DNA of 64,000 nt from Streptomyces sp. B1I3 (GTDB lineage: Bacteria > Actinomycetota > Actinomycetes > Streptomycetales > Streptomycetaceae), in NCBI RefSeq assembly GCF_030816615.1, contig NZ_JAUSYD010000001.1:2046001-2110000 (forward strand). The letters are read 5' to 3'. How positions within the stretch are numbered: the first letter of the stretch is position 1; each line of letters opens with the position of its first letter. Positions 1-64,000 of the stretch are shown here, in pieces. A model generated the notes under the pieces. It was not told the origin of the DNA. It did no database searches and worked only from the letters and a program-made list of their open reading frames with translations. A program made the position numbers and the translations under genes.

Positions 1-24
1 CCGTCCGTGCCGCTCCGGCCCAGG

Positions 25-426
25 TCAGTCCAGCACCGCGATGCCGTCGAGCTCGACCAGGGCCTGTTCGTCCCAGAGCCTGACCGTCCCGACGACGGCC
101 ATCGCGGGGTACTCACGCCCCGCCAGACTGCGCCAGATCCTGCCCAGCTCCCTGGCGTGGGCCCGGTAGTCGGCGACATCGGTGGCGTACACGGTCACCC
201 GGGCGAGGGCGGAGGGGGCACCACCCGCCGCGCGCAGGGCGGTGAGCAGATTGCCGAGCGCCGTCTCGAACTGCTCGGGAAGGGTGGCGCCGACGACCTT
301 CCCCTCGCCGTCCAGAGCGGTCTGGCCGGCGAGGAAGACCAGCCGGCCGCCGGTGGCCGTGACGGCGTGCGAGAAACCTCGGGGCGGGGCGAGTGCGGCG
401 GGGTTGATCCGGGTGAGCGGGTTCAT
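25..426 (-). CDS. RidA family enamine/imine deaminase-like protein
   Basis: A 133-residue protein of the usual RidA/YjgF length. RidA proteins are small trimers that hydrolyse reactive enamines and imines to ketones plus ammonia. The C-terminal GTVRLWDEQALVELDGIA keeps an Arg (R116) at the place where RidA binds the substrate carboxylate, followed by the typical V-E-x-x-x-I-A strand. The ATG overlaps the stop of the acyl-CoA dehydrogenase gene by ATGA, so the two are co-translated. Because the cluster appears to handle an amino-aryl-CoA, I infer that this protein removes the amino group from an enamine intermediate; that is not shown by the sequence alone. Family call is firm, substrate open. 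Confidence 0.9.
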   Translation of the reverse strand: MNPLTRINPAALAPPRGFSHAVTATGGRLVFLAGQTALDGEGKVVGATLPEQFETALGNLLTALRAAGGAPSALARVTVYATDVADYRAHARELGRIWRSLAGREYPAMAVVGTVRLWDEQALVELDGIAVLD

Positions 427-1556
427 GCGGACCTCTCCTGTGTCGCGTACAGCTCCTTGGCGATGATGGTGCGCTGCACCTCGGTGGCGCCCTCGTAGAT
501 CCTGGGTGCGCGGACCTCCCGGTAGAGGTGTTCGAGCAGGTGGCCGCGGCGCAGGGCGCGCGCCCCGTGCAGCTGGACCGCCGCGTCGACGACGTACTGC
601 GCGGTCTCGGTGGCGTACAGCTTGGCCATGGCCGCGCGCCGGGGCACGCCGGGCTCCCCCGCGTCGTGGGCCGCGGCGGCCGCGTACACCAGGAGCCGGG
701 CCGCCTCGGTGCGGGTGGCCATCTCGGCGACCTGGTGGGAGACCGCCTGCAGATCCTTCAGCGGAGCGCCGAACGCGGTGCGGTCCGCCGTGTGCTCCAG
801 GGTGGCGTCGAGGGCCGCACGTGCCATGCCGACGGCGAACGCGCCGACGCTGGGCCGGAAGAGGTTCAGGGTGTCCATGGCCACGCGGAAACCCCGGTCC
901 ACCTCCCCGACGACGTCCTCGGCGGTGACGGGTACGCCGTCGAAACGCAGAGCTCCGACGGGGTGGGGCGAGAGCATCTCCAGGGGCGTCCCGGTGAGCC
1001 CGGGGCGATCGGCGGGGACGAGGAAGGCGGTGACGCCGCGGGCTCCGGCCCCCTCGGTCGTCCGGGCGAAGACGGTGTAGAAGTCGGCCTCCGGGGCGTT
1101 CGAGATCCAGCACTTCTCGCCGGTCAGCCGCCAGCCGTCCTCGCCCGGTCCGCGCCGGGCGGCGAGCGAGAGGGCCGCCGCGTCGGATCCGGCGCCCGGC
1201 TCGCTGAGCGCGAAGGCGGCGACAGCACGGCCTGCGCGCACCTCGGGAAGCCAGCGCGCCCGCTGCGCGGGGGTGCCCGCCCGCAGCACGGGAGAGGTGC
1301 CGAGGCCCTGCAGGGCGAGCGCCGTCTCGGCCTCGGTGCAGCCGCGGGCCAGTGATTCGCGCAGCAGGCAGAGGTCCAGCGCTCCGGATCCCAGCATCCG
1401 GTCCAGGAGGCCGAGCTCGCCGAGCACGGAGACGAGCGGCCGGTTCACCTTGCCCGGGGTCCCCTTCTCCGCGAGTGGGCGCAGCCGGTCACGGGCGAGG
1501 GCGTGGAGCTCGTCGCACCAGGCGGTTCGACCGGGATCGAGGGAGAATGCCGTCAT
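423..1556 (-). CDS. acyl-CoA dehydrogenase
   Basis: A 377-residue flavoprotein of normal acyl-CoA dehydrogenase length. It oxidises an acyl-CoA at C2-C3, passing electrons to ETF. Seen: the FAD/substrate motif FALSEPGAGSDAAAL at residues 115-129 and the C-terminal YEGATEVQRTIIAKEL, where the Glu of YEG is the usual catalytic base. The ATG at 1556 is preceded by a GAGAGG-type ribosome site; a longer open frame to 1685 has no such signal and would run into the divergent ligase gene. It shares about 90 bases of intergenic DNA with that ligase and overlaps ridA by 4 bases. Its substrate is probably a reduced cyclic acyl-CoA made by the neighbouring monooxygenase/reductase (inference). Confidence 0.92.
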   Translation of the reverse strand: MTAFSLDPGRTAWCDELHALARDRLRPLAEKGTPGKVNRPLVSVLGELGLLDRMLGSGALDLCLLRESLARGCTEAETALALQGLGTSPVLRAGTPAQRARWLPEVRAGRAVAAFALSEPGAGSDAAALSLAARRGPGEDGWRLTGEKCWISNAPEADFYTVFARTTEGAGARGVTAFLVPADRPGLTGTPLEMLSPHPVGALRFDGVPVTAEDVVGEVDRGFRVAMDTLNLFRPSVGAFAVGMARAALDATLEHTADRTAFGAPLKDLQAVSHQVAEMATRTEAARLLVYAAAAAHDAGEPGVPRRAAMAKLYATETAQYVVDAAVQLHGARALRRGHLLEHLYREVRAPRIYEGATEVQRTIIAKELYATQERSA

Positions 1557-1647
1557 ACCGGCGCCTCTCTTGTCACGACTTATCGCGGACCGTTGACTAC
1601 CGTCACCCAAACGATACGCTCCAAGGGCGACAAGGGGGCGATGCTTC

Positions 1648-3267
1648 ATGAAGCCGTCAGGTACCTGGAGTGCGCACACCGACACGTTCGCACGCGACCA
1701 TCTCCCACCCGCGGAGCAGTGGCCCGAGCTGCTCCTCGACCTCCCCGGACTGGCCTACCCCGACCGGCTGAACTGCGGGTACGAACTGCTCGACCGCACC
1801 CTGGAGCGCATGGGAGCCGACCGCCCCGCCTTCCGGAGCGGCACCGGCGCGGTCTGGAGCTACGGGGAGCTGCGGGACCGGGTGGACCGGATCGCCCACG
1901 TACTGACGAGCGACCTGGGCGTCGTACCCGGCAACCGCGTGCTGCTGCGAGGCCCCACCACGCCCTGGCTCGCGGCCTGCTGGCTCGCGGTGATGAAGGC
2001 GGGCGCGGTCGCCGTGACCGTGCTGGCCCAGCAGCGGGCGGCGGAGCTGGCCACCATCTGCTCGTTCGCCCGGGTCGGCCAGGCCCTGTGCGACTCGAGG
2101 TCGCTCGGCGACCTGGCGAAGGCCGGGGTGCCGGGGCTGCGGATCACCGCGTACGGCGGCGGGGGCCCCGGGGACCTGACGGAGCTGGCGGCGAAGCGGC
2201 CGGGGCCGTACCGGGCGGTGGACACGGCGTCCGACGACGTCGCGCTCATCGCGTTCACTTCTGGCACCACCGGGCGGCCCAAGGGCTGTATGCACGTCCA
2301 CCGCGATGTGCTGGCCGTCGCCGACACCTTCTCCCGGCACGTCCTGCGGCCCGTCGCGGACGACGTGTTCGCGGGCAGCCCGCCGCTCGGCTTCACCTTC
2401 GGGCTCGGCGGGCTGGTCATCTTCCCGCTGCGGGCGGGCGCCTCCTCGCTGCTGCTGGAGCGGGCGGGCCCCGAGCAGTTGCTCCCGGCGATCGCCGCCC
2501 ACCGGGTCTCGGTGCTGTTCACGGCGCCGACCGCGTACCGGGTGATGCTCGACGCGCTCGACGGCCACGACCTCTCGGCCCTGCGGCGGTGCGTCTCCGC
2601 CGGAGAGAACCTGCCGGCCGCCACCTGGCGGTCCTGGTACGAGCGGACGGGTCTGCGCATCGTCAACGGCATCGGGGCGACGGAACTGCTGCACATCTTC
2701 ATCTCCGCGGCCGACGAGGCGGTCCGCCCCGGGACCACCGGCGTCCCCGTGCCGGGCTGGCAGGCGCGGGTGGTGGACGAGGACGGGGCGGAGCTCCCCG
2801 ACGGCGAACCCGGCCTGCTGGCGGTGCGCGGCCCGGTCGGCTGCCGGTATCTCGCCGACGAGCGCCAGCGCCTGTACGTGCGCCACGGCTGGAACATCAC
2901 CGGCGACACCTACGTCCGCGAGCCGGACGGCTACTTCCGCTACGTGGCACGCGCCGACGACATGATCATCTCGTCCGGTTACAACATCGCGGGCCCCGAG
3001 GTCGAGGAAGCCCTTCTGCGCCACCCCGACGTTGTCGAGGCCGCGGTGGTGGGACAGGCGGACGCACTGCGCGGCCAGGTCGTCGCGGCGTACGTGGTGC
3101 TGCGCGAGGGAGCCCGGCAGTCGGCCGACGGGCTGCGCACCCACATGAAGTCGGAGCTGGCGCCGCACAAGTGCCCCCGCGTCCTCACGTTCCTGCCCGC
3201 GCTCCCGAGGACCGCGACCGGAAAGCTGCAGCGCTTCCGGCTGCGCGGCACAGGCGTTCTAGAGTGA
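1648..3267 (+). CDS. benzoate/2-aminobenzoate-CoA ligase (AMP-forming)
   Basis: A 539-residue member of the adenylate-forming family. It would activate an aryl acid with ATP and CoA, giving aryl-CoA, AMP and PPi. Seen: phosphate-binding loop FTSGTTGRPKG at about 203-213, the aryl-CoA-ligase version of motif A5 (GATELLHIFISA, near 345; benzoate-CoA ligases have a similar TEMLHIF), the hinge region followed by SSGYNIAGPEVEEAL, and the C-terminal catalytic Lys in PRTATGKLQRFRL. An AAGGGGG ribosome site precedes the ATG. It is divergent from the acyl-CoA dehydrogenase gene and followed 4 bases later by a PaaX-type regulator. The two-domain oxygenase nearby favours 2-aminobenzoate as substrate; benzoate or salicylate remain possible. 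Confidence 0.85.
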   Translation: MKPSGTWSAHTDTFARDHLPPAEQWPELLLDLPGLAYPDRLNCGYELLDRTLERMGADRPAFRSGTGAVWSYGELRDRVDRIAHVLTSDLGVVPGNRVLLRGPTTPWLAACWLAVMKAGAVAVTVLAQQRAAELATICSFARVGQALCDSRSLGDLAKAGVPGLRITAYGGGGPGDLTELAAKRPGPYRAVDTASDDVALIAFTSGTTGRPKGCMHVHRDVLAVADTFSRHVLRPVADDVFAGSPPLGFTFGLGGLVIFPLRAGASSLLLERAGPEQLLPAIAAHRVSVLFTAPTAYRVMLDALDGHDLSALRRCVSAGENLPAATWRSWYERTGLRIVNGIGATELLHIFISAADEAVRPGTTGVPVPGWQARVVDEDGAELPDGEPGLLAVRGPVGCRYLADERQRLYVRHGWNITGDTYVREPDGYFRYVARADDMIISSGYNIAGPEVEEALLRHPDVVEAAVVGQADALRGQVVAAYVVLREGARQSADGLRTHMKSELAPHKCPRVLTFLPALPRTATGKLQRFRLRGTGVLE

Positions 3268-3271
3268 GCGC

Positions 3272-4102
3272 GTGGCCGAGCACACCCCCCGTTCCCTGAT
3301 CGTCAGCCTGTACGGCGCGTACGGCCGAGACGCCGACGACGCCCCGCTGGCGGTGTCCGAGCTGATCCGGCTGCTGCACGCCGTCGGCGTGGACGCCCCG
3401 TCCGTACGCTCCTCCGTCTCCCGGCTCAAGCGCCGCGGTCTGCTCCTGCCCGCCCGCACGGCGGACGGGGCGGCCGGGTACGCCCTGTCGCCCGGTGCCC
3501 GTCAGCTGCTGGACGACGGCGACCGGCGCATCTACCGGCATCCCTCGCCCCGCCTCCCGGACGGCTGGCTCCTCGCCGTCTTCTCCGTACCGGAGGCCGA
3601 GCGCCACAAGCGGCACCTGCTGCGCTCCCGGCTCGGCGGGCTCGGCTTCGGCACGGCGGCCCCCGGGGTGTGGATCGCGCCCGCCGGGCTGTACGAGGAG
3701 ACGCGGCACACCTTGGAGCGGCTGGAACTCGCGCCGTACGTCGAGCTGTTCCGGGGGGAGCACCTCGGCTTCGCGGCGACGAAGGAGTCCGTGGCGCGCT
3801 GGTGGGACCTGGACGCGCTCGCCCGGCTCCACGGGGAGTTCCTGGCGCAGCAGGAACCGGTGCTGCGGGCCTGGGAGGCACGGGCCGGCGAGGCCGGGCC
3901 GGACCCGGCGGAGGCCTACCGGGACTACCTCCGCGCCCTCGACGCCTGGCGGCGACTGCCGTACGCCGATCCCGGGCTGCCCGGTGAACTGCTGCCGGAG
4001 GACTGGCCGGGCGGCCGCTCGGCCGAGGTGTTCGGGCTGCTGCACGCCCGGCTGCGCGACGCCGGGAGCCGGTTCGTGCGCGCCCGGGCGGCCACAGGCT
4101 GA
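3272..4102 (+). CDS. PaaX family transcriptional regulator
   Basis: A 276-residue protein starting at GTG, four bases after the ligase stop, so probably translationally coupled. Residues 1-70 form a winged helix (PSVRSSVSRLKRRGLL is the recognition segment), followed by the PaaX central region (DGWLLAVFSVPEAERHKRH) and the C-terminal all-helical domain with Trp-rich WWDLDALA. PaaX repressors sense aryl-CoA thioesters such as phenylacetyl-CoA. Its position in an aryl-CoA cluster suggests that it represses the ligase and hydratase operons and responds to the CoA product of the ligase; that is inference from context. Confidence 0.88.
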   Translation: MAEHTPRSLIVSLYGAYGRDADDAPLAVSELIRLLHAVGVDAPSVRSSVSRLKRRGLLLPARTADGAAGYALSPGARQLLDDGDRRIYRHPSPRLPDGWLLAVFSVPEAERHKRHLLRSRLGGLGFGTAAPGVWIAPAGLYEETRHTLERLELAPYVELFRGEHLGFAATKESVARWWDLDALARLHGEFLAQQEPVLRAWEARAGEAGPDPAEAYRDYLRALDAWRRLPYADPGLPGELLPEDWPGGRSAEVFGLLHARLRDAGSRFVRARAATG

Positions 4103-4145
4103 AACCCGGGTGCCTGACGGCCTGTTCACCCGGCACTATGAGGCA

Positions 4146-4967
4146 ATGCCCTGGACCTTCACCGATGACGTCGGCACCTTCCTCGACGCGGCCGGTGCGT
4201 CGCTCGCCGTTCGGCCCGCCGAGAACACCCTGGTGCTGACCGTCACGGCGACCCTGCGCCACAGCGGCCCGCACGCCTACGGCGACGGTACGCCGGTGCT
4301 GGGCTGGTGGCGCGGGGCCGACGGCGAGGTGGCGGGGACGCTGGTGCGGACGCCGCCGTACGTGCCGGTCCTGGGCACGGTGGCCCCGGAGGCGCTGGGT
4401 CCGCTGGTCCGGGCGTTCCCGCTGACCGGCGTCAACGCGGACCGCGCCACCGCGCAGGCCCTCGCCGCCCACTGGCCCGGCCACCGGGTCGACGCGGAGC
4501 ACCGGCTGTACCAACTGGGCGAGTTGGTACCGCCCTCCCCCGCGCCCGGCGGCCGGCCCCGCACCGCCACCAGCGCCGACCGGGCGCTGCTCGTCGACCG
4601 GCTGCGCGCCTTCTGCGAGGAGACCGGCCAGCCGGGCGACCGGGCCGGGCGGGTCGCCGACGAGCGGATCGCACAGGGCGGGCTGACGCTCTGGGAGGAC
4701 GACGGGGTCGCGGTGTCCATGGCGGGCGTCTCGCGCGAACTCGCGGGCACCGTGCGGGTGGCGACGGTCCACACCCCGCCGGAGCACCGGAGCCGCGGAT
4801 ACGCGGCGGCGGTGACGGCGCAGGTCAGCCGGGTGGCGCGGGAGGGGGGCGCCCGTCAGGTGCTGCTCTTCACCGACCTCGCCGACCCGACGAGCAACGG
4901 CGTGTACCGCCGCATCGGTTACGAACCGGTCTGCGACCGGCTGGTGGTCACGGCGGAGCCGAAGTGA
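4146..4967 (+). CDS. GNAT family N-acetyltransferase
   Basis: A 273-residue protein. The C-terminal part carries the GNAT acetyl-CoA signature: VHTPPEHRSRGYAAAVTAQV (motif A, R/Q-x-x-G-x-G/A type) followed by FTDLADPTSNGVYRRIGYEPV, typical of the FR47-like subfamily. The N-terminal 130 residues are a less conserved partner domain. The open frame extends far upstream but overlaps the PaaX gene out of phase, so the ATG at 4146, just after a TATGAGG stretch, is the sensible start. The next gene overlaps its stop by GTGA. No substrate can be read off; membership in the aromatic pathway is doubtful. Confidence 0.85.
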   Translation: MPWTFTDDVGTFLDAAGASLAVRPAENTLVLTVTATLRHSGPHAYGDGTPVLGWWRGADGEVAGTLVRTPPYVPVLGTVAPEALGPLVRAFPLTGVNADRATAQALAAHWPGHRVDAEHRLYQLGELVPPSPAPGGRPRTATSADRALLVDRLRAFCEETGQPGDRAGRVADERIAQGGLTLWEDDGVAVSMAGVSRELAGTVRVATVHTPPEHRSRGYAAAVTAQVSRVAREGGARQVLLFTDLADPTSNGVYRRIGYEPVCDRLVVTAEPK

Positions 4968-5422
4968 CGGCCGGGGCCGGGGAGACGCCGGCGGAGCAGC
5001 GGTGGCTGGTCGCCGCGAACGTCGTGCGGTGGCGGCGCTACGGCGAGGACGGTCAGGAGCTGCGGCCCGGCACCAAGTCGTACCGGGGCGGCTCCAAGAT
5101 CTACGTCATCGAGACCTACGCGGGGGCGGGCCATGAGCAGCTGACCACGATCGGGCGCGGGCGGCACACCGGCACGTACATCGCGATCGACATGGCGACG
5201 CGCAATCTGCACACCTTCCGGGCCGTGCCGGTCCACAGCCCGACCGTGCTGCGGCTGTGCGAGGAGGCGGGCGTGGGCGGCTGCTGGACGAACCGGCAGG
5301 ACGCGGAGGAGCTCGCCGCCCGCCTCGGCCCGCTGGCCGCCGGGTACCGCACCGCCCACTGGGCCTCACCCCATCCCGTTCCCTGCCGCTGCCACGAGTG
5401 CCTGACGCTCAGCTCAGGGTGA
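4964..5422 (+). CDS. conserved hypothetical protein
   Basis: A 152-residue soluble protein starting at a GTG that overlaps the GNAT stop codon (GTGA). It has no signal peptide or membrane segment. The sequence is composition-normal and coding-like: basic N-terminal VVRWRRYGEDGQ, a GGSKIYVIETYAG strand region, RGRHTGTYIAIDM, and a C-terminal CRCHECL with three closely spaced Cys (C-x-C-x2-C) that could hold a metal. I do not recognise the family. It ends convergently with, and overlaps by 14 bases, the monooxygenase gene on the other strand. Confidence 0.7.
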   Translation: MTAGAGETPAEQRWLVAANVVRWRRYGEDGQELRPGTKSYRGGSKIYVIETYAGAGHEQLTTIGRGRHTGTYIAIDMATRNLHTFRAVPVHSPTVLRLCEEAGVGGCWTNRQDAEELAARLGPLAAGYRTAHWASPHPVPCRCHECLTLSSG

Positions 5423-7694
5423 GCCGGGGCCCGGGATGGTCGCCTCGGCCCGTCGGCGGGGTGCGGCTGCCCGCGCGGTACGGGAGCGGCCAGGGGGCGC
5501 CCGGGCCGGCGTACCCCTGCTCGGCCGCGGCGTGCAGGGTCCAGTGCGGGTCGTACAGGTGCGGGCGGGCCAGGGCGATGAGGTCGGCCCGCCCGGCCAG
5601 GAGCAGCGAGTTGACGTCGTCCCAGGAGGAGATGGCGCCGACCGCGATGACGGGGACGCCCACCGCGTTGCGGATGCGGTCGGCGTACGGGGTCTGGTAG
5701 GAGCGGCCGTACTCGGGGCGTTCGTCCGGTACGACCTGTCCGGTGGAGACGTCGATGGCGTCCGCCCCGTGGCGGGCGAAGGCACGGGCGACGGCGAGGG
5801 AGTCCTCGGCACTCGTGCCGCCCTCGGCCCAGTCCGTGGCGGAGATCCGGACGGTCATCGGCCGGTCCGCCGGCCACACCTCGCGGACGGCGTCGAAGAC
5901 CTCCAGAGGGAACCGGAGCCGCTTCGCCGCCGTGCCGCCGTAGGCGTCGGTGCGCCGGTTGGTGAGCGGGGAGAGGAAGCCGGAGAGCAGGTAACCGTGG
6001 GCGCAGTGCAGTTCGAGGAGGTCGAAGTCACTGCGGGCCGCCCGCCGCGCGGCGTCGGTGAACTGCGCGCGGACGGTGGCGAGACCGGCCCGGTCCAGCG
6101 CCCGGGGGGTCTGGCTGACGCCCGGTGCGTACGGGAGCGGGGAGGCGGCGGTGACGGGCCAGTTGCCCTCCTCCAGCGGCTGGTCGATGCCCTCCCACAT
6201 CAGCCGGGTGGAACCCTTGCGGCCGGAGTGGCCCAGCTGCACGCCGATGGCGGTACCGGGCGCCGAGTCGTGGACGAAGCGGGTGATCCGGCTCCAGGCG
6301 CCGTTCTGCTCGTCGGTCCACAGGCCGGTGCAGCCGGGGGTGATGCGTCCTTCGGGGCTCACGCACACCATCTCGGTCATGACGAGACCGGCACCTCCGA
6401 GCGCACGCGCCCCGAGGTGGACGAGGTGGAGGTCGGCGGGCAGGCCTCCGACCGCCGAGTACATGTCCATGGGCGAGACGACGACCCGGTTGCGGAGCTC
6501 CAGGCCGCGCAGCCGCAGCGGTGTGAACATCGGCGGGGTGTCCGGCGGGCAGCCGAACTCCTCCTCGACCGCTCCGGTGAATCCGGGGTCGCGCAGCCGC
6601 AGGTTGTCGTGGGTGACGCGCCGGCTGCGGGTGAGGAGGTTGAAGGCGAACCGCCGGGGCGGCTGGTCCACGTACAGCGGGAGGTCCTCGAACCAGCGCA
6701 GGCTGGCCGCCGCGGCCCGCTGGGTGGACAGGACGGCCGGGCGGCGCTCCGCCTCGTACGCGGCGAGGGCGGTGAGCAGGTCGGGATGCTCCTCGGTGCA
6801 GGCGGCCAGGGCGAGGGCGTCCTCGACGGCGAGCTTGGTCCCCGAACCGATGGAGAAGTGGGCGGTGTGGGCGGCGTCGCCGAGGAGGACCGTGGTGCCG
6901 TGCGACCAGCGGGCGTTGGTGACGGTGGCGAAGGTCAGCCAGGAGGAGTTGTTGGAGCGCAGCGGCCGTCCGCCCAGGGCCTCGGCGAAGACCTCGGCAC
7001 AGCGTTCGGCCGACTCGGCGGTGCCGCAGGTGTCGAGCCCTGCGGCACGCCAGACCTCTTCGCGCATCTCGACGATGACGGTGGAGGCGTCGGGCGCGAA
7101 GGGGTAGGCGTGCAGTTGCATCACGCCGTGCTCCGTCTCGGCGATCTCGAAGCGGAAGGCGTCGAGGGCGAAGCCTGCGGCGAGCCAGATGTAGCGGTTG
7201 TGGTGGGTGGTGACCGTCGGGCGAAAGTGGCCGGCGTGTGCCTTCCGGGTGAGACTGTGCACCCCGTCGGCGGCGATGACGAGGTCATGACTGGTCGCGA
7301 GTTCCGCGGCGGGCGGGGCCTCCGTCCCGAAGCGGAGTCGTACCCCCAGGGACGCGCAGCGCTCGTGCAGGATCCGCAGCAGGCGTCTGCGGCCCGTCGC
7401 GGCGAAGCCGTGGCCGCCCGACGTCAGGGTCTCGCCCCGGTGCACGACGTCGATGGTGTCCCAGCGGACGAGCGCGTCCCGCAGCGCCCGGTACACGACG
7501 GGGTCGGCCTGCTCGATACCGCCGAGTGTCTCGTCGGAGAGGACCACACCGAAGCCGAATGTGTCGTCGGGTGCGTTGCGTTCCCAGACGGTGATCTCGC
7601 GCCCGGGTCCGAGCCTTTTGAGGAGGGCCGCCGCGTACAGTCCGCCGGGCCCGCCGCCGATGACCGCGATCCGTCCGATGCCGGGCGGGGTCAC
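5409..7694 (-). CDS. two-domain FAD monooxygenase/FMN reductase (2-aminobenzoyl-CoA monooxygenase/reductase or salicylyl-CoA 5-hydroxylase type)
   Basis: A 761-residue fusion. Residues 1-380 are a class A flavin monooxygenase: GGGPGGLYAAALLKR at 13-27 binds the FAD ADP moiety, AADGVHSLTRKAH is the DG motif, and LLGDAAHTAHFSIGSG the GD motif. Residues 385-750 are an old-yellow-enzyme barrel: FTPLRLRGLELRNRVVVSPM, HCAHGYLLSGFLSP and NRRTDAYGG. This arrangement is that of aerobic 2-aminobenzoyl-CoA monooxygenase/reductase, which hydroxylates and then reduces the ring; single-domain salicylyl-CoA 5-hydroxylases lack the second half. The GTG start lies 4 bases after the enoyl-CoA hydratase stop, indicating one operon. 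It sits opposite the ligase operon and overlaps the convergent hypothetical gene at its 3' end. Confidence 0.85.
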   Translation of the reverse strand: MTPPGIGRIAVIGGGPGGLYAAALLKRLGPGREITVWERNAPDDTFGFGVVLSDETLGGIEQADPVVYRALRDALVRWDTIDVVHRGETLTSGGHGFAATGRRRLLRILHERCASLGVRLRFGTEAPPAAELATSHDLVIAADGVHSLTRKAHAGHFRPTVTTHHNRYIWLAAGFALDAFRFEIAETEHGVMQLHAYPFAPDASTVIVEMREEVWRAAGLDTCGTAESAERCAEVFAEALGGRPLRSNNSSWLTFATVTNARWSHGTTVLLGDAAHTAHFSIGSGTKLAVEDALALAACTEEHPDLLTALAAYEAERRPAVLSTQRAAAASLRWFEDLPLYVDQPPRRFAFNLLTRSRRVTHDNLRLRDPGFTGAVEEEFGCPPDTPPMFTPLRLRGLELRNRVVVSPMDMYSAVGGLPADLHLVHLGARALGGAGLVMTEMVCVSPEGRITPGCTGLWTDEQNGAWSRITRFVHDSAPGTAIGVQLGHSGRKGSTRLMWEGIDQPLEEGNWPVTAASPLPYAPGVSQTPRALDRAGLATVRAQFTDAARRAARSDFDLLELHCAHGYLLSGFLSPLTNRRTDAYGGTAAKRLRFPLEVFDAVREVWPADRPMTVRISATDWAEGGTSAEDSLAVARAFARHGADAIDVSTGQVVPDERPEYGRSYQTPYADRIRNAVGVPVIAVGAISSWDDVNSLLLAGRADLIALARPHLYDPHWTLHAAAEQGYAGPGAPWPLPYRAGSRTPPTGRGDHPGPRLTLS

Positions 7695-7698
7695 GGCG

Positions 7699-8526
7699 CT
7701 ACCGGCCTTGCCACTTCGGCGGCCGCTTCTCGCCGAAGGCGGCGTGGAACTCCGCGTAGTCCTCACCGTGCATCAGCAGGGCCTGGGTGGCGGCGTCCAT
7801 TTCCACGGAGGCCGCGAGCGGCATGTCGAGCTCGGCGGTGAGGAGCGCCTTGGTCTGGGCGAGGGCGAGCGCGGGGCCGTCCGCCAGCCGGCGGGCGAGC
7901 GCCGCCGCACGGGCGTCGGCCCGGCCTTCCTCGGCAAGCTCGCTGATCAGGCCGATGCGCTCGGCCTCGGGGGCGCGGACGGGGTCGCCGAGCATCAGGA
8001 GCCGGGTGGCGTGCCCGAGACCGACGACACGCGGCAGGAGGTAGGCGGCTCCCATGTCACCGCCGGAGAGACCTACCTTGGTGAAGAGGAAGGCGAAGCG
8101 GGCCGAGGGATCGGCGACGCGGAAGTCGGCGGCCAGCGCGAGGACCGCCCCGGCTCCTGCCGCGACCCCGTGCACGGCGGCGACGACGGGGAAGGGGCAC
8201 TCCCGCAGGGCCCGTACGACCTGCCCGGTCATCCGGTTGAAGTCCAGGAGCTGGGCGGTGTCCATGGCGAGCGTCGCGCCGATGATCTCGTCGACGTCGC
8301 CACCGGAGCAGAAGCCACGCCCCTCACCGGCGAGCACCAGCGCGCGTACGGAGCGTTCCCGGGAAAGCTCGGCGAGGAGATCGCGCAGGTCGGCATAGGC
8401 GCCGAAGGTGAGTGCGTTGAGCTTCTCCGGGCGGGCGAGCGTGACCGTCGCCACACCGTCGTGCGTCGTCAGGCGCAGATGCTGCCATCGCTCCGTGCGC
8501 GGGACGGAGCCGGTGAACGGGCTCAT
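7699..8526 (-). CDS. enoyl-CoA hydratase/isomerase family protein
   Basis: A 275-residue crotonase-fold protein. Seen: the oxyanion-hole segments LVLAGEGRGFCSGGDVDEI (residues about 60-78) and AAVHGVAAGAGAVLALAADFRVA (about 108-130). A clear AAGGAGAC ribosome site stands in front of the ATG. It is the first gene of the operon with the two-domain monooxygenase. In this setting it probably hydrates, or opens, the partially reduced cyclic acyl-CoA. The residues usually bearing the two catalytic Glu are changed in part (GAAYLLPRVVG follows), as in many crotonases of diverged function, so the exact reaction is not assignable. Confidence 0.88.
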   Translation of the reverse strand: MSPFTGSVPRTERWQHLRLTTHDGVATVTLARPEKLNALTFGAYADLRDLLAELSRERSVRALVLAGEGRGFCSGGDVDEIIGATLAMDTAQLLDFNRMTGQVVRALRECPFPVVAAVHGVAAGAGAVLALAADFRVADPSARFAFLFTKVGLSGGDMGAAYLLPRVVGLGHATRLLMLGDPVRAPEAERIGLISELAEEGRADARAAALARRLADGPALALAQTKALLTAELDMPLAASVEMDAATQALLMHGEDYAEFHAAFGEKRPPKWQGR

Positions 8527-8568
8527 GGAAGGTCTCCTTGGGCCGTCGGGCTGCTGCCGATCCGCTAC

Positions 8569-8593
8569 GAAGTTATCACTCGTACGTGACTTC
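8569..8593. promoter_or_regulatory. imperfect inverted repeat upstream of the hydratase operon
   Basis: GAAGT...CAC...GTG...ACTTC half-sites face each other 43-67 bases upstream of the hydratase start, with a 3-base asymmetry. It is a candidate binding site for the PaaX-type regulator at 3272-4102. The rest of 8527-8804 shows no gene. Confidence 0.3.
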
Positions 8594-8804
8594 CGTCAGG
8601 AGTACGCGATATGCGACCTGTGGGGACGCTGTGGCGAACGTCCCGTTCGTACCGGCCGACCGCCCCTATGTCTGGAGCGACGCACTTCGTATGGTTGGGC
8701 GCAGGAAGTCCTGGTACAGAACTCCTGACGCAGCCGTCCCGGGCGCAGCAACCCCGGAACAAACACCGTGGCGCACGTCCCAAAAACAGAAGTCCCGTCA
8801 CAGG

Positions 8805-9278
8805 ATGTCTCGCACCCGAACGGAAGCCGCCTTGCCGCCCGACGCCCCCGCACCCGCGCCACCGCCCGCCTCCTGGCGCATCGCCCTACCGCACTCCTCG
8901 GCCGCCGTGCCGATCGCCCGCGCCCTCATCCGTACGGCGCTGGCGGACCTCAAGGCGGCCGCGGACAGCGACACCGCCGAGCTGCTCACGGCGGAGCTGG
9001 TCGCGAACGCCGTGGAGCACACCGACGGCTCGGGGCCCATCGAACTGGTGGTCGAGCTCATGGCGACCGGCTGCCAGGTGGAGGTCCACGACCACGACCC
9101 GGGTCCGCCCGGGGACCTGTCGGCGCTACGGCCGGGCAGCACCCCGGACCCGTGGCAGGAGCACGGCCGGGGGCTGCTCCTGATCCGCACCCTCAGCTCC
9201 GCCTGCGGTCACCGTGCCACGGAACACGGGAAGGCCGTCTGGTTCACTCTCCCGGCGACACCGGGTCCGCCGAGCTGA
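8805..9278 (+). CDS. ATP-binding anti-sigma-factor-type protein (HATPase)
   Basis: A 157-residue single-domain GHKL/HATPase protein of the RsbW-like type abundant in Streptomyces. Seen: N-box LLTAELVANAVEH (about 62-74), G1 box VEVHDHDPGPPG (about 92-103), and G2 EHGRGLLLIRTLSS (about 117-130). Such proteins bind ATP and act as anti-sigma kinases or regulators in partner switching. I chose the ATG at 8805; the open frame extends to 8538 but the upstream residues have no family character. No sigma factor or anti-anti-sigma gene lies next to it, so it is an orphan. It ends in a 35-base convergent overlap with the permease gene. Confidence 0.85.
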   Translation: MSRTRTEAALPPDAPAPAPPPASWRIALPHSSAAVPIARALIRTALADLKAAADSDTAELLTAELVANAVEHTDGSGPIELVVELMATGCQVEVHDHDPGPPGDLSALRPGSTPDPWQEHGRGLLLIRTLSSACGHRATEHGKAVWFTLPATPGPPS

Positions 9279-10713
9279 CCAGCCGGGAGCGGCTGCGCCC
9301 GTATCCGGCGTACAGCAGGGCGCCGGCCGCCAGGAAGACCAGGAACTGCAGCCACGTCGCCCAGCCCGTCCCGTACATCAGGTACAGGCAGAAACCGACG
9401 CCCAGGATCGGACTCACCGGGTAGAGCGGCACCCGGAAGGAACGCTTCAGCTCCGGGTTGCGGCGGCGCAGCGCGATCACGGCGATGTTCACCACCGCCA
9501 TCGTGGCGAGCGTGCCGATGGTCGTCAGGTTCACCACCGCGTCCAGGGACGAGAACGCGGCCGGGACCGCGAAGACGACGGCCACGATCCACGTGTTGGC
9601 GACGGGCGTGTGGGTGCGCGGCGAGACGCGCTCGAAGACCCGGGGCACCAGCCCGTCGCGGGACATCGACATGAGGATCCGGGTCTGTCCGTACATCACG
9701 GCGAGCACGACGGACGCGATGGCGACGACCGCGCCGAACGCGATGATGCCGCCGCCGACGGTCGAGCCGGTGACCTGGTCGACCACCAGCGAGAGCGCGG
9801 CCGGCTTGCCCCCCACGGCGTCCGCGCCCAGGGCGCCGATGGCCCCGAGGGCGACCGCGCAGTAGAGCAGGGTGACCAGACCGATGCAGATCATGATCGC
9901 GATCGGGATGTTCCGCCGGGGGTCCTTGACCTCCTCGCCCGCGGTGGTGATGGCGTCGAAGCCGATGTACGAGAAGAACGCCACCGAGGCACCGGCGGTG
10001 ACCCCGGACACGCCCTGGGGGGCGAACGGCGAGAGGTGCCCGTCCTCGAACGCGGTGAAGGCGATCGCGCAGAACGCGATGAGGATGCCGATCTTCAGGA
10101 CCGCCATCGCCGCAGTGGCGCCCGCGCTCTCCCTGATTCCGCGCACCAGCAGGGTGGCGGCCATCATGACCACGACGATCGCCGGCAGGTTGACGGCCCC
10201 GCCGTCGGCGGGGCCGGAGGAGAGTGCGGCCGGCAGGTGCACGCCGACGAGACTGTCCAGCAGTTCGTTGACGTACTGGCTCCAGCCCACCGCGACCGCC
10301 GAGACTGAGACGCCGTACTCCAGGAGCAGACACCAGCCGACGAGGAAGGCGACGCGCTCCCCGAGGGTGGCGTAGGCGAAGGAGTACGAACTGCCGGAGA
10401 CGGGGATGGCGCCGCCGAGCTCGGCGAAGGAGAAGGCCGTGAAGATGCAGGTGATCGCGGCGAGGACGAAGGAGACCACCACGGCGGGGCCCGCCTCGGC
10501 GACGCTGTCGGACAGGCCGACGAAGATGCCGGTGCCGACGATGGCGCCGACTCCGAAGCACACGAGCTGGAACAGGCCCATGGTGCGGCGCAGGCCGTGG
10601 CCCTCGAGATCGGCTCCGGACTCGGCGACCAGCACGGCGGGGCTCTTGATGCGCGCCCCTGTGCGGCGCGAGGGGCTCGCGGGGCTCTGCGGGGTGTGGG
10701 GGGCCGGGCTCAT
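9244..10713 (-). CDS. APC family amino acid permease
   Basis: A 489-residue integral membrane protein with about 12 hydrophobic helices. The first carries the APC unwound-helix signature GVGAIVGTGIFVGLS; later landmarks are SFAELGGAIPVSGSSYSFAYATLGE and FFSYIGFDAITTAGEEVKDP, typical of the cationic amino acid transporter (CAT) branch. It follows ornithine carbamoyltransferase and arginine deiminase genes on the same strand, so arginine import or arginine/ornithine exchange is a reasonable inference. The ATG at 10713 is preceded by AGGAAAGAG; a further 74 open codons upstream have no family character. About 200 bases of leader with competing hairpins separate it from the OTC gene. Confidence 0.88.
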   Translation of the reverse strand: MSPAPHTPQSPASPSRRTGARIKSPAVLVAESGADLEGHGLRRTMGLFQLVCFGVGAIVGTGIFVGLSDSVAEAGPAVVVSFVLAAITCIFTAFSFAELGGAIPVSGSSYSFAYATLGERVAFLVGWCLLLEYGVSVSAVAVGWSQYVNELLDSLVGVHLPAALSSGPADGGAVNLPAIVVVMMAATLLVRGIRESAGATAAMAVLKIGILIAFCAIAFTAFEDGHLSPFAPQGVSGVTAGASVAFFSYIGFDAITTAGEEVKDPRRNIPIAIMICIGLVTLLYCAVALGAIGALGADAVGGKPAALSLVVDQVTGSTVGGGIIAFGAVVAIASVVLAVMYGQTRILMSMSRDGLVPRVFERVSPRTHTPVANTWIVAVVFAVPAAFSSLDAVVNLTTIGTLATMAVVNIAVIALRRRNPELKRSFRVPLYPVSPILGVGFCLYLMYGTGWATWLQFLVFLAAGALLYAGYGRSRSRLVSSADPVSPGE

Positions 10714-10810
10714 GGGGGGACGTTCTCTTTCCTGGTGGAGCAAGGGGGAGGCGAGCGGGGACGCGCGGGAACGGGAGCCGTGGGGGCTCCGGCCCGTGCG
10801 CGGCCGGTCG

Positions 10811-10859
10811 GGGGTTCGGGCCCATGGAAATGGGGTTCGAGCGTGCGAGCCCGAACCCC
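10811..10859 (-). promoter_or_regulatory. competing hairpins in permease leader (attenuator-like) or terminator
   Basis: Read on the minus strand, GGGGTTCGGGC (10859-10849) can pair with GCTCGAACCCC (10842-10832; 10 of 11 pairs, 6-base loop) or perfectly with GCCCGAACCCC (10821-10811; 11 pairs, 27-base loop). The two pairings exclude each other. The structure lies after the OTC stop and 98 bases before the permease ATG. No U-tract follows. Confidence 0.5.
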
Positions 10860-10915
10860 ACCAAGTGGCACCATCGTAGCCACCACCTTGCATGTTCACC
10901 CAATTGGGTGCATCT

Positions 10916-11932
10916 TCATACGCTCGGCCCGTCACCGGCCAGCGTCGCCACGAGAACGGCCTTGATCGTGTGCATCCGGTTCTCCGCCTCGTCGAAGACG
11001 ACGGAGTACGCGGACTCGAAGACCTCGTCGGTGACCTCGAGCTCCGTCAGACCGTGGCGCGCATGGATCTCCCTGCCCACCTTCGTGCCGAGGTCGTGGT
11101 AGGCGGGGAGGCAGTGCATGAACTTCACGGCGGCGTTCCCGGTGGCGCGCAGGACGTCCATGGTCACGGAGTAGGGCGCGAGGACGGAGATGCGCTCGTC
11201 CCAGACCTCCTTCGGCTCCCCCATGGAGACCCAGACGTCGGTGGCGACGAAGTCGGCCCCCCGGACGCCTTCGGTGACGTCCTCGGTGAGGGTGATGCGC
11301 GCGCCGCTGGACCCCGCGAGCTCCCGGGCCAGATCCACGACGGCCTGCGCCGGCCAGTAGGAGGCGGGCGCGACGATCCGGACGTCCATGCCGAGCAGCG
11401 CGCCGGTGACCAGGTAGGAGTTGCCCATGTTGAAGCGGGCGTCGCCGAGGTAGGCGAAAGCGATCTCCTCCAACGGCTTCGCGCTGTGCTCGGTCATCGT
11501 CAGGACGTCGGCGAGCATCTGGGTGGGGTGCCAGTCGTCGGTCAGCCCGTTGAAGACGGGGACGCCGGCGTGCGCGGCCAGCTCCTCGACGGCTTGCTGG
11601 CTGTCACCCCGGTACTCGATGCCGTCGAACATCCGGCCGAGCACCCGGGCCGTGTCCTTCACCGACTCCTTGTGCCCCATCTGGGAGCCCGAAGGATCGA
11701 GGTACGTCGTGGAGGCGCCCTGGTCCGCGGCGGCCACCTCGAACGCGCAACGGGTACGGGTCGACGTCTTCTCGAAGATCAGCGCAATGTTCTTGCCACC
11801 CAGCCTCCGCACCTCCGTGCCGGCCTTCTTGGCGGCCTTGAGCTCGGCGGACAGGGAGATCAGACCGCGGAACTCCTCGGCCGTGAAATCCAGCTCCTTC
11901 AGGAAGTGGCGGCCTGCGAGGTCTATGGCCAT
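10916..11932 (-). CDS. argF/arcB: ornithine carbamoyltransferase
   Basis: A 338-residue enzyme, the normal length. It transfers the carbamoyl group between carbamoyl phosphate and ornithine/citrulline. Seen: carbamoyl-phosphate motif STRTR at 57-61, [11 protein letters not shown] with HPTQ at 135-138, and the ornithine-binding HCLPA at 273-277 containing the catalytic Cys. An AGGAG ribosome site precedes the ATG. The arginine deiminase gene directly upstream on the same strand and a permease downstream point to the catabolic direction (citrulline phosphorolysis to carbamoyl phosphate), so arcB is the more fitting name; no carbamate kinase gene is present in the window. Direct repeats at 12034-12059 may carry its promoter. 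Confidence 0.95.
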
Positions 11933-12033
11933 GGCGATGCTCCTGGGTCGGACTGCGGACGGGCGGCGGGCGTGCACGGACGCGGCTGCGCGCGAGCTCT
12001 GCTTGCGCGCGCTTGCACGCCGGACCGGAAGTC

Positions 12034-12059
12034 TATACGAAGCTCCGCATCGCTATACA
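12034..12059 (-). promoter_or_regulatory. GTATAG direct repeats upstream of OTC
   Basis: GTATAG occurs twice on the minus strand with a 20-base period (12059-12054 and 12039-12034), about 105-125 bases upstream of the OTC ATG in the 182-base gap after arcA. The repeats could be a promoter element or two half-sites of a regulator on one DNA face. No classical ARG box is evident. Confidence 0.35.
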
Positions 12060-12114
12060 GGCCCCGCAGCGTCGGGCTCTCCCGCGCCGCTCGCACCGGG
12101 GCACGGAACACTGC

Positions 12115-13347
12115 TCACACCGGGTCACGGACCACCGGGCAGCTCATGCACCGCGGGCCGCCCCGCCCCCGGCCCAGCTCGCTGCCGCGGATCTCGATGA
12201 CCTCGATGCCTTCCTTGCGCAGGTGTGTGTTGGTGGTGGCGTTGCGCTCGTAGGCGACGACGACACCGGGTTCCACGGCCAGCACGTTGCAGCCGTCGTC
12301 CCACTGCTCCCGCTCGGCCGCGTGGACGTCCTGGGTGGCGGTGAGCACCCGGATCGTGTCCAGGCCCAGCGCGGCGGCGATGGCCCGGTGCATGTGCTCG
12401 GGCGGGTGGTCGGTGACCTTCAGCTCGCGGGGGCCGCTGCCCGGCTCGATGGTGTACGAGCGGAGCATCCCGAGACCGGCGTACTTCGTGAACGTGTCCC
12501 CGTCGACCATCGTCATCACCGTGTCGAGGTGCATGAACGCGCGGCGCTTGGGCATGTCGAGCGCCACGATCGTCCGGGCCGATCCGGCGTCGAAGAGGCC
12601 CCTGGCCAGCATCTCCACGGCCTGCGGGGTGGTCCGTTCACTCATCCCGATCAGGACGGCGCCCCGGCCGAGCACGAGGACGTCACCGCCCTCGATGGTG
12701 GACGGGTAGTCGTCCTGCCCTTCCGACCAGTGGTGGAAGACGCCCGCCTCCGGGCCGGTGAACAGGGGATGGTGCCGGTAGATCGCCTCGAAGTGCACGG
12801 TCTCGCGCTGCCTGGCCGGCCATCGCATCGCGTTGATGGACACCCCGTCGTAGATCCACGCCGAGGTGTCACGGGTGAAGAGGTGGTTGGGCAGGGGGTT
12901 GAGCAGGAAGTCGTCCAGGTCCATGACGTGGAAGCGGACGGACGTCGGTTCGGAGTGCCGCTCCAGGAACTCCCGTTTCGTCATGCCGCCGACGAGAGCC
13001 TCGGTCAGCTCGGCGGTGGTCAGCTCCTCGAAGGCGGCACGCAGGTGTTCGGTGGCGAGCGGTCCGTACTCCTTCTCCTCGAAGACCCGGTCGAGGACGA
13101 GTCGCCGCGCCACCGGGATGTCGAGGGACTCCCGGAGCAGATCGCCGAAGAGATGGACCTCGACGCCCCGGTCGCGCAGCACGTCGGCGAAGCCGTCGTG
13201 TTCCTCCCTGGCACGACGCACCCACAGCACGTCGTCGAACAGGAGCGCGTCCTTGTTGCTCGGGGTGAGCCGCTTCAGTTCCAGATCGGGGCGGTGCAGG
13301 ATGACGCGGCGCAGCCGCCCGGCCTCGGAGTCGACATGGAATCCCAT
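12115..13347 (-). CDS. arcA: arginine deiminase
   Basis: A 410-residue enzyme, close to the 406-420 residues usual for the family. It hydrolyses arginine to citrulline and ammonia. Seen: [39 protein letters not shown], and the C-terminal [14 protein letters not shown], in which C400 aligns with the catalytic Cys406 of Pseudomonas arginine deiminase. The ATG at 13347 follows GAGG/AAGG; the open frame continues upstream only as noise. Together with OTC and the permease it makes three of the four usual arc functions; carbamate kinase is missing here. Streptomyces use this pathway for arginine use and acid or oxygen stress (family knowledge). Confidence 0.95.
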
Positions 13348-13402
13348 GCCTTCATCCTCACCGCGCGGGGCGCCGTTCACCCCTTCGAACCGCCAACGGT
13401 CG

Positions 13403-15946
13403 TCAGAGCCGGGGGTCGACCGGCTCCGACTCCAGGGCGAGGACCGCGAAGACTGCCTCGTGGACCCGCCAGAGCGGCTCCCCCTCGGCCAGCCTGTCCA
13501 GGGCCTCGAGGCCGAGACCGTACTCGCGCAGGGCCAGCGACCTCTTGTGGCCGAGGAACCGCGAACGCAGGCGCTCAAGGTTCTCCGGCCGCGTGTACTC
13601 GGGACCGTAGATGATCCGCAGGTACTCCCGGCCGCGCACCTTGATGCCCGGCTGGACGAGCCCGCCCTTGGCGTCCCGTACGAGGGCGCCGAGCGGTTTG
13701 ACGACCATGCCCTCCCCACCACGTCCGGTCATCTCCAGCCACCAGTCGATGCCGGAGCGCACGGAGGCGTCGTCACCGGTGTCCACGACGAGACGGCGGG
13801 TGACCTGGAGCAGCCCGGTCGGGTCGTGCTCGACGAGCCGGTCCAGCCAGGCCAGCTGCTCGTCGTGCGGCACGGAGGCCAGCGAGCGGCCCCGCACGGC
13901 GAGGATCTGGAACGGTGCGAGCCGTACCCCGTCGAGCCCTTCGGTGCTCCAGCAGTAGCGCCGGTACGCCTCGGTGAACGCCTCGGCGTCCGCGGCCCGC
14001 TCGCGCTGCCGGCCGGCGAGGGCGGTGACGTCCACCCCGCGGGCAGCCGCCGCCGCGAGGGCCTCACCGGCCACGGGGAGCGCTGCCCCGGATGCCGCGC
14101 CCACGGCCGCGTACTGCGAGCGCAGGAGACCGGCGGCCTTGAGGGACCAGGGCATCAGCTCCGCGTCCAGCAACACCCAGTCGGTGTCCCACTCCTCCCA
14201 GAGACCGGCGGCGGTGACGGCGGTCCGCAGCCTGCCGAGGACGACTTCGGTGAGCGCCGCGTCGTCCAGGAACGGCCGCCCGGTGCGCGTGTACAAGGCG
14301 CCGGTGGGGCCGTCTGTGCCGAATCGCTCCCGGGCCGTCGCGGCGTCGCGGCAGACCAGGGCCACCGCCCGCGAACCCATGTGCTTCTCCTCGCAGACGA
14401 CCCTGCCGACACCGTCCGCGCGGTACTGCGCGAAGGCTTCGGCCGGGTGCTCCAGGAAGCCCGCCTCCTGGGAGGTGGCGGTCGGAGCCATGGTCGGCGG
14501 GAGGTAGGCGAGCAGCCTCGGGTCGACTGCGAACCGGCTCATCACTTCGAGCGCCGCCGCGGCGTTCTCCTCGCGCACCGCGACACGGCCCATGTGACGG
14601 GTCTCCACGACGCGGCGGCCCTGCACGTCGGCGAGGTCGAGCGGGCGGCCCTCCCGGCCCCCGGGCGCCTCGGTGACCAGCGGCCTCACCGGTTCGTACC
14701 AGACCTGCTCGGCGGGCACGTCGACGATCTCGCGTTCCGGCCAGCGCAGGGCGGTCATCCTCCCGCCGAACACCGCTCCGGTGTCCAGGCAGAGGGTGTT
14801 GTTGATCCACGAGGTGACGGGCACGGGGGTGTGGCCGTAGACCACGGCCGCACGGCCGCGGTAGTCCTCCGCCCACGGATAGCGCACCGGCAGCCCGAAC
14901 TCGTCGGTCTCGCCCGTCGTGTCCCCGTACAGCGCGTGCGAACGCACCCGCCCGGAGGTGCGGCCGTGGTACTTCTCGGGCAGCCCGGCGTGACAGACGA
15001 CCAGCTTGCCCTCGTCCAGGACGTAATGGCTGACCAGCCCGTCGATGAACTCCGCGACCTGACCGCGGAACTCCGGGTCCTTGGCGTCCTCCCGCTCCAG
15101 CTGCTCGACGGTCTCGGCGAGACCGTGCGTGTGCTGGACCTTGCGGCCCTTGAGGTAACGGCCGAGCTTGTTCTCGTGGTTGCCCGGGACGCACAGGGCG
15201 TTGCCGGCCGCCACCATGGACATGACGCGGCGGAGCACACCGGGGCTGTCGGGTCCGCGGTCGACGAGGTCGCCGACGAAGACGGCGGTGCGCCCCTCGG
15301 GGTGGACGCCGTCGGAGTAGCCCAGCTTCCCCAGCAGCGACTCCAGTTCGGAACTGCAGCCGTGGATGTCGCCGATGATGTCGAAGGGGCCTGTGAGATG
15401 GCGGAGGTCGTTGTAGCGGCGCTCCAGGACGATCTCGGCGGAGGCGGCCTCCTCCTCGGTGTGCAGGATGTGCACCTTGCGGAAGCCCTCGCGCTCCAGG
15501 CCGCGGAGCGATCGCTGCAGCTCGCGCCGGTGGCGCTGGACGACATGGCGGGGCATGCCGGCGCGGTCGGCACGGGTGCTGTTGCGCGCGCGGCAGACCT
15601 CCTCCGGCAGGTCCAGCACGATGGCGATGGGCAGCACGTCGTACTGCCTGGCCAGCTGCACGAGCTGCCTGCGGCTCTCGGACTGCACGTTGGTGGCGTC
15701 GACGACGGTGAGCCGTCCGGCGGCCAGGCGCTTGCCGGCGATGTAGTGCAGGACGTCGAAGGCGTCACGGCTGGCGCCCTGGTCGTTCTCGTCGTCCGCG
15801 ACGAGGCCGCGGCAGAAGTCCGAGGAGACGATCTCCGTGGGCCTGAAATTCCTGCGCGCGAAGGTGGACTTGCCCGAGCCGCTGGCGCCGATGAGCACGA
15901 CGAGGGACAGGTCGGTCACCGGCAGCGTGCGAGAGGTACCGGTCAT
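13403..15946 (-). CDS. polynucleotide kinase-phosphatase Pnkp
   Basis: An 847-residue three-domain RNA-repair enzyme. Residues 1-165 are a 5'-OH polynucleotide kinase with P-loop GASGSGKST and lid arginines; about 185-440 a metallophosphoesterase with [20 protein letters not shown] and GNHENK, acting as 2',3'-phosphatase; about 480-847 a ligase-like adenylyltransferase with nucleotidyl Lys in [10 protein letters not shown]. Its ATG overlaps the stop of hen1 (ATGA). In the bacterial Hen1-Pnkp system the two proteins repair tRNAs or other RNAs cut by ribotoxins and protect the joint by 2'-O-methylation. Domain order and length match the known family; nothing is truncated. Confidence 0.95.
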
Positions 15947-17442
15947 GCGGCCTTCGCCTCCTTCTTCCTCGTCGTCGGCGCCGGTGCCGGTGCCGACGCC
16001 GGCGTGCTCATCGTGAACACGGCCATCTGTGTGGGCGGCCCCACCTCCGGGTCGTCCGGCCCCACGGGGAGGAACGTCACCGTGTAGCCGTGGCGTCCGG
16101 CCACCTGCTCCGCCCAGTCACGGAACTCCTGCCGGGTCCACTCGAAACGGTGGTCACCGTGGCGCACGTGTCCGGCCGGGAGCGTCTCCCAGCGGACGTT
16201 GTACTCGACGTTCGGGGTCGTCACGAGCACGGTCCGCGGTCGCGCCGACCCGAACACGGCGAACTCCAGCGCAGGCAGCCGTTCCAGGTCCAGGTGCTCG
16301 ATCACCTCACTGAGCACGGCCGCGTCGTACCCCTTCAGTTGTTTGTCGGTGTAGGTCAGCGCACCCTGACGAAGGGCGACCCGGGCGGCCTGCCGCTCGC
16401 CCATCCGGTCCACCTTGAGTCGGCGCGAGGCGATGGCCAGCGCCCGCATCGACACGTCCACCCCCACGATCTCCGTGAAACGCACGTCCCTGAGCAGTGC
16501 CTGGACCAACTGGCCCTGCCCGCAGCCGAGGTCGAGCACACGGGCCGCCCCGGCGGCGCGGAGTGCCGTCAGGATCGCCTCGCGGCGCTGCTCGGCGAGC
16601 GGCACCGGCTTCTCCTCCGTGTCGGTGGTCTCGTCCACCGCGTTGTCGACGCTCTCCACCTCCAGGTCGTCCGACTCCGCCAGCCGCACCAGTTCGAGCC
16701 GCTCCGTCGCCTGCCGGGTCAGCCCCCAGCGGCGGGAGAGATAGCGGCTGGTGATGAGCTTCTGCTCCGGGTGGTCGACCAGCCAGCCGTCCCCGGCCCG
16801 GAGCAGCTTGTCCACCTCGTCGGGCGCGACCCAGTAGTGCTTGGCGTCGTCGAGGACCGGCAGCAGCACGTACAGCTGGCGCAGCGCGTCGGCCAGCCGC
16901 ACCTCGCCCTCCAGCACCAGCCGTACGTAGCGCGAGTCACCCCACTGGGGAAACTGCTCGTCCAGGGGTACGGGCACGGCGTCGACCCGTGTCCAGCCCA
17001 GCGGCCCGAAAAGCTTGTGCACCAGCTCGGCACCACCTCGCGCCGGCAGCGCGGGCACCTCGACGCGCAGTGGCAAGGACTCCTCGGCCCTCTCGGGCAT
17101 GGCCCGGCACACACCGTTGAGCGCGGACTTGAAGACCGCCGCCATCGCGACCGAGAGCAGCGAGGACGCCGCGTAGGGCCGGTCGTTGACGTATTGCGCG
17201 AGGGCCGCGTCGGGGGCGCCGCCCCTGCCCTTGCCCTTGCCGCGCCGCACCAGCGCCACCGGATCCACCTCCAACAGCAGCGCGGCCGTGCACCGCTCCG
17301 CTGACGCCTCGGGGTAGAAGACGTGCGCGGTGCCGTGCGAGGTGGAGAACGCCTGCGCCTTCCCGGGGTGCTTGTGCAGCAGGAATCCGAGATCGGTGGC
17401 GGGACGCTCAGGGTTGCCGGTCGTACCGATAGTCAAGAACAC
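15943..17442 (-). CDS. hen1: 3'-terminal RNA ribose 2'-O-methyltransferase Hen1
   Basis: A 499-residue protein with a GTG start. The N-terminal half is the Hen1 N-domain that helps activate the Pnkp ligase; the C-terminal half is the methyltransferase with SAM motif VLDLGCGQGQLVQALL and the metal-binding SEVIEHLDLERLPALEF (E-x-x-E-H type), then TPNVEYN. It adds a 2'-O-methyl group to the 3' terminal nucleotide of cleaved RNA before ligation. The C-terminal tail is Ala/Pro/Lys-rich and probably flexible. Ribosome site is weak, as for many Streptomyces GTG starts. It is co-translated with pnkp. Confidence 0.93.
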   Translation of the reverse strand: MFLTIGTTGNPERPATDLGFLLHKHPGKAQAFSTSHGTAHVFYPEASAERCTAALLLEVDPVALVRRGKGKGRGGAPDAALAQYVNDRPYAASSLLSVAMAAVFKSALNGVCRAMPERAEESLPLRVEVPALPARGGAELVHKLFGPLGWTRVDAVPVPLDEQFPQWGDSRYVRLVLEGEVRLADALRQLYVLLPVLDDAKHYWVAPDEVDKLLRAGDGWLVDHPEQKLITSRYLSRRWGLTRQATERLELVRLAESDDLEVESVDNAVDETTDTEEKPVPLAEQRREAILTALRAAGAARVLDLGCGQGQLVQALLRDVRFTEIVGVDVSMRALAIASRRLKVDRMGERQAARVALRQGALTYTDKQLKGYDAAVLSEVIEHLDLERLPALEFAVFGSARPRTVLVTTPNVEYNVRWETLPAGHVRHGDHRFEWTRQEFRDWAEQVAGRHGYTVTFLPVGPDDPEVGPPTQMAVFTMSTPASAPAPAPTTRKKEAKAA

Positions 17443-17487
17443 ACGTCCGAGTATGGTCCCGTCTCCCCGCCCCCTACCAGGCAATTT

Positions 17488-18432
17488 TCACGGTCGCGCT
17501 CCTTTCAGCAGGGCGGCCAGCTCGGTGATCGCAGAGGGGCCGACCCGGCAGCAGCCCCCGACCAGCCGGGCTCCGGCCCGCTGCCACTCCCGCACCCGCT
17601 CAGGCCGGAAAGTGCTCCCGCCCGTCCACTCCCGGCGGGTGGCATCCCACGCCTCGCCGCTGTTCGGGTAGACGACGACGGGCTTGCCGGCCGCCGCGGC
17701 CGTCTCCACCGCACCGTCCGCGTCCGCGGGAACGCAGCAGTTGACTCCGACGGCCACCACCTGGTCGTTTCCCGCCACGAGTCCGAACGCCTCATCGAGC
17801 GGCTGCCCCGCCCGGGTCCGGTCCCCCGCGATGCTGTACGAGAGCCAGACGGGCACCGGAAGGTCCCGGACCGCCCTCAGCAGCGCCTCCGCCTCGTCCG
17901 TGTCCGGCACCGTCTCCAGGGCCAGCACATCAGCGCCCGACGCGGCCAGCGCCTCGGCCCTGGGGCGGTGGAAGCGTTCCAGCTCGCGGACGCTCAGCCC
18001 GTAGCGGCCCCGGTACTCGCTGCCGTCCGCGAGCATCGCCCCGTACGGGCCGACCGAAGCGGCCACCCAGACGTCCCGGCCGGTCAGGGCCCCCGCCCGG
18101 CGGGCCGATTCCACACTCCGGGCCAACAGCTCCACCACCCCGGCCCGCCCGACACCGCGCCGCCCGAAACCTTCGAACGTCGCCTGGTAGCTGGCGGTGA
18201 CGAGCACCTGCGCACCCGCCCTCGCATAGGCCGCGTGGGCGGCCTCGATCTGCTCCGGCGCGTCGGCCAGCAGCCGGGCCGACCACAGCTCGCCGGACAG
18301 ATCGCACCCCTGCGCCCGGAGTTGGTTGGAGAGACCGCCGTCCAGCAGAACGGTGCCCTCGGCGAGCGCGTCACCGAGCGTACGGGCGGGCCGGACCTGC
18401 GGGGTTCGGTCGGGCGGCACGGCTGCTCCCAT
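17488..18432 (-). CDS. mmuM: homocysteine S-methyltransferase
   Basis: A 314-residue enzyme of normal length. It transfers a methyl group, usually from S-methylmethionine, to homocysteine to give methionine. Seen: LLDGGLSNQL near the N terminus, ALETVPDTDEAEALL in the middle, and the three zinc ligands: the Cys of GVNCC and the paired Cys of LVGGCCRVGP near the C terminus. A GAGGAG ribosome site precedes the ATG at 18432. It lies 45 bases upstream of hen1 on the same strand, so read-through into hen1-pnkp is possible, but a functional link is not obvious. Confidence 0.92.
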   Translation of the reverse strand: MGAAVPPDRTPQVRPARTLGDALAEGTVLLDGGLSNQLRAQGCDLSGELWSARLLADAPEQIEAAHAAYARAGAQVLVTASYQATFEGFGRRGVGRAGVVELLARSVESARRAGALTGRDVWVAASVGPYGAMLADGSEYRGRYGLSVRELERFHRPRAEALAASGADVLALETVPDTDEAEALLRAVRDLPVPVWLSYSIAGDRTRAGQPLDEAFGLVAGNDQVVAVGVNCCVPADADGAVETAAAAGKPVVVYPNSGEAWDATRREWTGGSTFRPERVREWQRAGARLVGGCCRVGPSAITELAALLKGARP

Positions 18433-18479
18433 GAATCGGCTGCTCCTCGAAATCAGCTGCTTCCGCCGGCTGCTCACTA

Positions 18480-18523
18480 CCGGCAGGGAGCAGCCGGCTG
18501 ACTGCGCACCGTCTCCCTGCCGG
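18480..18523 (-). terminator. hairpin between LLM oxidoreductase and mmuM
   Basis: Perfect 11-base arms CCGGCAGGGAG (18480-18490) and CTCCCTGCCGG (18513-18523) enclose 22 bases, in the short gap between two same-strand genes. Probable terminator of the upstream gene; no T-tract. Confidence 0.5.
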
Positions 18524-18534
18524 CTCCTGGGCGG

Positions 18535-19482
18535 CTACATCCTGTCTTCGGTCTCCCTTGCGCCCAGTTGCGACTGCACCTGCGAGGAGATCAGTTCCAG
18601 GTGCTCCAGGTCGTCCAGGTCCAGGACCTGGAGGTAGATCCGCGACGCGCCGATTGCCGCGTACCGGCCGATCTTGTCGACCACCTCGTCGGGTGAGCCG
18701 GCCAGACCGTTCGCCCTGAGGTCCTCGACCTCCCGCCCGATGGCGGCAGCACGCCGGGCGACCTCCGCGTCGTTCTTGCCGACACAGACTGCCAGGGCGT
18801 TGGAGTACACCAGGTCGTCCGGTGCGCGGCCCGCCGCGACGGCCGCGTCCCGGACCCGGCCGAACTGCTTCTCGCTGTCCTCGATCGACGCGAAGGGGAT
18901 GTTGAACTCGTCCGCGTACTGCGCGGCCAGACGCGGGGTACGGACCGCGCCGTGCCCGCCGATCAGGATCGGCACCTTGGCCTGCGCGGGCTTCGGCAGC
19001 GCCGGCGAGTCGGTGAGCTGGTAATACGTGCCGTCGTAGTTGAACGTGTCGCCGACTTCCGTCTCCCACAAGCCGGTGACGATCGCCAACTGCTCCTCCA
19101 GCCGGCCGAACTTCTCCTTCGGGAACGGGATGCCGTAAGCCTTGTGCTCCTCCTCGAACCAGCCCGCGCCCAGGCCCAGCTCGACGCGGCCGCCGGACAT
19201 CTGGTCGACCTGGGCCACCTGGATGGCCAGCACACCCGGCAGGCGGAAGGTGCCCGCCGTCATCAGCGTGCCCAGCCGGATCCGCTTGGTCTCGCGGGCC
19301 AGCCCCGCCAGCGTGATCCACGCGTCGGTCGGTCCGGGCAGCCCGTCTCCGGAGCCCATGCGGACGTAGTGGTCCGACCGGTAGAAGGCGTCGAAGCCCA
19401 GGTCCTCGGTGGCCTTGGCGACGGTGAGCAGCGTGTCGTAGCTCGCCCCTTGCTGGGGCTCGGTGAAGATTCGAAGATCCAT
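18535..19482 (-). CDS. LLM class F420-dependent oxidoreductase
   Basis: A 315-residue luciferase-like barrel protein. Seen: FYRSDHYVRMG after the first strand, RLGTLMTAGTFRLPGVLAIQ, GGRVELGLGAGWFEEEHKAYGIPFP, and IGGHGAVRTPRLAAQYADEFN, all landmarks of the F420-dependent LLM subfamily. Such enzymes use coenzyme F420 (or FMNH2) to reduce varied substrates; the substrate cannot be inferred. I start at the second Met (MDLRIFTEP) because GGAGG lies immediately upstream. It stands alone between a terminator hairpin and the DUF6099-like gene. Confidence 0.9.
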   Translation of the reverse strand: MDLRIFTEPQQGASYDTLLTVAKATEDLGFDAFYRSDHYVRMGSGDGLPGPTDAWITLAGLARETKRIRLGTLMTAGTFRLPGVLAIQVAQVDQMSGGRVELGLGAGWFEEEHKAYGIPFPKEKFGRLEEQLAIVTGLWETEVGDTFNYDGTYYQLTDSPALPKPAQAKVPILIGGHGAVRTPRLAAQYADEFNIPFASIEDSEKQFGRVRDAAVAAGRAPDDLVYSNALAVCVGKNDAEVARRAAAIGREVEDLRANGLAGSPDEVVDKIGRYAAIGASRIYLQVLDLDDLEHLELISSQVQSQLGARETEDRM

Positions 19483-19574
19483 GCCTCCATCCTGCACCTT
19501 TCATGCCGCCCGGCCCCGTCTCCCCCTCGCCCCGGTCGTGGACGGACGGCCCGGCGGCCCGCGCCCCGCGCCGC

Positions 19575-20105
19575 TCATGGCCGGCCGGTCACGGAGCCCG
19601 CCGGTCCCCGGATCACGCCGTACGGGCCGTCACGCTCCTGGTCCGTCTCACGCTCGCGTTCCCGCTCCTGCTCCGCGAGCCGTCTCAGCATGCCGTGCAC
19701 CCGGTCCACCGACTCGTCGACGGCGTCTATGGCTTCGATGCACTGCCAGTAGAGCCCCTCCTCCTCCGTGCCGCAGGCGACGCCGACGAGAGCCATCCCG
19801 ACCTCTCCGAGAAGCAGGACGAGTGCGCCCAACGTGCGGCTGGTGTCGCTCACTTCGGAGAGATGGGCCGCCCGCACACCACTCGCCGGGACCATCGGGT
19901 GGTCGAGCACGGGCGGGCCCGCTGCGCCGATCTCACTGAGGCCGCGCGCGTCCGTCCGTAACTCCGCCGGTCCGAACCGGACCAACTGCCCGCCCACCGC
20001 CCGGGCGAGAGCCTGGGCCTGCCATGCCTCCGCCATCACGGCCGGCGCTCCCCTGCTCTCCGCCAGAGACCGCCGGCCCGCCTCGATGAGTCGCTCCGCT
20101 TCCAT
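19575..20105 (-). CDS. DUF6099-like hypothetical protein
   Basis: A 176-residue protein beginning MEAERLIEAGRRSLAESR, which matches my memory of the Streptomyces DUF6099 family. It is mostly helical, with a hydrophobic stretch LGALVLLLGEVGMALVGVA that is probably a buried helix and not a membrane span, and a charged C-terminal region rich in Glu and Arg (EQERERERETDQERD). No catalytic motif is visible. It neighbours a MazG-like gene across an intergenic region with DnaA-box-like sites. Function unknown. Confidence 0.72.
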   Translation of the reverse strand: MEAERLIEAGRRSLAESRGAPAVMAEAWQAQALARAVGGQLVRFGPAELRTDARGLSEIGAAGPPVLDHPMVPASGVRAAHLSEVSDTSRTLGALVLLLGEVGMALVGVACGTEEEGLYWQCIEAIDAVDESVDRVHGMLRRLAEQERERERETDQERDGPYGVIRGPAGSVTGRP

Positions 20106-20196
20106 GCCGTCCCCCGTCCGTACGAAAACCCGCTCACCTCTTTCATTACCCACAGTGAGGGGTGTGGCACCGTAAAGCCAGAGGAAATCGGAAATC

Positions 20197-20223
20197 TGTG
20201 GACAGGAGAGCGATTGTGGATAA
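20197..20223. promoter_or_regulatory. two DnaA-box-like 9-mers
   Basis: TGTGGACAG (20197-20205) and TGTGGATAA (20215-20223) are reverse complements of CTGTCCACA and TTATCCACA, close to Streptomyces and E. coli DnaA boxes. They are 18 bases apart, in the 123-base gap between the DUF6099-like gene and the MazG-like gene. No AT-rich unwinding region is present, so a regulatory or titration site is more likely than an origin. Confidence 0.4.
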
Positions 20224-20228
20224 GTTGA

Positions 20229-20588
20229 TCACTCCGAAGAGTGACCATCCTGTGCTGCGGGGCGGCCCGGGACCGGGAAACGGGTCTCGTTCCGCTCGAT
20301 CTTGGCCGCCAGCGCCGCCAGGACGTCGACGCCCAGCACCCCGCAGAACTGCAGCAGGTACGCCAGGACGTCCGCGACCTCGTCCTCGACGCGGTGCGCC
20401 GTTTCCGGGTCCTCCATGACCCGCGCCGCCTCCTCGGGCGTCAGCCACTGGAAGATCTCCAGGAGTTCGGACGCCTCGACACTCAGAGCCGCGGCGAGGT
20501 TCTTGGGCGTGTGGTACGGCCCCCAGGCCCGGGCAGCGGCGAAGTCGGCCAGCCTCCGCTGCAGTTGCGCCACGTCGAGTTCGGTCAC
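20229..20588 (-). CDS. MazG-like nucleotide pyrophosphohydrolase
   Basis: A 119-residue all-alpha NTP pyrophosphatase. Seen: LSVEASELLEIFQWLTPEE and HRVEDEVADVLAYLLQFC, giving the E-x-x-E ... E-x-x-D metal-binding pattern of the MazG/RS21-C6 superfamily. It would hydrolyse non-canonical or excess (d)NTPs to NMP and PPi. The GTG start overlaps the stop of the upstream ATPase gene by 4 bases (GTGA), so the two are coupled. Close relatives are annotated as nucleotide pyrophosphohydrolases (dCTPase-like); specificity unknown. Confidence 0.88.
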   Translation of the reverse strand: MTELDVAQLQRRLADFAAARAWGPYHTPKNLAAALSVEASELLEIFQWLTPEEAARVMEDPETAHRVEDEVADVLAYLLQFCGVLGVDVLAALAAKIERNETRFPVPGRPAAQDGHSSE

Positions 20589-21760
20589 CGGGCCAGGTCT
20601 ACCACTGTCACGCCGGCCGTCGCACGTGCCACCGCCGCGGTCGTCTCCGTGACCGTTCCGAGAAGCCGCATGTGTCCGCCCGCGCAGGTCGACGCGGCCA
20701 GCCCCAGTAGTTCCGTCGCCTGCCGTACGTCCATGCTCCGGTCGAACCCGTCGGCCAGAACCGTGAGCGCCTGCATCGCCGAGGGCACCTCCGCGGCCGG
20801 GTCCACCACAAGGACGTGGGGCCCGGTCAGGAGCACCAGCGCGAGGGCCAGGTACCGGAGCTCCCCGTCTCCTAGGTGGCCGAGGGGAATGCTGCGCCCC
20901 GCTCCCCGCTCCGTGCGGGCACGCACCGTCCCGTCCGCCAGCCGCTCGACGCCCAGTCCCGTCACCCGTCCCGCGCATCCCGTGTCCGCGCCGGCCACCA
21001 GCCGGGCGTGCCGCTGCGGGCACTGGCTGTGGGTGCGGTACAGCACCTCCGCCAGGTTGTCGCAGCAGGAGGTCAGCCGCCCTTCCCCGACCGGGACCGC
21101 CGCACGCATCCGGCCGGGCTGCGGATCACAGACGAACGCCGACCGCAGCGCCACCACCACCTGCTCCGCGGCGGCCAGCACCCGCAGCTGTCCGTCCGTC
21201 GTGCCCGCGACCCGCAACGGCAGCAACGCGGTGCCGAGCCGGTCGTCGGGGAAGGGCGCGCGCGTCACCGGGACCACCCCCGCGGTGTGCCAGGCCGCCT
21301 GGACGGTGGGGCGCCGGGGGTCCCGCAGCGCCGTGGTCAGCAACGTCTCGCCGTTGTCCGTCAGCCGCTCGCCGACGATGCGCAGGGTGGGCTCGGCCTG
21401 GACGGCCAGGTCCAGCCTCACCGGCCCGGCCGGGCCCTCCACCGTGCAGCCGATCCGAAAGCCCCGGCGCCCCTGCGCGTCGGCCCCGGCCTGCGCGGGC
21501 ACCCAGGCCGCCGGGTCGGGGAAGACCTCTTCCAGCGGGTCACCGGCGGCGAGCCTCGCCAGCGCCTCGTACGCGCGCAGGGCGGTCGACTTCCCACTGC
21601 CGCTGCCCCCGGCGAGCAGGGTGAGCGGTCCGAGCGGGATCACGGTGCGGCGGTGCGAGGCGAAGGCGTCGAGCCGTAGCTCGCCGACGTACGGACGGGG
21701 CGTGCGGGCGGCGCGGCCGGGCGCCGGTGCCCGGCCCGCCACGGTGGGGATCACAGTCAT
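20585..21760 (-). CDS. AAA/ABC-type ATP-binding protein
   Basis: A 391-residue ATPase of the SMC/RecF-like AAA type. Seen: FASHRRTVIPLGPLTLLAGGSGSGKSTALRA split over the first strand and Walker A (GGSGSGKST near 48-56), a signature-like LGHLGDGELRYLALAL near 305, and Walker B HVLVVDPAAEVPSAMQAL near 328, in which the usual catalytic Glu after Asp is replaced by Pro. That change suggests weak hydrolysis or a different role. It is coupled to the MazG-like gene. Start chosen at the ATG at 21760; upstream codons lack family character. Confidence 0.72.
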   Translation of the reverse strand: MTVIPTVAGRAPAPGRAARTPRPYVGELRLDAFASHRRTVIPLGPLTLLAGGSGSGKSTALRAYEALARLAAGDPLEEVFPDPAAWVPAQAGADAQGRRGFRIGCTVEGPAGPVRLDLAVQAEPTLRIVGERLTDNGETLLTTALRDPRRPTVQAAWHTAGVVPVTRAPFPDDRLGTALLPLRVAGTTDGQLRVLAAAEQVVVALRSAFVCDPQPGRMRAAVPVGEGRLTSCCDNLAEVLYRTHSQCPQRHARLVAGADTGCAGRVTGLGVERLADGTVRARTERGAGRSIPLGHLGDGELRYLALALVLLTGPHVLVVDPAAEVPSAMQALTVLADGFDRSMDVRQATELLGLAASTCAGGHMRLLGTVTETTAAVARATAGVTVVDLAR

Positions 21761-21815
21761 GAGCGGACCGTACGCACGCCCGGGACCGGCGAACCGTTCC
21801 GCCCGCACGACCTTC

Positions 21816-22223
21816 CTACGATTGAGGTACGCCCGCCGCGGTGACCCCCTCGACCTCCATACCGACCGGCGCGAGCAGGAACACGTTGCGATCGACACGG
21901 TGCATCCCGCTGCCGAGTCCGAAGACCACGCCGCTGCTGAAGTCCAGGATCCGCTTGGCCACATCGCTCTCGGCCCCGGTCAGGTCCAGCAGGACCGGAA
22001 TCTGCGCCACCAGGTATTCGGCCACCTCGCGCGCGTCCGCGAAGACCTGTACCCGCAGGACGACCAGGCGCCGCTGCTCGGCGGCCTCCTGCTGGTCCGG
22101 GACCATACGGTGGTCGACCCGGGAGGGCCACTCGTTGCGCCCCCTCAGGGGTACGACCTGCGCGAGCCCTTCCCACTGTTCGTCGGTGGCGTCGTACCTG
22201 TCGTACCTGTCGTACCTGCTCAC
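21816..22223 (-). CDS. SepF-like cell division protein
   Basis: A 135-residue protein. The C-terminal core (RRLVVLRVQVFADAREVAEYL, then ILDFSSGVVFGLGSGMHRVDRNVFLLAP) is the SepF/YlmF fold, which binds FtsZ and tethers it to the membrane. Streptomyces encode several SepF paralogues; this short one resembles the third, minor copy. The GTG start at 22223 follows GGGGTGG. The N terminus is MSRYDRYDRYD, made by a 9-base tandem repeat. A clear membrane-binding amphipathic helix like that of canonical SepF is not obvious, so its role may differ. It lies 75 bases downstream of the conservon P450 on the same strand. Confidence 0.82.
   Translation of the reverse strand: MSRYDRYDRYDATDEQWEGLAQVVPLRGRNEWPSRVDHRMVPDQQEAAEQRRLVVLRVQVFADAREVAEYLVAQIPVLLDLTGAESDVAKRILDFSSGVVFGLGSGMHRVDRNVFLLAPVGMEVEGVTAAGVPQS
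22192..22218. repeat. 9-base tandem repeat in sepF-like gene
   Basis: Three exact copies of TCGTACCTG (plus strand) encode the repeated YDR of the SepF-like N terminus. The copy number could vary without changing the frame. Confidence 0.75.
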
Positions 22224-22298
22224 AGAACCACCCCGTCCGTATGCCGGTTGGCTGTGCGCCGGCTGCGCTCGCTGTTCATCGGGCAATTCTCGCCCCCC

Positions 22299-23630
22299 TC
22301 ACCCGTTCGGCGTACCACCGACACGGGCCGGACCGTGATCGACACTCCGGGACGCGGCGGGGACGTCCGTCCCGGGAAGCGTGTCGAGCGGTGTGAAGCG
22401 GACCGGGAGGTGAGCGGGCGCACGGTGGAAGGGGCCGGGGCGCCACAGGATCTCGCTGGGGTCGACGGCGAGTTCGAGGTCGCAGAGCTGGCTGGTGAGC
22501 TGCTCGATCGCGGTCATCGCCATGAGCAGGGCGGGCTGTTTCGCCGGGCACCGGTGCGGCCCCGTCGACCAGGCCAGGTGAGCGCTGTCGCCGGAGCGCA
22601 CCGCAAGGCCCGAAGCGGCGGGCGGGGATTGCGTGTTGGCGGCGGCGAAGGAGACCAGGACCAGCTGTCCTGCCCGCAGCGCGACACCGTGGAACTCGGT
22701 GTCGCGCCGGGGGTAGTGCGCCCCCATGTTGGCCAGCGGAGGATCCCGCCAGAGCACGTCGTTGATCGCCTCCTGCGCTGTCATGGCGCCGCCGTGCAGA
22801 AACCCTCCGTACCGGGTGTCGCTGAGCATGCGCAGCAGCGCGTTGCCGATCAGGTTCGTCGTCGGGTCGTGGCCCGCGCTCATGATGAGTGTGATCTGAC
22901 GCACGGCCTCGTCGTCGTCGAGGCCGGCCGGGTGGGCGAGGAGGTACGTGGTGAGGTCGCGCCCCGGCCGGGCCCGGCGGTCGGCGACGAGGTCGGTGAC
23001 GACGCCGACGAGGTCGGCGTACGCGGCTGCGGCGCCCTCGGCGGGGTCCATCATTCCCGAGACGCCGCGGACGATCCGCTCGCCGTCCCGCGGTGCGACA
23101 CCGAAGGACTCGGTGAAGACGTGCAGCGGGAGCCGGCGCGCGTACTGGGCGATCAGGTCACCGGTGCCCGTCGCGGAGAAGTCCGCGATGAGCTGCCGGG
23201 CGATCCTGGCCACCTCGGCGCGCAGCAGGTGCGGCTCGATGAGGGCGAGGGTGTCGTTGACGGCCTCGCGGTAGCGGGCGTGGACGGCGCCGTCGCTGAA
23301 GAGCGCCGTGGGCCGGTAGCCGAGGACCGGCAGGACCGGCGAATCGGCCGGCACGCCCTCCTGCCAGGCGCGCGGATCCTTGGTGAAGGTCTCGGTGTCC
23401 CTCAGCAGGTCGACGGCGGCCTGGTAGTCCGTGACCAGCATCGCGTCGATGCCCGGGGCGATGCCGACCCGGGCCAGCGGGCCCTGGGCGCGCAGCCGGC
23501 GGTAGTGGCTGTGCGGATCGGAGGCGAAGCCGGGGCCGTAGAGCGGGAGCCGCTCGTGGGGCGGGGTGGCGGCATCGGGTGCGGCAACGGCGGCGGCGCC
23601 GGGCGCCGTACCGGCTTCGGGCAGGTTCAT
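22299..23630 (-). CDS. cvnE: cytochrome P450 of the conservon (CvnE, CYP157-like)
   Basis: A 443-residue P450. The heme loop WSTGPHRCPAKQPA holds the thiolate Cys, and the I helix reads SAGHDPTTN. The K helix reads AINDVLWRDPP: the otherwise near-universal E-x-x-R is absent, as known for the Streptomyces CYP157 family (family knowledge). The ATG at 23630 overlaps the stop of the GTPase gene (ATGA), making it the fifth gene of the conservon. P450s occur as the last gene of a subset of conservons, where the complex is thought to act like a membrane-associated G-protein relay. No ferredoxin gene is adjacent. Substrate unknown. Confidence 0.9.
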   Translation of the reverse strand: MNLPEAGTAPGAAAVAAPDAATPPHERLPLYGPGFASDPHSHYRRLRAQGPLARVGIAPGIDAMLVTDYQAAVDLLRDTETFTKDPRAWQEGVPADSPVLPVLGYRPTALFSDGAVHARYREAVNDTLALIEPHLLRAEVARIARQLIADFSATGTGDLIAQYARRLPLHVFTESFGVAPRDGERIVRGVSGMMDPAEGAAAAYADLVGVVTDLVADRRARPGRDLTTYLLAHPAGLDDDEAVRQITLIMSAGHDPTTNLIGNALLRMLSDTRYGGFLHGGAMTAQEAINDVLWRDPPLANMGAHYPRRDTEFHGVALRAGQLVLVSFAAANTQSPPAASGLAVRSGDSAHLAWSTGPHRCPAKQPALLMAMTAIEQLTSQLCDLELAVDPSEILWRPGPFHRAPAHLPVRFTPLDTLPGTDVPAASRSVDHGPARVGGTPNG

Positions 23631-24241
23631 GACGGGTCCTGGGACGGGGGCAGGCACGTCAGTGCGTGCTCGGCGAGGGCGATCAGGGCATCGATGCTGC
23701 CGCGGCGTTCGCGGGCGTCGCACTGCACCAGCGGGGTCCGTGGAGCGAGGTCGAGGTGCTTGCGCAGGACCTCGTCCGTGTGCGCGGGGGCGTCGGGGAA
23801 GCGGTTCACGGCGACGGCGTAGGGCAGACCCTGTTCCTCCACCATGTCCATGACGGCGAAGGAGTCCTCCAGGCGGCGGGTGTCGACCATGACGAGGGCC
23901 CCCAGGGCACCGCGGGCGATGTCCTCCCACAGGGGCAGGAACCGCTCCTGACCGGGGGTACCGAACATGTAGAGCACCAGGTCGTCCTGGACCGTCAGCC
24001 GGCCGAAGTCGATGGCGACCGTGGTCGTGGTCTTCTCCGGAAGGCCGGCGGTGTCGTCGAGTCCGGTACTCGACTGCGTCATCGCCTCTTCCGTGTGCAG
24101 GGTCGGGATCTCCGACAGGGTACGGATCAGGGTCGTCTTGCCCACGCCGAAGGGACCCGTGACGACGAGCTTCATCAGGGTCTCGGCAGCACTCGGCAGA
24201 TAGCCGACGCCGCCCCGGTCAGTGGAGGGAACGGAGTCCAA
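23627..24241 (-). CDS. cvnD: conservon GTP-binding protein CvnD
   Basis: A 204-residue small GTPase of the MglA/Rab-like conservon type. Seen: P-loop VTGPFGVGKTTLIRTLSE, the switch threonines in a TTTTVAIDFG segment, G3-type FGTPGQERF and the base-specificity motif AVNRFPDA. I place the start at TTG 24241, overlapping cvnC by 23 bases, because it gives the family's usual MDSV N terminus and has GAGAGG upstream; the internal ATG at 24175 would delete conserved residues. It probably cycles between GTP and GDP under CvnB control and signals to the downstream P450 or another target. Confidence 0.9.
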   Translation of the reverse strand: MDSVPSTDRGGVGYLPSAAETLMKLVVTGPFGVGKTTLIRTLSEIPTLHTEEAMTQSSTGLDDTAGLPEKTTTTVAIDFGRLTVQDDLVLYMFGTPGQERFLPLWEDIARGALGALVMVDTRRLEDSFAVMDMVEEQGLPYAVAVNRFPDAPAHTDEVLRKHLDLAPRTPLVQCDARERRGSIDALIALAEHALTCLPPSQDPS

Positions 24242-24572
24242 CGAGCAGCCTCTCGACGAGCGACCGGTCGATCTCACCGGCACGGGGGATCGGTGGCCGG
24301 GCGTGCAGGTGTCCCGCGGCCACGAGGTCCGTGGCCAGGAACACCGTGGCGCTGACCGGCAGTTCCAGGTGGGCGGCGCACTCGACGACGGTGAGGGCTC
24401 CCGGCTCCAGGAGTTCACACAGTCTGCGCTGCTCCGAACCGGCGTCCGGCGGCAGGGCATTGTCCGTGCGGACGAGTACGGCGAGCCGGTCGAGCGCGGG
24501 ACCGGTGGGCGCCGAGCGGCCACCGGTGACCAGATAGGCGGGAATCAGGCGGCGCCCTGGACCGGGGGTCAT
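24219..24572 (-). CDS. cvnC: conservon DUF742 protein CvnC
   Basis: A 117-residue DUF742 protein. Seen: RRLIPAYLVTGGRSAP at the N terminus, then a winged-helix-like region LCELLEPGALTVVECAAHLELPVSATVFLATDLVAAGHL. DUF742 proteins occur only in conservons and are thought to contact the CvnB-CvnD pair; the HTH resemblance suggests possible DNA binding, unproven. ATG overlaps the cvnB stop by 4 bases. Length is usual. Confidence 0.92.
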   Translation of the reverse strand: MTPGPGRRLIPAYLVTGGRSAPTGPALDRLAVLVRTDNALPPDAGSEQRRLCELLEPGALTVVECAAHLELPVSATVFLATDLVAAGHLHARPPIPRAGEIDRSLVERLLVGLRSLH

Positions 24573-24991
24573 GGCCGGGTGGCGGCGTCCGGTTGGCGGG
24601 TGGGGGCGTGCATGGCCCGGGTCAGCGCGGTGACCTGCACCTGCATCTGGTAGGCGATGTTCCCCAGGTGCGCGTCGGGTGCCGCGAAGAGGGCCAGCGT
24701 GGTGTTCCGGCCCGCGGGTACGACGACGGCGAAACCCAGGTCGGACTCCACGACCGTCTGGGCCAGGCGCGGCGACTCCGCGTCGGTGAAGGCGGTGGTG
24801 AAGGCACGGGCCGCCGCGTGCAGGGTGGCGGTCATCGCGGCGACCCGCTCGGCGGACGCGCGCTCCAGGCCGGGTGACGCCCCTTCGACGAGGCCGTCGC
24901 CGGTGGCCACGACGGCGTGCTGCACGCCGGGGAGTTCGAGCAGCGGGGTCAGCACCCAGGCAAGATCACCGGTGGTGGGGGTGGCGCTCAC
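24569..24991 (-). CDS. cvnB: conservon roadblock/LC7 protein CvnB
   Basis: A 140-residue roadblock/LC7 domain protein: DLAWVLTPLLELPGVQHAVVATGDGLVEGAS at the N terminus (in pieces: the dimer strand and the GDGL turn), followed by VAAMTATLHAAARAFT. Roadblock proteins act as GTPase-activating or regulatory partners of MglA-type GTPases, here CvnD. The ATG overlaps cvnA by 4 bases. All conservon hallmarks are intact. Confidence 0.93.
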   Translation of the reverse strand: MSATPTTGDLAWVLTPLLELPGVQHAVVATGDGLVEGASPGLERASAERVAAMTATLHAAARAFTTAFTDAESPRLAQTVVESDLGFAVVVPAGRNTTLALFAAPDAHLGNIAYQMQVQVTALTRAMHAPTRQPDAATRP

Positions 24992-26382
24992 GTCTCGTCG
25001 TCTCCTTGGTCGTCCGATGAGGATGCTGTGGGTGCGGGCGCGTTCCTGCCGCCGAGGGTGCCCTCCTGGAGGGCGGCCCAGGAGGCCCCGGCCCGCTCAG
25101 GCGTCCGGAGCGCGGGTTCTTCCCGCTCCTCGGGCTGGTCCGCCCCGGCGCCCGGGGACACCGTCCGGCGGGTCTTCCGCCGCCGGCTGGGCAGTCCGGT
25201 CGCGGGTGCCCCCTCCTCGGCGGGCGCGGCAGCCGTGTCCGGCTCGGGGCCGGCTGCGGGGGTGGCGGCCTCGCCGGTGGGTGCGGCGGTACCGGCTCCG
25301 GCCCCTGCCCCCGCACCCGCGCCCCGGGCGTCGACCGCCTTCGGCGCGAGGACGGACAGGGTCCGGTCGTCGTCGATCACCGTCAGCAGGTGCGCGGGGA
25401 TGCGCAGCATCGTGCGCATGCCGCCGTACGGGGACGACTCGATGTGACAGCTGAAGCCGTAGCGCGCCACGAGACGTCCCACCACGGCGAAGCCGGTCTG
25501 CGGCGGATCCCCGAGCTCGGTCAGCAGCACCTCGGAGGGCCCCGCCAGAAGCGCCCGGGCCCGCTTCAGCGCGTCGTCGTCCATACCGATCCCGGCGTCG
25601 TCGACCAGGACCAGAGCGCCTCGACCCGCCGTCTGCTGGACGGTCACCGGCACTTCGGTGTCGGGGTGCGAGTACGCGGTGGCGTTGGCCAGCAGTTCGG
25701 CGAGCGCGATCGCGACGGGCTCGGCCGCCCGGGCGACCAGTGCGAGCCGTTCCAGACGCAGATGGTTGGCGACCTTGACGCGTTCGTACCCGGCGACCCG
25801 CGACTGGGCGCCGAGCACGACTTCGACGAGCGAGGAGTTCTGCCGGGCGAGTCCCGGCCAGGCGTCGCACAGCACGGCGGTGGCCTGGGTGCGGCGCAGG
25901 GCGAGTTCGTTGCGGAAGTCGAGCTGCAGGATCCGCGGGTCGTCGTATTCGTGCTGGAGCTCCTGCAGCAGGTGCTGCGACTGGTTGAGCAGCGACTGGA
26001 TCTTGGCGGAGCTGCCGCGCATGGCCGACCTGGCGGCCGCGTCGACCCGGCCGCGCTCCTCGAGGATCGCGGTGCGCGCCGCCTCCACCGCGTCGGACAG
26101 CAGACGTGCGGCGTCACCCTCGATGCCGGCTGCCTCCCGCAGTCCCGGGACCGGCGCGGCGCGGTGGGAGAGCGCGGTGGCGGCGGCCGGGATCCGCTTC
26201 TCGGCCAGCTGGCGTATCTCCTCGCCGAGGGCGAGGGTGCGGGCCTCTGCCGCCTTGGCCTGGCGCTCGGTCAGTTCCGCGCGGGCAGCCGCACCGTAGG
26301 CGTCACGCCGGGCCTGGTGTGTCCGGGCGGACGCCCATATCGCCACGACCACGGCGATCAGGGCCACGATCCATGCCACCAC
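24988..26382 (-). CDS. cvnA: conservon sensor-kinase-like ATPase CvnA
   Basis: A 464-residue protein with a single N-terminal membrane helix (VAWIVALIAVVVAIWA), a coiled-coil linker of about 100 residues rich in Ala/Glu/Arg, a helical segment IQSLLNQSQHLLQELQHEYDD without a convincing phospho-acceptor His of normal kinases, and a HATPase domain: N-box LAELLANATAYSHPDTEVPV, G1 VDDAGIGMDDDALKRA, G2 TGFAVVGRLVARYG. The last 130 residues are low-complexity Gly/Ala/Pro. The start is GTG. In conservons CvnA anchors the complex at the membrane. Being upstream of B, C, D and E with 4-base overlaps, it heads one operon. Confidence 0.93.
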   Translation of the reverse strand: MVAWIVALIAVVVAIWASARTHQARRDAYGAAARAELTERQAKAAEARTLALGEEIRQLAEKRIPAAATALSHRAAPVPGLREAAGIEGDAARLLSDAVEAARTAILEERGRVDAAARSAMRGSSAKIQSLLNQSQHLLQELQHEYDDPRILQLDFRNELALRRTQATAVLCDAWPGLARQNSSLVEVVLGAQSRVAGYERVKVANHLRLERLALVARAAEPVAIALAELLANATAYSHPDTEVPVTVQQTAGRGALVLVDDAGIGMDDDALKRARALLAGPSEVLLTELGDPPQTGFAVVGRLVARYGFSCHIESSPYGGMRTMLRIPAHLLTVIDDDRTLSVLAPKAVDARGAGAGAGAGAGTAAPTGEAATPAAGPEPDTAAAPAEEGAPATGLPSRRRKTRRTVSPGAGADQPEEREEPALRTPERAGASWAALQEGTLGGRNAPAPTASSSDDQGDDET

Positions 26383-26463
26383 GGCGTCACCGCTTCTCTG
26401 TTGTCGGGCACCCGGCGCACGCCGCGTGACGGCAGGGCGTACGGCTGTCGATCCGCTCGGCCG

Positions 26464-27459
26464 TCACTCCGGCCCGCCGCCCGTGGCGGCCGGGCCGGTC
26501 TCGTGCGCGACGGCGGCCACCTCGGCCATCACCTCCAGGACGCCCGGCAGTGCGGAGCCGTCCAGGTGCCGGTACTCACTGCCGATGGTGACCACGAGCC
26601 GCTCGGGCAGTCCGAGGTCCGGGTACCGGCCCTCGCCGATCACCCGGCGGGCGGCCTCGGTCGCGGGCACCCCGGAGGCGTGGAGGGCGTGCGCGCGGTC
26701 GCGTACGTAGGAGAGGTAGCCGATGTGCTCCCGTACTCCGGCGGGATCGAGCACCGGTCCGTGGCCGGGCACGATGACCTCGGCTCCGGTGGCGAGGACC
26801 CGCTCGCAGGCGGCGATCACGTTCTCCAGCGGGCCGGCCCAGTGGACCGGGTGGTCCCCGGGCTGCCGCGGGGTGGAGGAGAAGATCACGTCGCCGCTGA
26901 AGACCGCGCGCTGGGCCGGCAGGTGCACCATCAGGTCGCCCGTGGTGTGTGCGGGCGGCAGGGACGACACCTGGACCGTGTAGTCGCCCAGCGTCAGTTC
27001 GAGCTCTCCCGTGAAGTACGTCGTCGGCTGTACCGGCGTGGTGGCCGACCAGTCGAAGCCGCCGAAGTGACGGCCGAGGTACGCGCCGAGCGGGGTGCCC
27101 GGATCACTACCGGCCACCAGGGCGTGCTGTTGCTGCGGGGTGGGGTCGTAATGGATGTGTTCCCTGGCCTCGCGGGTCGCGATGATCTCCGCGTCCGGCA
27201 GCACACCGGCGCCCCAGAAGTGGTCCCCGTTGGCATGGGTCACGATCACGCGGTCGATGCCCACCCCCTCGGGCAGCCGCTTCCGGCTCTCCACGAGGAA
27301 CTGGCCGGCCAGCAGGGGGTCGTACGGGGTGTCGATCCACAGCGCGCCGCGCGACGACACGAGGAGGCCGCAGTTGGCCAGCCCCCAGCCGCGCTTCGGC
27401 GGCAGCCAGGCGTACAGACCCGTGCCGAGGTCAACGACGTCCCCACCCGTGATCGACAT
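26464..27459 (-). CDS. MBL-fold metallo-hydrolase with altered zinc motif
   Basis: A 331-residue metallo-beta-lactamase-fold protein. The first zinc motif reads THANGDHFWG (H75-A-N77-G-D79-H80), so the second His of the usual HxHxDH is Asn. Further landmarks are PPAHTTGDLMVHLP, FSGDVIFSST and VIVPGHGPVLDP. Members with HANGDH are found among atypical MBL hydrolases. It is followed on the same strand by the conservon after 81 bases, but the conservon probably has its own promoter. ATG at 27459 chosen; upstream codons are non-coding in character. Confidence 0.85.
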   Translation of the reverse strand: MSITGGDVVDLGTGLYAWLPPKRGWGLANCGLLVSSRGALWIDTPYDPLLAGQFLVESRKRLPEGVGIDRVIVTHANGDHFWGAGVLPDAEIIATREAREHIHYDPTPQQQHALVAGSDPGTPLGAYLGRHFGGFDWSATTPVQPTTYFTGELELTLGDYTVQVSSLPPAHTTGDLMVHLPAQRAVFSGDVIFSSTPRQPGDHPVHWAGPLENVIAACERVLATGAEVIVPGHGPVLDPAGVREHIGYLSYVRDRAHALHASGVPATEAARRVIGEGRYPDLGLPERLVVTIGSEYRHLDGSALPGVLEVMAEVAAVAHETGPAATGGGPE

Positions 27460-27947
27460 GGGGCGATTATGCCGACCGCGGTGCGCTCGCGCGTTCGATC
27501 TCGGCCGAACCGTCGATCGGGTGACGCGAAATCGCCCCTCCCGTCGGCCTTCCGGCGTACGGCCGTGACCGTACGGGGTTGTGTGCCGCCCGCACCGTGC
27601 AGGATCTATCACCCGATACCGCCCGTACCGGTCCCTGAGATCACGCCGCGCCGTTGCTACCCACTCGGGACCGACGGAACCGGATTGAGCCGACTACCCA
27701 CCGAGCATGGCCGAAAACTGCCATACCCCTCACTCTCGGCCCACATGCCCTCTGCTTGTTTTTGCTCATTTGACCCCAGTAGCATGCAGAATTGAGCACG
27801 CGGACGACTACTTCACCCAGGCCGGTCACCGGCCGGGCCGACACGGTCCCCGGCACGGCACGGCCCTGGGCACGGCACACCTCAGGCACAGCACACCCAG
27901 GCCCAGCACCTCCCCGGTGCGAGCAGCAGTGGAAGCGGAGCACGGAC
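27460..27947. other. divergent intergenic region
   Basis: 488 bases between the divergent MBL and SIS genes. It contains an AT-richer stretch around 27745-27795 with 10-base-phased repeats and, I infer, promoters for both genes. No convincing open frame. Confidence 0.6.
27753..27771 (+). promoter_or_regulatory. 10-base-phased direct repeats (DeoR-type operator candidate)
   Basis: TGCTTGTTT (27753-27761) and TGCTCATTT (27763-27771) repeat with a 10-base period, one helical turn, about 180 bases upstream of the SIS gene. DeoR/AgaR-type sugar regulators bind phased T-rich repeats like these. No such regulator gene is in the window. Confidence 0.35.
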
Positions 27948-28841
27948 ATGTCCCATGTCGAAACCGAGACAGCCGATCAGCCGGAGTGCTGGCGTCGCGC
28001 GGCGCAGGTCGCGGTCGACCGCGCGGCGGTCCTGCCCGCCACGGGTGAGCGCATCGCCGTGGTCGGCTGCGGCACGTCGTACTACATGGCCCAGGCGTAC
28101 GCCTCGCTCCGCGAGGACTCCGGGCAGGGCGAGTCCGACGCCTTCGCCGCTTCCGAGTTCCCCCTCGGCCGCCGGTACGACCGGGTCGTCGCCCTGACAC
28201 GCTCGGGGACGACGACCGAGGTACTCGACCTGCTGATCCGGCTGAGCGGAACCACGGCCACCCTCGCGGTGACGGCCGACCCGGACACGCCGGTGATGTC
28301 GGCCGCGGACGAGGTGGTCGTGCTCGACTTCGCCGACGAACGGTCGGTCGTGCAGACCCGCTTCGCCACGACCGCGCTCACCCTGTTCCGGGCCCACCTG
28401 GGGCTGCACAGCGACGAGGTCGTCCGGGACGCGGAGAGGGCACTGGCCGAGCCGCTGCCCGCAGGGCTGCCGGACTGCACGCAGTTCAGCTTCCTGGGCC
28501 GCGGCTGGACGGTCGGACTCGCCAACGAGGCTGCGCTCAAGATGAAGGAGGCGTCACTGTCCTGGACCGAGTCGTATCCGGCGATGGAGTACCGCCACGG
28601 CCCCATCAGCATCGCCACTGCCGGGACGGCCACCTGGATGTTCGGTTCCGCCCCACAGGGCCTGGCGGAGCAGGTGCTGGCGACCGGTGCCCGCTGGGTG
28701 GAGAGCGGCCTGGACCCGCTGGCGGATCTGGTCAGGGTGCAGCGGCTCGCGATCGCCCGGGCGGTGGCCCGCGGCCTCGATCCCGACCTGCCCCGCCACC
28801 TGACCCGGTCGGTGGTCCTCGACGAAGCGGCCGAAGCCTGA
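27948..28841 (+). CDS. SIS domain sugar-phosphate isomerase-like protein
   Basis: A 297-residue protein of two SIS domains, like the isomerase half of GlmS or AgaS. Seen: IAVVGCGTSYYMAQAYASL, ALTRSGTTTEVLDLL (phosphosugar-binding Ser/Thr loop), FLGRGWTVGLANEAALKMKE and ESYPAMEYRHGP, the last two typical of the GlmS isomerase second domain. It probably isomerises or deaminates an amino-sugar phosphate in the cytoplasm. GGAG lies upstream of the ATG at 27948. No kinase, transporter or regulator of sugar metabolism is adjacent. Confidence 0.88.
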   Translation: MSHVETETADQPECWRRAAQVAVDRAAVLPATGERIAVVGCGTSYYMAQAYASLREDSGQGESDAFAASEFPLGRRYDRVVALTRSGTTTEVLDLLIRLSGTTATLAVTADPDTPVMSAADEVVVLDFADERSVVQTRFATTALTLFRAHLGLHSDEVVRDAERALAEPLPAGLPDCTQFSFLGRGWTVGLANEAALKMKEASLSWTESYPAMEYRHGPISIATAGTATWMFGSAPQGLAEQVLATGARWVESGLDPLADLVRVQRLAIARAVARGLDPDLPRHLTRSVVLDEAAEA

Positions 28842-28842
28842 T

Positions 28843-28887
28843 CCGGCGCACGGCGAAGGTGCGCCGGGCGGTCCGTCCGCCCGGCGC
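28843..28887. terminator. overlapping GC hairpins, convergent terminator
   Basis: CCGGCGCAC/GTGCGCCGG (28843-28851, 28859-28867; 7-base loop) overlaps a second hairpin GCGCCGGGCGG/CCGCCCGGCGC (28861-28871, 28877-28887; 5-base loop). It lies between the convergent SIS and hypothetical genes. Confidence 0.6.
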
Positions 28888-28907
28888 CGCGTTGCGGAGA
28901 CCAGGTG

Positions 28908-29534
<627 letters not shown>

Positions 29535-29749
29535 GCGCTGCTCCACGGCGGGCAGTATGGACGACGAACCTGTACGTGACCAGTCACCCGGGGCCGGCGG
29601 GACCGCGGCCCGTCCACCTTCCCCGGCGTGCGGGCCCTGCGGCGAACGGCTGACGCGCGTGCCGGCGTACACACGCGAAGACGGGTGGTGCCGGTTCGTC
29701 AGAACCCGCACCACCCGTCGGACGTCGTCCGCTGTCACACGGTCATGTC

Positions 29750-30643
29750 TCAGTAGGCGCTGAACACGTTGTCGATCGAGCCGTACCGGTCGGCGGCGTA
29801 GTTGCACGCGGCCGTGATGTTGGCGACCGGGTCGTAGCTGTCCATCGACGTACCGGGCACGTGGTAGGCCTGGAAGGTCGGGTCGATGACCTGCAGAAGA
29901 CCCTTGGACGGGACACCGTTGATCGCGTTGATGTCCCAGTTGTTGATGGCCAGGGGGTTACCGGAGGACTCGCGCATGATGTTGCGGTGGATGCCCTCGT
30001 AGCTGCCGGGGATGCCGTGCTCGGCCATGACGGCGAGCGACTCCTTGATCCAGCCGTCGAGGTCGTCGGTGTACGCCACCGGCTCGGCGGCGACGGCCTC
30101 GGTGGCGGCGGGCGCACCCTGGGCGGCGAGCTCCGTGGTCCGCTCGGAGCGGTCGGCACGGTCGGCGCTCTGCTCGGCGCGGTCCGAGGAAGCGGAGGTC
30201 TCGGAATCGGCCGCAGCGGCGCTTCCGGCCTTCTTCTCGGCCTTGCCGGCGGAGGCCGCCGCATTGTTGTCGGCCTTGGCCCCGATGGTCAGCTTCAGGC
30301 CGGGGTGAATCAGGTCCGGGTTACCGCCGACAGCCTTTCGGTTGCCGTTGTAGAGCTCCTGCCAGCCACCGCTGACGGAATGATCGCGTGCGATCTTGGC
30401 AAGGGAATCACCCAAGATCACGGAATAGGTGACGGGCGCGGACTTCTGCGCGGCAATTTCCTTGCCGGACACGGCAGTCGACGTGGTCGCCTTTTCGACC
30501 GCCACCGGATGTGCCGGTGCGGCGAACGCTCCGGTCGCGCCGATCACGGGGAGGGCGAGGGCGGCTCCGCCCGTGCTCACGGCGATGATGCCGCGGGTGA
30601 GCGAACTGGTCCTGGAACGACGGTGCTTGGCCTGTGCGGGCAT
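29750..30643 (-). CDS. secreted LysM and transglycosylase-domain protein
   Basis: A 297-residue secreted protein. Residues 1-42 are a signal peptide ending in GATGAFAAPA; about 70-122 a LysM domain (TYSVILGDSLAKIARDH ... NPDLIHPGLKLTI) that binds peptidoglycan; an Ala/Asp/Ser-rich linker; about 195-297 a transglycosylase-like domain with IMRESSGNPLAINNWD (catalytic-type Glu) and GLLQVIDPTFQAY. It probably cleaves or remodels peptidoglycan outside the cell during growth or germination. A GGAGAGGAATT ribosome site and a ydaO-type riboswitch stand upstream, so c-di-AMP likely controls it, as for Streptomyces resuscitation-promoting-factor genes. Confidence 0.92.
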   Translation of the reverse strand: MPAQAKHRRSRTSSLTRGIIAVSTGGAALALPVIGATGAFAAPAHPVAVEKATTSTAVSGKEIAAQKSAPVTYSVILGDSLAKIARDHSVSGGWQELYNGNRKAVGGNPDLIHPGLKLTIGAKADNNAAASAGKAEKKAGSAAAADSETSASSDRAEQSADRADRSERTTELAAQGAPAATEAVAAEPVAYTDDLDGWIKESLAVMAEHGIPGSYEGIHRNIMRESSGNPLAINNWDINAINGVPSKGLLQVIDPTFQAYHVPGTSMDSYDPVANITAACNYAADRYGSIDNVFSAY

Positions 30644-30658
30644 GCTGAATTCCTCTCC

Positions 30659-30825
30659 GTCGCCTGCGAAGTGAGCTGTCGGGTTCGGGCTGGAGATGCC
30701 CGGTCGCATGCGAATGCGACTTCACCCCGAGCCGTTCCGGATAGCCGGATCGGCGCTTACCTGGGTCCCCCGCTCCTGCCGTACGAGATGTGGTCGGGTT
30801 CCCGGACGGCGGCAGGATTCGGCGT
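30659..30825 (-). promoter_or_regulatory. ydaO-type c-di-AMP riboswitch
   Basis: The minus-strand leader of the LysM gene contains, in order, the conserved ydaO/yuaA blocks: CGCCGAATCCTGCCG near 30825, GGAACCCGACCACAT near 30798, GGCTCGGGGTGAA near 30740, and CCCGAACCCGACAGCTCAC then GCAGGCG just before the ribosome site. Actinobacterial ydaO elements of this form bind c-di-AMP and switch off cell-wall hydrolase genes. Boundaries are approximate. Confidence 0.88.
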
Positions 30826-31190
30826 TCCATCCGGAGTGAGGGTGACCGTAGGCGAGAAATGCCGAAAGGAACAAGCCCTGAATTCGTGATCACAATTCAT
30901 CGGCAAGATCAATTCATTGAAATTCGTGTAACCGGCCCCACACGCCCGTCTCAACTTTCCCGGCGCGCAAGGGAACCGGAAGGTGCGGCGCAGCGTCCCG
31001 GGCAAGCAAGGTGACCCTGGTCACGGCGTCCGATAAGGGCGATTTGCACTGCACGGGAGGGCGGTGGTCGCCCGGGAGGCTTTAGCGGATATTAAGGTAT
31101 TAATTCCAGAAAAAAGCTCAAAACGGGCATACGACTCACCCATGACGCTCTCGGGCATATCAGGGGCCACGGTGTGGGATCCGTCCACTC
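30826..31190. other. intergenic region with AT-rich stretches
   Basis: 365 bases between the riboswitch and the small divergent gene. Two AT-rich stretches, 30885-30930 and 31085-31125, stand out from the high-GC surroundings and probably hold the promoters for the riboswitch transcript and for the small gene. No gene seen. Confidence 0.5.
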
Positions 31191-31427
31191 ATGACCGAAA
31201 GCGTGAACCCTGACCTCTCGCAGCCGCGGATCACCGTCCTGCCCGTGCAGCCGGGACGTCCGCCCTTCCGCATCGTGGAGATCGACGGAGAAGTGGTCGG
31301 CGGGGCGACCTCGATGACGGATGTGCTGCTCGCCGCTGCCGCAGCCGGCATCACGGTCCATGACCTCGACGACCCGGCCGTCGTGCGGTGGGTGGGGGGT
31401 GGCAAGCTCACCTGGAGGCGTCACTGA
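31191..31427 (+). CDS. small conserved hypothetical protein
   Basis: A 78-residue protein. ITVLPVQPGRPPFRIVEIDG, VVGGATSMTDVLLAAAAAGI and DLDDPAVVRWVGGGKLTW read as a real, compact alpha/beta fold, and the codon use is typical of the neighbours. I recall similar small proteins in other Streptomyces but no function. No signal peptide. It faces away from the riboswitch gene. Confidence 0.65.
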   Translation: MTESVNPDLSQPRITVLPVQPGRPPFRIVEIDGEVVGGATSMTDVLLAAAAAGITVHDLDDPAVVRWVGGGKLTWRRH

Positions 31428-31544
31428 GCCCGGGGGTCCAGCCCTGCGGGCCACCGGTCCGCCCCCGCCGGCCTGCGGCGCGCCCCGTCACAGGAGTCTC
31501 AGGGCCTTCCCCGGCGCAGGGGTCTCAGAGCCCCGGCCCGCCCC

Positions 31545-32246
31545 TCACCGGGCCACCGGCTCGCCGGTCCAGGGGTCGAGGCCCGCTCGGCGGCGGGCCC
31601 GTTGCACGGCCCGGCTGACGAATGCGTGGGGGCGCGGCCACGGCACGCCGTCCACGGTGACAGGCGGCATGTCGAACCCGCCGGTCAGCAGCCTGCGCAG
31701 GAACTCGGCCATCCCGAACCGGTACAGCGCGAACGTGGGCACGGTGTGACGTCCGCAGACCACCACGGGCCAGCGGTCGGGGTCCTCGTCCATCGTCAGC
31801 CAGCACAGGATCGCGGCCTCGGCGGTCGCCCCCCAGGCGAGCAGGGCACCGGGATCGAGCACCAGGTCGGGGCCGGCGGGATCGGCCCACACCTCGTCGG
31901 CCTCCGCCTTCCAGACCTCCCGTACGGTGCCGGTTCCCTCGGCCATGGCGTCGGGCGTCCGTTCACCCTCCGGGGCGTCCATGGGCAACGGCCGGTGGAC
32001 GACGATCGCACCGTCCACGGAGCCCTCCCCGTAGGCGCGCATGAAGGCTTTGTAGTCCGCCGGGAAGCGGGCACCCCAGCGGGCTTCGGCGACCGCCCAG
32101 TCGACTTGTTCGTCGATTCCGTACGTCGTCGGCAGCAGGGGCTCCAGCGCCTCGATGGGCGCGGGTAAGGCCGGCCGCCTCCGCTCCCCGCCGTGCCGTC
32201 CCCGCCGGACCGCCGGAGTCCAACCGCTCACGCCCCGTCCCAGCAC
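31545..32246 (-). CDS. SMI1/KNR4 family protein
   Basis: A protein of about 233 residues with the SMI1/KNR4 (SUKH) fold: WAVAEARWGARFPADYKAFMRAYGEG is the family N-terminal motif, followed by LVLDPGALLAWGATAEAAILCWLT and DPDRWPVVVC. SUKH proteins serve as immunity proteins in polymorphic toxin systems or as regulators; no toxin gene is adjacent. The start is uncertain: GTG 32246 is the longest, and homologues more likely begin near LPAPIEALEPL. A perfect 14-base hairpin lies just upstream. Confidence 0.82.
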   Translation of the reverse strand: MLGRGVSGWTPAVRRGRHGGERRRPALPAPIEALEPLLPTTYGIDEQVDWAVAEARWGARFPADYKAFMRAYGEGSVDGAIVVHRPLPMDAPEGERTPDAMAEGTGTVREVWKAEADEVWADPAGPDLVLDPGALLAWGATAEAAILCWLTMDEDPDRWPVVVCGRHTVPTFALYRFGMAEFLRRLLTGGFDMPPVTVDGVPWPRPHAFVSRAVQRARRRAGLDPWTGEPVAR

Positions 32247-32262
32247 CTCGCGACTCCTGCCT

Positions 32263-32295
32263 GTTCTGTGGGAGGACCCGCTCCTCCCACAGAAC
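32263..32295. terminator. perfect 14-base inverted repeat
   Basis: GTTCTGTGGGAGGA (32263-32276) and TCCTCCCACAGAAC (32282-32295) with a 5-base loop. It sits 17 bases upstream of the SMI1 start and about 255 bases downstream of the flavodoxin-like gene on the same strand. It may be a terminator or an operator. The remaining bases to 32549 show no gene. Confidence 0.55.
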
Positions 32296-32549
32296 CCAGC
32301 GCCGCGCGGGGCCCATGCATCACACCGTCGGGATCCGGTGACGGGAGCGGGTGCGCCGCCCCCGCGGCTCCCCGGCGCTCCGCCCCGGCCCGTGGGATGC
32401 GGGCAGCGGGCAGCGGGGCGTACGGCTCCGGTGGGCGGCCGGACGCGGCAAGAGCCCGCCGGACAGGGCCGTCGGGACCACCGACGCGGTCTTCGGGGCC
32501 GTGCGCCCGCCGCGCGTCCCCCGGCGGGCGTCCCCCGTAGCCCGCGCCG

Positions 32550-33002
32550 TCAGTCCATGAGCCCGGCGGCGACCGTCGCCCCCAGCTCCCAGCAGGCCTC
32601 GATGTCGGCCTTGCCCGGCTCGCCGGTCACGGTCACGGCGTCGGCCGTGCGGCGCCATCCCAGGCCCGTAGTGATCGACTCGACGCCCCGTACGGCTCCG
32701 GTGACGTCGTTGCCCCCGTGCACGTAGTAGCCGAAGGGGCGGCCGCGCGTCGTGTCCAGGCACGGGTAGTAGACCTGGTCGAAGAAGTGCTTGAGAGCAC
32801 CGGACATGTAGCCGAGGTTCGCCGGGGTGCCGAGCACGAGACCGTCGGCGTCGAGCACGTCGGACGCCGTCGCGGAGAGCGCGGCACGACGTACGACGCG
32901 CACGCCTTCGATCCCGTCCGCCGTCGCGCCCGCGACCACGGCCTCGAAGAGTGCCTGGCAGTTCGGCGAGGGCGTGTGATGCACGATCAGCAAGGTGGCC
33001 AC
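32550..33002 (-). CDS. flavodoxin-fold NAD(P)H/FMN reductase-like protein
   Basis: A 150-residue flavodoxin-like protein. LLIVHHTPSPNCQALFEAVVAGA provides the FMN phosphate loop (T-P-S-P-N), DGLVLGTPANLGYMSGALKHFFDQ the second FMN-contact loop as in NADPH-dependent FMN reductases and WrbA-like proteins, and GYYVHGGND the third. It would bind FMN and reduce quinones or similar acceptors. GTG start at 33002. It lies 99 bases downstream of the isochorismatase-like gene on the same strand and may share its transcript. Confidence 0.85.
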   Translation of the reverse strand: MATLLIVHHTPSPNCQALFEAVVAGATADGIEGVRVVRRAALSATASDVLDADGLVLGTPANLGYMSGALKHFFDQVYYPCLDTTRGRPFGYYVHGGNDVTGAVRGVESITTGLGWRRTADAVTVTGEPGKADIEACWELGATVAAGLMD

Positions 33003-33101
33003 ATCACCGAACCCTGCCGTCCCGGCCCCACGACCGCAAGCGAGCACGTCCACCCGTCACGAAGAAGGGGGACGTGCTCGTGCCCCTCGTGGCGCCGTGG
33101 T

Positions 33102-33692
33102 TCAGGAGAGGGACTTCTCCGAAGGGACGACGACCCCGTAGAGGTCGGCGACCGTCGCCAGGGCGCTGTGGTGGATCTGGCCGGCCGGCAGGTCGCCACC
33201 CACCGAAGGCAGCGGCCGCGTCGCGCAGGCGTCGGCGACCACCGTGGGCCGGTTGCCGCGCAGGAAGGCGCCCTCGGCGGTGAACATGACGCACATGTGT
33301 GTCATGAATCCCGCCAGGATGACGTCCTTGTGACCCGCCGCATCGACGTGCTCGCCCAGGTCGGTGTCGACGAAGGCGTTCGGGGCCTTCTTGACGACGA
33401 CGGGCTCTCCTTGGACCGGCGCGACACTCGGGTGGATCCGGCCGATGTCCGCACGGATGTCGTACGGGGTCCCCTCCCCACCGTCGTTGACGACGTGGAC
33501 AACCGTCGCGCCTGCCTCACGAGCCCTTTGCAGCAGCGCGGAAGCGGCGTCGAGTGCGGCTTGCCAGCCTTCCAGTTCCATGACGCCACCGACATAGGTG
33601 TTCTGGTAGTCGATGAGGACGAGGGTCGCGTCGGCCAGCGAGGCGGGTGTCTCGTCCAAGCCGTTGAGCTCGCGCAGAGTTGTCGTAACCAT
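33102..33692 (-). CDS. isochorismatase-family cysteine hydrolase
   Basis: A 196-residue cysteine hydrolase. The catalytic triad is visible: Asp in LVLIDYQNTY, Lys in VVKKAPNAF and Cys in GFMTHMCVMFTAEG. The family includes nicotinamidases, N-carbamoyl hydrolases and isochorismatases. GAGGTGG precedes the ATG at 33692. The divergent GlxA/FtrA-type regulator across a palindromic intergenic region commonly pairs with such hydrolases, so regulation by it is likely (inference). Substrate unknown. Confidence 0.9.
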   Translation of the reverse strand: MVTTTLRELNGLDETPASLADATLVLIDYQNTYVGGVMELEGWQAALDAASALLQRAREAGATVVHVVNDGGEGTPYDIRADIGRIHPSVAPVQGEPVVVKKAPNAFVDTDLGEHVDAAGHKDVILAGFMTHMCVMFTAEGAFLRGNRPTVVADACATRPLPSVGGDLPAGQIHHSALATVADLYGVVVPSEKSLS

Positions 33693-33870
33693 TGCAGTAC
33701 CACCTCAGGTTCGGTGCCGGTGCTTGTGCCGGTTCTCGGGCCGGTGCTGTGCCGGTTCACGCAGGCCCGGTTGCCCGCGCCGTTGCCGGGTTCTGTGCCG
33801 GATCTCGTACCGGGCTCGTGCGGCTCACCCACTCGGTGAGCCGCCTCCGCGACGCTACGGCCCGCCCCGG

Positions 33871-33909
33871 CATGTCTGCAATGTCATCTAGCATGCAGAT
33901 CCAGACATG
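33871..33909. promoter_or_regulatory. nested palindrome between hydrolase and GlxA regulator
   Basis: CATGTCTG (33871-33878) pairs with CAGACATG (33902-33909); inside, TCTGCA (33875-33880) faces TGCAGA (33894-33899). It is the only strong dyad of the divergent region and the likely operator of the GlxA-type regulator. Confidence 0.55.
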
Positions 33910-33942
33910 GGCATCAGTGTTGCCGACCGGGCGGAGGCCCCC

Positions 33943-34944
33943 GTGAGCGCTGTCGAACGACTCGTCGTGATCGTCCTCTTCGACGGTGTCGACCTGCTTG
34001 ACGTCACCGGGCCACCGGAAGTGTTCTCCCTCGCCCGGCGCGAGACGGAGGCCGCGGCGGGCTACCAGGTCGTCCTCGCCGCCGGGACCCTGGACGCCGT
34101 CACCACCTCCGCCGGGGTGCGCGTCCTCCCCGACATCACCTTCCACGAGGCGTCCGCACGGAGGATCGACACCCTTCTGGTGCCCGGCTCGGTCGAAGTC
34201 GACGGCCGGCGCCGCGTGCACGCCCTCACGGACCCGGCGGTCGTCGGCTGGGTGAGGACCCTCGCCGGCAGGGCACGCAGGGTCGCGTCCGTCTGCGTCG
34301 GAGCGCATCTCCTCGCGGCGGCCGGTCTGCTCGACGGCAGACGCGCCACCACCCACTGGTCGACCGCAGATCAACTGGCGGCCGAACACCCGCTGGTGGA
34401 GGTCGACGCCGACCCGATCTTCATCCGGGACGGCGACGTGTGGACCGGTGCGGGCATCAGCGCCTGCCTCGACCTGTCGCTCGCCCTCGTCGCCGACGAC
34501 CTGGGCGAGCCCGTCGCGCTGCGCGTGGCCCGGCAGCTGGTGATGTACCTCAAACGGCCCAGTGGGCAGAGCCAGTTCAGCGTGCCCCTCGAACCCGTCT
34601 CCACGACGCGGCGCGTCGAGGACCTGCGCCACCACATCATGCGCAACATCGGCGGCCGGCTCACCGTGGCCGACCTCGCCGCGTACGCCCATGTCAGCGA
34701 ACGTCAGGTCACCCGGATCTTCAAGGCCGAACTCGGCACGACTCCGAGTGCGTACGTCGAAGCCGCCCGTGTCGAAGTGGCGCGCAACCAGCTCGAGTCC
34801 ACCGACGCCACACTCGAACGCATCGTCTCGGACTGCGGTTTCGGCACGACGGACACCCTCGTACGGGCGTTTCGCCGACGGCTCGGCACGACACCGACGG
34901 ACTACCGGCGGCGCTTCCGGGCCACCGCCGGCCGAGGAACCTGA
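33943..34944 (+). CDS. GlxA family transcriptional regulator (DJ-1/PfpI plus AraC HTH)
   Basis: A 333-residue regulator. Residues 1-190 are a DJ-1/PfpI-like domain (VVIVLFDGVDLLDVTGPPEVF; ASVCVGAHLLAAAGLLDGRRATTHW with Cys at the nucleophile elbow); about 215-325 an AraC-type double HTH (LTVADLAAYAHVSERQVTRIF, then SDCGFGTTDTLVRAFRR). I choose GTG 33943 because GGAGG lies 6 bases upstream; ATG 33907 lacks a ribosome site and lies within the palindrome. It is divergent from the isochorismatase-like hydrolase and probably controls it. Confidence 0.9.
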   Translation: MSAVERLVVIVLFDGVDLLDVTGPPEVFSLARRETEAAAGYQVVLAAGTLDAVTTSAGVRVLPDITFHEASARRIDTLLVPGSVEVDGRRRVHALTDPAVVGWVRTLAGRARRVASVCVGAHLLAAAGLLDGRRATTHWSTADQLAAEHPLVEVDADPIFIRDGDVWTGAGISACLDLSLALVADDLGEPVALRVARQLVMYLKRPSGQSQFSVPLEPVSTTRRVEDLRHHIMRNIGGRLTVADLAAYAHVSERQVTRIFKAELGTTPSAYVEAARVEVARNQLESTDATLERIVSDCGFGTTDTLVRAFRRRLGTTPTDYRRRFRATAGRGT

Positions 34945-35057
34945 CCCCGCCCCCGGGCCCGGGGCGCGGGGCGCGGCCCGTGGGCGAGGCCGTTCGCCGC
35001 CGACCGGGGTGCGAGACTGTTCGGCCGTGGACGGCGACACAGGGGGCGGACGACATC

Positions 35058-35570
35058 GTGCGAGTGCGACGGGGATCCATACGGCTGGCGGCATGGGTCA
35101 TGGCGGCGACGGTGCCGCTGACGGCCTGCTCCCACCTCCTCCGGGACCTCGGCCCGCTTCCGGCCCGTTCCTCCGCCCCACCGGCCCCCGCGGACACGGT
35201 GGTGGCGGAACTGACCTCGGCCATGGCGGCGGAGGGCGTCCAACTCCGGCGGACTCCGCCGGAGTTGCTCCCCCTCGAGTGCCAGGAGAGCCTCGCCGGT
35301 GAGTACCCGTCACCGGCCACGGTCGACGCGGCCCTGAAGTCCGGTTTCGCACGCGCCCGCTCGGAGCACGGCTGGGATTCCGGCCCGGACCTCGGCAGCG
35401 GATGGCTCAGCCTGCGCAAGGCCGACTGGATCGCGGCGGCCACCCTCCCCGGCGCCGGGGCGGCGGGCACGCCGACGGCGCCGGTCGTGATCACCCTGCA
35501 GTGCGACTCCGCCCGAGTGAAGCCCGCACAGCCCGCGGCTTCCCCCGTGCCCACTCCCTCCACGCCCTGA
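35058..35570 (+). CDS. putative lipoprotein
   Basis: A 170-residue protein with GTG start after GGGGGCGG. The N terminus (RVRRGSIRLAAWVMAATVPLTACS) is a lipoprotein signal with lipobox LTAC, so the mature protein is lipid-anchored at Cys on the outer face of the membrane. The mature part has ELTSAMAAEGVQLRRTPPELLPLECQ, a C-terminal domain APVVITLQCDSARV, and a Pro-rich tail. Two Cys (LECQ and LQCD) could form a disulphide. I do not recognise a family. Reading frames overlapping it upstream are the regulator's shadow. Confidence 0.75.
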   Translation: MRVRRGSIRLAAWVMAATVPLTACSHLLRDLGPLPARSSAPPAPADTVVAELTSAMAAEGVQLRRTPPELLPLECQESLAGEYPSPATVDAALKSGFARARSEHGWDSGPDLGSGWLSLRKADWIAAATLPGAGAAGTPTAPVVITLQCDSARVKPAQPAASPVPTPSTP

Positions 35571-36008
35571 GCTCGTCCGCCGCACTCCGGTGGCGGGCCG
35601 GGCCGAGGCCCTTGACCGCTGACGGTGCGGCCGTGGCACGTCCTGGCGTGTGTGCGCCCGGAAGAGTCCTGGCCATGGCCGCCCTTGCGCACGTCCCGTC
35701 GGAGAGCCGGCGCGCCGCAGCGCGCGGGCTTTTCCGTGCTGCGGGTGCGTGGACGGCGCAACAGCTCCCGTCAGCGCCGGTGTTCACGTAGAGGCACCGA
35801 GCCGCCGAAGTGACGGGCGGTGGGTTGCTCGCTGCGCGGGCACGCACGCGAGGTCGCGAGGGGCCGCGCCTCCTGATCGCCCCCTGTGGACGCATTGACA
35901 TGTTCACCACCAATCGCAATGCTGTGGAGAACACTCTTTCTATCGATGTACAAGCCTCCGCGGCAGCCGGTGCGGAAGCATGTGCAGCAGCCGATGCCGA
36001 GGTGGACG
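35571..36008 (+). other. intergenic region with promoter candidate
   Basis: 438 bases before the GH43 gene. TTGACA (35895-35900), a 17-base spacer and AATGCT (35918-35923) form the best promoter candidate; it would give a leader of about 80 bases. No convincing gene, although open frames on both strands exist. Confidence 0.45.
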
Positions 36009-37079
36009 ATGAAGCTCTCCCGATGCCTGACCGGCGCCGCCGCGGCCGCGCTCGCAGGCGTCCTGGCCGCCGTGCTGTCACTCTCCTCCCCCGGAACGGC
36101 CCACGCCGAGCAGACCGGCCTCCGGGCCGCCGACCCGAGTGTGCTCCGGGTCGGCGCCACGTACGTCTCGGTGCAGTCGGCCGGTGGCGGGATCGCCGTG
36201 CGGCAGGCCTCGTCGACGGCGGCCCTCGCCTCGGCGCCCGCCCGTCAGGTGTGGTCGGACACCCGCAACCTCGGTGAGGTCTGGGCCCCCGAGATCGTGC
36301 GGGACGGTGGCCGCTACCACATCTACTTCTCGGCCGGCCGGGGCTCCGCCCACCGGATGTACGTCATCAGCTCGGCCGCCCCGGACAGCGGATACACCGC
36401 GGAGTCGAGGCTGGCCCTGCCCGACGACAAGTGGGCCATCGACGGCACGATGTTCACCTTCGAAGGGCAGCGATGGTTCGTCTGGTCCGGCTGGGCGGGC
36501 GACACGAACGTCGAGCAGAACCTCTACATCGCCCGGATGAGCAGCCCCACCACCACGACCGGTGCGCGGTACGTCATCTCGCAGCCGCGGGAGAGCTGGG
36601 AGCGGGTGGTCGGGAACCCGTTCATCAACGAGGGCCCCGAGGCGATCAAGGACCCGAACGGGCAGTTGCACATCACGTACTCGGCCAACGGGAGCTGGAG
36701 CGACCGGTACTGCGTGGCGGATCTGCGGCTGCGGGCCGGCGGCGACCCGGCCTACGTGTGGGACTGGTACAAGTCGAACGGCTGCCTGTTCGGCTCCGAC
36801 CGCGCGACGATGATGCCCGGCTGGGATCCCACCCTGTACGTCAACGGCCCAGGCCATCACAGCTTCGTCCTGCTCGACGGCGACATCGGCACCAGCCCGC
36901 CCGCCGGCCCCCGCTTCCCCCTGATGTTCCACGCCGTGCCCAAGGGCACGCCCTACTCGTGGGAGAACCGGTACTGGTACACCGGTACGTTCGCCTGGTG
37001 GGGCAACACCACGTACAGCCGCGCCGACGTCCCCGGTCCCACCACCGACACGGGCTGGAGCCTGAAGTTCTTCGAGTGA
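36009..37079 (+). CDS. secreted GH43 family glycoside hydrolase (arabinofuranosidase/arabinanase-like)
   Basis: A 356-residue secreted enzyme with a signal peptide ending PGTAHA. The five-bladed propeller family GH43 is indicated by RAADPSVLRVGATYV (base Asp), VWAPEIVRDGGRYHIYFSAG, KWAIDGTMFTFEGQRWFVWSG (pKa-modulating Asp) and INEGPEAIKDPNGQLHITYSA (acid Glu). It should release arabinose from arabinan or arabinoxylan. I start at MKLSRC because a GAGG site precedes it and the signal peptide then has normal length. It converges with the PL1 pectate lyase, fitting joint attack on pectin and its arabinan side chains. No carbohydrate-binding module is attached. Confidence 0.88.
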   Translation: MKLSRCLTGAAAAALAGVLAAVLSLSSPGTAHAEQTGLRAADPSVLRVGATYVSVQSAGGGIAVRQASSTAALASAPARQVWSDTRNLGEVWAPEIVRDGGRYHIYFSAGRGSAHRMYVISSAAPDSGYTAESRLALPDDKWAIDGTMFTFEGQRWFVWSGWAGDTNVEQNLYIARMSSPTTTTGARYVISQPRESWERVVGNPFINEGPEAIKDPNGQLHITYSANGSWSDRYCVADLRLRAGGDPAYVWDWYKSNGCLFGSDRATMMPGWDPTLYVNGPGHHSFVLLDGDIGTSPPAGPRFPLMFHAVPKGTPYSWENRYWYTGTFAWWGNTTYSRADVPGPTTDTGWSLKFFE

Positions 37080-37118
37080 CCCGGGGTACCGCACGGCAGC
37101 CGCCCGCACCACCGCGGA

Positions 37119-37152
37119 CGGCCCGGAGGGCGGGCCGGTGGGCACACACCGG
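37119..37152. terminator. hairpins between convergent GH43 and PL1 genes
   Basis: CGGCCCG/CGGGCCG (37119-37125, 37131-37137) and the adjoining CCGGTG/CACCGG (37135-37140, 37147-37152) could end transcription from both sides. Confidence 0.4.
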
Positions 37153-37224
37153 CACAGCACTCCGGGCCGTCGTCAGCTCCCCGTCCGAAGGGGGAAGGAC
37201 CTGGCGGACGTCGCGACCGCCCCG

Positions 37225-38787
37225 CTACTTGGCGTACGTCTCGAACTCGGCGACCTTCGGCGTGCCGGTCGAGCCCGTGATCTCGAAGGTGATCTTGCGG
37301 AGGGAGGTCGTGGCGAACTGGATGACGCCCGCCCCGCTGCCCGAGGTCAGGACGGCACCGGTGTCTCCGTTGACGACCCTCCAGGAACCGATACTGCCCG
37401 CGGACCCCGAGGCCTCCCGGATGCTGGCCTTGGAGACGGCGGTGGCGGAACCCCACTTGATCGATACGGCACCGGTCGAACCGGCGGGCGACCAGTAGGT
37501 GCTCAGGTCACCGTCCCGCACGTTGCCGTAGCTCGTTCCGCCGGCCTTGCTGGTGCCGTCGGCACCGGCGCCGATGCTCAGGTTGGTACCGCTGGGCTGG
37601 GTGGGGTCGGGCGTCGGGTCGGTCGGGTCCGGCGTCGGGTCGGTCGGGTCGGGGGTGGGAGTGGTCGGGTCCGGCGTCTGCGGCGAGCACGTGCCGTCCG
37701 ACACCTGCAGCCCCTTGTTGGCGCCTGCCGTCCGGGTCACGACGTCCGGAACGCAGCTCGCGGCGTCGAGGCTGTAGGAGTAGGGGATGCTGACCGTCGT
37801 GTTGGACTTCGGATCCGGTCCGGCGGGGTTGTTCTCGCTGCCGGGGCTGGACCAGGTCACGTTGTCGAAGGTGTTGCCGCTGACCTGCCAGTATCCGGCC
37901 GCGTCGGTGTAGAAGGTGCCCAGGACGTCTTTGGAGTCCTTGAAGTAGTTGTTGTCCACCTTGGCGCGCGCACCGGCCCGGGAGTTGATGCCGGACTCGT
38001 TGAGCTTGACGTAGTAGTTGTTGTAGATGTGGGCGATGCCGCCACGCAGCAAGGGCGCACGGGAGTCGATGTTCTCGTACAGGTTGTGGTGGTACGTGAT
38101 GAAGCCGTTGGAGAGCTCCGTCTCACTCGACCCGACGAGGCCACCCCGGCCGGAGTTGCGCAGGGTGCTGTAGGAGAGCGTGACGTACTGGGTGTTGTCC
38201 TTCATGTCGAAGAGGCCGTCGAAACCCTCCGACTCCCCGCCCGACGCCTCGAGAGTGGTGTGGTCGACCCATACGTTGCGGACGTCGCTCTCCATGCCGA
38301 TGGCGTCACCGCCGTTGGAGGTGGGTGAGCCGGACTTCTTGACGTTCCGGACGGTCACGTTCTGGATGATGATGTTGCTCGACTGGCGTATGTGGATGCC
38401 CAGTTGGTCGAAGACTGCTCCGCTGCCCACGCCCACGATCGTGACGTTGCTGATCTGCTTGAGCTCGATCACACCGGCGGCGGTGTTGCAGCTGTCACCC
38501 GACACCTTGGCGGTGTTGCCGTGGTTGATGGTCCCCTCCACCTGGATGGTGATCGGGGTGCTGCTGCTGGCCCGGCCACAGAGGGCCGCGTGGATCGCGG
38601 TCCCCGTGGTGGCCCGTACCGTCTGCCCGCCCGCCCCGCCGGTGGTCCCGCCGTTCTGGGTTGCGTAGCCGGTGGCACCTCCCGTCGCGGCCGACGCCTG
38701 AGGCATCGTCAGAACCGCTCCGGTTGCGGCGGCCAAGACCATCGTGGCCAGTCCCGCATAGAGTCGCCGAGCGACTGGTCGTCCCAT
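37225..38787 (-). CDS. secreted pectate lyase, PL1 family, with C-terminal carbohydrate-binding-like domain
   Basis: A 520-residue secreted enzyme. Signal peptide to about residue 33 (MPQASA); residues about 35-345 form the right-handed beta-helix of PL1 with NVWVDHTTLEA and EGFDGLFDMKD (Ca-binding), TYHHNLYENIDSRAPLLRGG (catalytic Arg in DSRAP) and HIYNNYY; then a PT linker of repeated PDPTDPT; then about 110 residues (NLSIGAGADGTSKAGGTSYG ... KVAEFETYAK) resembling F5/8-type binding modules. It cleaves polygalacturonate by beta-elimination. GGGAG precedes the ATG. A LacI-type palindrome lies about 410 bases upstream. Confidence 0.93.
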   Translation of the reverse strand: MGRPVARRLYAGLATMVLAAATGAVLTMPQASAATGGATGYATQNGGTTGGAGGQTVRATTGTAIHAALCGRASSSTPITIQVEGTINHGNTAKVSGDSCNTAAGVIELKQISNVTIVGVGSGAVFDQLGIHIRQSSNIIIQNVTVRNVKKSGSPTSNGGDAIGMESDVRNVWVDHTTLEASGGESEGFDGLFDMKDNTQYVTLSYSTLRNSGRGGLVGSSETELSNGFITYHHNLYENIDSRAPLLRGGIAHIYNNYYVKLNESGINSRAGARAKVDNNYFKDSKDVLGTFYTDAAGYWQVSGNTFDNVTWSSPGSENNPAGPDPKSNTTVSIPYSYSLDAASCVPDVVTRTAGANKGLQVSDGTCSPQTPDPTTPTPDPTDPTPDPTDPTPDPTQPSGTNLSIGAGADGTSKAGGTSYGNVRDGDLSTYWSPAGSTGAVSIKWGSATAVSKASIREASGSAGSIGSWRVVNGDTGAVLTSGSGAGVIQFATTSLRKITFEITGSTGTPKVAEFETYAK

Positions 38788-39596
38788 GTCTGTCTCCCTA
38801 CTCGTCTTCGGATGCCGGGAATCACCCCTGCATGGCATGTGCATGACAGATCGACGACAGGTCGCCGAAACCGCCCTTTGTTCGCCGGGGCAGGTCCCGG
38901 TCGGCCCAGTTGATGCTGCTCCGTGCCGCGTTCGGATCGGCCGTCCCACTGCGGCCCGGCCTGCGCGTCATGGGCGCCGACCGCGGGGTCACCGTGGTCG
39001 CGCTCCCACCGCTCCGGCCGTGCCGCCGGCGCGGCGCCCGCCGCGGCGGGTGACTTCGAGCAGCCACCCGCCACGACAGTCGTCGACGCTGAACAACCTG
39101 GTGAAGCCCCGTGCCGAATCGGTGGCGGCTCATGCTTCAAGTCGCGGGAACGTTCCGCGACTTCACTTCGCCGGTGCGGGACTCCCTCAGAGGGAAAGCG
39201 CTTTCTTGAGGTGAGAATAGGGCCGCTCCCGCCGGGCTGGCAAGGTTCTGGACACGCACGGAATACACCGGGGTCACACCCTCTTCACCATGCCGTCATG
39301 ACCGGACCCCCCGGAGCGCGGGGTGGCGGCATGACGGAACGGCAGGACACAGGGGCTGCCGGCTCTCACGCGCGTACGCGAGTGCCACGTGTACGGAGGC
39401 CCCCCGCCTGCCCGGATAGGTCGGAGCTGTCCGGCCGCTTCGCGTGGGTCCCCGTTCAGGGTTCGGTCCGTGGACCACGCGCCGCCACCGCAGGCCGGGC
39501 TCCACGGGCAGGCCGGGCTCGACGGGCAGACCGGACCTCACGGGCAGGCCTGCGTGGACCCCGACCCCGCGATACGGATCGACGTGGGCGGCCGGT
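38788..39596. other. long intergenic region upstream of PL1
   Basis: 809 bases without a supported gene. It holds the LacI-type palindrome near 39200 and, around 39500-39560, degenerate tandem repeats of an ACGGGCAGGCCGG-like unit. Open frames here have no coding character I trust. Confidence 0.5.
39191..39207 (-). promoter_or_regulatory. LacI-type operator candidate upstream of PL1
   Basis: Minus-strand AAGAAAGCGCTTTCCCT contains the perfect dyad GAAAGCGCTTTC with central CG, typical of LacI-family sites. The same core occurs ahead of the PL9 lyase at 50067-50083. Confidence 0.6.
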
Positions 39597-40064
39597 TCAG
39601 CCCAGCACGGAGCGGACGATGTTGCCGAACACGGGCGTGCGGTCGAGTTCGGTCCGGATCTCCGCGAGGCTCTGACCCGCCAGCGCCTCGCGCCAGGCCC
39701 GGTCGGCGCGGGCCATGGCCGCCTTGACCGCACACGCACCCGTAGGGGCCGGAGCGAGCTCACCGATCTTGCCCTGGCAACGGATCTCGGCGCACGGGAA
39801 GAGCTGGGTGTCCCCCTCGATGGCCTGCACGACGTCGAGGAGTGTGATCTCCTCCAGCGGGCGCGTGAGCCCGAACCCTCCCCGTGGGCCCGGGGTGGAA
39901 GCCAGCAGGCCCGCCTTCACCAGCTGCTGCAGCTGCTTGTTGAGGTAGGCGGCCGGAAGCCCGTGAGCATCGGCGAGCCGGACGCTGCCCACCGGGCCGC
40001 CCCCGACCACCGCCAGGTTCAGCAGCGTGTGGATGGCCCATTCGACGCCCTTACCCATTCGCAT
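39597..40064 (-). CDS. Rrf2 family transcriptional regulator
   Basis: A 155-residue Rrf2 protein. Winged helix with VRLADAHGLPAAYLNKQLQQL as recognition part, followed by the wing TPGPRGGFGLTRPLEEITLLDVV. Three Cys (C91, C96, C111; spacing C-x4-C-x14-C) could hold an iron-sulfur cluster, though the spacing differs from NsrR. The ATG at 40064 lacks a ribosome site but lies at the expected start of a transcript from TACAAT (40079-40074), suggesting a leaderless mRNA. The next gene, divergent, is a pseudogene, so its target is unclear; autoregulation is likely. Confidence 0.88.
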   Translation of the reverse strand: MRMGKGVEWAIHTLLNLAVVGGGPVGSVRLADAHGLPAAYLNKQLQQLVKAGLLASTPGPRGGFGLTRPLEEITLLDVVQAIEGDTQLFPCAEIRCQGKIGELAPAPTGACAVKAAMARADRAWREALAGQSLAEIRTELDRTPVFGNIVRSVLG

Positions 40065-40073
40065 GATGCGGAC

Positions 40074-40079
40074 ATTGTA
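40074..40079 (-). promoter_or_regulatory. -10 element of the Rrf2 gene
   Basis: TACAAT on the minus strand, 9 bases before the ATG at 40064. GGAA-n3-TTCC (near 40087-40097) overlaps the spacer and could be the autoregulatory site. No good -35. Confidence 0.5.
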
Positions 40080-40210
40080 TGTCCTGGAAGAGTTCCGCGA
40101 GCTGTCGGCGCCGACTGCCCACCGGGTGCGGAGCACCGTCCCACCAGGCGTGAGCTGAGGTCGAGTCGTACCTTCCGCCGACGCTGCACCTTCGTCACAA
40201 GGAACGCCTC

Positions 40211-41136
40211 ATGAACCACATCGACGACGACCTGGCCGATCGGGCCAGGCCGGTTCACCGCCGGGCCCCACGTCTCGTGGTGCCGGCGGCGGCACTGGCC
40301 CTGGCCTGCGCGGTTGCCGCGGGCATCACCCTGAGCGGTCACGAGCAGGAGACCGTCTCCGGACGGCGGGACACGGTGACGGGCATGCAGCCGCTGCGGC
40401 GCTGCTGAACCGGATCTCCGTCGCAGCCGGAAAGCGCGCCGGACCCGTCGTGGACGACGACCAGTTCGTGTACACCAGGCATAAGGTGCGTGGAGCCGAC
40501 CTGACCAGTGGCAAGGCGGTCGTCGGCCCGATGGAGGACTACGAGAAGTGGCTCGCGCAGGAACCCGGCCCCCTCCGCACACTCGGCCTCATCCGCTCGG
40601 GCGGGGAAACGCTGCCACTCAACGCGGAACTCGGCGACACCGGCGGAACCCCCGCGGGTATGAGCCGGCCCACCTATCGCTGGCTCAGCACCCTGCCCAC
40701 CGACCCGGACGAGCTGCTCGCCTACTTCTACGCCAGGACCCCCTCGGTCGAAGGCCGGGAGCGGGACCAGGCGGTGTTCGAGAAGATCGGCTCGCTGCTC
40801 GGAGGGGTCATGCCGCCCGACACGGCCGCCGCCCTCTACCGGGCTTCCGCGAAGATACCCGGCGTGACGGACACCCCGCGGGCCCGGGACGCGATCGGCC
40901 ACGCCGGCATCGGCATCGTCCGCGAGGACACTCGGTACGGCATACGTACCGAGTGGGTCTTCGACCAGGAGGACTTCACGTTCCTCGGTTCCACCAGCAC
41001 TCCGGGCAGGCGGACCTCGTACGGCAAGGCCGGAACCCTGCTGTCGGGCGCGGCCGAGATCGGGCACGGTGTGGTCGACGAGGCGGGGCACCGGCCGGCC
41101 GAGACGAACACACCGGAGTCCGGCGTCGGGAGCTGA
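40211..41136 (+). pseudogene. CU044_5270-family membrane protein, frameshifted and shortened
   Basis: The first 58 codons (MNHIDDDLADRARPV, then one membrane helix LVVPAAALALACAVAAGI) run into a stop at 40408. The homologous continuation AAALLNRISVAAGKRAGP begins in another frame near 40380, and the rest (DDDQFVYTRHKV ... LPTDPDELLAYFYAR ... AEIGHGVVDEAGHRPAE) is open to 41136. Family members are normally about 330-350 residues, with a longer N-terminal cytoplasmic part that here is mostly deleted. They usually follow a sigma factor gene, absent here. One frameshift plus N-terminal loss make it a likely pseudogene; a sequencing error could explain the shift but not the deletion. Confidence 0.75.
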
Positions 41137-41253
41137 CGGCAGCTGCGGACACCCGGCGCCCGGAGCGTCACTCGTCCTCACCGTACCGCGGTCACCTCCG
41201 CACCTCGGGCGGAGGACAGCGAACGACCACTCCGCGCCACCCGGTCCCGGGCA

Positions 41254-41280
41254 CCGGCCCTCGGGCAGCCCGAGGGCCGG
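41254..41280 (+). terminator. 12-base hairpin upstream of gvpU promoter
   Basis: CCGGCCCTCGGG (41254-41265), loop CAG, CCCGAGGGCCGG (41269-41280). It would stop read-through from the pseudogene just before the gvpU -10 box. Confidence 0.65.
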
Positions 41281-41284
41281 TGAA

Positions 41285-41290
41285 TATAAT
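41285..41290 (+). promoter_or_regulatory. consensus -10 box of gvpU, leaderless start
   Basis: TATAAT ends 7 bases before the gvpU ATG at 41298, so transcription should begin at or next to the start codon. A -35 would fall within the hairpin; none is good. Confidence 0.6.
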
Positions 41291-41297
41291 TCGTCTC

Positions 41298-41657
41298 ATG
41301 TCGAAGCCTGACGAGCTACTCGTTGCCATCGCCGCCCTGGTGGAGTCCGGGCAGAGCAACCAGATGTCCCTGACCGTGGTCGCCGGCGGCGCCGTCATCA
41401 CCGGTCGACTGGCTCCCGAAGCCGTGTGGAGCCAGCGCGTGTCGGAGGTCCTGACGGATTCCGCCCACCTGGGCGAGTTCTCCGCCGTCTTCGATTACTC
41501 CGCGAAGAAGGACGCACCGCCCACGCATCTGCACTTCCACGTCGCCCGGATCCTGCAGGGCACGGTGGGAATCCCGGAGACGGGTGGGATGTACCGCGTC
41601 GCGATCGAGGACGTCAGCGCCTGGACCATCGGCGACTTCAGCTATTCCGACCACTGA
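41298..41657 (+). CDS. gvpU: GvpU-like gas vesicle accessory protein
   Basis: A 119-residue protein. MSKPDELLVAIAALVESGQ, MSLTVVAGGAVITGRLAPEA, PPTHLHFHVARILQGTVGI and AWTIGDFSYSDH match my recollection of Streptomyces proteins named gas vesicle accessory GvpU. No gvpA or other gas vesicle gene is in the window, so it is an orphan and its function may be different. A TATAAT box 7 bases upstream suggests a leaderless transcript. A decayed copy of its C terminus stands at the same place in the second paralogous block (54797-54837). Confidence 0.78.
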   Translation: MSKPDELLVAIAALVESGQSNQMSLTVVAGGAVITGRLAPEAVWSQRVSEVLTDSAHLGEFSAVFDYSAKKDAPPTHLHFHVARILQGTVGIPETGGMYRVAIEDVSAWTIGDFSYSDH

Positions 41658-41684
41658 GCAACGGCTGCGACGGGGACCCGTCGA

Positions 41685-41725
41685 CAGCGGTGTGGGCCCG
41701 ACCGCCGGTCGGGCCCACACCGCTG
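41685..41725. terminator. 19-base perfect hairpin, bidirectional terminator
   Basis: CAGCGGTGTGGGCCCGACC (41685-41703) and its exact complement (41707-41725) with loop GCC lie between convergent gvpU and the SCO5918-family gene. Confidence 0.8.
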
Positions 41726-41756
41726 TTCAGGACTTCCTGTGCGTCCGTACCCTCGG

Positions 41757-42065
41757 TCAGGCGGCCACAGGGGAGCCGAGCATCGCGGAGGCCTGCTGAA
41801 GCGGGCTGAGGGCGTGTACGGGTGCGGTGCTCGGCGCGGTGCGACAGGTGAAGCCGAGGTGGGCCATGGCCCGCAGGACCTCGCCCGCACTGAAGTCACG
41901 GCGGTCCTGGCGGGTGACGACCTGGCCGACCTGCTTCACGGGGTAATGGCGGCGGCCGATGGTCACGGATGCGCCGGTGCCCGGTTCGGGCTTGACGCCC
42001 TTCATCGATTCCAGCACGCCGCTCCTGGTGAGCTCGAAGGGGAAGCGGGCGATGACGCAGCGCAT
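41757..42065 (-). CDS. SCO5918-family protein (copy A)
   Basis: A 102-residue small protein: MRCVIARFPFELTRSGVLES, GRRHYPVKQVGQVVTRQDRR, DFSAGEVLRAMAHLGFTC. It matches the family that in Streptomyces accompanies DEAD-box helicase and cold-shock genes. The basic, compact N-terminal half suggests nucleic-acid binding (inference). It ends the operon csp-helicase-CBS-this gene and has a second copy (54947-55258) with about 80% identity over the first 75 residues. Confidence 0.85.
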   Translation of the reverse strand: MRCVIARFPFELTRSGVLESMKGVKPEPGTGASVTIGRRHYPVKQVGQVVTRQDRRDFSAGEVLRAMAHLGFTCRTAPSTAPVHALSPLQQASAMLGSPVAA

Positions 42066-42113
42066 GGGGCCTCACAGGGGAGAAGGGAAGGACGGCCGTT
42101 CAGGGGAGCCGGC

Positions 42114-42518
42114 TCAGCGGGAAAGGGCGGGGATGCCCGGGGCGATGCCCTGCTCGTCGACCGGCGGCAGGGCGCCCGGCCGAAGGGTCCGCACCGCGTA
42201 CCGGCTTCCGGCCGCGTGGGCCGCAGGTGAGGTGATCGCCCCGCGGTCGCCGAGGATGTCGCGCAGCCGGACACGATCCGTGTACGCGGAACTGTCCCGG
42301 ACGGCGTCGAGTTCGGTCAGGGTGACCAGGCCGGTACGCCGGCCGTCCTGGTCGCAGACGGCCAGTCGACCCGTGCGTGCGGCTGCCATGACGGCCAGCG
42401 CCACCTCGACGCTCATGTCGTCACAGACCTGCGGCCCGGCCGCGTCCGCGGCCTCCACCACTGTCCGCTGCTCCCGATGTGCGCTCGCCGGGCGGTACTG
42501 CGTCTGAACAGCCGTCAA
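42114..42518 (-). CDS. CBS domain protein (copy A, partly decayed)
   Basis: A 134-residue protein starting at TTG with GGAGG 7 bases upstream. Residues 28-90 hold a CBS motif (AGPQVCDDMSVEVALAVMAAARTGRLAVCDQDGRRTG split over sheet and helix, LVTLTELDAV), then RLRDILGDRGAITSP. The second CBS half (SRYAVRTLRPGALPPVDEQGIAPG) has lost most family residues that copy B retains. CBS pairs bind adenosine nucleotides; this copy may have lost that site. It lies 43 bases downstream of the helicase gene in the same operon. Confidence 0.82.
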   Translation of the reverse strand: MTAVQTQYRPASAHREQRTVVEAADAAGPQVCDDMSVEVALAVMAAARTGRLAVCDQDGRRTGLVTLTELDAVRDSSAYTDRVRLRDILGDRGAITSPAAHAAGSRYAVRTLRPGALPPVDEQGIAPGIPALSR

Positions 42519-42561
42519 AGGGGCCTCCTGCTCGATGGGACAGCTTCCTGATCACGAAGTT

Positions 42562-44058
42562 CTACGCAGCCGCGCCGAAGTCGGGCCGGCCCACGGGTGC
42601 GCGCCGGGGCGCGGACGAGGGGCGGCGCCGGCCTCGCGAGGAGGCACCGCTGCGCTTGGGGCGCTCGACCACCGGTGCGGTGATGACGACCGGGATTCCG
42701 GACGGTGCCTGGGCGCCGGTGATCCGGTTCAGGGCCTCGTCGCCCGAGTGGACCTGCGTCGTCCGCGGCCGGATCCCGGCGTCCGACATCAGGCGGACCA
42801 TGTCTCGGCGCTGGTTCGGGGTGACGAGGGTGACGACGCTCCCGGACTCGCCGGCGCGGGCCGTTCGGCCACCGCGGTGGAGGTAGTCCTTGTGGTCGGT
42901 CGGCGGGTCGACGTTGACGACGAGGTCGAGGTTGTCGACGTGGATGCCCCGCGCCGCCACGTTGGTCGCCACCAGCACGCTGACGTGCCCCGTCTTGAAC
43001 TGCGCCAGTGTGCGGGTGCGCTGGGGCTGCGACTTGCCCCCGTGCAGCGCTGCGGCCCGGACACCGCTGTCGAGGAGGTCCTTGGTCAGCCGGTCGACGG
43101 CGTGCTTGGTGTCCAGGAACATGATGACGCGCCCGTCGCGGGCGGCGATCTCGGTCGTGGCGGCGTGCTTGTCGGCGCCGTGGACGTACAGGACGTGGTG
43201 CTCCATCGTGGTCACAGCACCGGCCGACGGGTCGACCGAATGCACGACGGGGTCCGTCAGATAGCGGCGCACCAGCAGGTCGACGTTACGGTCCAGGGTG
43301 GCGGAGAACAGCATCCTCTGCCCCTCCGGAAGGACCTGGTCGAGCAGCGCGGTGACCTGCGGCATGAAACCCATGTCGGCCATCTGGTCGGCCTCGTCCA
43401 GTACCGAGATGCTGACCTGGTTCAGCCGGCAGTCGCCACGGTCGATGAGGTCCTTGAGCCGGCCCGGGGTCGCGACCACGACCTCGACCCCGCCGCGCAG
43501 CGCTCCGGCCTGCTTGCCGATCGACATCCCGCCGACCACCGTGGTCATCCGCAGTTGGACGGAGCGGGCGTACGGAGTGAGGGCATCGGTCACCTGCTGC
43601 GCCAGCTCACGCGTCGGTACGAGAATCAGCCCCAGCGGCTGGCGGGGCTCGGCGCGCCGGCCGGCCGTGCGGGCGAGCAGGGCGAGGCCGAAGGCGAGGG
43701 TCTTGCCGGAACCGGTACGCCCGCGTCCCAGGACGTCGCGGCCCGCCAGGGAGTTCGGCAGCGTCGCTCCCTGGATCGGGAACGGCACCGTCACGCCCTG
43801 CCTGCCGAGCTCGGCCAGCAGCTGCTCGGGCATGCCGAGATCGGCGAAGCCTTCGACGGCGGGCAGTGCCGGAGTGATCGTCCTGGGGAGCGCGAACTCC
43901 CCCTGCACGGCGGCGGGCCGGCGACCGTGACCGCCGGTACGGGCCGGCGCGCCGGAACGTCGCGGTGCCTGCGAGCCGTAGCGGCTGCCGCCCTTTCCGG
44001 CGTCGGCACTGCCACTACGGGTGCGGGCGGAGCGATCGTTCGTACGTGTGCGGTTCAT
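42562..44058 (-). CDS. DEAD-box RNA helicase (copy A)
   Basis: A 498-residue helicase with all DEAD motifs: Q-motif FPIQGATLPNSLAGRDVLG, I GRTGSGKT, Ia PTRELAQQV, II VLDEADQMADMGF, III FSATLDR, V ATNVAARGIHV, VI HRGGRTARAG. The N-terminal 65 residues and C-terminal 40 are Arg/Ser/Gly-rich RNA-binding tails. It should unwind RNA duplexes at low temperature or under stress. It lies downstream of the cspA-type gene across a strong conserved hairpin. Copy B (55784-57295) has the same architecture. Confidence 0.95.
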   Translation of the reverse strand: MNRTRTNDRSARTRSGSADAGKGGSRYGSQAPRRSGAPARTGGHGRRPAAVQGEFALPRTITPALPAVEGFADLGMPEQLLAELGRQGVTVPFPIQGATLPNSLAGRDVLGRGRTGSGKTLAFGLALLARTAGRRAEPRQPLGLILVPTRELAQQVTDALTPYARSVQLRMTTVVGGMSIGKQAGALRGGVEVVVATPGRLKDLIDRGDCRLNQVSISVLDEADQMADMGFMPQVTALLDQVLPEGQRMLFSATLDRNVDLLVRRYLTDPVVHSVDPSAGAVTTMEHHVLYVHGADKHAATTEIAARDGRVIMFLDTKHAVDRLTKDLLDSGVRAAALHGGKSQPQRTRTLAQFKTGHVSVLVATNVAARGIHVDNLDLVVNVDPPTDHKDYLHRGGRTARAGESGSVVTLVTPNQRRDMVRLMSDAGIRPRTTQVHSGDEALNRITGAQAPSGIPVVITAPVVERPKRSGASSRGRRRPSSAPRRAPVGRPDFGAAA

Positions 44059-44359
44059 GCGGAACCTTCCTCGATGTGGCGCATGTGGCGCATATCAAGG
44101 AATTCCCGCAGCGATGAGCGGCACGGCAAATCACAGGTATGGGCCGATGATGTGGCAAAAGAATGCAGCCGGCGGAAATTGCCGCGGGCGCATGCGCCGA
44201 AATGGGCGACGTGATGGGGCGCACGATGTGGGCGCCGGCCGCGACGCGGCTCGACAGGGATGCACCTGCATCCACCGAACGAGGAGCGCGGGCGCGTGGG
44301 GTGGGGTGGGGACGCGGAATTTTTCCGGACCGTCCGCGGTGGAATCACCCCGGGAAATG

Positions 44360-44407
44360 CCTGTAGCTGGGGCCCGCACCCCGAAGGATGCGGGCCCCAG
44401 CTACAGG
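44360..44407 (-). terminator. strong hairpin between csp and helicase (copy A)
   Basis: 19-base perfect arms CCTGTAGCTGGGGCCCGCA (44360-44378) and its complement (44389-44407) with a 10-base loop. Almost identical in block B. It lies 12 bases after the csp stop and about 300 bases before the helicase start; the remaining 44059-44359 shows only a conserved helicase leader near 44095. Confidence 0.8.
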
Positions 44408-44419
44408 TGCGCGTCAGCG

Positions 44420-44623
44420 TCAGGCCGGAACGATGTTCTCGGCCGTCGGGCCCTTCTGACCCTGCGCGATGTCGAAGGTGACCTTCTGGCCTTCGAGCAG
44501 CTCACGGAAGCCCTGGGCGGCGATGTTCGAGTAGTGGGCGAAGACGTCGGGGCCGCCGCCGTCCTGCTCGATGAAGCCGAAGCCCTTTTCCGCGTTGAAC
44601 CACTTCACGGTACCAGCAGCCAT
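44420..44623 (-). CDS. cspA-like: CspA-family cold-shock protein (copy A)
   Basis: A 67-residue cold-shock domain protein: [20 protein letters not shown] holds RNP1 (KGFGFI), and DVFAHYSNI is RNP2 (usually VFVH). It binds single-stranded RNA/DNA and acts as RNA chaperone or antiterminator. AAAGGAG precedes the ATG. The long leader shares a conserved block with copy B. Downstream, a strong hairpin separates it from the helicase. Confidence 0.96.
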
Positions 44624-44753
44624 GTCATATCTCCTTTGGGGCAGTACATCGGAGCCCGCACTGTGCGGACTCCGTGTCGCCGCGATGATTACCCCGCCCG
44701 GAAAATGACCGGAAATACAAAAGCGCTCCCGCCGGCAGAGCCGAGTGGGGGCA

Positions 44754-44800
44754 CTTGAAGTTTTGGGAACCACAACTGCAACTGAGATCGACAGTAGCAC
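44754..44800 (-). promoter_or_regulatory. conserved csp upstream/leader element (copy A)
   Basis: This 47-base block differs from 57977-58022 at about three positions although flanks differ. Read on the minus strand it starts GTGCTACTGTCGATC, giving a -10-like TACTGT, followed by the probable start of a 130-170-base leader. Confidence 0.6.
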
Positions 44801-45479
44801 GCCGGCGCGGCCCCCCTGCGCCGGATAATCACACCGCGCCCATTGCGGCGAAAACCCTCATCGCCTGGGCCGTCAAACTCTCAGCCGGCGGGCACAGATA
44901 TTGCCGCACTCAGGAGTACAGCCTTTCGGGAAAAGCGGTGTCGCAGGCCGCTCCCGGGCCGCCAGGGCGCGAAAACGCGCAGAGCCAGGGCTGTCCGCAG
45001 GATCGACTGCATTTCAGTGTGCGTCGTGGTGTGCCTCGCGGGTGGAAGTTCGGCGTACAGCAGTCGGGACCACCTCCTCGCCGAGTACGACGACGCTCAC
45101 ACCGACCAGCCGAGGTCGACGACGGCTCGTGACGCCCGGCCGTCACCACGCCCGGCCGGCGAACGGCTGAACGGGCGGCGCAGCCGTCCGCATGAGGCCG
45201 GAGGTCCCACGGCGCCAGGATGCGCGTCGGCGGCTGTGGGATCACCTCGCCCTGAAAGCGCAGGTGGACGGTTCCGGCGGGGACGAGCGACCCACCCGTG
45301 TCGCGAGCGGCCGGTCTCCCGCACGGTGCAGGTCAGGGTGCGGGTCCCGGGACCGCCGCTCCGCTCGGGCCGGCCCGCAGGGCAAGCGCGGCTCAGGATT
45401 CCGAAGCGGTTAGGGTCTGCTTCCGGCCGCAGGCGCGCGGGGCCAGGGTGAACACGGACTCGGTCAAGGGGGACGCTCG
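44801..45479. other. intergenic region, no supported gene
   Basis: About 680 bases between the csp promoter and the MFS gene. Open frames on both strands lack recognisable protein character. A CCGGCGC/GCGCCGG hairpin near 44803-44825 adjoins the csp promoter. Confidence 0.5.
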
Positions 45480-46676
45480 GTGAACGTCGGTGTGCAACGC
45501 GGTGCGATCGCCGCCGTGCAGGTGCTCGGCCTCGCCGTGTGGTTCTCCATGTCGGCGGTGGTGCCGAACCTGCGGAGCGACTGGGGGCTCACGGCCGGTG
45601 GCGCCGTATGGCTGACGGCCTCCGTGCAGGTCGGCTTCGTCGCCGGAGCCGTGACGTCGACCGCCCTGAACCTGGCGGACCGCGTGCCTCCCCAGCGCCT
45701 CCTCGCCGCCAGTGCCGCGGCCGCAGCCGCCTGCACCCTGGTGCTGGCCCTGTTCGCCGGCCGGCTGGCCGTCGCCGTTCCGCTGCGCTTGCTGACCGGG
45801 GTGTTCCTGGCCGGGGTCTACCCCACCGGCATGAAACTCATGGCCTCCTGGGCCGGCAGCGCCGGGCGGGGCAGGACCATGGGCGTCCTCATCGCCGCCC
45901 TGACCCTCGGCTCCTCGCTCCCCCATCTCATCGCGGGGCTGGGGTCCCTGCCCTGGCGCGGTGTCCTGCTCGCCGCAGCAGCAGCCGGACTCGCGGGCTC
46001 CGTCATCGCACTGCTCCTCCTGCGGCCCGGCCCCTACGCAGCACCGGCCGCCCCCGTCCGCAACCCCCGGTACGCGCTGGCCATGTTCACCGAACGCGGT
46101 CCACGCCTGGCCAACCTCGGCTACTTCGGGCACATGTGGGAGCTCTACGCCCTGTGGACCTGGATCCCGTCGTTCCTCCTGGCAACCGGCACCTCGAGAG
46201 ACCTCCCGGTCTCCGTGGAGATCACCGTGTTCCTCACCATGGGGATCGGCGGAGTGGTCGGCTGCCTACTCGGCGGCTGGGGTGCCGACCGTTTCGGCCG
46301 TCCTCCCGCCGCCCTGACGGCGCTCCTCGTCAGCGGCCTGTGCTGCCTCGTCTCACCGCTCTTCTTCCACGCTCCGCCGCTGCTCCTGTTCGCCTTCTGC
46401 ACCCTGTGGGGCGCTGCCGTGATCGCCGACTCAGGGGTGTTCTCGACAGCGCTGAGCGAGGTCGCCGACCACCGTTACATCGGGACGGCCCTCACCGGCC
46501 AGACCGCGATCGGGTTCGCCCTCACCGTCATCAGCATTCAGCTCACCCCCCTCCTGGCCGAGGCCGTCGGCTGGCACTACGCCTTCCTCCTCCTGGCTCC
46601 CGGCCCCCTCGCCGGCGCTCTGGCCATGCGCGCCTTCGGTAACAGCACCACCCCCTCCCCCAAGGGCACCTCCTGA
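45480..46676 (+). CDS. MFS transporter
   Basis: A 398-residue membrane protein with 12 predicted helices, GTG start and AAGGGGG ribosome site. Seen: LAVWFSMSAVVPNLRSDW in helix 1, LTGVFLAGVYPTGMKLMASW in helix 4, the central loop, and WGADRFGRPPAAL, the G-x-x-x-D-R-x-G-R MFS signature between helices 8 and 9. It resembles the CynX/NNP-like drug or anion exporters; substrate unknown. It converges on glnK. Confidence 0.88.
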   Translation: MNVGVQRGAIAAVQVLGLAVWFSMSAVVPNLRSDWGLTAGGAVWLTASVQVGFVAGAVTSTALNLADRVPPQRLLAASAAAAAACTLVLALFAGRLAVAVPLRLLTGVFLAGVYPTGMKLMASWAGSAGRGRTMGVLIAALTLGSSLPHLIAGLGSLPWRGVLLAAAAAGLAGSVIALLLLRPGPYAAPAAPVRNPRYALAMFTERGPRLANLGYFGHMWELYALWTWIPSFLLATGTSRDLPVSVEITVFLTMGIGGVVGCLLGGWGADRFGRPPAALTALLVSGLCCLVSPLFFHAPPLLLFAFCTLWGAAVIADSGVFSTALSEVADHRYIGTALTGQTAIGFALTVISIQLTPLLAEAVGWHYAFLLLAPGPLAGALAMRAFGNSTTPSPKGTS

Positions 46677-46684
46677 CGGCCGAA

Positions 46685-46725
46685 GCCGTGCGGCCCCGGC
46701 GGTCGACCGGCCCCGCCGGCACGGC
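46685..46725. terminator. terminator candidate between MFS and glnK
   Basis: GCCGTGC (46685-46691) faces GCACGGC (46719-46725) with inner GGCGG/CCGCC pairing. Convergent genes end on both sides. Confidence 0.4.
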
Positions 46726-46755
46726 CCGAGATCAATTCCGGCCCGTGAGCGCGCT

Positions 46756-49846
<3,091 letters not shown>

Positions 49847-50066
49847 CGTTCGTCTCCAGGTCGGGTGATCCGTCTGACCAGTGGGGTGGAGGGGCGAATC
49901 CAGGAACTGACGGGTGCGCCGGCTCAGCTCGGTCCGGGGGCGACCCGGGCGATGTGTTCAGGTCGGCGCAGGGGGTCCGGTCCTTCCTGTTGCGGCTCCG
50001 GCTGCGATCGCCCGACTGATCAGGATCCTGAACAGACGGTGCGACCGCTTACCTCACCGAATGCGG

Positions 50067-50083
50067 GGCAAGCGCTTTCTAAG
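50067..50083 (-). promoter_or_regulatory. LacI-type operator candidate upstream of PL9
   Basis: Minus-strand CTTAGAAAGCGCTTGCC shares AGAAAGCGCTT with the site in front of PL1 (39191-39207). One arm is imperfect. Confidence 0.55.
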
Positions 50084-50106
50084 GGCTGTCCAGGACGGTA
50101 GACCCA

Positions 50107-50122
50107 TGACGTGTACACGTCA
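50107..50122. promoter_or_regulatory. perfect 16-base palindrome TGACGTGTACACGTCA
   Basis: Self-complementary over all 16 bases, followed by a related half-site TGTACGTGA near 50130-50138 in an AT-rich stretch. A candidate operator about 260 bases upstream of PL9. Confidence 0.55.
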
Positions 50123-50449
50123 ATATACTTGTACGTGATTACTGTTCAGCAGCATGAACACATGGGACCGCGACCGGTGGCGAGCGGTATACCGCCTCGT
50201 AGGCCGCGACACCGATGACGGGGCGCCGTCGGTGTCCCCCGCCCCGTCCCTCTCGTCCGTAGGCAAGCCCGCCTCTTCGATCTGCGCGAGCAGCCCTGCC
50301 GGCTTCTGCATGGCGCCGGGACCGACGTGGACGAGGCACCCGACGGGCCCGGCGACGACGGTGAGCCGGGCGGGGGCGGCGACGCGGCCGGCGGTGATGT
50401 CGCTCATGCGGGCGCGTACGCGTTCGGCGACGGTGTCACCGTCGGCCTT
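50123..50449. other. region of unclear content before decarboxylase remnant
   Basis: About 330 bases. Open frames exist on both strands but resemble no family. It probably holds the lost N-terminal part of the decarboxylase gene. Confidence 0.4.
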
Positions 50450-51192
50450 GCCATCGCCCGCGAATGGCTCGGAGAACAGCAGGGCATTTCACCGGCTGAG
50501 CACGGCGCAGGTGCGCTCGGCACTCTGCGGGTGCTGTCAGGAGCTGCGCACTCCAGCGTGCCCAAGGGGTTGTCGATGCTCGGCCTGGGACGCCAGGCCC
50601 TGGTACGGGTGCCGACCCGCCCCGGGCGGGAAGCGGTCGACCTGGCGGCCCTGGAACACGCGCTCGCCGAAGGTGAGGGCGACGGCCCTGTCATCGTCGT
50701 CGCCAACGCAGGTACGGTCAACACCGTCGACTTCGACGACTTGCGCGCCATCGCCGTACTGCGCGAGCGCTACTCGTTCTGGCTGCACGTGGACGCAGCC
50801 TTCGGCGCCTTTGCAGCCCTGTCGCCCGAACACGCCCACCTGGTCGACGGCCTCGACCTGGCCGACTCGATCTGCATCGACCTGCACAAGTGGCTGAACG
50901 TTCCCTATGACAGCGCCGTACAGTTCACCCGCCGCCCCGACCTGCAGACGAGCGTCTTCCAGAACGCGGCGGCCTACCTCGGCCCGCTCGGGGACACCCC
51001 GGACATGGCTCACCTCACCCCGGAGAACTCCCGTCGCCTGCGCGCTCTCGCTGCGTGGTTCACTCTGCGGGCCTACGGCCGGGACGGTCACCGCGAAATC
51101 ACCGAAAGGTGCATCGACTGCGCCCGTGCGCTGGGCGACGCCGTCGAGAACGCCCCCGGACTGCGGCGCTGGGCAGACATCGCAGCGGCGCA
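50450..51192 (+). pseudogene. PLP-dependent decarboxylase/aminotransferase-class protein, truncated at both ends
   Basis: Homology to group II PLP decarboxylases starts abruptly at AIAREWLGEQQGISPAEHGA and runs through AAHSSVPKGLSMLGLGRQAL, VIVVANAGTVNTVDFDDLRAI, FWLHVDAAFGAFAAL and the PLP-Lys motif CIDLHKWLNVPYDSAVQF to RALGDAVENAPGLRR. Members have about 450-480 residues; about 120 N-terminal residues (with the start and substrate loop) and about 130 C-terminal residues are missing. The open frame runs on into unrelated sequence to 51397. No start or ribosome site is convincing. Inactive by inference. Confidence 0.8.
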
Positions 51193-51224
51193 GAGCTTCA
51201 CGTCATGTCCGATGCAGCACGCGC

Positions 51225-51635
51225 TCATAGGCCACCGGCAACGCGCAGGACCGCGCGGTTGTGTAGGCGACATCGGACGACAGGAGCCAGGAAACGGCGC
51301 CGGCGATCTCCGCGGGCTGCCCGGCCCTGCCCATGGGGATATGGGTCGGCAACCTTGGCGGGGCGCTCGGGGTCGGCGTGGAAGTCCGTCCAGATAGTGC
51401 CGGGAGCGACGCAGTTGACGCGTATGCCGTCCGGGGCGACTTCCTTGGACAGCCCTACGGTCATCGCGTCCACTGCGGCTTTCGCTGCGGCGTAATGCAC
51501 GTACTGGCCGGGGCTGCCTATGGTCGCTGCGGCCGAGGAGATGTTGACGATCGCGCACAGGTGGGCTATCGCCGGCAGGTCGGCCGCGGTGGCCGGACGG
51601 ATGACACCGTCCGGCCATGCGGCTTCCTTCAGCAT
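51225..51635 (-). pseudogene. GNAT N-terminus fused to broken SDR oxidoreductase
   Basis: Residues from 51605 to 51552 read VIRPATAADLPAIAHLCA, the N-terminal motif of a GNAT acetyltransferase. From 51551 the frame continues as the C-terminal half of a short-chain dehydrogenase: NISSAAATIGSPGQYVHYAA (active-site Y-x3-K as YAAAK) and VNCVAPGTIWTDFHADPE. The expected IPMGRAGQPAEIAGAVSWLL then appears in a second frame, and the C-terminal AVLRVAGGL returns to the first. Two compensating frameshifts and the loss of both N-terminal halves mark a decayed fusion. Confidence 0.75.
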
Positions 51636-52114
51636 GCGCAGGAGATGCCCGAGCGCGGGGCGGTCAGATCGTCGACAGGACGCTGCTCGGAGCCGGCGGC
51701 GGAGTCGTAGGCGAAGCCCTCACGTGCCCAGTACTCGAAGCCGCCGAGCATTTCCTTGACCGGGTGGCCGAGGAGGGCGAAGGCCAACGCCGCGCGGGTC
51801 GCGCCGTTGCAGCCGGGGCCCCAGCAGTAGGTGACCACGGTCTGGGCCGGGTCGATCAGCCGCGGTGCCAGGTCGGCGATCTGTGCGGTGGGAATGTGGA
51901 GGGCGCCGGGGATGTGGCCCTGGTCCCAGGCGGCCTCGCTGCGGGTGTCGACCACCACGATCCCGGGTGCGCCGGATGCCAGATCGGTGTGGACGTCGGA
52001 GACATCCGCCTCGAAGGCGAGTCGGGCGGCGTAGTGGGCGGCGCCCTCGGCCGGGGCGGCGGCGGGCACGCTCAGGACGGCGCTGGTGATCTCGGCGGAA
52101 GCGGTGGCAGACAT
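51629..52114 (-). CDS. rhodanese-like domain protein
   Basis: A 161-residue single rhodanese domain: GIVVVDTRSEAAWDQGHIPGA, then the active-site loop YCWGPGCNGATRAA, whose first Cys is the likely sulfur carrier, and LLGHPVKEMLGGFEYW. It would transfer sulfur from thiosulfate or act as an arsenate/phosphatase-like enzyme. AGAGG precedes the ATG at 52114. It lies at the edge of the decayed region and is divided from the GlxA regulator upstream by 127 bases on the same strand, which may regulate it. Confidence 0.88.
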   Translation of the reverse strand: MSATASAEITSAVLSVPAAAPAEGAAHYAARLAFEADVSDVHTDLASGAPGIVVVDTRSEAAWDQGHIPGALHIPTAQIADLAPRLIDPAQTVVTYCWGPGCNGATRAALAFALLGHPVKEMLGGFEYWAREGFAYDSAAGSEQRPVDDLTAPRSGISCAC

Positions 52115-52241
52115 GGGGTGCCTCTTGTTCTTGCTGGTCGGGACGAGGGCCGGTGGGCCGCGCCGGGTTTCCCCGGCCGACGATGGCTCCATCCTCTGAT
52201 TCCTGGGCCCGCCCTACGAGTGGCGTGGACGCCACTGGTCA

Positions 52242-53261
52242 TCAAGATTCCGCCAGCCGTGCCGGTCGTACGGGCCGACCGTCACGCGCGCTCGGGACGC
52301 GGGTGAACGTCTTGCGGTAGGCCGTCGGCGTCGTACGCATCTGACGGGTGAAGTGGTACCGGTACGTCCCGGTGCTGTCGAAGCCGACCGCGGCGGCGAC
52401 CTCGTCCACGGTGCCCTCACCGGACTCGAGCAGCGGCAGGCTGGCGGCTACCCGCTGGGCGATGACCCAGCGCATCGGGCTCACGCCGTTGCGGCGGGCG
52501 AAGTGCCTCGAGTACGAGCGTTCCGACATGCACGCTGCCCGGGCCAGGGCGGGCACGGACAGCGGTGTGTGTAGATGGCGCAACGCCCAGTCCATGCTCT
52601 GCGTGACGCCGTCGTCCTCGGGGCCGATCTCTCCCACCGCCGCCTCGATGAACTGGGCCTGCCCGCCCTCGCGGTGCGGCGGAACGACGAAACGGCGCGC
52701 CACCGTGTTGGCCACGGCCGCACCGTGATCCGCCCGGACCAGGTAGAGGCACAGGTCGATACCGGCGGCACTCCCCGCGCTGGTGAGGACATCGCCGTTG
52801 TCGACGTACAGAACGCCGGGGTCGACCTCGATCCCGGGATGCCGTTCGGCAAGCGCGCGGGCGTAGCGCCAGTGGGTGGCGGCGCGCCGGCCCTCCAGCA
52901 GGCCGGACGCGGCCAGTGCAAACGCCCCCGAGCAGATCGATACCAGGCGCGCCCCCCTGGCATGGGCCCGCAGCAGCGCTTCCACCAGGGCGGGTGAGAC
53001 CTCCGCCCCGGCCTTGGCCACTCCCGGCACGATCACCGTGTCCGCCGCGGTGAGCGCATCGAGCCCGTGCTCGGCGCGCAGCGTGAATCCGCCGACCGCC
53101 CGCAGATCCCGGCCGGGTTCCTCGGCGCACACCCGCAGCTCGTACCAGGGCAGGTCTCCCAGCTCGGGCCGGGACAGGCCGAAGACCTCCACCACCACGC
53201 CCAGCTCGAAGGGCGCCATTCCATCGAAGGCCAGTACAGCCACCACGTGCGCTCTCGCCAT
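52242..53261 (-). CDS. GlxA family transcriptional regulator
   Basis: A 339-residue regulator: DJ-1/PfpI-like N-terminal domain (VAVLAFDGMAPFELGVVVEVF; LVSICSGAFALAASGLLEGRRAATHW with Cys at the elbow) and C-terminal AraC HTH pair (LSVPALARAACMSERSYSRHF; VAAAVGFDSTGTYRYHF). The ATG lies within a perfect 15-base inverted repeat with no ribosome site, so a leaderless transcript with autoregulation is likely. It runs toward the rhodanese gene, its most probable target. Confidence 0.9.
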   Translation of the reverse strand: MARAHVVAVLAFDGMAPFELGVVVEVFGLSRPELGDLPWYELRVCAEEPGRDLRAVGGFTLRAEHGLDALTAADTVIVPGVAKAGAEVSPALVEALLRAHARGARLVSICSGAFALAASGLLEGRRAATHWRYARALAERHPGIEVDPGVLYVDNGDVLTSAGSAAGIDLCLYLVRADHGAAVANTVARRFVVPPHREGGQAQFIEAAVGEIGPEDDGVTQSMDWALRHLHTPLSVPALARAACMSERSYSRHFARRNGVSPMRWVIAQRVAASLPLLESGEGTVDEVAAAVGFDSTGTYRYHFTRQMRTTPTAYRKTFTRVPSARDGRPVRPARLAES

Positions 53262-53297
53262 GGCTGGATCTTAACAATCGGCAAGATCCAGCCATGG
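53258..53297. promoter_or_regulatory. 15-base perfect inverted repeat over glxA start
   Basis: CCATGGCTGGATCTT (53258-53272) and AAGATCCAGCCATGG (53283-53297), 10-base spacer. It covers the ATG and the region where the core promoter should be. Confidence 0.7.
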
Positions 53298-54086
53298 TGG
53301 GGCGGGCGGCGAGGTGGGGCGACCGGGTGCGGAGGCGGGGCCAGGGCCCCGCCGGGGCCGTCACGGGGCGAGGACCTGCATGGGTGTGGAACAGCCGAAA
53401 GGCCACCCGCGCAGGTCAGCGCACCGCATCCGCCCATCGAGGTCACAGGGCCGCCTGGTCTTGGGGACACCTGACCAACCGGAACCCGGCAACTCTGTGC
53501 TCCAGCGTCAATTACCTCGCGCCCCGTCGGCAAGTGCCGCCTCGACAGGGCGACACGGCGCAGGCCATGGTCGCCTGCGGGGTGCGTGCCAGGCAGATGA
53601 GTGCGATGCCGTCGATCAGCGCGGCCGGGACCATTCCGGCATGGAGCCAGCCCCGCAACCTCGGCTCGAACGGTTCCACCAAGTCGGCCGCATGCTCCAC
53701 CAGAGCGGCAACAGGCTAACTGTTTTCTGCCACGCCGTTATCCGGTGGTTCGCGGAGCAGCCCGGCTCCGCGGTGTTCTCCACGCTCCGAGACGACGTGG
53801 ACACATTCGACCTCAGCGGCGTCACGGGGCACGGATTCCCGTCCTCCCCCGGACTCCTGGGCGTCACTGGCAATCATGCGTTCATGCCAGGAGAGCTCGC
53901 AGGAAAGCCTGTCGAGAGGGCGGCCGGAAAGCCTGCCGCACGTCACCGGATGTGGGCTCTCACCGCTGTGTGGTCCCTTGGTTTGCCACCGCTTGAACAC
54001 TCAAAGCCGAGTAGACCGGCTCCTCGTGGGGAACGATCAGGGCTTCCGAACGGGCACCACCGCTCGCCTACCCGCAAGGACCACCG
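53298..54086. other. intergenic region, no supported gene
   Basis: About 790 bases. Open frames such as the minus-strand 53512-53700 (EPFEPRLRGWLHAGMVPAAL) look weakly protein-like and could be remnants, but I cannot assign them. Nothing else seen. Confidence 0.4.
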
Positions 54087-54647
54087 ATGCTTCCTGAGGT
54101 CCTCCCTCACGTATCCGCCACCCTCACGGGCCAGTTGGAACACCAATTGGGCCTGGCTCCGAACCGCGGAGCCGGCCATCTCGATGTGGAGCGTGTCGCC
54201 GGCATCGCAGTCGTCGCGGCTGCCCACTCAGGTGGCTACGCGGCCATCGGCCATCTCCTCGGACTGCTGGCCGCGCTCCCTGCCCCCACCGAGGCAGGGG
54301 AACGTTTCTGGTCGGACCTGTGGAGGTCCTCCGGCACCGCCTACCTGCTACCCGCCACCATCAAGGCCGAGGTGCTGCGAGCCCTGGCAGGCGAGGGGAC
54401 CGCCCTGGCCCGGCAGATCCTTTCGGCAGTCGACGAGATGACCCCACCGCAACGCGTCGCAGCCGGAGAGGTGATCGGCCAAGCCCTCGCCGAATCCGAC
54501 CATCTCCCCGACCTCAAGACACAGGTCATCGGAGAACTCTGGCTCCGCGATCTCGAACTCACCGCCTGGCACGTCCTGCACGCCGACCGCAGGGCGGACG
54601 ATCCCACAGGACGGAAAGCCTTCCTCGAAGCCTGGACGAACGCATGA
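54087..54647 (+). CDS. hypothetical protein
   Basis: A 186-residue soluble, helix-rich protein. AAGGA precedes the ATG. Segments such as VAGIAVVAAAHSGGYAAIGHL, FWSDLWRSSGTAYLLPATIK and LTAWHVLHADRRADDPTGRK have normal coding composition. No signal peptide, membrane span or motif I recognise. It stands alone between a long non-coding stretch and block B. Confidence 0.65.
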   Translation: MLPEVLPHVSATLTGQLEHQLGLAPNRGAGHLDVERVAGIAVVAAAHSGGYAAIGHLLGLLAALPAPTEAGERFWSDLWRSSGTAYLLPATIKAEVLRALAGEGTALARQILSAVDEMTPPQRVAAGEVIGQALAESDHLPDLKTQVIGELWLRDLELTAWHVLHADRRADDPTGRKAFLEAWTNA

Positions 54648-54796
54648 GGGCCCGCTGAGCCTCCGCCAACCGGAATCCGCCGGTCGAACGGCTGGCGTGA
54701 CGGTCCTCCGGCCTCGCGCACGACACGGTCGGGCGCCTGGGCGAACGCGGCGGCGGCGTCACGCCAGCGCTGGGCGTCCTCGGGAGACGCGTCGAA

Positions 54797-54837
54797 TGGA
54801 CGCCTGGACGATGGGCGACTTCGGCTACTCCGGCCAC
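54797..54837 (+). pseudogene. gvpU C-terminal remnant
   Basis: AWTMGDFGYSGH in one frame matches the last residues of GvpU in block A (AWTIGDFSYSDH). It lies in the same place and orientation relative to the SCO5918-family gene. The rest of the gene is gone. Confidence 0.7.
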
Positions 54838-54874
54838 CGACCCGCTTGCCGCACCGGAAAACCCCGGTACACGG

Positions 54875-54910
54875 TGAGGGTCCTGCCGGCGCACCCCGGT
54901 AGGACCCTCA
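54875..54910. terminator. 15-base hairpin, terminator of block B
   Basis: TGAGGGTCCTGCCGG (54875-54889) and CCGGTAGGACCCTCA (54896-54910), one G-T pair, 6-base loop. It holds the position of the hairpin at 41685-41725 in block A but differs in sequence. Confidence 0.7.
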
Positions 54911-54946
54911 TCGCCGCTCTGCCGGCGGCTCGCGCCTGCCCGCCGG

Positions 54947-55258
54947 TCAGGCGGCCACAGGGGCACCGAGCATCGCGGACGCGCGTTGCAGCGGGTTGAG
55001 AACGCGGGTCGGTGCGGGGTCCTGGGGGAGGCTGCGGCAGGTGAAGCCGAGCTGGGTCATGGCTCGGAGGACTTCGCCGGCGCTGAAGTCCCGGCGGTCC
55101 TGACGTGTGACGACCTGGCCGACCTGTTTGACGGGGTAGGTGCGTCGGCCGATGATCACGGACTCGCCGGAGGCCTGCTCGGGCTTGATGCCCTTCATCG
55201 ATTCCAGGACGCCGCTCCTGGTCAGGTCGAACGGGAAGCGGGCGATGACACAGCGCAT
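54947..55258 (-). CDS. SCO5918-family protein (copy B)
   Basis: A 103-residue protein: MRCVIARFPFDLTRSGVLES, GRRTYPVKQVGQVVTRQDRR, DFSAGEVLRAMTQLGFTC. Nearly the same as copy A over the first 75 residues; the tail is more variable. It is the last gene of the block B operon. Unknown function, probably linked to the helicase and cold-shock protein through conserved gene order. Confidence 0.85.
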   Translation of the reverse strand: MRCVIARFPFDLTRSGVLESMKGIKPEQASGESVIIGRRTYPVKQVGQVVTRQDRRDFSAGEVLRAMTQLGFTCRSLPQDPAPTRVLNPLQRASAMLGAPVAA

Positions 55259-55315
55259 GATGCCTCACAGAGAAGAGGAACGAAGAGGGAGTGGTTCTGC
55301 CGCGGTTGAGGCGGT

Positions 55316-55720
55316 TCAGCGGGCATGGACGAGGAGGCCCAAGGCGCTGCCGTGCTCGTCGACCACTGGCAGGGCTTCGACGTGGCTGTAGCGCATCATG
55401 TGCCTGGCTTCGGCCATGGTGGTCACGGGCGAGGTGAACGGCCCGCGATCGCCGAGGATGTCGCGCAGCTGGGCCCTGTCCGAGTACGCGGAGCCGTCAC
55501 GGGCTGCTGTGAGTTGAGCCCGGGTGACCAGTCCGGTACACAGGCCGCTGTCGTCACAGACAAGCAGATGCCCGGTTCGGGCACTGGCCATGACGGACAG
55601 GGCCACCTCGACGGTCATGTCGTCACAGACCTGCGGTCCGGCGTTGTCCATGGCGTCGGCCACCGTCATGGGTACGGCAGTGGCACTCGTCGAGCGGGGC
55701 TGCGTCTGGGCCGGCGTCAA
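55316..55720 (-). CDS. CBS domain protein (copy B)
   Basis: A 134-residue protein starting at TTG with GGAGG 7 bases upstream, exactly as in copy A. Two CBS halves are complete: AGPQVCDDMTVEVALSVMAS ... CTGLVTRAQLTAARD, and TMAEARHMMRYSHVEALPVVDEHGSALGLL, split over the two sheets. The pair should bind AMP/ATP or a related ligand and may gate the helicase or SCO5918-family partner. Copy A has lost the second half's motif. Confidence 0.88.
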   Translation of the reverse strand: MTPAQTQPRSTSATAVPMTVADAMDNAGPQVCDDMTVEVALSVMASARTGHLLVCDDSGLCTGLVTRAQLTAARDGSAYSDRAQLRDILGDRGPFTSPVTTMAEARHMMRYSHVEALPVVDEHGSALGLLVHAR

Positions 55721-55783
55721 AAGGTGCCTCCTGCATGAGTGGGTAAGCTTCCGTCCGCGAATTGCGCACGCCACCGCGAGTTC

Positions 55784-57295
55784 TCACGCCGCCGCGTCGA
55801 AGGAGGACTGATGCGCGGTCACGCGACGGGCGGCCGAAGCGGGGCTGCGCCGGCCGCGTGAGGACGTGCTGCGCTGACGCCGCTCGACGACCGGAGCGGT
55901 GATCGTCACCGGGATGCCCGAGGGGGTCTGGGCGCCGGTGATCCGGCTGAGGGCCTCTTCGCCGGACCGGACCTGGGTGGTCTGGGGCACGATGCCGGCG
56001 GCGGTCATGAGGCGGGTCATATCGCGGCGCTGGTCAGGGGTGACCAGGGTGACGACGCTGCCGGACTCCCCTGCCCTCGCGGTACGCCCGCCGCGGTGCA
56101 GGTAGTCCTTGTGGTCGGTCGGCGGGTCGACGTTGACGACGAGTTCCAGGTTGTCGACATGGATACCCCGCGCCGCGACATTCGTCGCGACGAGCACCGT
56201 GACGTGTCCGGTCTTGAACTGGGCCAGCGTCCGGGTGCGTTGCGGCTGCGACTTCCCGCCGTGCAGGCCGGCGGCCCGTACACCGCTGGCCAGCAGGTGG
56301 TCGGTGAGCTTGTCCACGGCCCGCTTGGTGTCCAGAAACATGATCACCCGGCCCTCGCGTGCGGCGATCTGTGTCGTCGTCCGGCTCTTGTCGGCGCCGT
56401 GGACGTGCAGCACGTGATGTTCCATCGTCGTGACCGCGCCTGCGGACGGGTCGACGGAGTGGACGACCGGGTCGGTCAAGTAGCGGCGGACCAGACGGTC
56501 GACGTTGCGGTCGAGGGTCGCGGAGAACAACATCCGCTGGCCCTCGGGGCGGACCTGGTCCAAAAGCGCTGTGACCTGAGGCATGAAGCCCATGTCGGCC
56601 ATCTGATCAGCCTCGTCCAGGACAGTGATCGCGACGTGGTCCAAGCGGCAGTCACCGCGGTCGATGAGGTCCTTGAGCCGACCCGGCGTCGCGACGACGA
56701 CCTCGGCACCACCACGCAGCGCGTTGGCCTGCCTCCCGATCGACATTCCGCCGACAACGGTGGCCAGGCGCAGCCTCACCGAGCGGGCATAGGGGGTGAG
56801 CGCGTCGGTCACCTGCTGGGCCAGCTCACGCGTCGGCACGAGGACCAGGGCCAGCGGCTGGCGGGGCTCGGCACGCTGACCGGCGGTGCGTGCCAGCAGC
56901 GCCAGGCCGAAGGCGAGGGTCTTGCCGGAGCCGGTGCGCCCGCGCCCCAAGGCGTCACGGCCCGCGAGGGTGTTGGGCAGGGTCGCACCCTGGATCGGGA
57001 ACGGGACGCTCACGCCCTGTGCGGTCAGCGCCGCCAGCAGCTGCTTGGGCATGTCGAGATCGGCGAACGCCTCGACCGCCGGCAGCGCAGGAGTCACCGT
57101 CTTCGGCAGGGCGAACTCACCCTGCACCGCCGCGGGCCGCCGGCCATGTCCGCTTGACCGGCTCGGACCCGCTGAACGGCTCGGGGCGGACGAGCCGATC
57201 CGTCCGCCCCGCCGCGAACCGGCGTCGGAGCCGAAAGCCGGACCGTCGGTCCGGTTGCGGCTGGAGGAACGGCTGTTCGTACGTGTGGGGTTCAT
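55784..57295 (-). CDS. DEAD-box RNA helicase (copy B)
   Basis: A 503-residue helicase with the complete DEAD set: GRTGSGKT, PTRELAQQV, VLDEADQMADMGF, FSATLDR, ATNVAARGIHV, HRGGRTARAG. Arg/Ser-rich tails at both ends as in copy A. The ATG at 57295 follows AAGGAAGG. The short leader shares AAGGAATTCCCGC with copy A (57330 and 44096 areas). It probably unwinds structured RNA under cold or envelope stress. The catalytic core is roughly 85-90% identical to copy A by eye. Confidence 0.95.
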   Translation of the reverse strand: MNPTRTNSRSSSRNRTDGPAFGSDAGSRRGGRIGSSAPSRSAGPSRSSGHGRRPAAVQGEFALPKTVTPALPAVEAFADLDMPKQLLAALTAQGVSVPFPIQGATLPNTLAGRDALGRGRTGSGKTLAFGLALLARTAGQRAEPRQPLALVLVPTRELAQQVTDALTPYARSVRLRLATVVGGMSIGRQANALRGGAEVVVATPGRLKDLIDRGDCRLDHVAITVLDEADQMADMGFMPQVTALLDQVRPEGQRMLFSATLDRNVDRLVRRYLTDPVVHSVDPSAGAVTTMEHHVLHVHGADKSRTTTQIAAREGRVIMFLDTKRAVDKLTDHLLASGVRAAGLHGGKSQPQRTRTLAQFKTGHVTVLVATNVAARGIHVDNLELVVNVDPPTDHKDYLHRGGRTARAGESGSVVTLVTPDQRRDMTRLMTAAGIVPQTTQVRSGEEALSRITGAQTPSGIPVTITAPVVERRQRSTSSRGRRSPASAARRVTAHQSSFDAAA

Positions 57296-57581
57296 GGAGA
57301 ACCTTCCTTGATACACGGCACGTACCAAGGAATTCCCGCGGCGGAAAAGCAGTGCAGGGAATCACAAGAAACGGCCCGAATGGAATGCGAAAGAGAATCT
57401 GGTGTGCAGTGGATCTGGTGCAGTGCACCTGGCGCAATGACGCAGGAGGAGGGCCATGAAGCGCATGACGCCGCGTGGGGCGTGCAATCCCGGACTTCGA
57501 CCGATTGCAGCTCCGAAGAGGCACGGATCCCTGAAGAAGGGATACAGGCGGCACTCAGGGGACACCACTGCGGAACATGTC

Positions 57582-57625
57582 CGTAGCTGGGGCCCGCACC
57601 CCGAGGGATGCGGGCCCCAGCTACG
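57582..57625 (-). terminator. strong hairpin between csp and helicase (copy B)
   Basis: 17-base arms CGTAGCTGGGGCCCGCA (57582-57598) and its complement (57609-57625), 10-base loop. Arms and loop are nearly identical to 44360-44407, while the DNA between hairpin and helicase has diverged. Confidence 0.8.
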
Positions 57626-57640
57626 AAGTGCGTGAAAGCC

Positions 57641-57844
57641 TCAGGCGGGAACGATGTTCTCGGCCATCGGGCCTTTCTGGCCCGGCGCGATGTCGAAGAT
57701 GACCTTCTCGCCTTCGAGCAGCTCGCGGAAGCCCTGGGCGGCAATGTTCGAGAAGTGGGCGAACACGTCGGCGCCGCCACCATCCTGCTCGATGAAGCCG
57801 AAACCCTTGGCCGCGTTGAACCACTTCACGGTGCCTGATGCCAC
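57641..57844 (-). CDS. cspA-like: CspA-family cold-shock protein (copy B)
   Basis: A 67-residue cold-shock protein with RNP1 KGFGFI and RNP2-like [12 protein letters not shown] start at 57844 preceded by AAAGGAG. It differs from copy A at few positions ([20 protein letters not shown] at the N terminus; [17 protein letters not shown] near the end). It heads the block B operon; its leader contains a block conserved with copy A. Confidence 0.95.
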
Positions 57845-57976
57845 GTCATGTCTCCTTTGGGGCAGTACGCCGGGATCCGCGATGCCAGGAACCCGGGTCG
57901 CCGCAATGATGCCCCGACCGGAAGGTGACCCGGCGATACAAAGCGCTTCCGGTCGCCGATAATTCCGGCGAGGGCG

Positions 57977-58022
57977 CTTGGAGTTTTGGGAACCACGACT
58001 GCAACTGAGATCGACAGTAGCA
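57977..58022 (-). promoter_or_regulatory. conserved csp upstream/leader element (copy B)
   Basis: Counterpart of 44754-44800 with about three differences. It contains the -10-like TACTGT and the putative start of a leader of about 150 bases. The rest of 57845-58294 shows no gene. Confidence 0.6.
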
Positions 58023-58294
58023 TGAAGTAACGGCCCTGGCACGATAAACAATTGCACTCTGTCAGTTAGGGTACAAACATTCCCCGCACAGCACGTTAAA
58101 CCCTGACCTCGCGGCCATAGATATTGCCCCATCCGGAACGCACGGTTTCATGAAGAGCGGTCGCTGTCCGAGACCGAAGATCATTCGCAGACCTGAGCAC
58201 CGTCATCCACAGGACCGGCGCAGACGTGCGCGTAAGCCGTGATCGAACCTGACGGCTCTCCCTCGCCCGGGTCCCCGCCCTGCACGGGAGCCGC

Positions 58295-59293
58295 TCATCG
58301 CGAGCCGCCCTCCAGCACCGCCCGGCCGAGCCGGGTGCGGTGGTGGAGCACTCGCACGCCCTGGCGCTCGGAGAGCAGCAGGCCCGCCTCGCGGAGCACG
58401 GTGGCGTGCCGACTGGCCGTCGACGGGGCGAGCCGCAGCGCCGCGGCGATGTCCATGGTCGTCATGGGGCGGTCCAGCATCCGCAGCAGTTCGGCTCGCG
58501 AGGCTCCGATGAGCTGCGCCACCGGGACCTCCCCGCCGTGGTGCCGGCGTTCGATCCAGCCAGGCGCGGGCGAGAGCGGGTGGACGAGGACCGGAGGCAG
58601 TCCCTCATCGACGAGGGCGAGCGGGGCGCGGACACAGAAGAAGGCCGGAATGAGTGTCAACGCCCTTCCACGCAAGGCAAGTTCCCGATCCACCGGGTAC
58701 GGGGCCCGGAGCCTGCCGTCCCGGTAGCGCCACCCGGGCAGTTTGTCGTAACCGGTGAGCAGGCCCTCCGCTCCGTGGGTGAGGACGGCTTCGGCCCGTA
58801 CGGTCCGGTCGGTCGCCGCCTGCGCGCGTATGGCGAACAGGTAGGGCTCGACGGCCACCCGGTGATAGGCGCGCAAAGCCGAGCCGAGGCGGCGCAGCGC
58901 CTCGGGGGAGCCGTCGGCGAGCCGGCGCACGCCGGCCGGGACGGGATGGCCGGTGTGCGCGTGCAGCCGGGCGATGTCGGCGCGCAGACGGTGCCGGGGA
59001 GTGGAGAGCAGCCGATCGAGTCCGGTGTCGAGGTCGGCGTCACCTCGGCCGGGCGTCAGGAAGTCGGGGAAGTACGACTCGTCCGGGCACAGCCGGGTCA
59101 GGGAACGGGTCACGGCGACGAGGCCGGATCGCCGCAGGGCCGCGCCCACCTCGCGGCGCCAGGCGGTGAACGCGAGGGGCACCTCGCGGTTCTGGAGCAG
59201 GTGCAGGCTGAGCGCGGTCTCCCAGAGCGGGTCCACGCCGGCCGCGACGCGCAGGCGGGCCAGCTCCTGGCTCGCGAATTCCACCCGTAGCAC
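58295..59293 (-). CDS. ArsR-like winged-helix transcriptional regulator
   Basis: A 332-residue protein with GTG start. The N-terminal 240 residues are a helical sensor region (LRVEFASQELARLRVAAGVD at the start, CPDESYFPDFLTPG in the middle); the C-terminal 80 residues are a winged helix: LRMLDRPMTTMDIAAALRLAPSTASRHATVLREAGLL split over helices 2-3, then the wing QGVRVLHHRTRLG. Large ArsR-type regulators of this layout are common in Streptomyces. No neighbour indicates the signal. Confidence 0.85.
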   Translation of the reverse strand: MLRVEFASQELARLRVAAGVDPLWETALSLHLLQNREVPLAFTAWRREVGAALRRSGLVAVTRSLTRLCPDESYFPDFLTPGRGDADLDTGLDRLLSTPRHRLRADIARLHAHTGHPVPAGVRRLADGSPEALRRLGSALRAYHRVAVEPYLFAIRAQAATDRTVRAEAVLTHGAEGLLTGYDKLPGWRYRDGRLRAPYPVDRELALRGRALTLIPAFFCVRAPLALVDEGLPPVLVHPLSPAPGWIERRHHGGEVPVAQLIGASRAELLRMLDRPMTTMDIAAALRLAPSTASRHATVLREAGLLLSERQGVRVLHHRTRLGRAVLEGGSR

Positions 59294-59516
59294 GGCGCAC
59301 CCCCGGTGGTCACGGGTGCTCGTCGGCGCCCGCCCGTCGGGACTCTACGCGCATCACGGAAATGACGCATGCATGTCAGGTTAGTCGGGCTGCTGATGCT
59401 CACACTCGCGGCAACCTCGGCTCGAACTCGCCGCGGCCCGGCCGGAATACGCCCGCCGGCCCGGGCCGAGCCGTGGTCACGGCTCGGCCTGGGCCTCCAT
59501 GAGCCGTCGAGACGGC

Positions 59517-60317
59517 TCAGCAGAGCGGAACGCCCGGAAGTTTCGCGTCCGGGTGGTCGATGTAGATGTTGCTGATGAAGCCGTTCTGGTCACGCAGCTT
59601 GCTCCACCAGTTGTTGCTGTATCCCTCGGCGTTGACGGTGTCACCCTGCTTCTGGCACAGCACCCGTACGGCCGTCGGACCGGTGAGGGTGGTGACGACG
59701 GCGGCGGTGACACGGGCGTCGGCGCGGACGTTCACCCCGCTGCCCCAGGTGCTGAACGGGTAGCCGCTGCCACCGCAGCCGTTGTCGCTGGTCAGGTACG
59801 CCTGGTAGTAACTGCCCGGGTAGGCCAGGCCGACGCCGTTGATGACGATGTTCTGGCCCGCGCCGTTGTACAGCTGCTCGTAGTGGATGTGCGCCCCGGA
59901 GGAGTTGCCCGTACTGCCGGTGACGCCGATCTGCTGTCCCTGGGCGACCCACGCGCCGCTCGCCACCGAGTACGCGGAAAGGTGGAAGTAGTACGTGGTC
60001 CAGCCGCCGCCGTGGTCGATCGCTATGTAATTGCCCGCACCGCTCGGCTGCGAGTAGCGGGTGGCCGTGCCGGCGGCGGAGGCGAGCACCGGGGTGCCGG
60101 CCGTCGCGCCGCCGTCGGAACGTACGAAGTCCAGCGCCCGGCGCACCTCGGCCGAGTGGTGGCTGTACGTCCACTGCTGGCCGCAGGGGTAGGGCGCCTT
60201 GAAGACGGGCGCGGCCGACGCACCGGCTTCGCCGGCCTGTGCCGGGGCGGCCGACAGTGCGGTGAGCGCCAGTAGGGCTCCGGCGACCAGGGCCGGAAGA
60301 CGTCCGAGAAACCTCAC
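59517..60317 (-). CDS. secreted M23 peptidase with C-terminal SH3-like module
   Basis: A 266-residue secreted protein with GTG start after AGGAG. Signal peptide to APAQA; residues about 35-165 hold a LytM/M23 metallopeptidase: HHSAEVRRALDF (His and Asp zinc ligands) and SSGAHIHYEQ (HxH). Residues about 190-266 are an SH3-like module: TWGSGVNVRADARV, LCQKQGDTV, NNWWSKL, GFISNIYIDH, ending LPGVPLC. It should cut peptide cross-links of peptidoglycan or a related peptide bond. It is divergent from the serine hydrolase with the same C-terminal module. Confidence 0.9.
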   Translation of the reverse strand: MRFLGRLPALVAGALLALTALSAAPAQAGEAGASAAPVFKAPYPCGQQWTYSHHSAEVRRALDFVRSDGGATAGTPVLASAAGTATRYSQPSGAGNYIAIDHGGGWTTYYFHLSAYSVASGAWVAQGQQIGVTGSTGNSSGAHIHYEQLYNGAGQNIVINGVGLAYPGSYYQAYLTSDNGCGGSGYPFSTWGSGVNVRADARVTAAVVTTLTGPTAVRVLCQKQGDTVNAEGYSNNWWSKLRDQNGFISNIYIDHPDAKLPGVPLC

Positions 60318-60547
60318 GATTGCTCCTAGGGGGGAGGCGGCCCGGTCGGAACGGCCGGGCCGAGCGGCGGTGAGACGTCGGGAACGTAGCGGTGGTCCGG
60401 GCAGCCGACAAGCGTGCGACGGGCTTCTTCGACCAGGAACGAATGTGTTGCGCGACGGCCCGGCCCCCAGCACTCTGACGCCACGTGCCACAGCGTCACC
60501 GGGCCGCCGGCCGGGTGCGCCCGCGCCTCGAAGGAGCCCCCACTCCC

Positions 60548-61876
60548 ATGCCCCCGGTCCGCCCCGCCCGCCGTCCGCCGCTTCCCGTCACCGCCCTCGC
60601 GGCGGTCGGGCTGCTGATCGCCGCGTTCACCGGACCGGCGGTGGCCGCACCCGCCACGGCCCCGCCCTTTCCGACCGCCGCCGCCGCCGGCAACGCACCG
60701 TCACCCGTCGGGCCCACGGTGGCGGACGCCGGTGCCGGGCAGGTGACGGACAGAACGAGGACCAGCACCGTCGTGGACATCCCGGCAGGCGTCACGGCGG
60801 GAGTCGCCGTGTACGACAGGCTCACCGGCCGCTTCACCGAGCAGTACCAGGCGGACCGCGCCTTCCGTTCCGCCTCGGTGGTCAAGCTGTTGCTGGCACT
60901 GGACTTCTTATGGAACCGGGGCCCGGCCTACGACCTGCCCCAGGCCGACCGGGACCGCCTCGACGCCATGTTGCGCAGCAGCGACGACGACGCCGCGAAC
61001 CACTACTGGTCCACGGGCGGCGGCAGTGCCGTGATCACCCGTATGGCGCTCCGCCTGGCACTCACCGGCACCACGCCACCACCGGCCGCGTACCCCGGCT
61101 ACTGGGGCTACACGGCGACCACCGCCGCAGACACCGTCCGGGTCTACCGCTACCTCCTCGACGAGGCGCCGGCACCGGTACGGGGTCTCGTCCTGGAGTC
61201 CCTGCACCGGTCCACCCGCTGCGCCACCGACGGCTTCGACCAGCACTTCGGGCTGCCTTCCGCGTTCGACGCGCCGGGGGCGGTCAAGCAGGGCTGGTCC
61301 GGCTTCGCTTCCGGGGGCTGCACCGCCGCCGGGACCCGGACGGCCGCACCCGGCACGTCCGTCTCCGCCGCACCCGGCACGTCCGTCTCCGCCGCGAGCG
61401 GCACCGGCGGGAACAGGCCTCGGGGGACATCCACCGACAGCCTGGCGCCCGTGCTGGATCTGACGTCCGACGCACTGCACACCACCGGCACCGTCGGCTC
61501 CGACGACCGGACGGTGGTCGCCGTCCTCACCCTGCACCCCGACGGCACTCCATACGGGTCCGCCTACAGCAAGGTCACCGCGCTCACCGATTCCCTGGAC
61601 GTTCCCGGAGCCGTCCGCCCGTCCGGCACCCGGTTCACCACCTGGGGCAGTGGCGTCCGGGTCCGCAGCGGCGCCACCACGTCATCCACCGCCCTCACCA
61701 CCCTGCCCGCCGGGGTGGACGTCCTCGTCGGATGCCAGCGGCAGGGCGAACGGGTGTCGGTCCCTCCCTACGTCAACGACTGGTGGGCCTACCTGCCCCA
61801 GTACGGCGGCTGGATCACCAACATCTACGTCGAATCCCCCGACAACACCCTCCCGGGCGTACCCCACTGCTCATGA
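60548..61876 (+). CDS. secreted beta-lactamase-fold serine hydrolase with SH3-like module
   Basis: A 442-residue secreted protein; AAGGAG precedes the ATG. Signal peptide to AVAA, a Pro/Ala linker, then a class A beta-lactamase-like domain (about 75-350): catalytic SASVVK (Ser110, Lys113), RSSDDDAANHYW in place of SDN and VKQGWSG in place of KTG. The C-terminal 80 residues are the SH3-like module TWGSGVRVRSGA ... DWWAYL ... GWITNIYVE ... LPGVPHC. The altered motifs suggest a DD-peptidase or esterase-like or non-catalytic role rather than drug resistance. It is followed by the third SH3-module gene. Confidence 0.87.
   Translation: MPPVRPARRPPLPVTALAAVGLLIAAFTGPAVAAPATAPPFPTAAAAGNAPSPVGPTVADAGAGQVTDRTRTSTVVDIPAGVTAGVAVYDRLTGRFTEQYQADRAFRSASVVKLLLALDFLWNRGPAYDLPQADRDRLDAMLRSSDDDAANHYWSTGGGSAVITRMALRLALTGTTPPPAAYPGYWGYTATTAADTVRVYRYLLDEAPAPVRGLVLESLHRSTRCATDGFDQHFGLPSAFDAPGAVKQGWSGFASGGCTAAGTRTAAPGTSVSAAPGTSVSAASGTGGNRPRGTSTDSLAPVLDLTSDALHTTGTVGSDDRTVVAVLTLHPDGTPYGSAYSKVTALTDSLDVPGAVRPSGTRFTTWGSGVRVRSGATTSSTALTTLPAGVDVLVGCQRQGERVSVPPYVNDWWAYLPQYGGWITNIYVESPDNTLPGVPHCS
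61343..61390. repeat. 24-base tandem duplication in serine hydrolase gene
   Basis: Two exact 24-base units (61343-61366, 61367-61390) encode AAPGTSVS twice within a surface loop of the hydrolase domain. In frame. Confidence 0.9.
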
Positions 61877-61911
61877 CGCCCCACACGCCCCCACCGAGAA
61901 GGAGGCGCACC

Positions 61912-63195
61912 GTGCGCCGCAACCACAGATCCCGTTCCGCCGCCGTCCACGTCCGCCGCGGCCCGGCCGTCGCCGTGTCCCTGCTGGCCCTCGCCGCTCT
62001 GACCCTCGCCTCGGGACCCGCCGCCGCCCGCGACGCCGCGCCCGACGGCGACGCCCCGCTCGGCAGCGTCGGCTGGCGGGTGGACCTGTCCGCGCCGACC
62101 GCCGACGAGACCAACGTGAGCCACGCCGACGGCACGCTGCGCCTCCGCGACCGCACACTGCGGCCCGCGTCCGCCCGCACCACCCGGGGGCAGGGCACGG
62201 TCCTGGTGCCCGAGCGCGTACTCGACCGCGCGGTGGACCGGATCACCCCCGAACTCGACGCCACCCTTCCGGCCGGATCCGAGGTCGCCGTCGACGTACG
62301 CGGACGGGACGGGCTGGGCGCCTGGACCGAATGGCGTGAAGCGAGCACCGACACACCGGCTCTGCTCCCCCGGGCCGTCACCCGGGTGCAGACCCGGGTC
62401 ACCCTGATATCCGCCCCGGACGGCGCCGCACCGGTCGTGCGCGACCTGCATCTGAGTGCCGAACTCGACGACGGGGCACCGCGGGCCGTCGCGGCCGCCG
62501 CCTACACGGCCACCGTCTACGCCACCCGCGAGGGCCTGGTCGGCGGAACCACCGCGAACGGGCACGTGATCGTGACCAATGATCACTTCGTGGCGCTCCC
62601 GTCCCGTCGCGGCCTCTCCCCGAAGGGCAGCGCCCAGTACTCGGTCCGCGTGTGCGGTCCGGTGCGCTGCGAGACCGCCCCGGTGTGGGACGTCGGCCCG
62701 TGGAACACCCACGACGACCACTGGAATCCGTCCTCCGTCCGCGAGACCTTCAAGGACCTGCCGCAGGGCAAGCCGGAATCGCAGGCCGCCTATCAGGACG
62801 GTTACAACGGCGGGCTGGACGAATTCGGTCGCCGGGTGCTCAACCCGGCCGGCATAGACCTCGCCGACGGCACCTTCTACAACGTCGGCCTGAACAACAA
62901 CGGGTACGTCACCGTCACTTACCTGTGGACCGGCGCGGGCGCGGCGACCACGTCCTTCCCGACCTGGGGCACCGACGTCAACGTCCGCCAGCAGCCGACC
63001 AGCACGTCCACCCGGGTCGCACAGCTCCCGGATCCCACGACGGTGCGCGTGCAGTGCCAGGTGCACGGCCAGCTCGTCCAGGCCGACGGCCACAGCAACG
63101 ACGCCTGGTCCTACCTGCCGGACTACGGCGGCTACGTCTCCAACATCTTCATCGACGTCGCCGACAGCTGGCTTCCGGGCGTCCCGACCTGCTGA
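61912..63195 (+). CDS. secreted protein with SH3-like C-terminal module
   Basis: A 427-residue secreted protein. GTG 61912 is chosen because AAGGAGG lies 6 bases upstream; ATG 61873, which overlaps the previous stop, has no ribosome site. Signal peptide to GPAAARDA; residues about 40-185 a beta-rich domain with DVRGRDGLGAWTEWRE; about 200-345 a domain with GLVGGTTANGHVIV, APVWDVGPWNTHDDHWN and GYNGGLDEFGRRVLNPAGID, resembling double-psi-barrel-like wall-associated domains; the last 80 residues the SH3-like module TWGTDVNVR ... DAWSYL ... GYVSNIFIDV ... LPGVPTC. Function unknown; cell-wall location inferred. Confidence 0.82.
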   Translation: MRRNHRSRSAAVHVRRGPAVAVSLLALAALTLASGPAAARDAAPDGDAPLGSVGWRVDLSAPTADETNVSHADGTLRLRDRTLRPASARTTRGQGTVLVPERVLDRAVDRITPELDATLPAGSEVAVDVRGRDGLGAWTEWREASTDTPALLPRAVTRVQTRVTLISAPDGAAPVVRDLHLSAELDDGAPRAVAAAAYTATVYATREGLVGGTTANGHVIVTNDHFVALPSRRGLSPKGSAQYSVRVCGPVRCETAPVWDVGPWNTHDDHWNPSSVRETFKDLPQGKPESQAAYQDGYNGGLDEFGRRVLNPAGIDLADGTFYNVGLNNNGYVTVTYLWTGAGAATTSFPTWGTDVNVRQQPTSTSTRVAQLPDPTTVRVQCQVHGQLVQADGHSNDAWSYLPDYGGYVSNIFIDVADSWLPGVPTC

Positions 63196-63241
63196 TGCCG
63201 GACGGACGGACGGCGAGCACGTCGCCCGCCGTCCGTCGCCG

Positions 63242-63997
63242 TCACCGACTCCCGTAGTCCTCGACCAGTTCGCCGATCAAGGCGAGGAGCGCGTCCGCCC
63301 GGTGCCGGTCCTCACGCTGGTCGCGCAGCCTGCGGTCAAGCTGCCGCAGACCGGACACGGCGGCCGGATCACGGCGCCGCACCGCTTCCAGCCGCGGCGT
63401 GGTGACGAGGTCCATGCACGCGGTGAACAGGACCCGGGTCGACAGGGCGGGAGGAGCCGGGTCGGGGGCGGCGAACCCGGTGGTCAGGTACCGGACCGGG
63501 TCGGTCAGGCTCCACCCGACGACGGCACCGTCCTGAACGAGCAGTGCCACGTCCGGGGCGATACCGACGCGAGCCTCCAGCGGCTCGTCCAAGACATCGA
63601 GGTCACGAAGACAGGTCAATACGGCATCCTCCGGGGCACGGCAGAGCTCGGTGGTCACCTCCAAGCGGAAGTCGCGGACCTCTGCGGCGCGAAGACCTCC
63701 CGGGTGGACGGCGGGGGCCGCGGACAGGTGGGCGCAGTCCTCGGGGTCGGCGGCCTCACCGGCGACCTGGAACTCGGCGCCGACCAACTCCCGGTCTTCT
63801 CGATCGAACCGGAGTTCGTCAGGTGTGTCCCACAGCCACGGCCCACTGCCGAAGGTGTCCAGAAGGAACGCGCCGCGTTCCTCCACGTTCGAATACTCCG
63901 CCACGCGTACGAGGAAGTCCCGGAAGTCGAAACGCGGGGTGAGGCGCAGCGGCTCACCCGTCATCAACACGGTCCAGTCGCCAACGGTGATTCTCAT
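63242..63997 (-). CDS. hypothetical protein
   Basis: A 251-residue soluble acidic protein starting MRITVGDWTVLMTGEPLRLT. Segments such as FDFRDFLVRVAEYSNVEERG, ALLVQDGAVVGWSLTDPVRY and VLFTACMDLVTTPRLEAVRR read as a genuine protein with normal codon use. No motif I recognise; helical C terminus with RRDPAAVSGLRQLDRRLRDQ, possibly a coiled coil. It is convergent with the SH3-module gene, with 46 bases between the stops. Complete within the window. Confidence 0.68.
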   Translation of the reverse strand: MRITVGDWTVLMTGEPLRLTPRFDFRDFLVRVAEYSNVEERGAFLLDTFGSGPWLWDTPDELRFDREDRELVGAEFQVAGEAADPEDCAHLSAAPAVHPGGLRAAEVRDFRLEVTTELCRAPEDAVLTCLRDLDVLDEPLEARVGIAPDVALLVQDGAVVGWSLTDPVRYLTTGFAAPDPAPPALSTRVLFTACMDLVTTPRLEAVRRRDPAAVSGLRQLDRRLRDQREDRHRADALLALIGELVEDYGSR

Positions 63998-64000
63998 GGG

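Follow-up and report, generated by a model that had tools for sequence, protein, structure and literature searches.

Within the window, the 64,000-nucleotide stretch of DNA analyzed here (2.046-2.110 Mb of a single-contig 7.52 Mb Streptomyces genome), three adjacent genes, P0001, P0002 and P0003, encode secreted proteins that end in the same SH3-like module. P0001 (59517-60317, minus strand) diverges from the other two genes and encodes a 266-aa M23 metallopeptidase with a GTG start and a Sec-type signal ending in ...APAQA; its catalytic domain, as matched by Pfam, occupies residues 70-154 (59856-60110, minus strand) and its module, copy 1, lies at 59520-59762 on the same strand. P0002 (60548-61876, plus strand) encodes a 442-aa serine DD-peptidase/beta-lactamase-like protein that carries copy 2 at 61628-61870. 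P0003 (61912-63195, plus strand) encodes a 427-aa protein of three predicted domains, namely an N-terminal beta-sandwich (62068-62481), a double-psi beta-barrel or DPBB (62494-62946) and copy 3 of the module (62950-63192), and its GTG start follows the sequence AAGGAGG. As P0002 and P0003 are only 35 nt apart, the two genes are probably expressed as one transcript. A long open frame at 60199-63195 was considered as the source of a single protein and rejected, since it is the P0003 frame held open through the P0002 gene by GC-rich DNA and a ribosome site precedes the GTG at 61912. The earlier note on this DNA had listed P0003 as a protein of unknown core; its core can now be assigned, and its start is placed at the GTG at 61912.

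The divergent P0001 and P0002 genes are separated by 230 nt of intergenic DNA, in which two conserved blocks span 60373-60444. Among five compared trio loci, the block AGACGTCGGGAACGTAG (60373-60389) is identical or differs at one position, and the dyad TTCGACCAGGAACGAAT (60428-60444) is identical throughout, both amid diverged flanks. Conservation of this kind suggests that the blocks form a divergent promoter region. A weak TTGTCG-N17-TACGTT on the minus strand points to the M23 gene, and a scan with the sigma-70 consensus found no site. Control of the trio by a riboswitch was rejected, the sole Rfam match within the window lying 29 kb away.

In an 81-column alignment, the three modules share 27 invariant positions, both cysteines among them, show pairwise identities of 46-51%, and give alignment scores 29-31 standard deviations above shuffles. 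Each scores 203-207 against the other two copies, whereas its score against ordinary actinobacterial SH3 domains, to which it is 24-33% identical, does not exceed 102; the shuffle and score comparisons lead to rejection of chance or generic SH3 similarity as the source of the likeness. A search of the whole 7.5 Mb genome with a profile of the three modules returns the window copies as its only strong matches (E<1e-44), and the one further weak match (E 1.8e-6), at 4.59 Mb, is to a small protein with an ordinary SH3 domain. In a set of 22 diverse modules, every member has both cysteines, Cys36 and Cys81. The modules are thus closer to each other than to unrelated SH3 families, and the observation in the earlier note that three neighbouring secreted proteins end in a common module with two conserved cysteines per copy therefore holds. 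A search of Actinobacteria places this WG-type module in 5 of 396 sampled members (E<=1e-15), all from one genus, and among loci encoding the DPBB protein it was seen only in Streptomycetaceae.

By sequence profile and predicted structure, the module belongs to the bacterial SH3 (SH3b) domains. At E<=1e-4, the only PDB entries matched by a profile of the 22 diverse modules are SH3-like wall-binding domains from fungi (8b2f, 8b2s and 8b2g), with 8b2f as the best match (E 9e-7), and the predicted module structure superposes on 8b2g and 8b2f with TM scores of 0.86 and 0.87 and rmsd values of 2.0 and 1.7. The Pfam model SH3_3 (PF08239) matches all three window modules below its cut-off (21.2, 16.2 and 20.9 versus 27 bits), and 17 of the 22 WG modules at E<=0.1; these scores of 16-21 bits count against the interpretation developed below. 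In the alignment, the module cysteines fall on fungal Cys33 and Cys72, a disulphide-bonded pair (PMC10394673), and the sequence suggests that the module probably also forms one from its own pair. The fungal and Streptomyces domains share a fold and are both fused to wall-degrading enzymes of more than one catalytic family. The window module differs in being bacterial and C-terminal, in lacking the other fungal cysteine pair (Cys9-Cys53), in ending with LPGVPxC, and in its occurrence on peptidases, amidases and a DPBB protein, whereas the fungal domains are found on muramidases. The SH3 domains of other actinobacterial wall hydrolases (GsmA, NF038016, and tails from Amycolatopsis, Saccharothrix and Actinomadura) share a C-x3-G...W...Y...C skeleton and attachment to wall proteins with the window module, and the SH3 portion of the GsmA model hits P0003 (E 8e-8). 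Identity to the window module is nevertheless 24-33%, and these searches recovered the WG type from Streptomycetaceae alone; no literature on GsmA or this Streptomyces set was found among the publications searched.

The isolated fungal SH3-like domain binds to Micrococcus cells and to a glycine tripeptide, and it does not bind cellulose (PMC10394673). In Streptomyces, the proteins that carry the module as a C-terminal tail are in nearly all cases recognisable wall enzymes, including M23 peptidases of two types, serine SxxK proteins, amidase-2-like, NlpC/P60-like and M15-like proteins (amidase, NlpC/P60 and M15 being labels from the analyst's reading of the sequences); DPBB proteins carry it as well. 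The role of a common wall-targeting tag suggested in the earlier note is supported by this homology to fungal domains that bind Micrococcus cells and by the wall enzymes that are its partners in Streptomyces. The ligand could also lie outside peptidoglycan and be, for instance, a glycan of the cell surface, a component of the spore coat or a partner protein, as SH3 domains bind proteins too, the fungal triglycine complex represents only a model ligand (PMC10394673), and P0003 has an extra N-terminal domain of carbohydrate-binding-like appearance. Since those Streptomyces partners with a recognisable catalytic domain are enzymes of peptidoglycan, and since whole Micrococcus cells but not cellulose are bound by the closest relative of solved structure, we regard such a ligand as quite improbable.

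Assignment of P0001 to the M23 peptidases is well above threshold in sequence comparison (PF01551, 83.1 bits versus a cut-off of 28.7). D28, H77 and the H-x-H motif (108/110) are invariant in 28 sequences, and the first histidine is nearly so (18/19). The order of an M23 domain followed by a C-terminal SH3 wall-targeting domain is that of lysostaphin-type endopeptidases, from which P0001 is distinguished by another SH3 subtype and by membership in a set of genes that share a tail. P0002 contains S-V-V-K (SxxK), S-D-D and K-Q-G motifs in this order, all invariant among 18 family members, and is predicted from them to be a serine DD-peptidase/beta-lactamase-like protein. The Beta-lactamase2 model matches 14 of the 18 (best E 3e-6), P0002 itself falls under the family cut-offs, and its nearest solved chain is a DD-carboxypeptidase, weakly matched (E 0.0017). 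Class A beta-lactamase/DD-carboxypeptidase proteins such as 4rye have SxxK, S-D-x and K-x-G in the same order, and P0002 differs from them in its SDD and KQG variants of the SDN and KTG motifs, low overall similarity and fused tail of the wall-binding type. The presence of KQG instead of KTG counts against the interpretation, and a PHROGs search gave no match to P0002 or P0003.

For the core of P0003, no Pfam model covers the region, the sequence profile finds nothing meaningful in the PDB, and PF03330 (DPBB_1), the model for RlpA-type DPBB lytic transglycosylases, has no match genome-wide at E<=1e-3. An AlphaFold model built with 68 sequences (pLDDT 84.7) shows a beta-sandwich followed by a barrel and then the SH3 module; in structure searches, the barrel matches expansins best and the tail the fungal SH3 domains. 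The N-terminal beta-sandwich, delimited by predicted secondary structure, gives weak structure matches to CBM6, CBM22, CBM32, CBM35 and meprin domains, thus resembling carbohydrate-binding or jelly-roll folds in the model. When the barrel is modelled separately (pLDDT 88.6), its top-ranked matches are DPBB proteins, namely kiwellin, expansins, the Streptomyces papain inhibitor and loosenin, with TM scores mostly of 0.44-0.48 to the query and up to 0.64 to compact targets and none with E<1e-3; the DPBB fold is well supported by these models. Profile-profile comparison of the barrel with RlpA/expansin aligns 30 columns around the DL motif and is weak (P 0.0044, probability 8%). The moderate structure scores and this weak comparison count against the modelled link from DPBB to expansins.

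Within the barrel, the motifs WD.GPWN and AGIDLADG.F are invariant, and Asp260 (WDVGPWN) and Asp316 (AGIDLADGTF) are conserved in all 68 sequences. These resemble the motifs of expansin Asp71 and Asp82, the correspondence being one of motif and not of residue-level superposition. Bacterial expansins, including EXLX1/YoaJ (2bh0) and Ss_EXLX1 (9ms5), likewise combine a DPBB with VxD..P and D-L-x-x-x-x-F motifs that hold the functional Asp71 and Asp82. Expansins depend on an aspartate of domain D1 that sits in the motif LDLS..AF. A Clavibacter expansin D78N entry has asparagine at exactly this aspartate, the counterpart of B. subtilis Asp82 (PMC5072189). At the level of motifs, P0003 may therefore be a functional match to expansins. 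It is not an expansin by definition, because it lacks the second expansin domain (of CBM63 type) and an equivalent of Tyr73, and it also differs in having a beta-sandwich in front and an SH3 domain behind and in being too distant for Pfam DPBB_1. At least 577 relatives were found in the collection scanned, and the 80 loci kept are from Actinobacteria and one Corallococcus, defining by sequence a family that is widespread in Actinobacteria and has no Pfam name.

The three proteins might have unrelated tasks, with the serine protein serving as a secreted beta-lactamase in defence against antibiotics, the DPBB protein as a protease inhibitor like the papain inhibitor, and the tail only anchoring them to the producer. 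The papain inhibitor 5ntb is indeed among the DPBB matches (TM to target 0.64), and one study counts a secreted beta-lactamase and protease inhibitors among the transglutaminase substrates of S. mobaraensis (PMC4757070). We consider this improbable, as P0002 is far below the class A beta-lactamase model (15 versus 200 bits) with a DD-carboxypeptidase as its weak PDB match, and as relatives of P0003 carry tails read by the analyst as peptidoglycan-binding-like (loci L062 and L117) or adjoin M23 genes outside Streptomycetaceae (loci L124 and L129).

The association of module genes recurs across Streptomyces. A survey of 121 genomes yielded 76 strong module genes in 48 of them, and 26 of the 76 are within 10 kb of another, compared with a mean of 0.2 and a maximum of 6 in 20,000 trials of random placement. 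The arrangement of a divergent M23 gene beside beta-lactamase-like (BL) and DPBB genes is found in the window and seven other loci, with an additional amidase gene in three more, including L073. An amidase gene followed by a DPBB gene occurs in five loci, and a DPBB gene followed by an M23 gene in ten. The full trio is present in only part of Streptomyces and many module genes are alone, which counts against the interpretation below.

A tree of 111 modules groups them by attached enzyme, with all 25 M23 modules in one clade (100/98) and all 18 BL modules in another (100/100). As the clades follow the enzyme, the likeness among the window modules is old and is not the result of recent copying. 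The tails could instead owe their likeness mainly to sequence exchange between neighbours, through tandem duplication or gene conversion, with no implication of joint action, and one such local exchange is visible, the amidase and DPBB modules of L073 grouping together (97/86); a tail pair in the Streptomyces locus L181 is 89% identical. Ongoing exchange would group modules by locus, whereas the M23 and BL clades extend across species and mark the window copies as old and enzyme-specific, and exchange as the main source is accordingly rather unlikely.

Tails of M23 and DPBB neighbours also match when the SH3 type is a different one. The pair in the window is of WG type with 51% identity. In Actinomadura (L129), the DPBB tail is an ordinary SH3 domain that is shared by the M23 protein encoded directly behind it (58% identity), and these tails are 23-27% identical to their window counterparts. 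In L181, the DPBB tail is of a third SH3 type, the same as that of the divergent M23 neighbour. Matching across three SH3 types suggests that neighbouring proteins retain a shared tail regardless of which type it is, as judged from two cases beyond the window, of which the L181 pair could be a recent copy; L124, where the M23 gene adjoins a DPBB gene without a matching tail, is a counter-example. A more far-reaching proposal is that P0003 represents an actinobacterial family, large and so far undescribed, whose expansin-like DPBB members act as partners of M23 endopeptidases in loosening or cleaving peptidoglycan, with selection keeping the same tail on both even when the tail type is exchanged. 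We offer this only tentatively and hold it to be doubtful.

Taken together, these observations make it quite probable that the secreted proteins of this locus form a co-targeted set that remodels peptidoglycan, with a common SH3b wall tag. The C-terminal module would serve to attach each protein to the bacterial wall, with peptide stems or bridges as the most likely ligands, and since all three bear the same tag they would be concentrated at the same wall sites. At these sites, cleavage of peptide cross-links would fall to the M23 enzyme and trimming or cutting of stem peptides to the serine SxxK enzyme, and the DPBB protein would act as expansins or DPBB lytic transglycosylases do, loosening or cleaving the wall. 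The strong binding of B. subtilis expansin to peptidoglycan and the reduced autolysis of its mutant, as reviewed in PMC5072189, fit such a wall-loosening partner. The recurrent clustering, the conserved divergent promoter region and the matched tails of neighbours likewise favour the single extracellular system envisaged in the earlier note. The set may act on the producer's own wall, in remodelling or autolysis, or may lyse other bacteria.

Wall hydrolases tagged with SH3b domains are well known, and the use of such a domain for module walking is also known. What appears to be new in the searched literature is a Streptomycetaceae-specific SH3 subtype common to several kinds of wall protein encoded in clusters, and the matched tails between neighbours and the DPBB family without a Pfam name appear to be undescribed there as well. 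Bacterial walls have to be opened at selected places without the cell bursting, and a group of differently acting wall proteins with one address tag would show how such activities reach the same site. The shared tag could also guide a walk to wall proteins not yet known, an approach already taken with the fungal GH184 muramidases, and if the DPBB family does loosen peptidoglycan, expansin-type action would extend to bacterial walls.

Beyond the M23 peptidase, serine enzyme and DPBB protein (P0003), the WG-type SH3-like module occurs in other architectures. Small secreted proteins comprising scarcely more than a single divergent copy are encoded close to the serine-enzyme gene at three loci, L040 (3913-5118 and 5752-6297), L048 (4890-5435) and L049 (1870-2710), and the NlpC/P60-like proteins of L052, L053 and L054 carry three copies in tandem. 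Short reading frames lie 5′ of the DPBB gene at L042, L068, L072 and L076, and their modules cluster with those of the amidases. These frames are apparently the leftovers of an amidase gene that has decayed in several species beside an intact DPBB gene.

At L181 (4329-7612), the gene set consists of an M23 peptidase, a DPBB protein and a second, divergent M23 peptidase, and the latter two end in almost identical (89%) SH3 tails of a third type. At L183, the DPBB protein is tail-less (4224-5513) and a tail of this type is encoded in a second, overlapping frame (5228-5785), possibly reflecting a frameshift or split gene. In the window, the P0003 frame is open for 998 codons (60199-63195, +), spanning the entire P0002 serine-enzyme gene; an automatic gene caller could misplace the P0003 start.

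Elsewhere in the window, a c-di-AMP riboswitch (30646-30834, −; Rfam RF00379, 73.9 bits) overlaps the start of an ORF (29750-30709, −) whose product looks like a secreted protein with LysM and lytic-transglycosylase-like domains, by appearance a further wall enzyme under control of a known type.

The myxobacterium Corallococcus (L132) encodes a protein that is related to P0003 in its core but differs in its C-terminal part, and the family thus extends beyond Actinobacteria.
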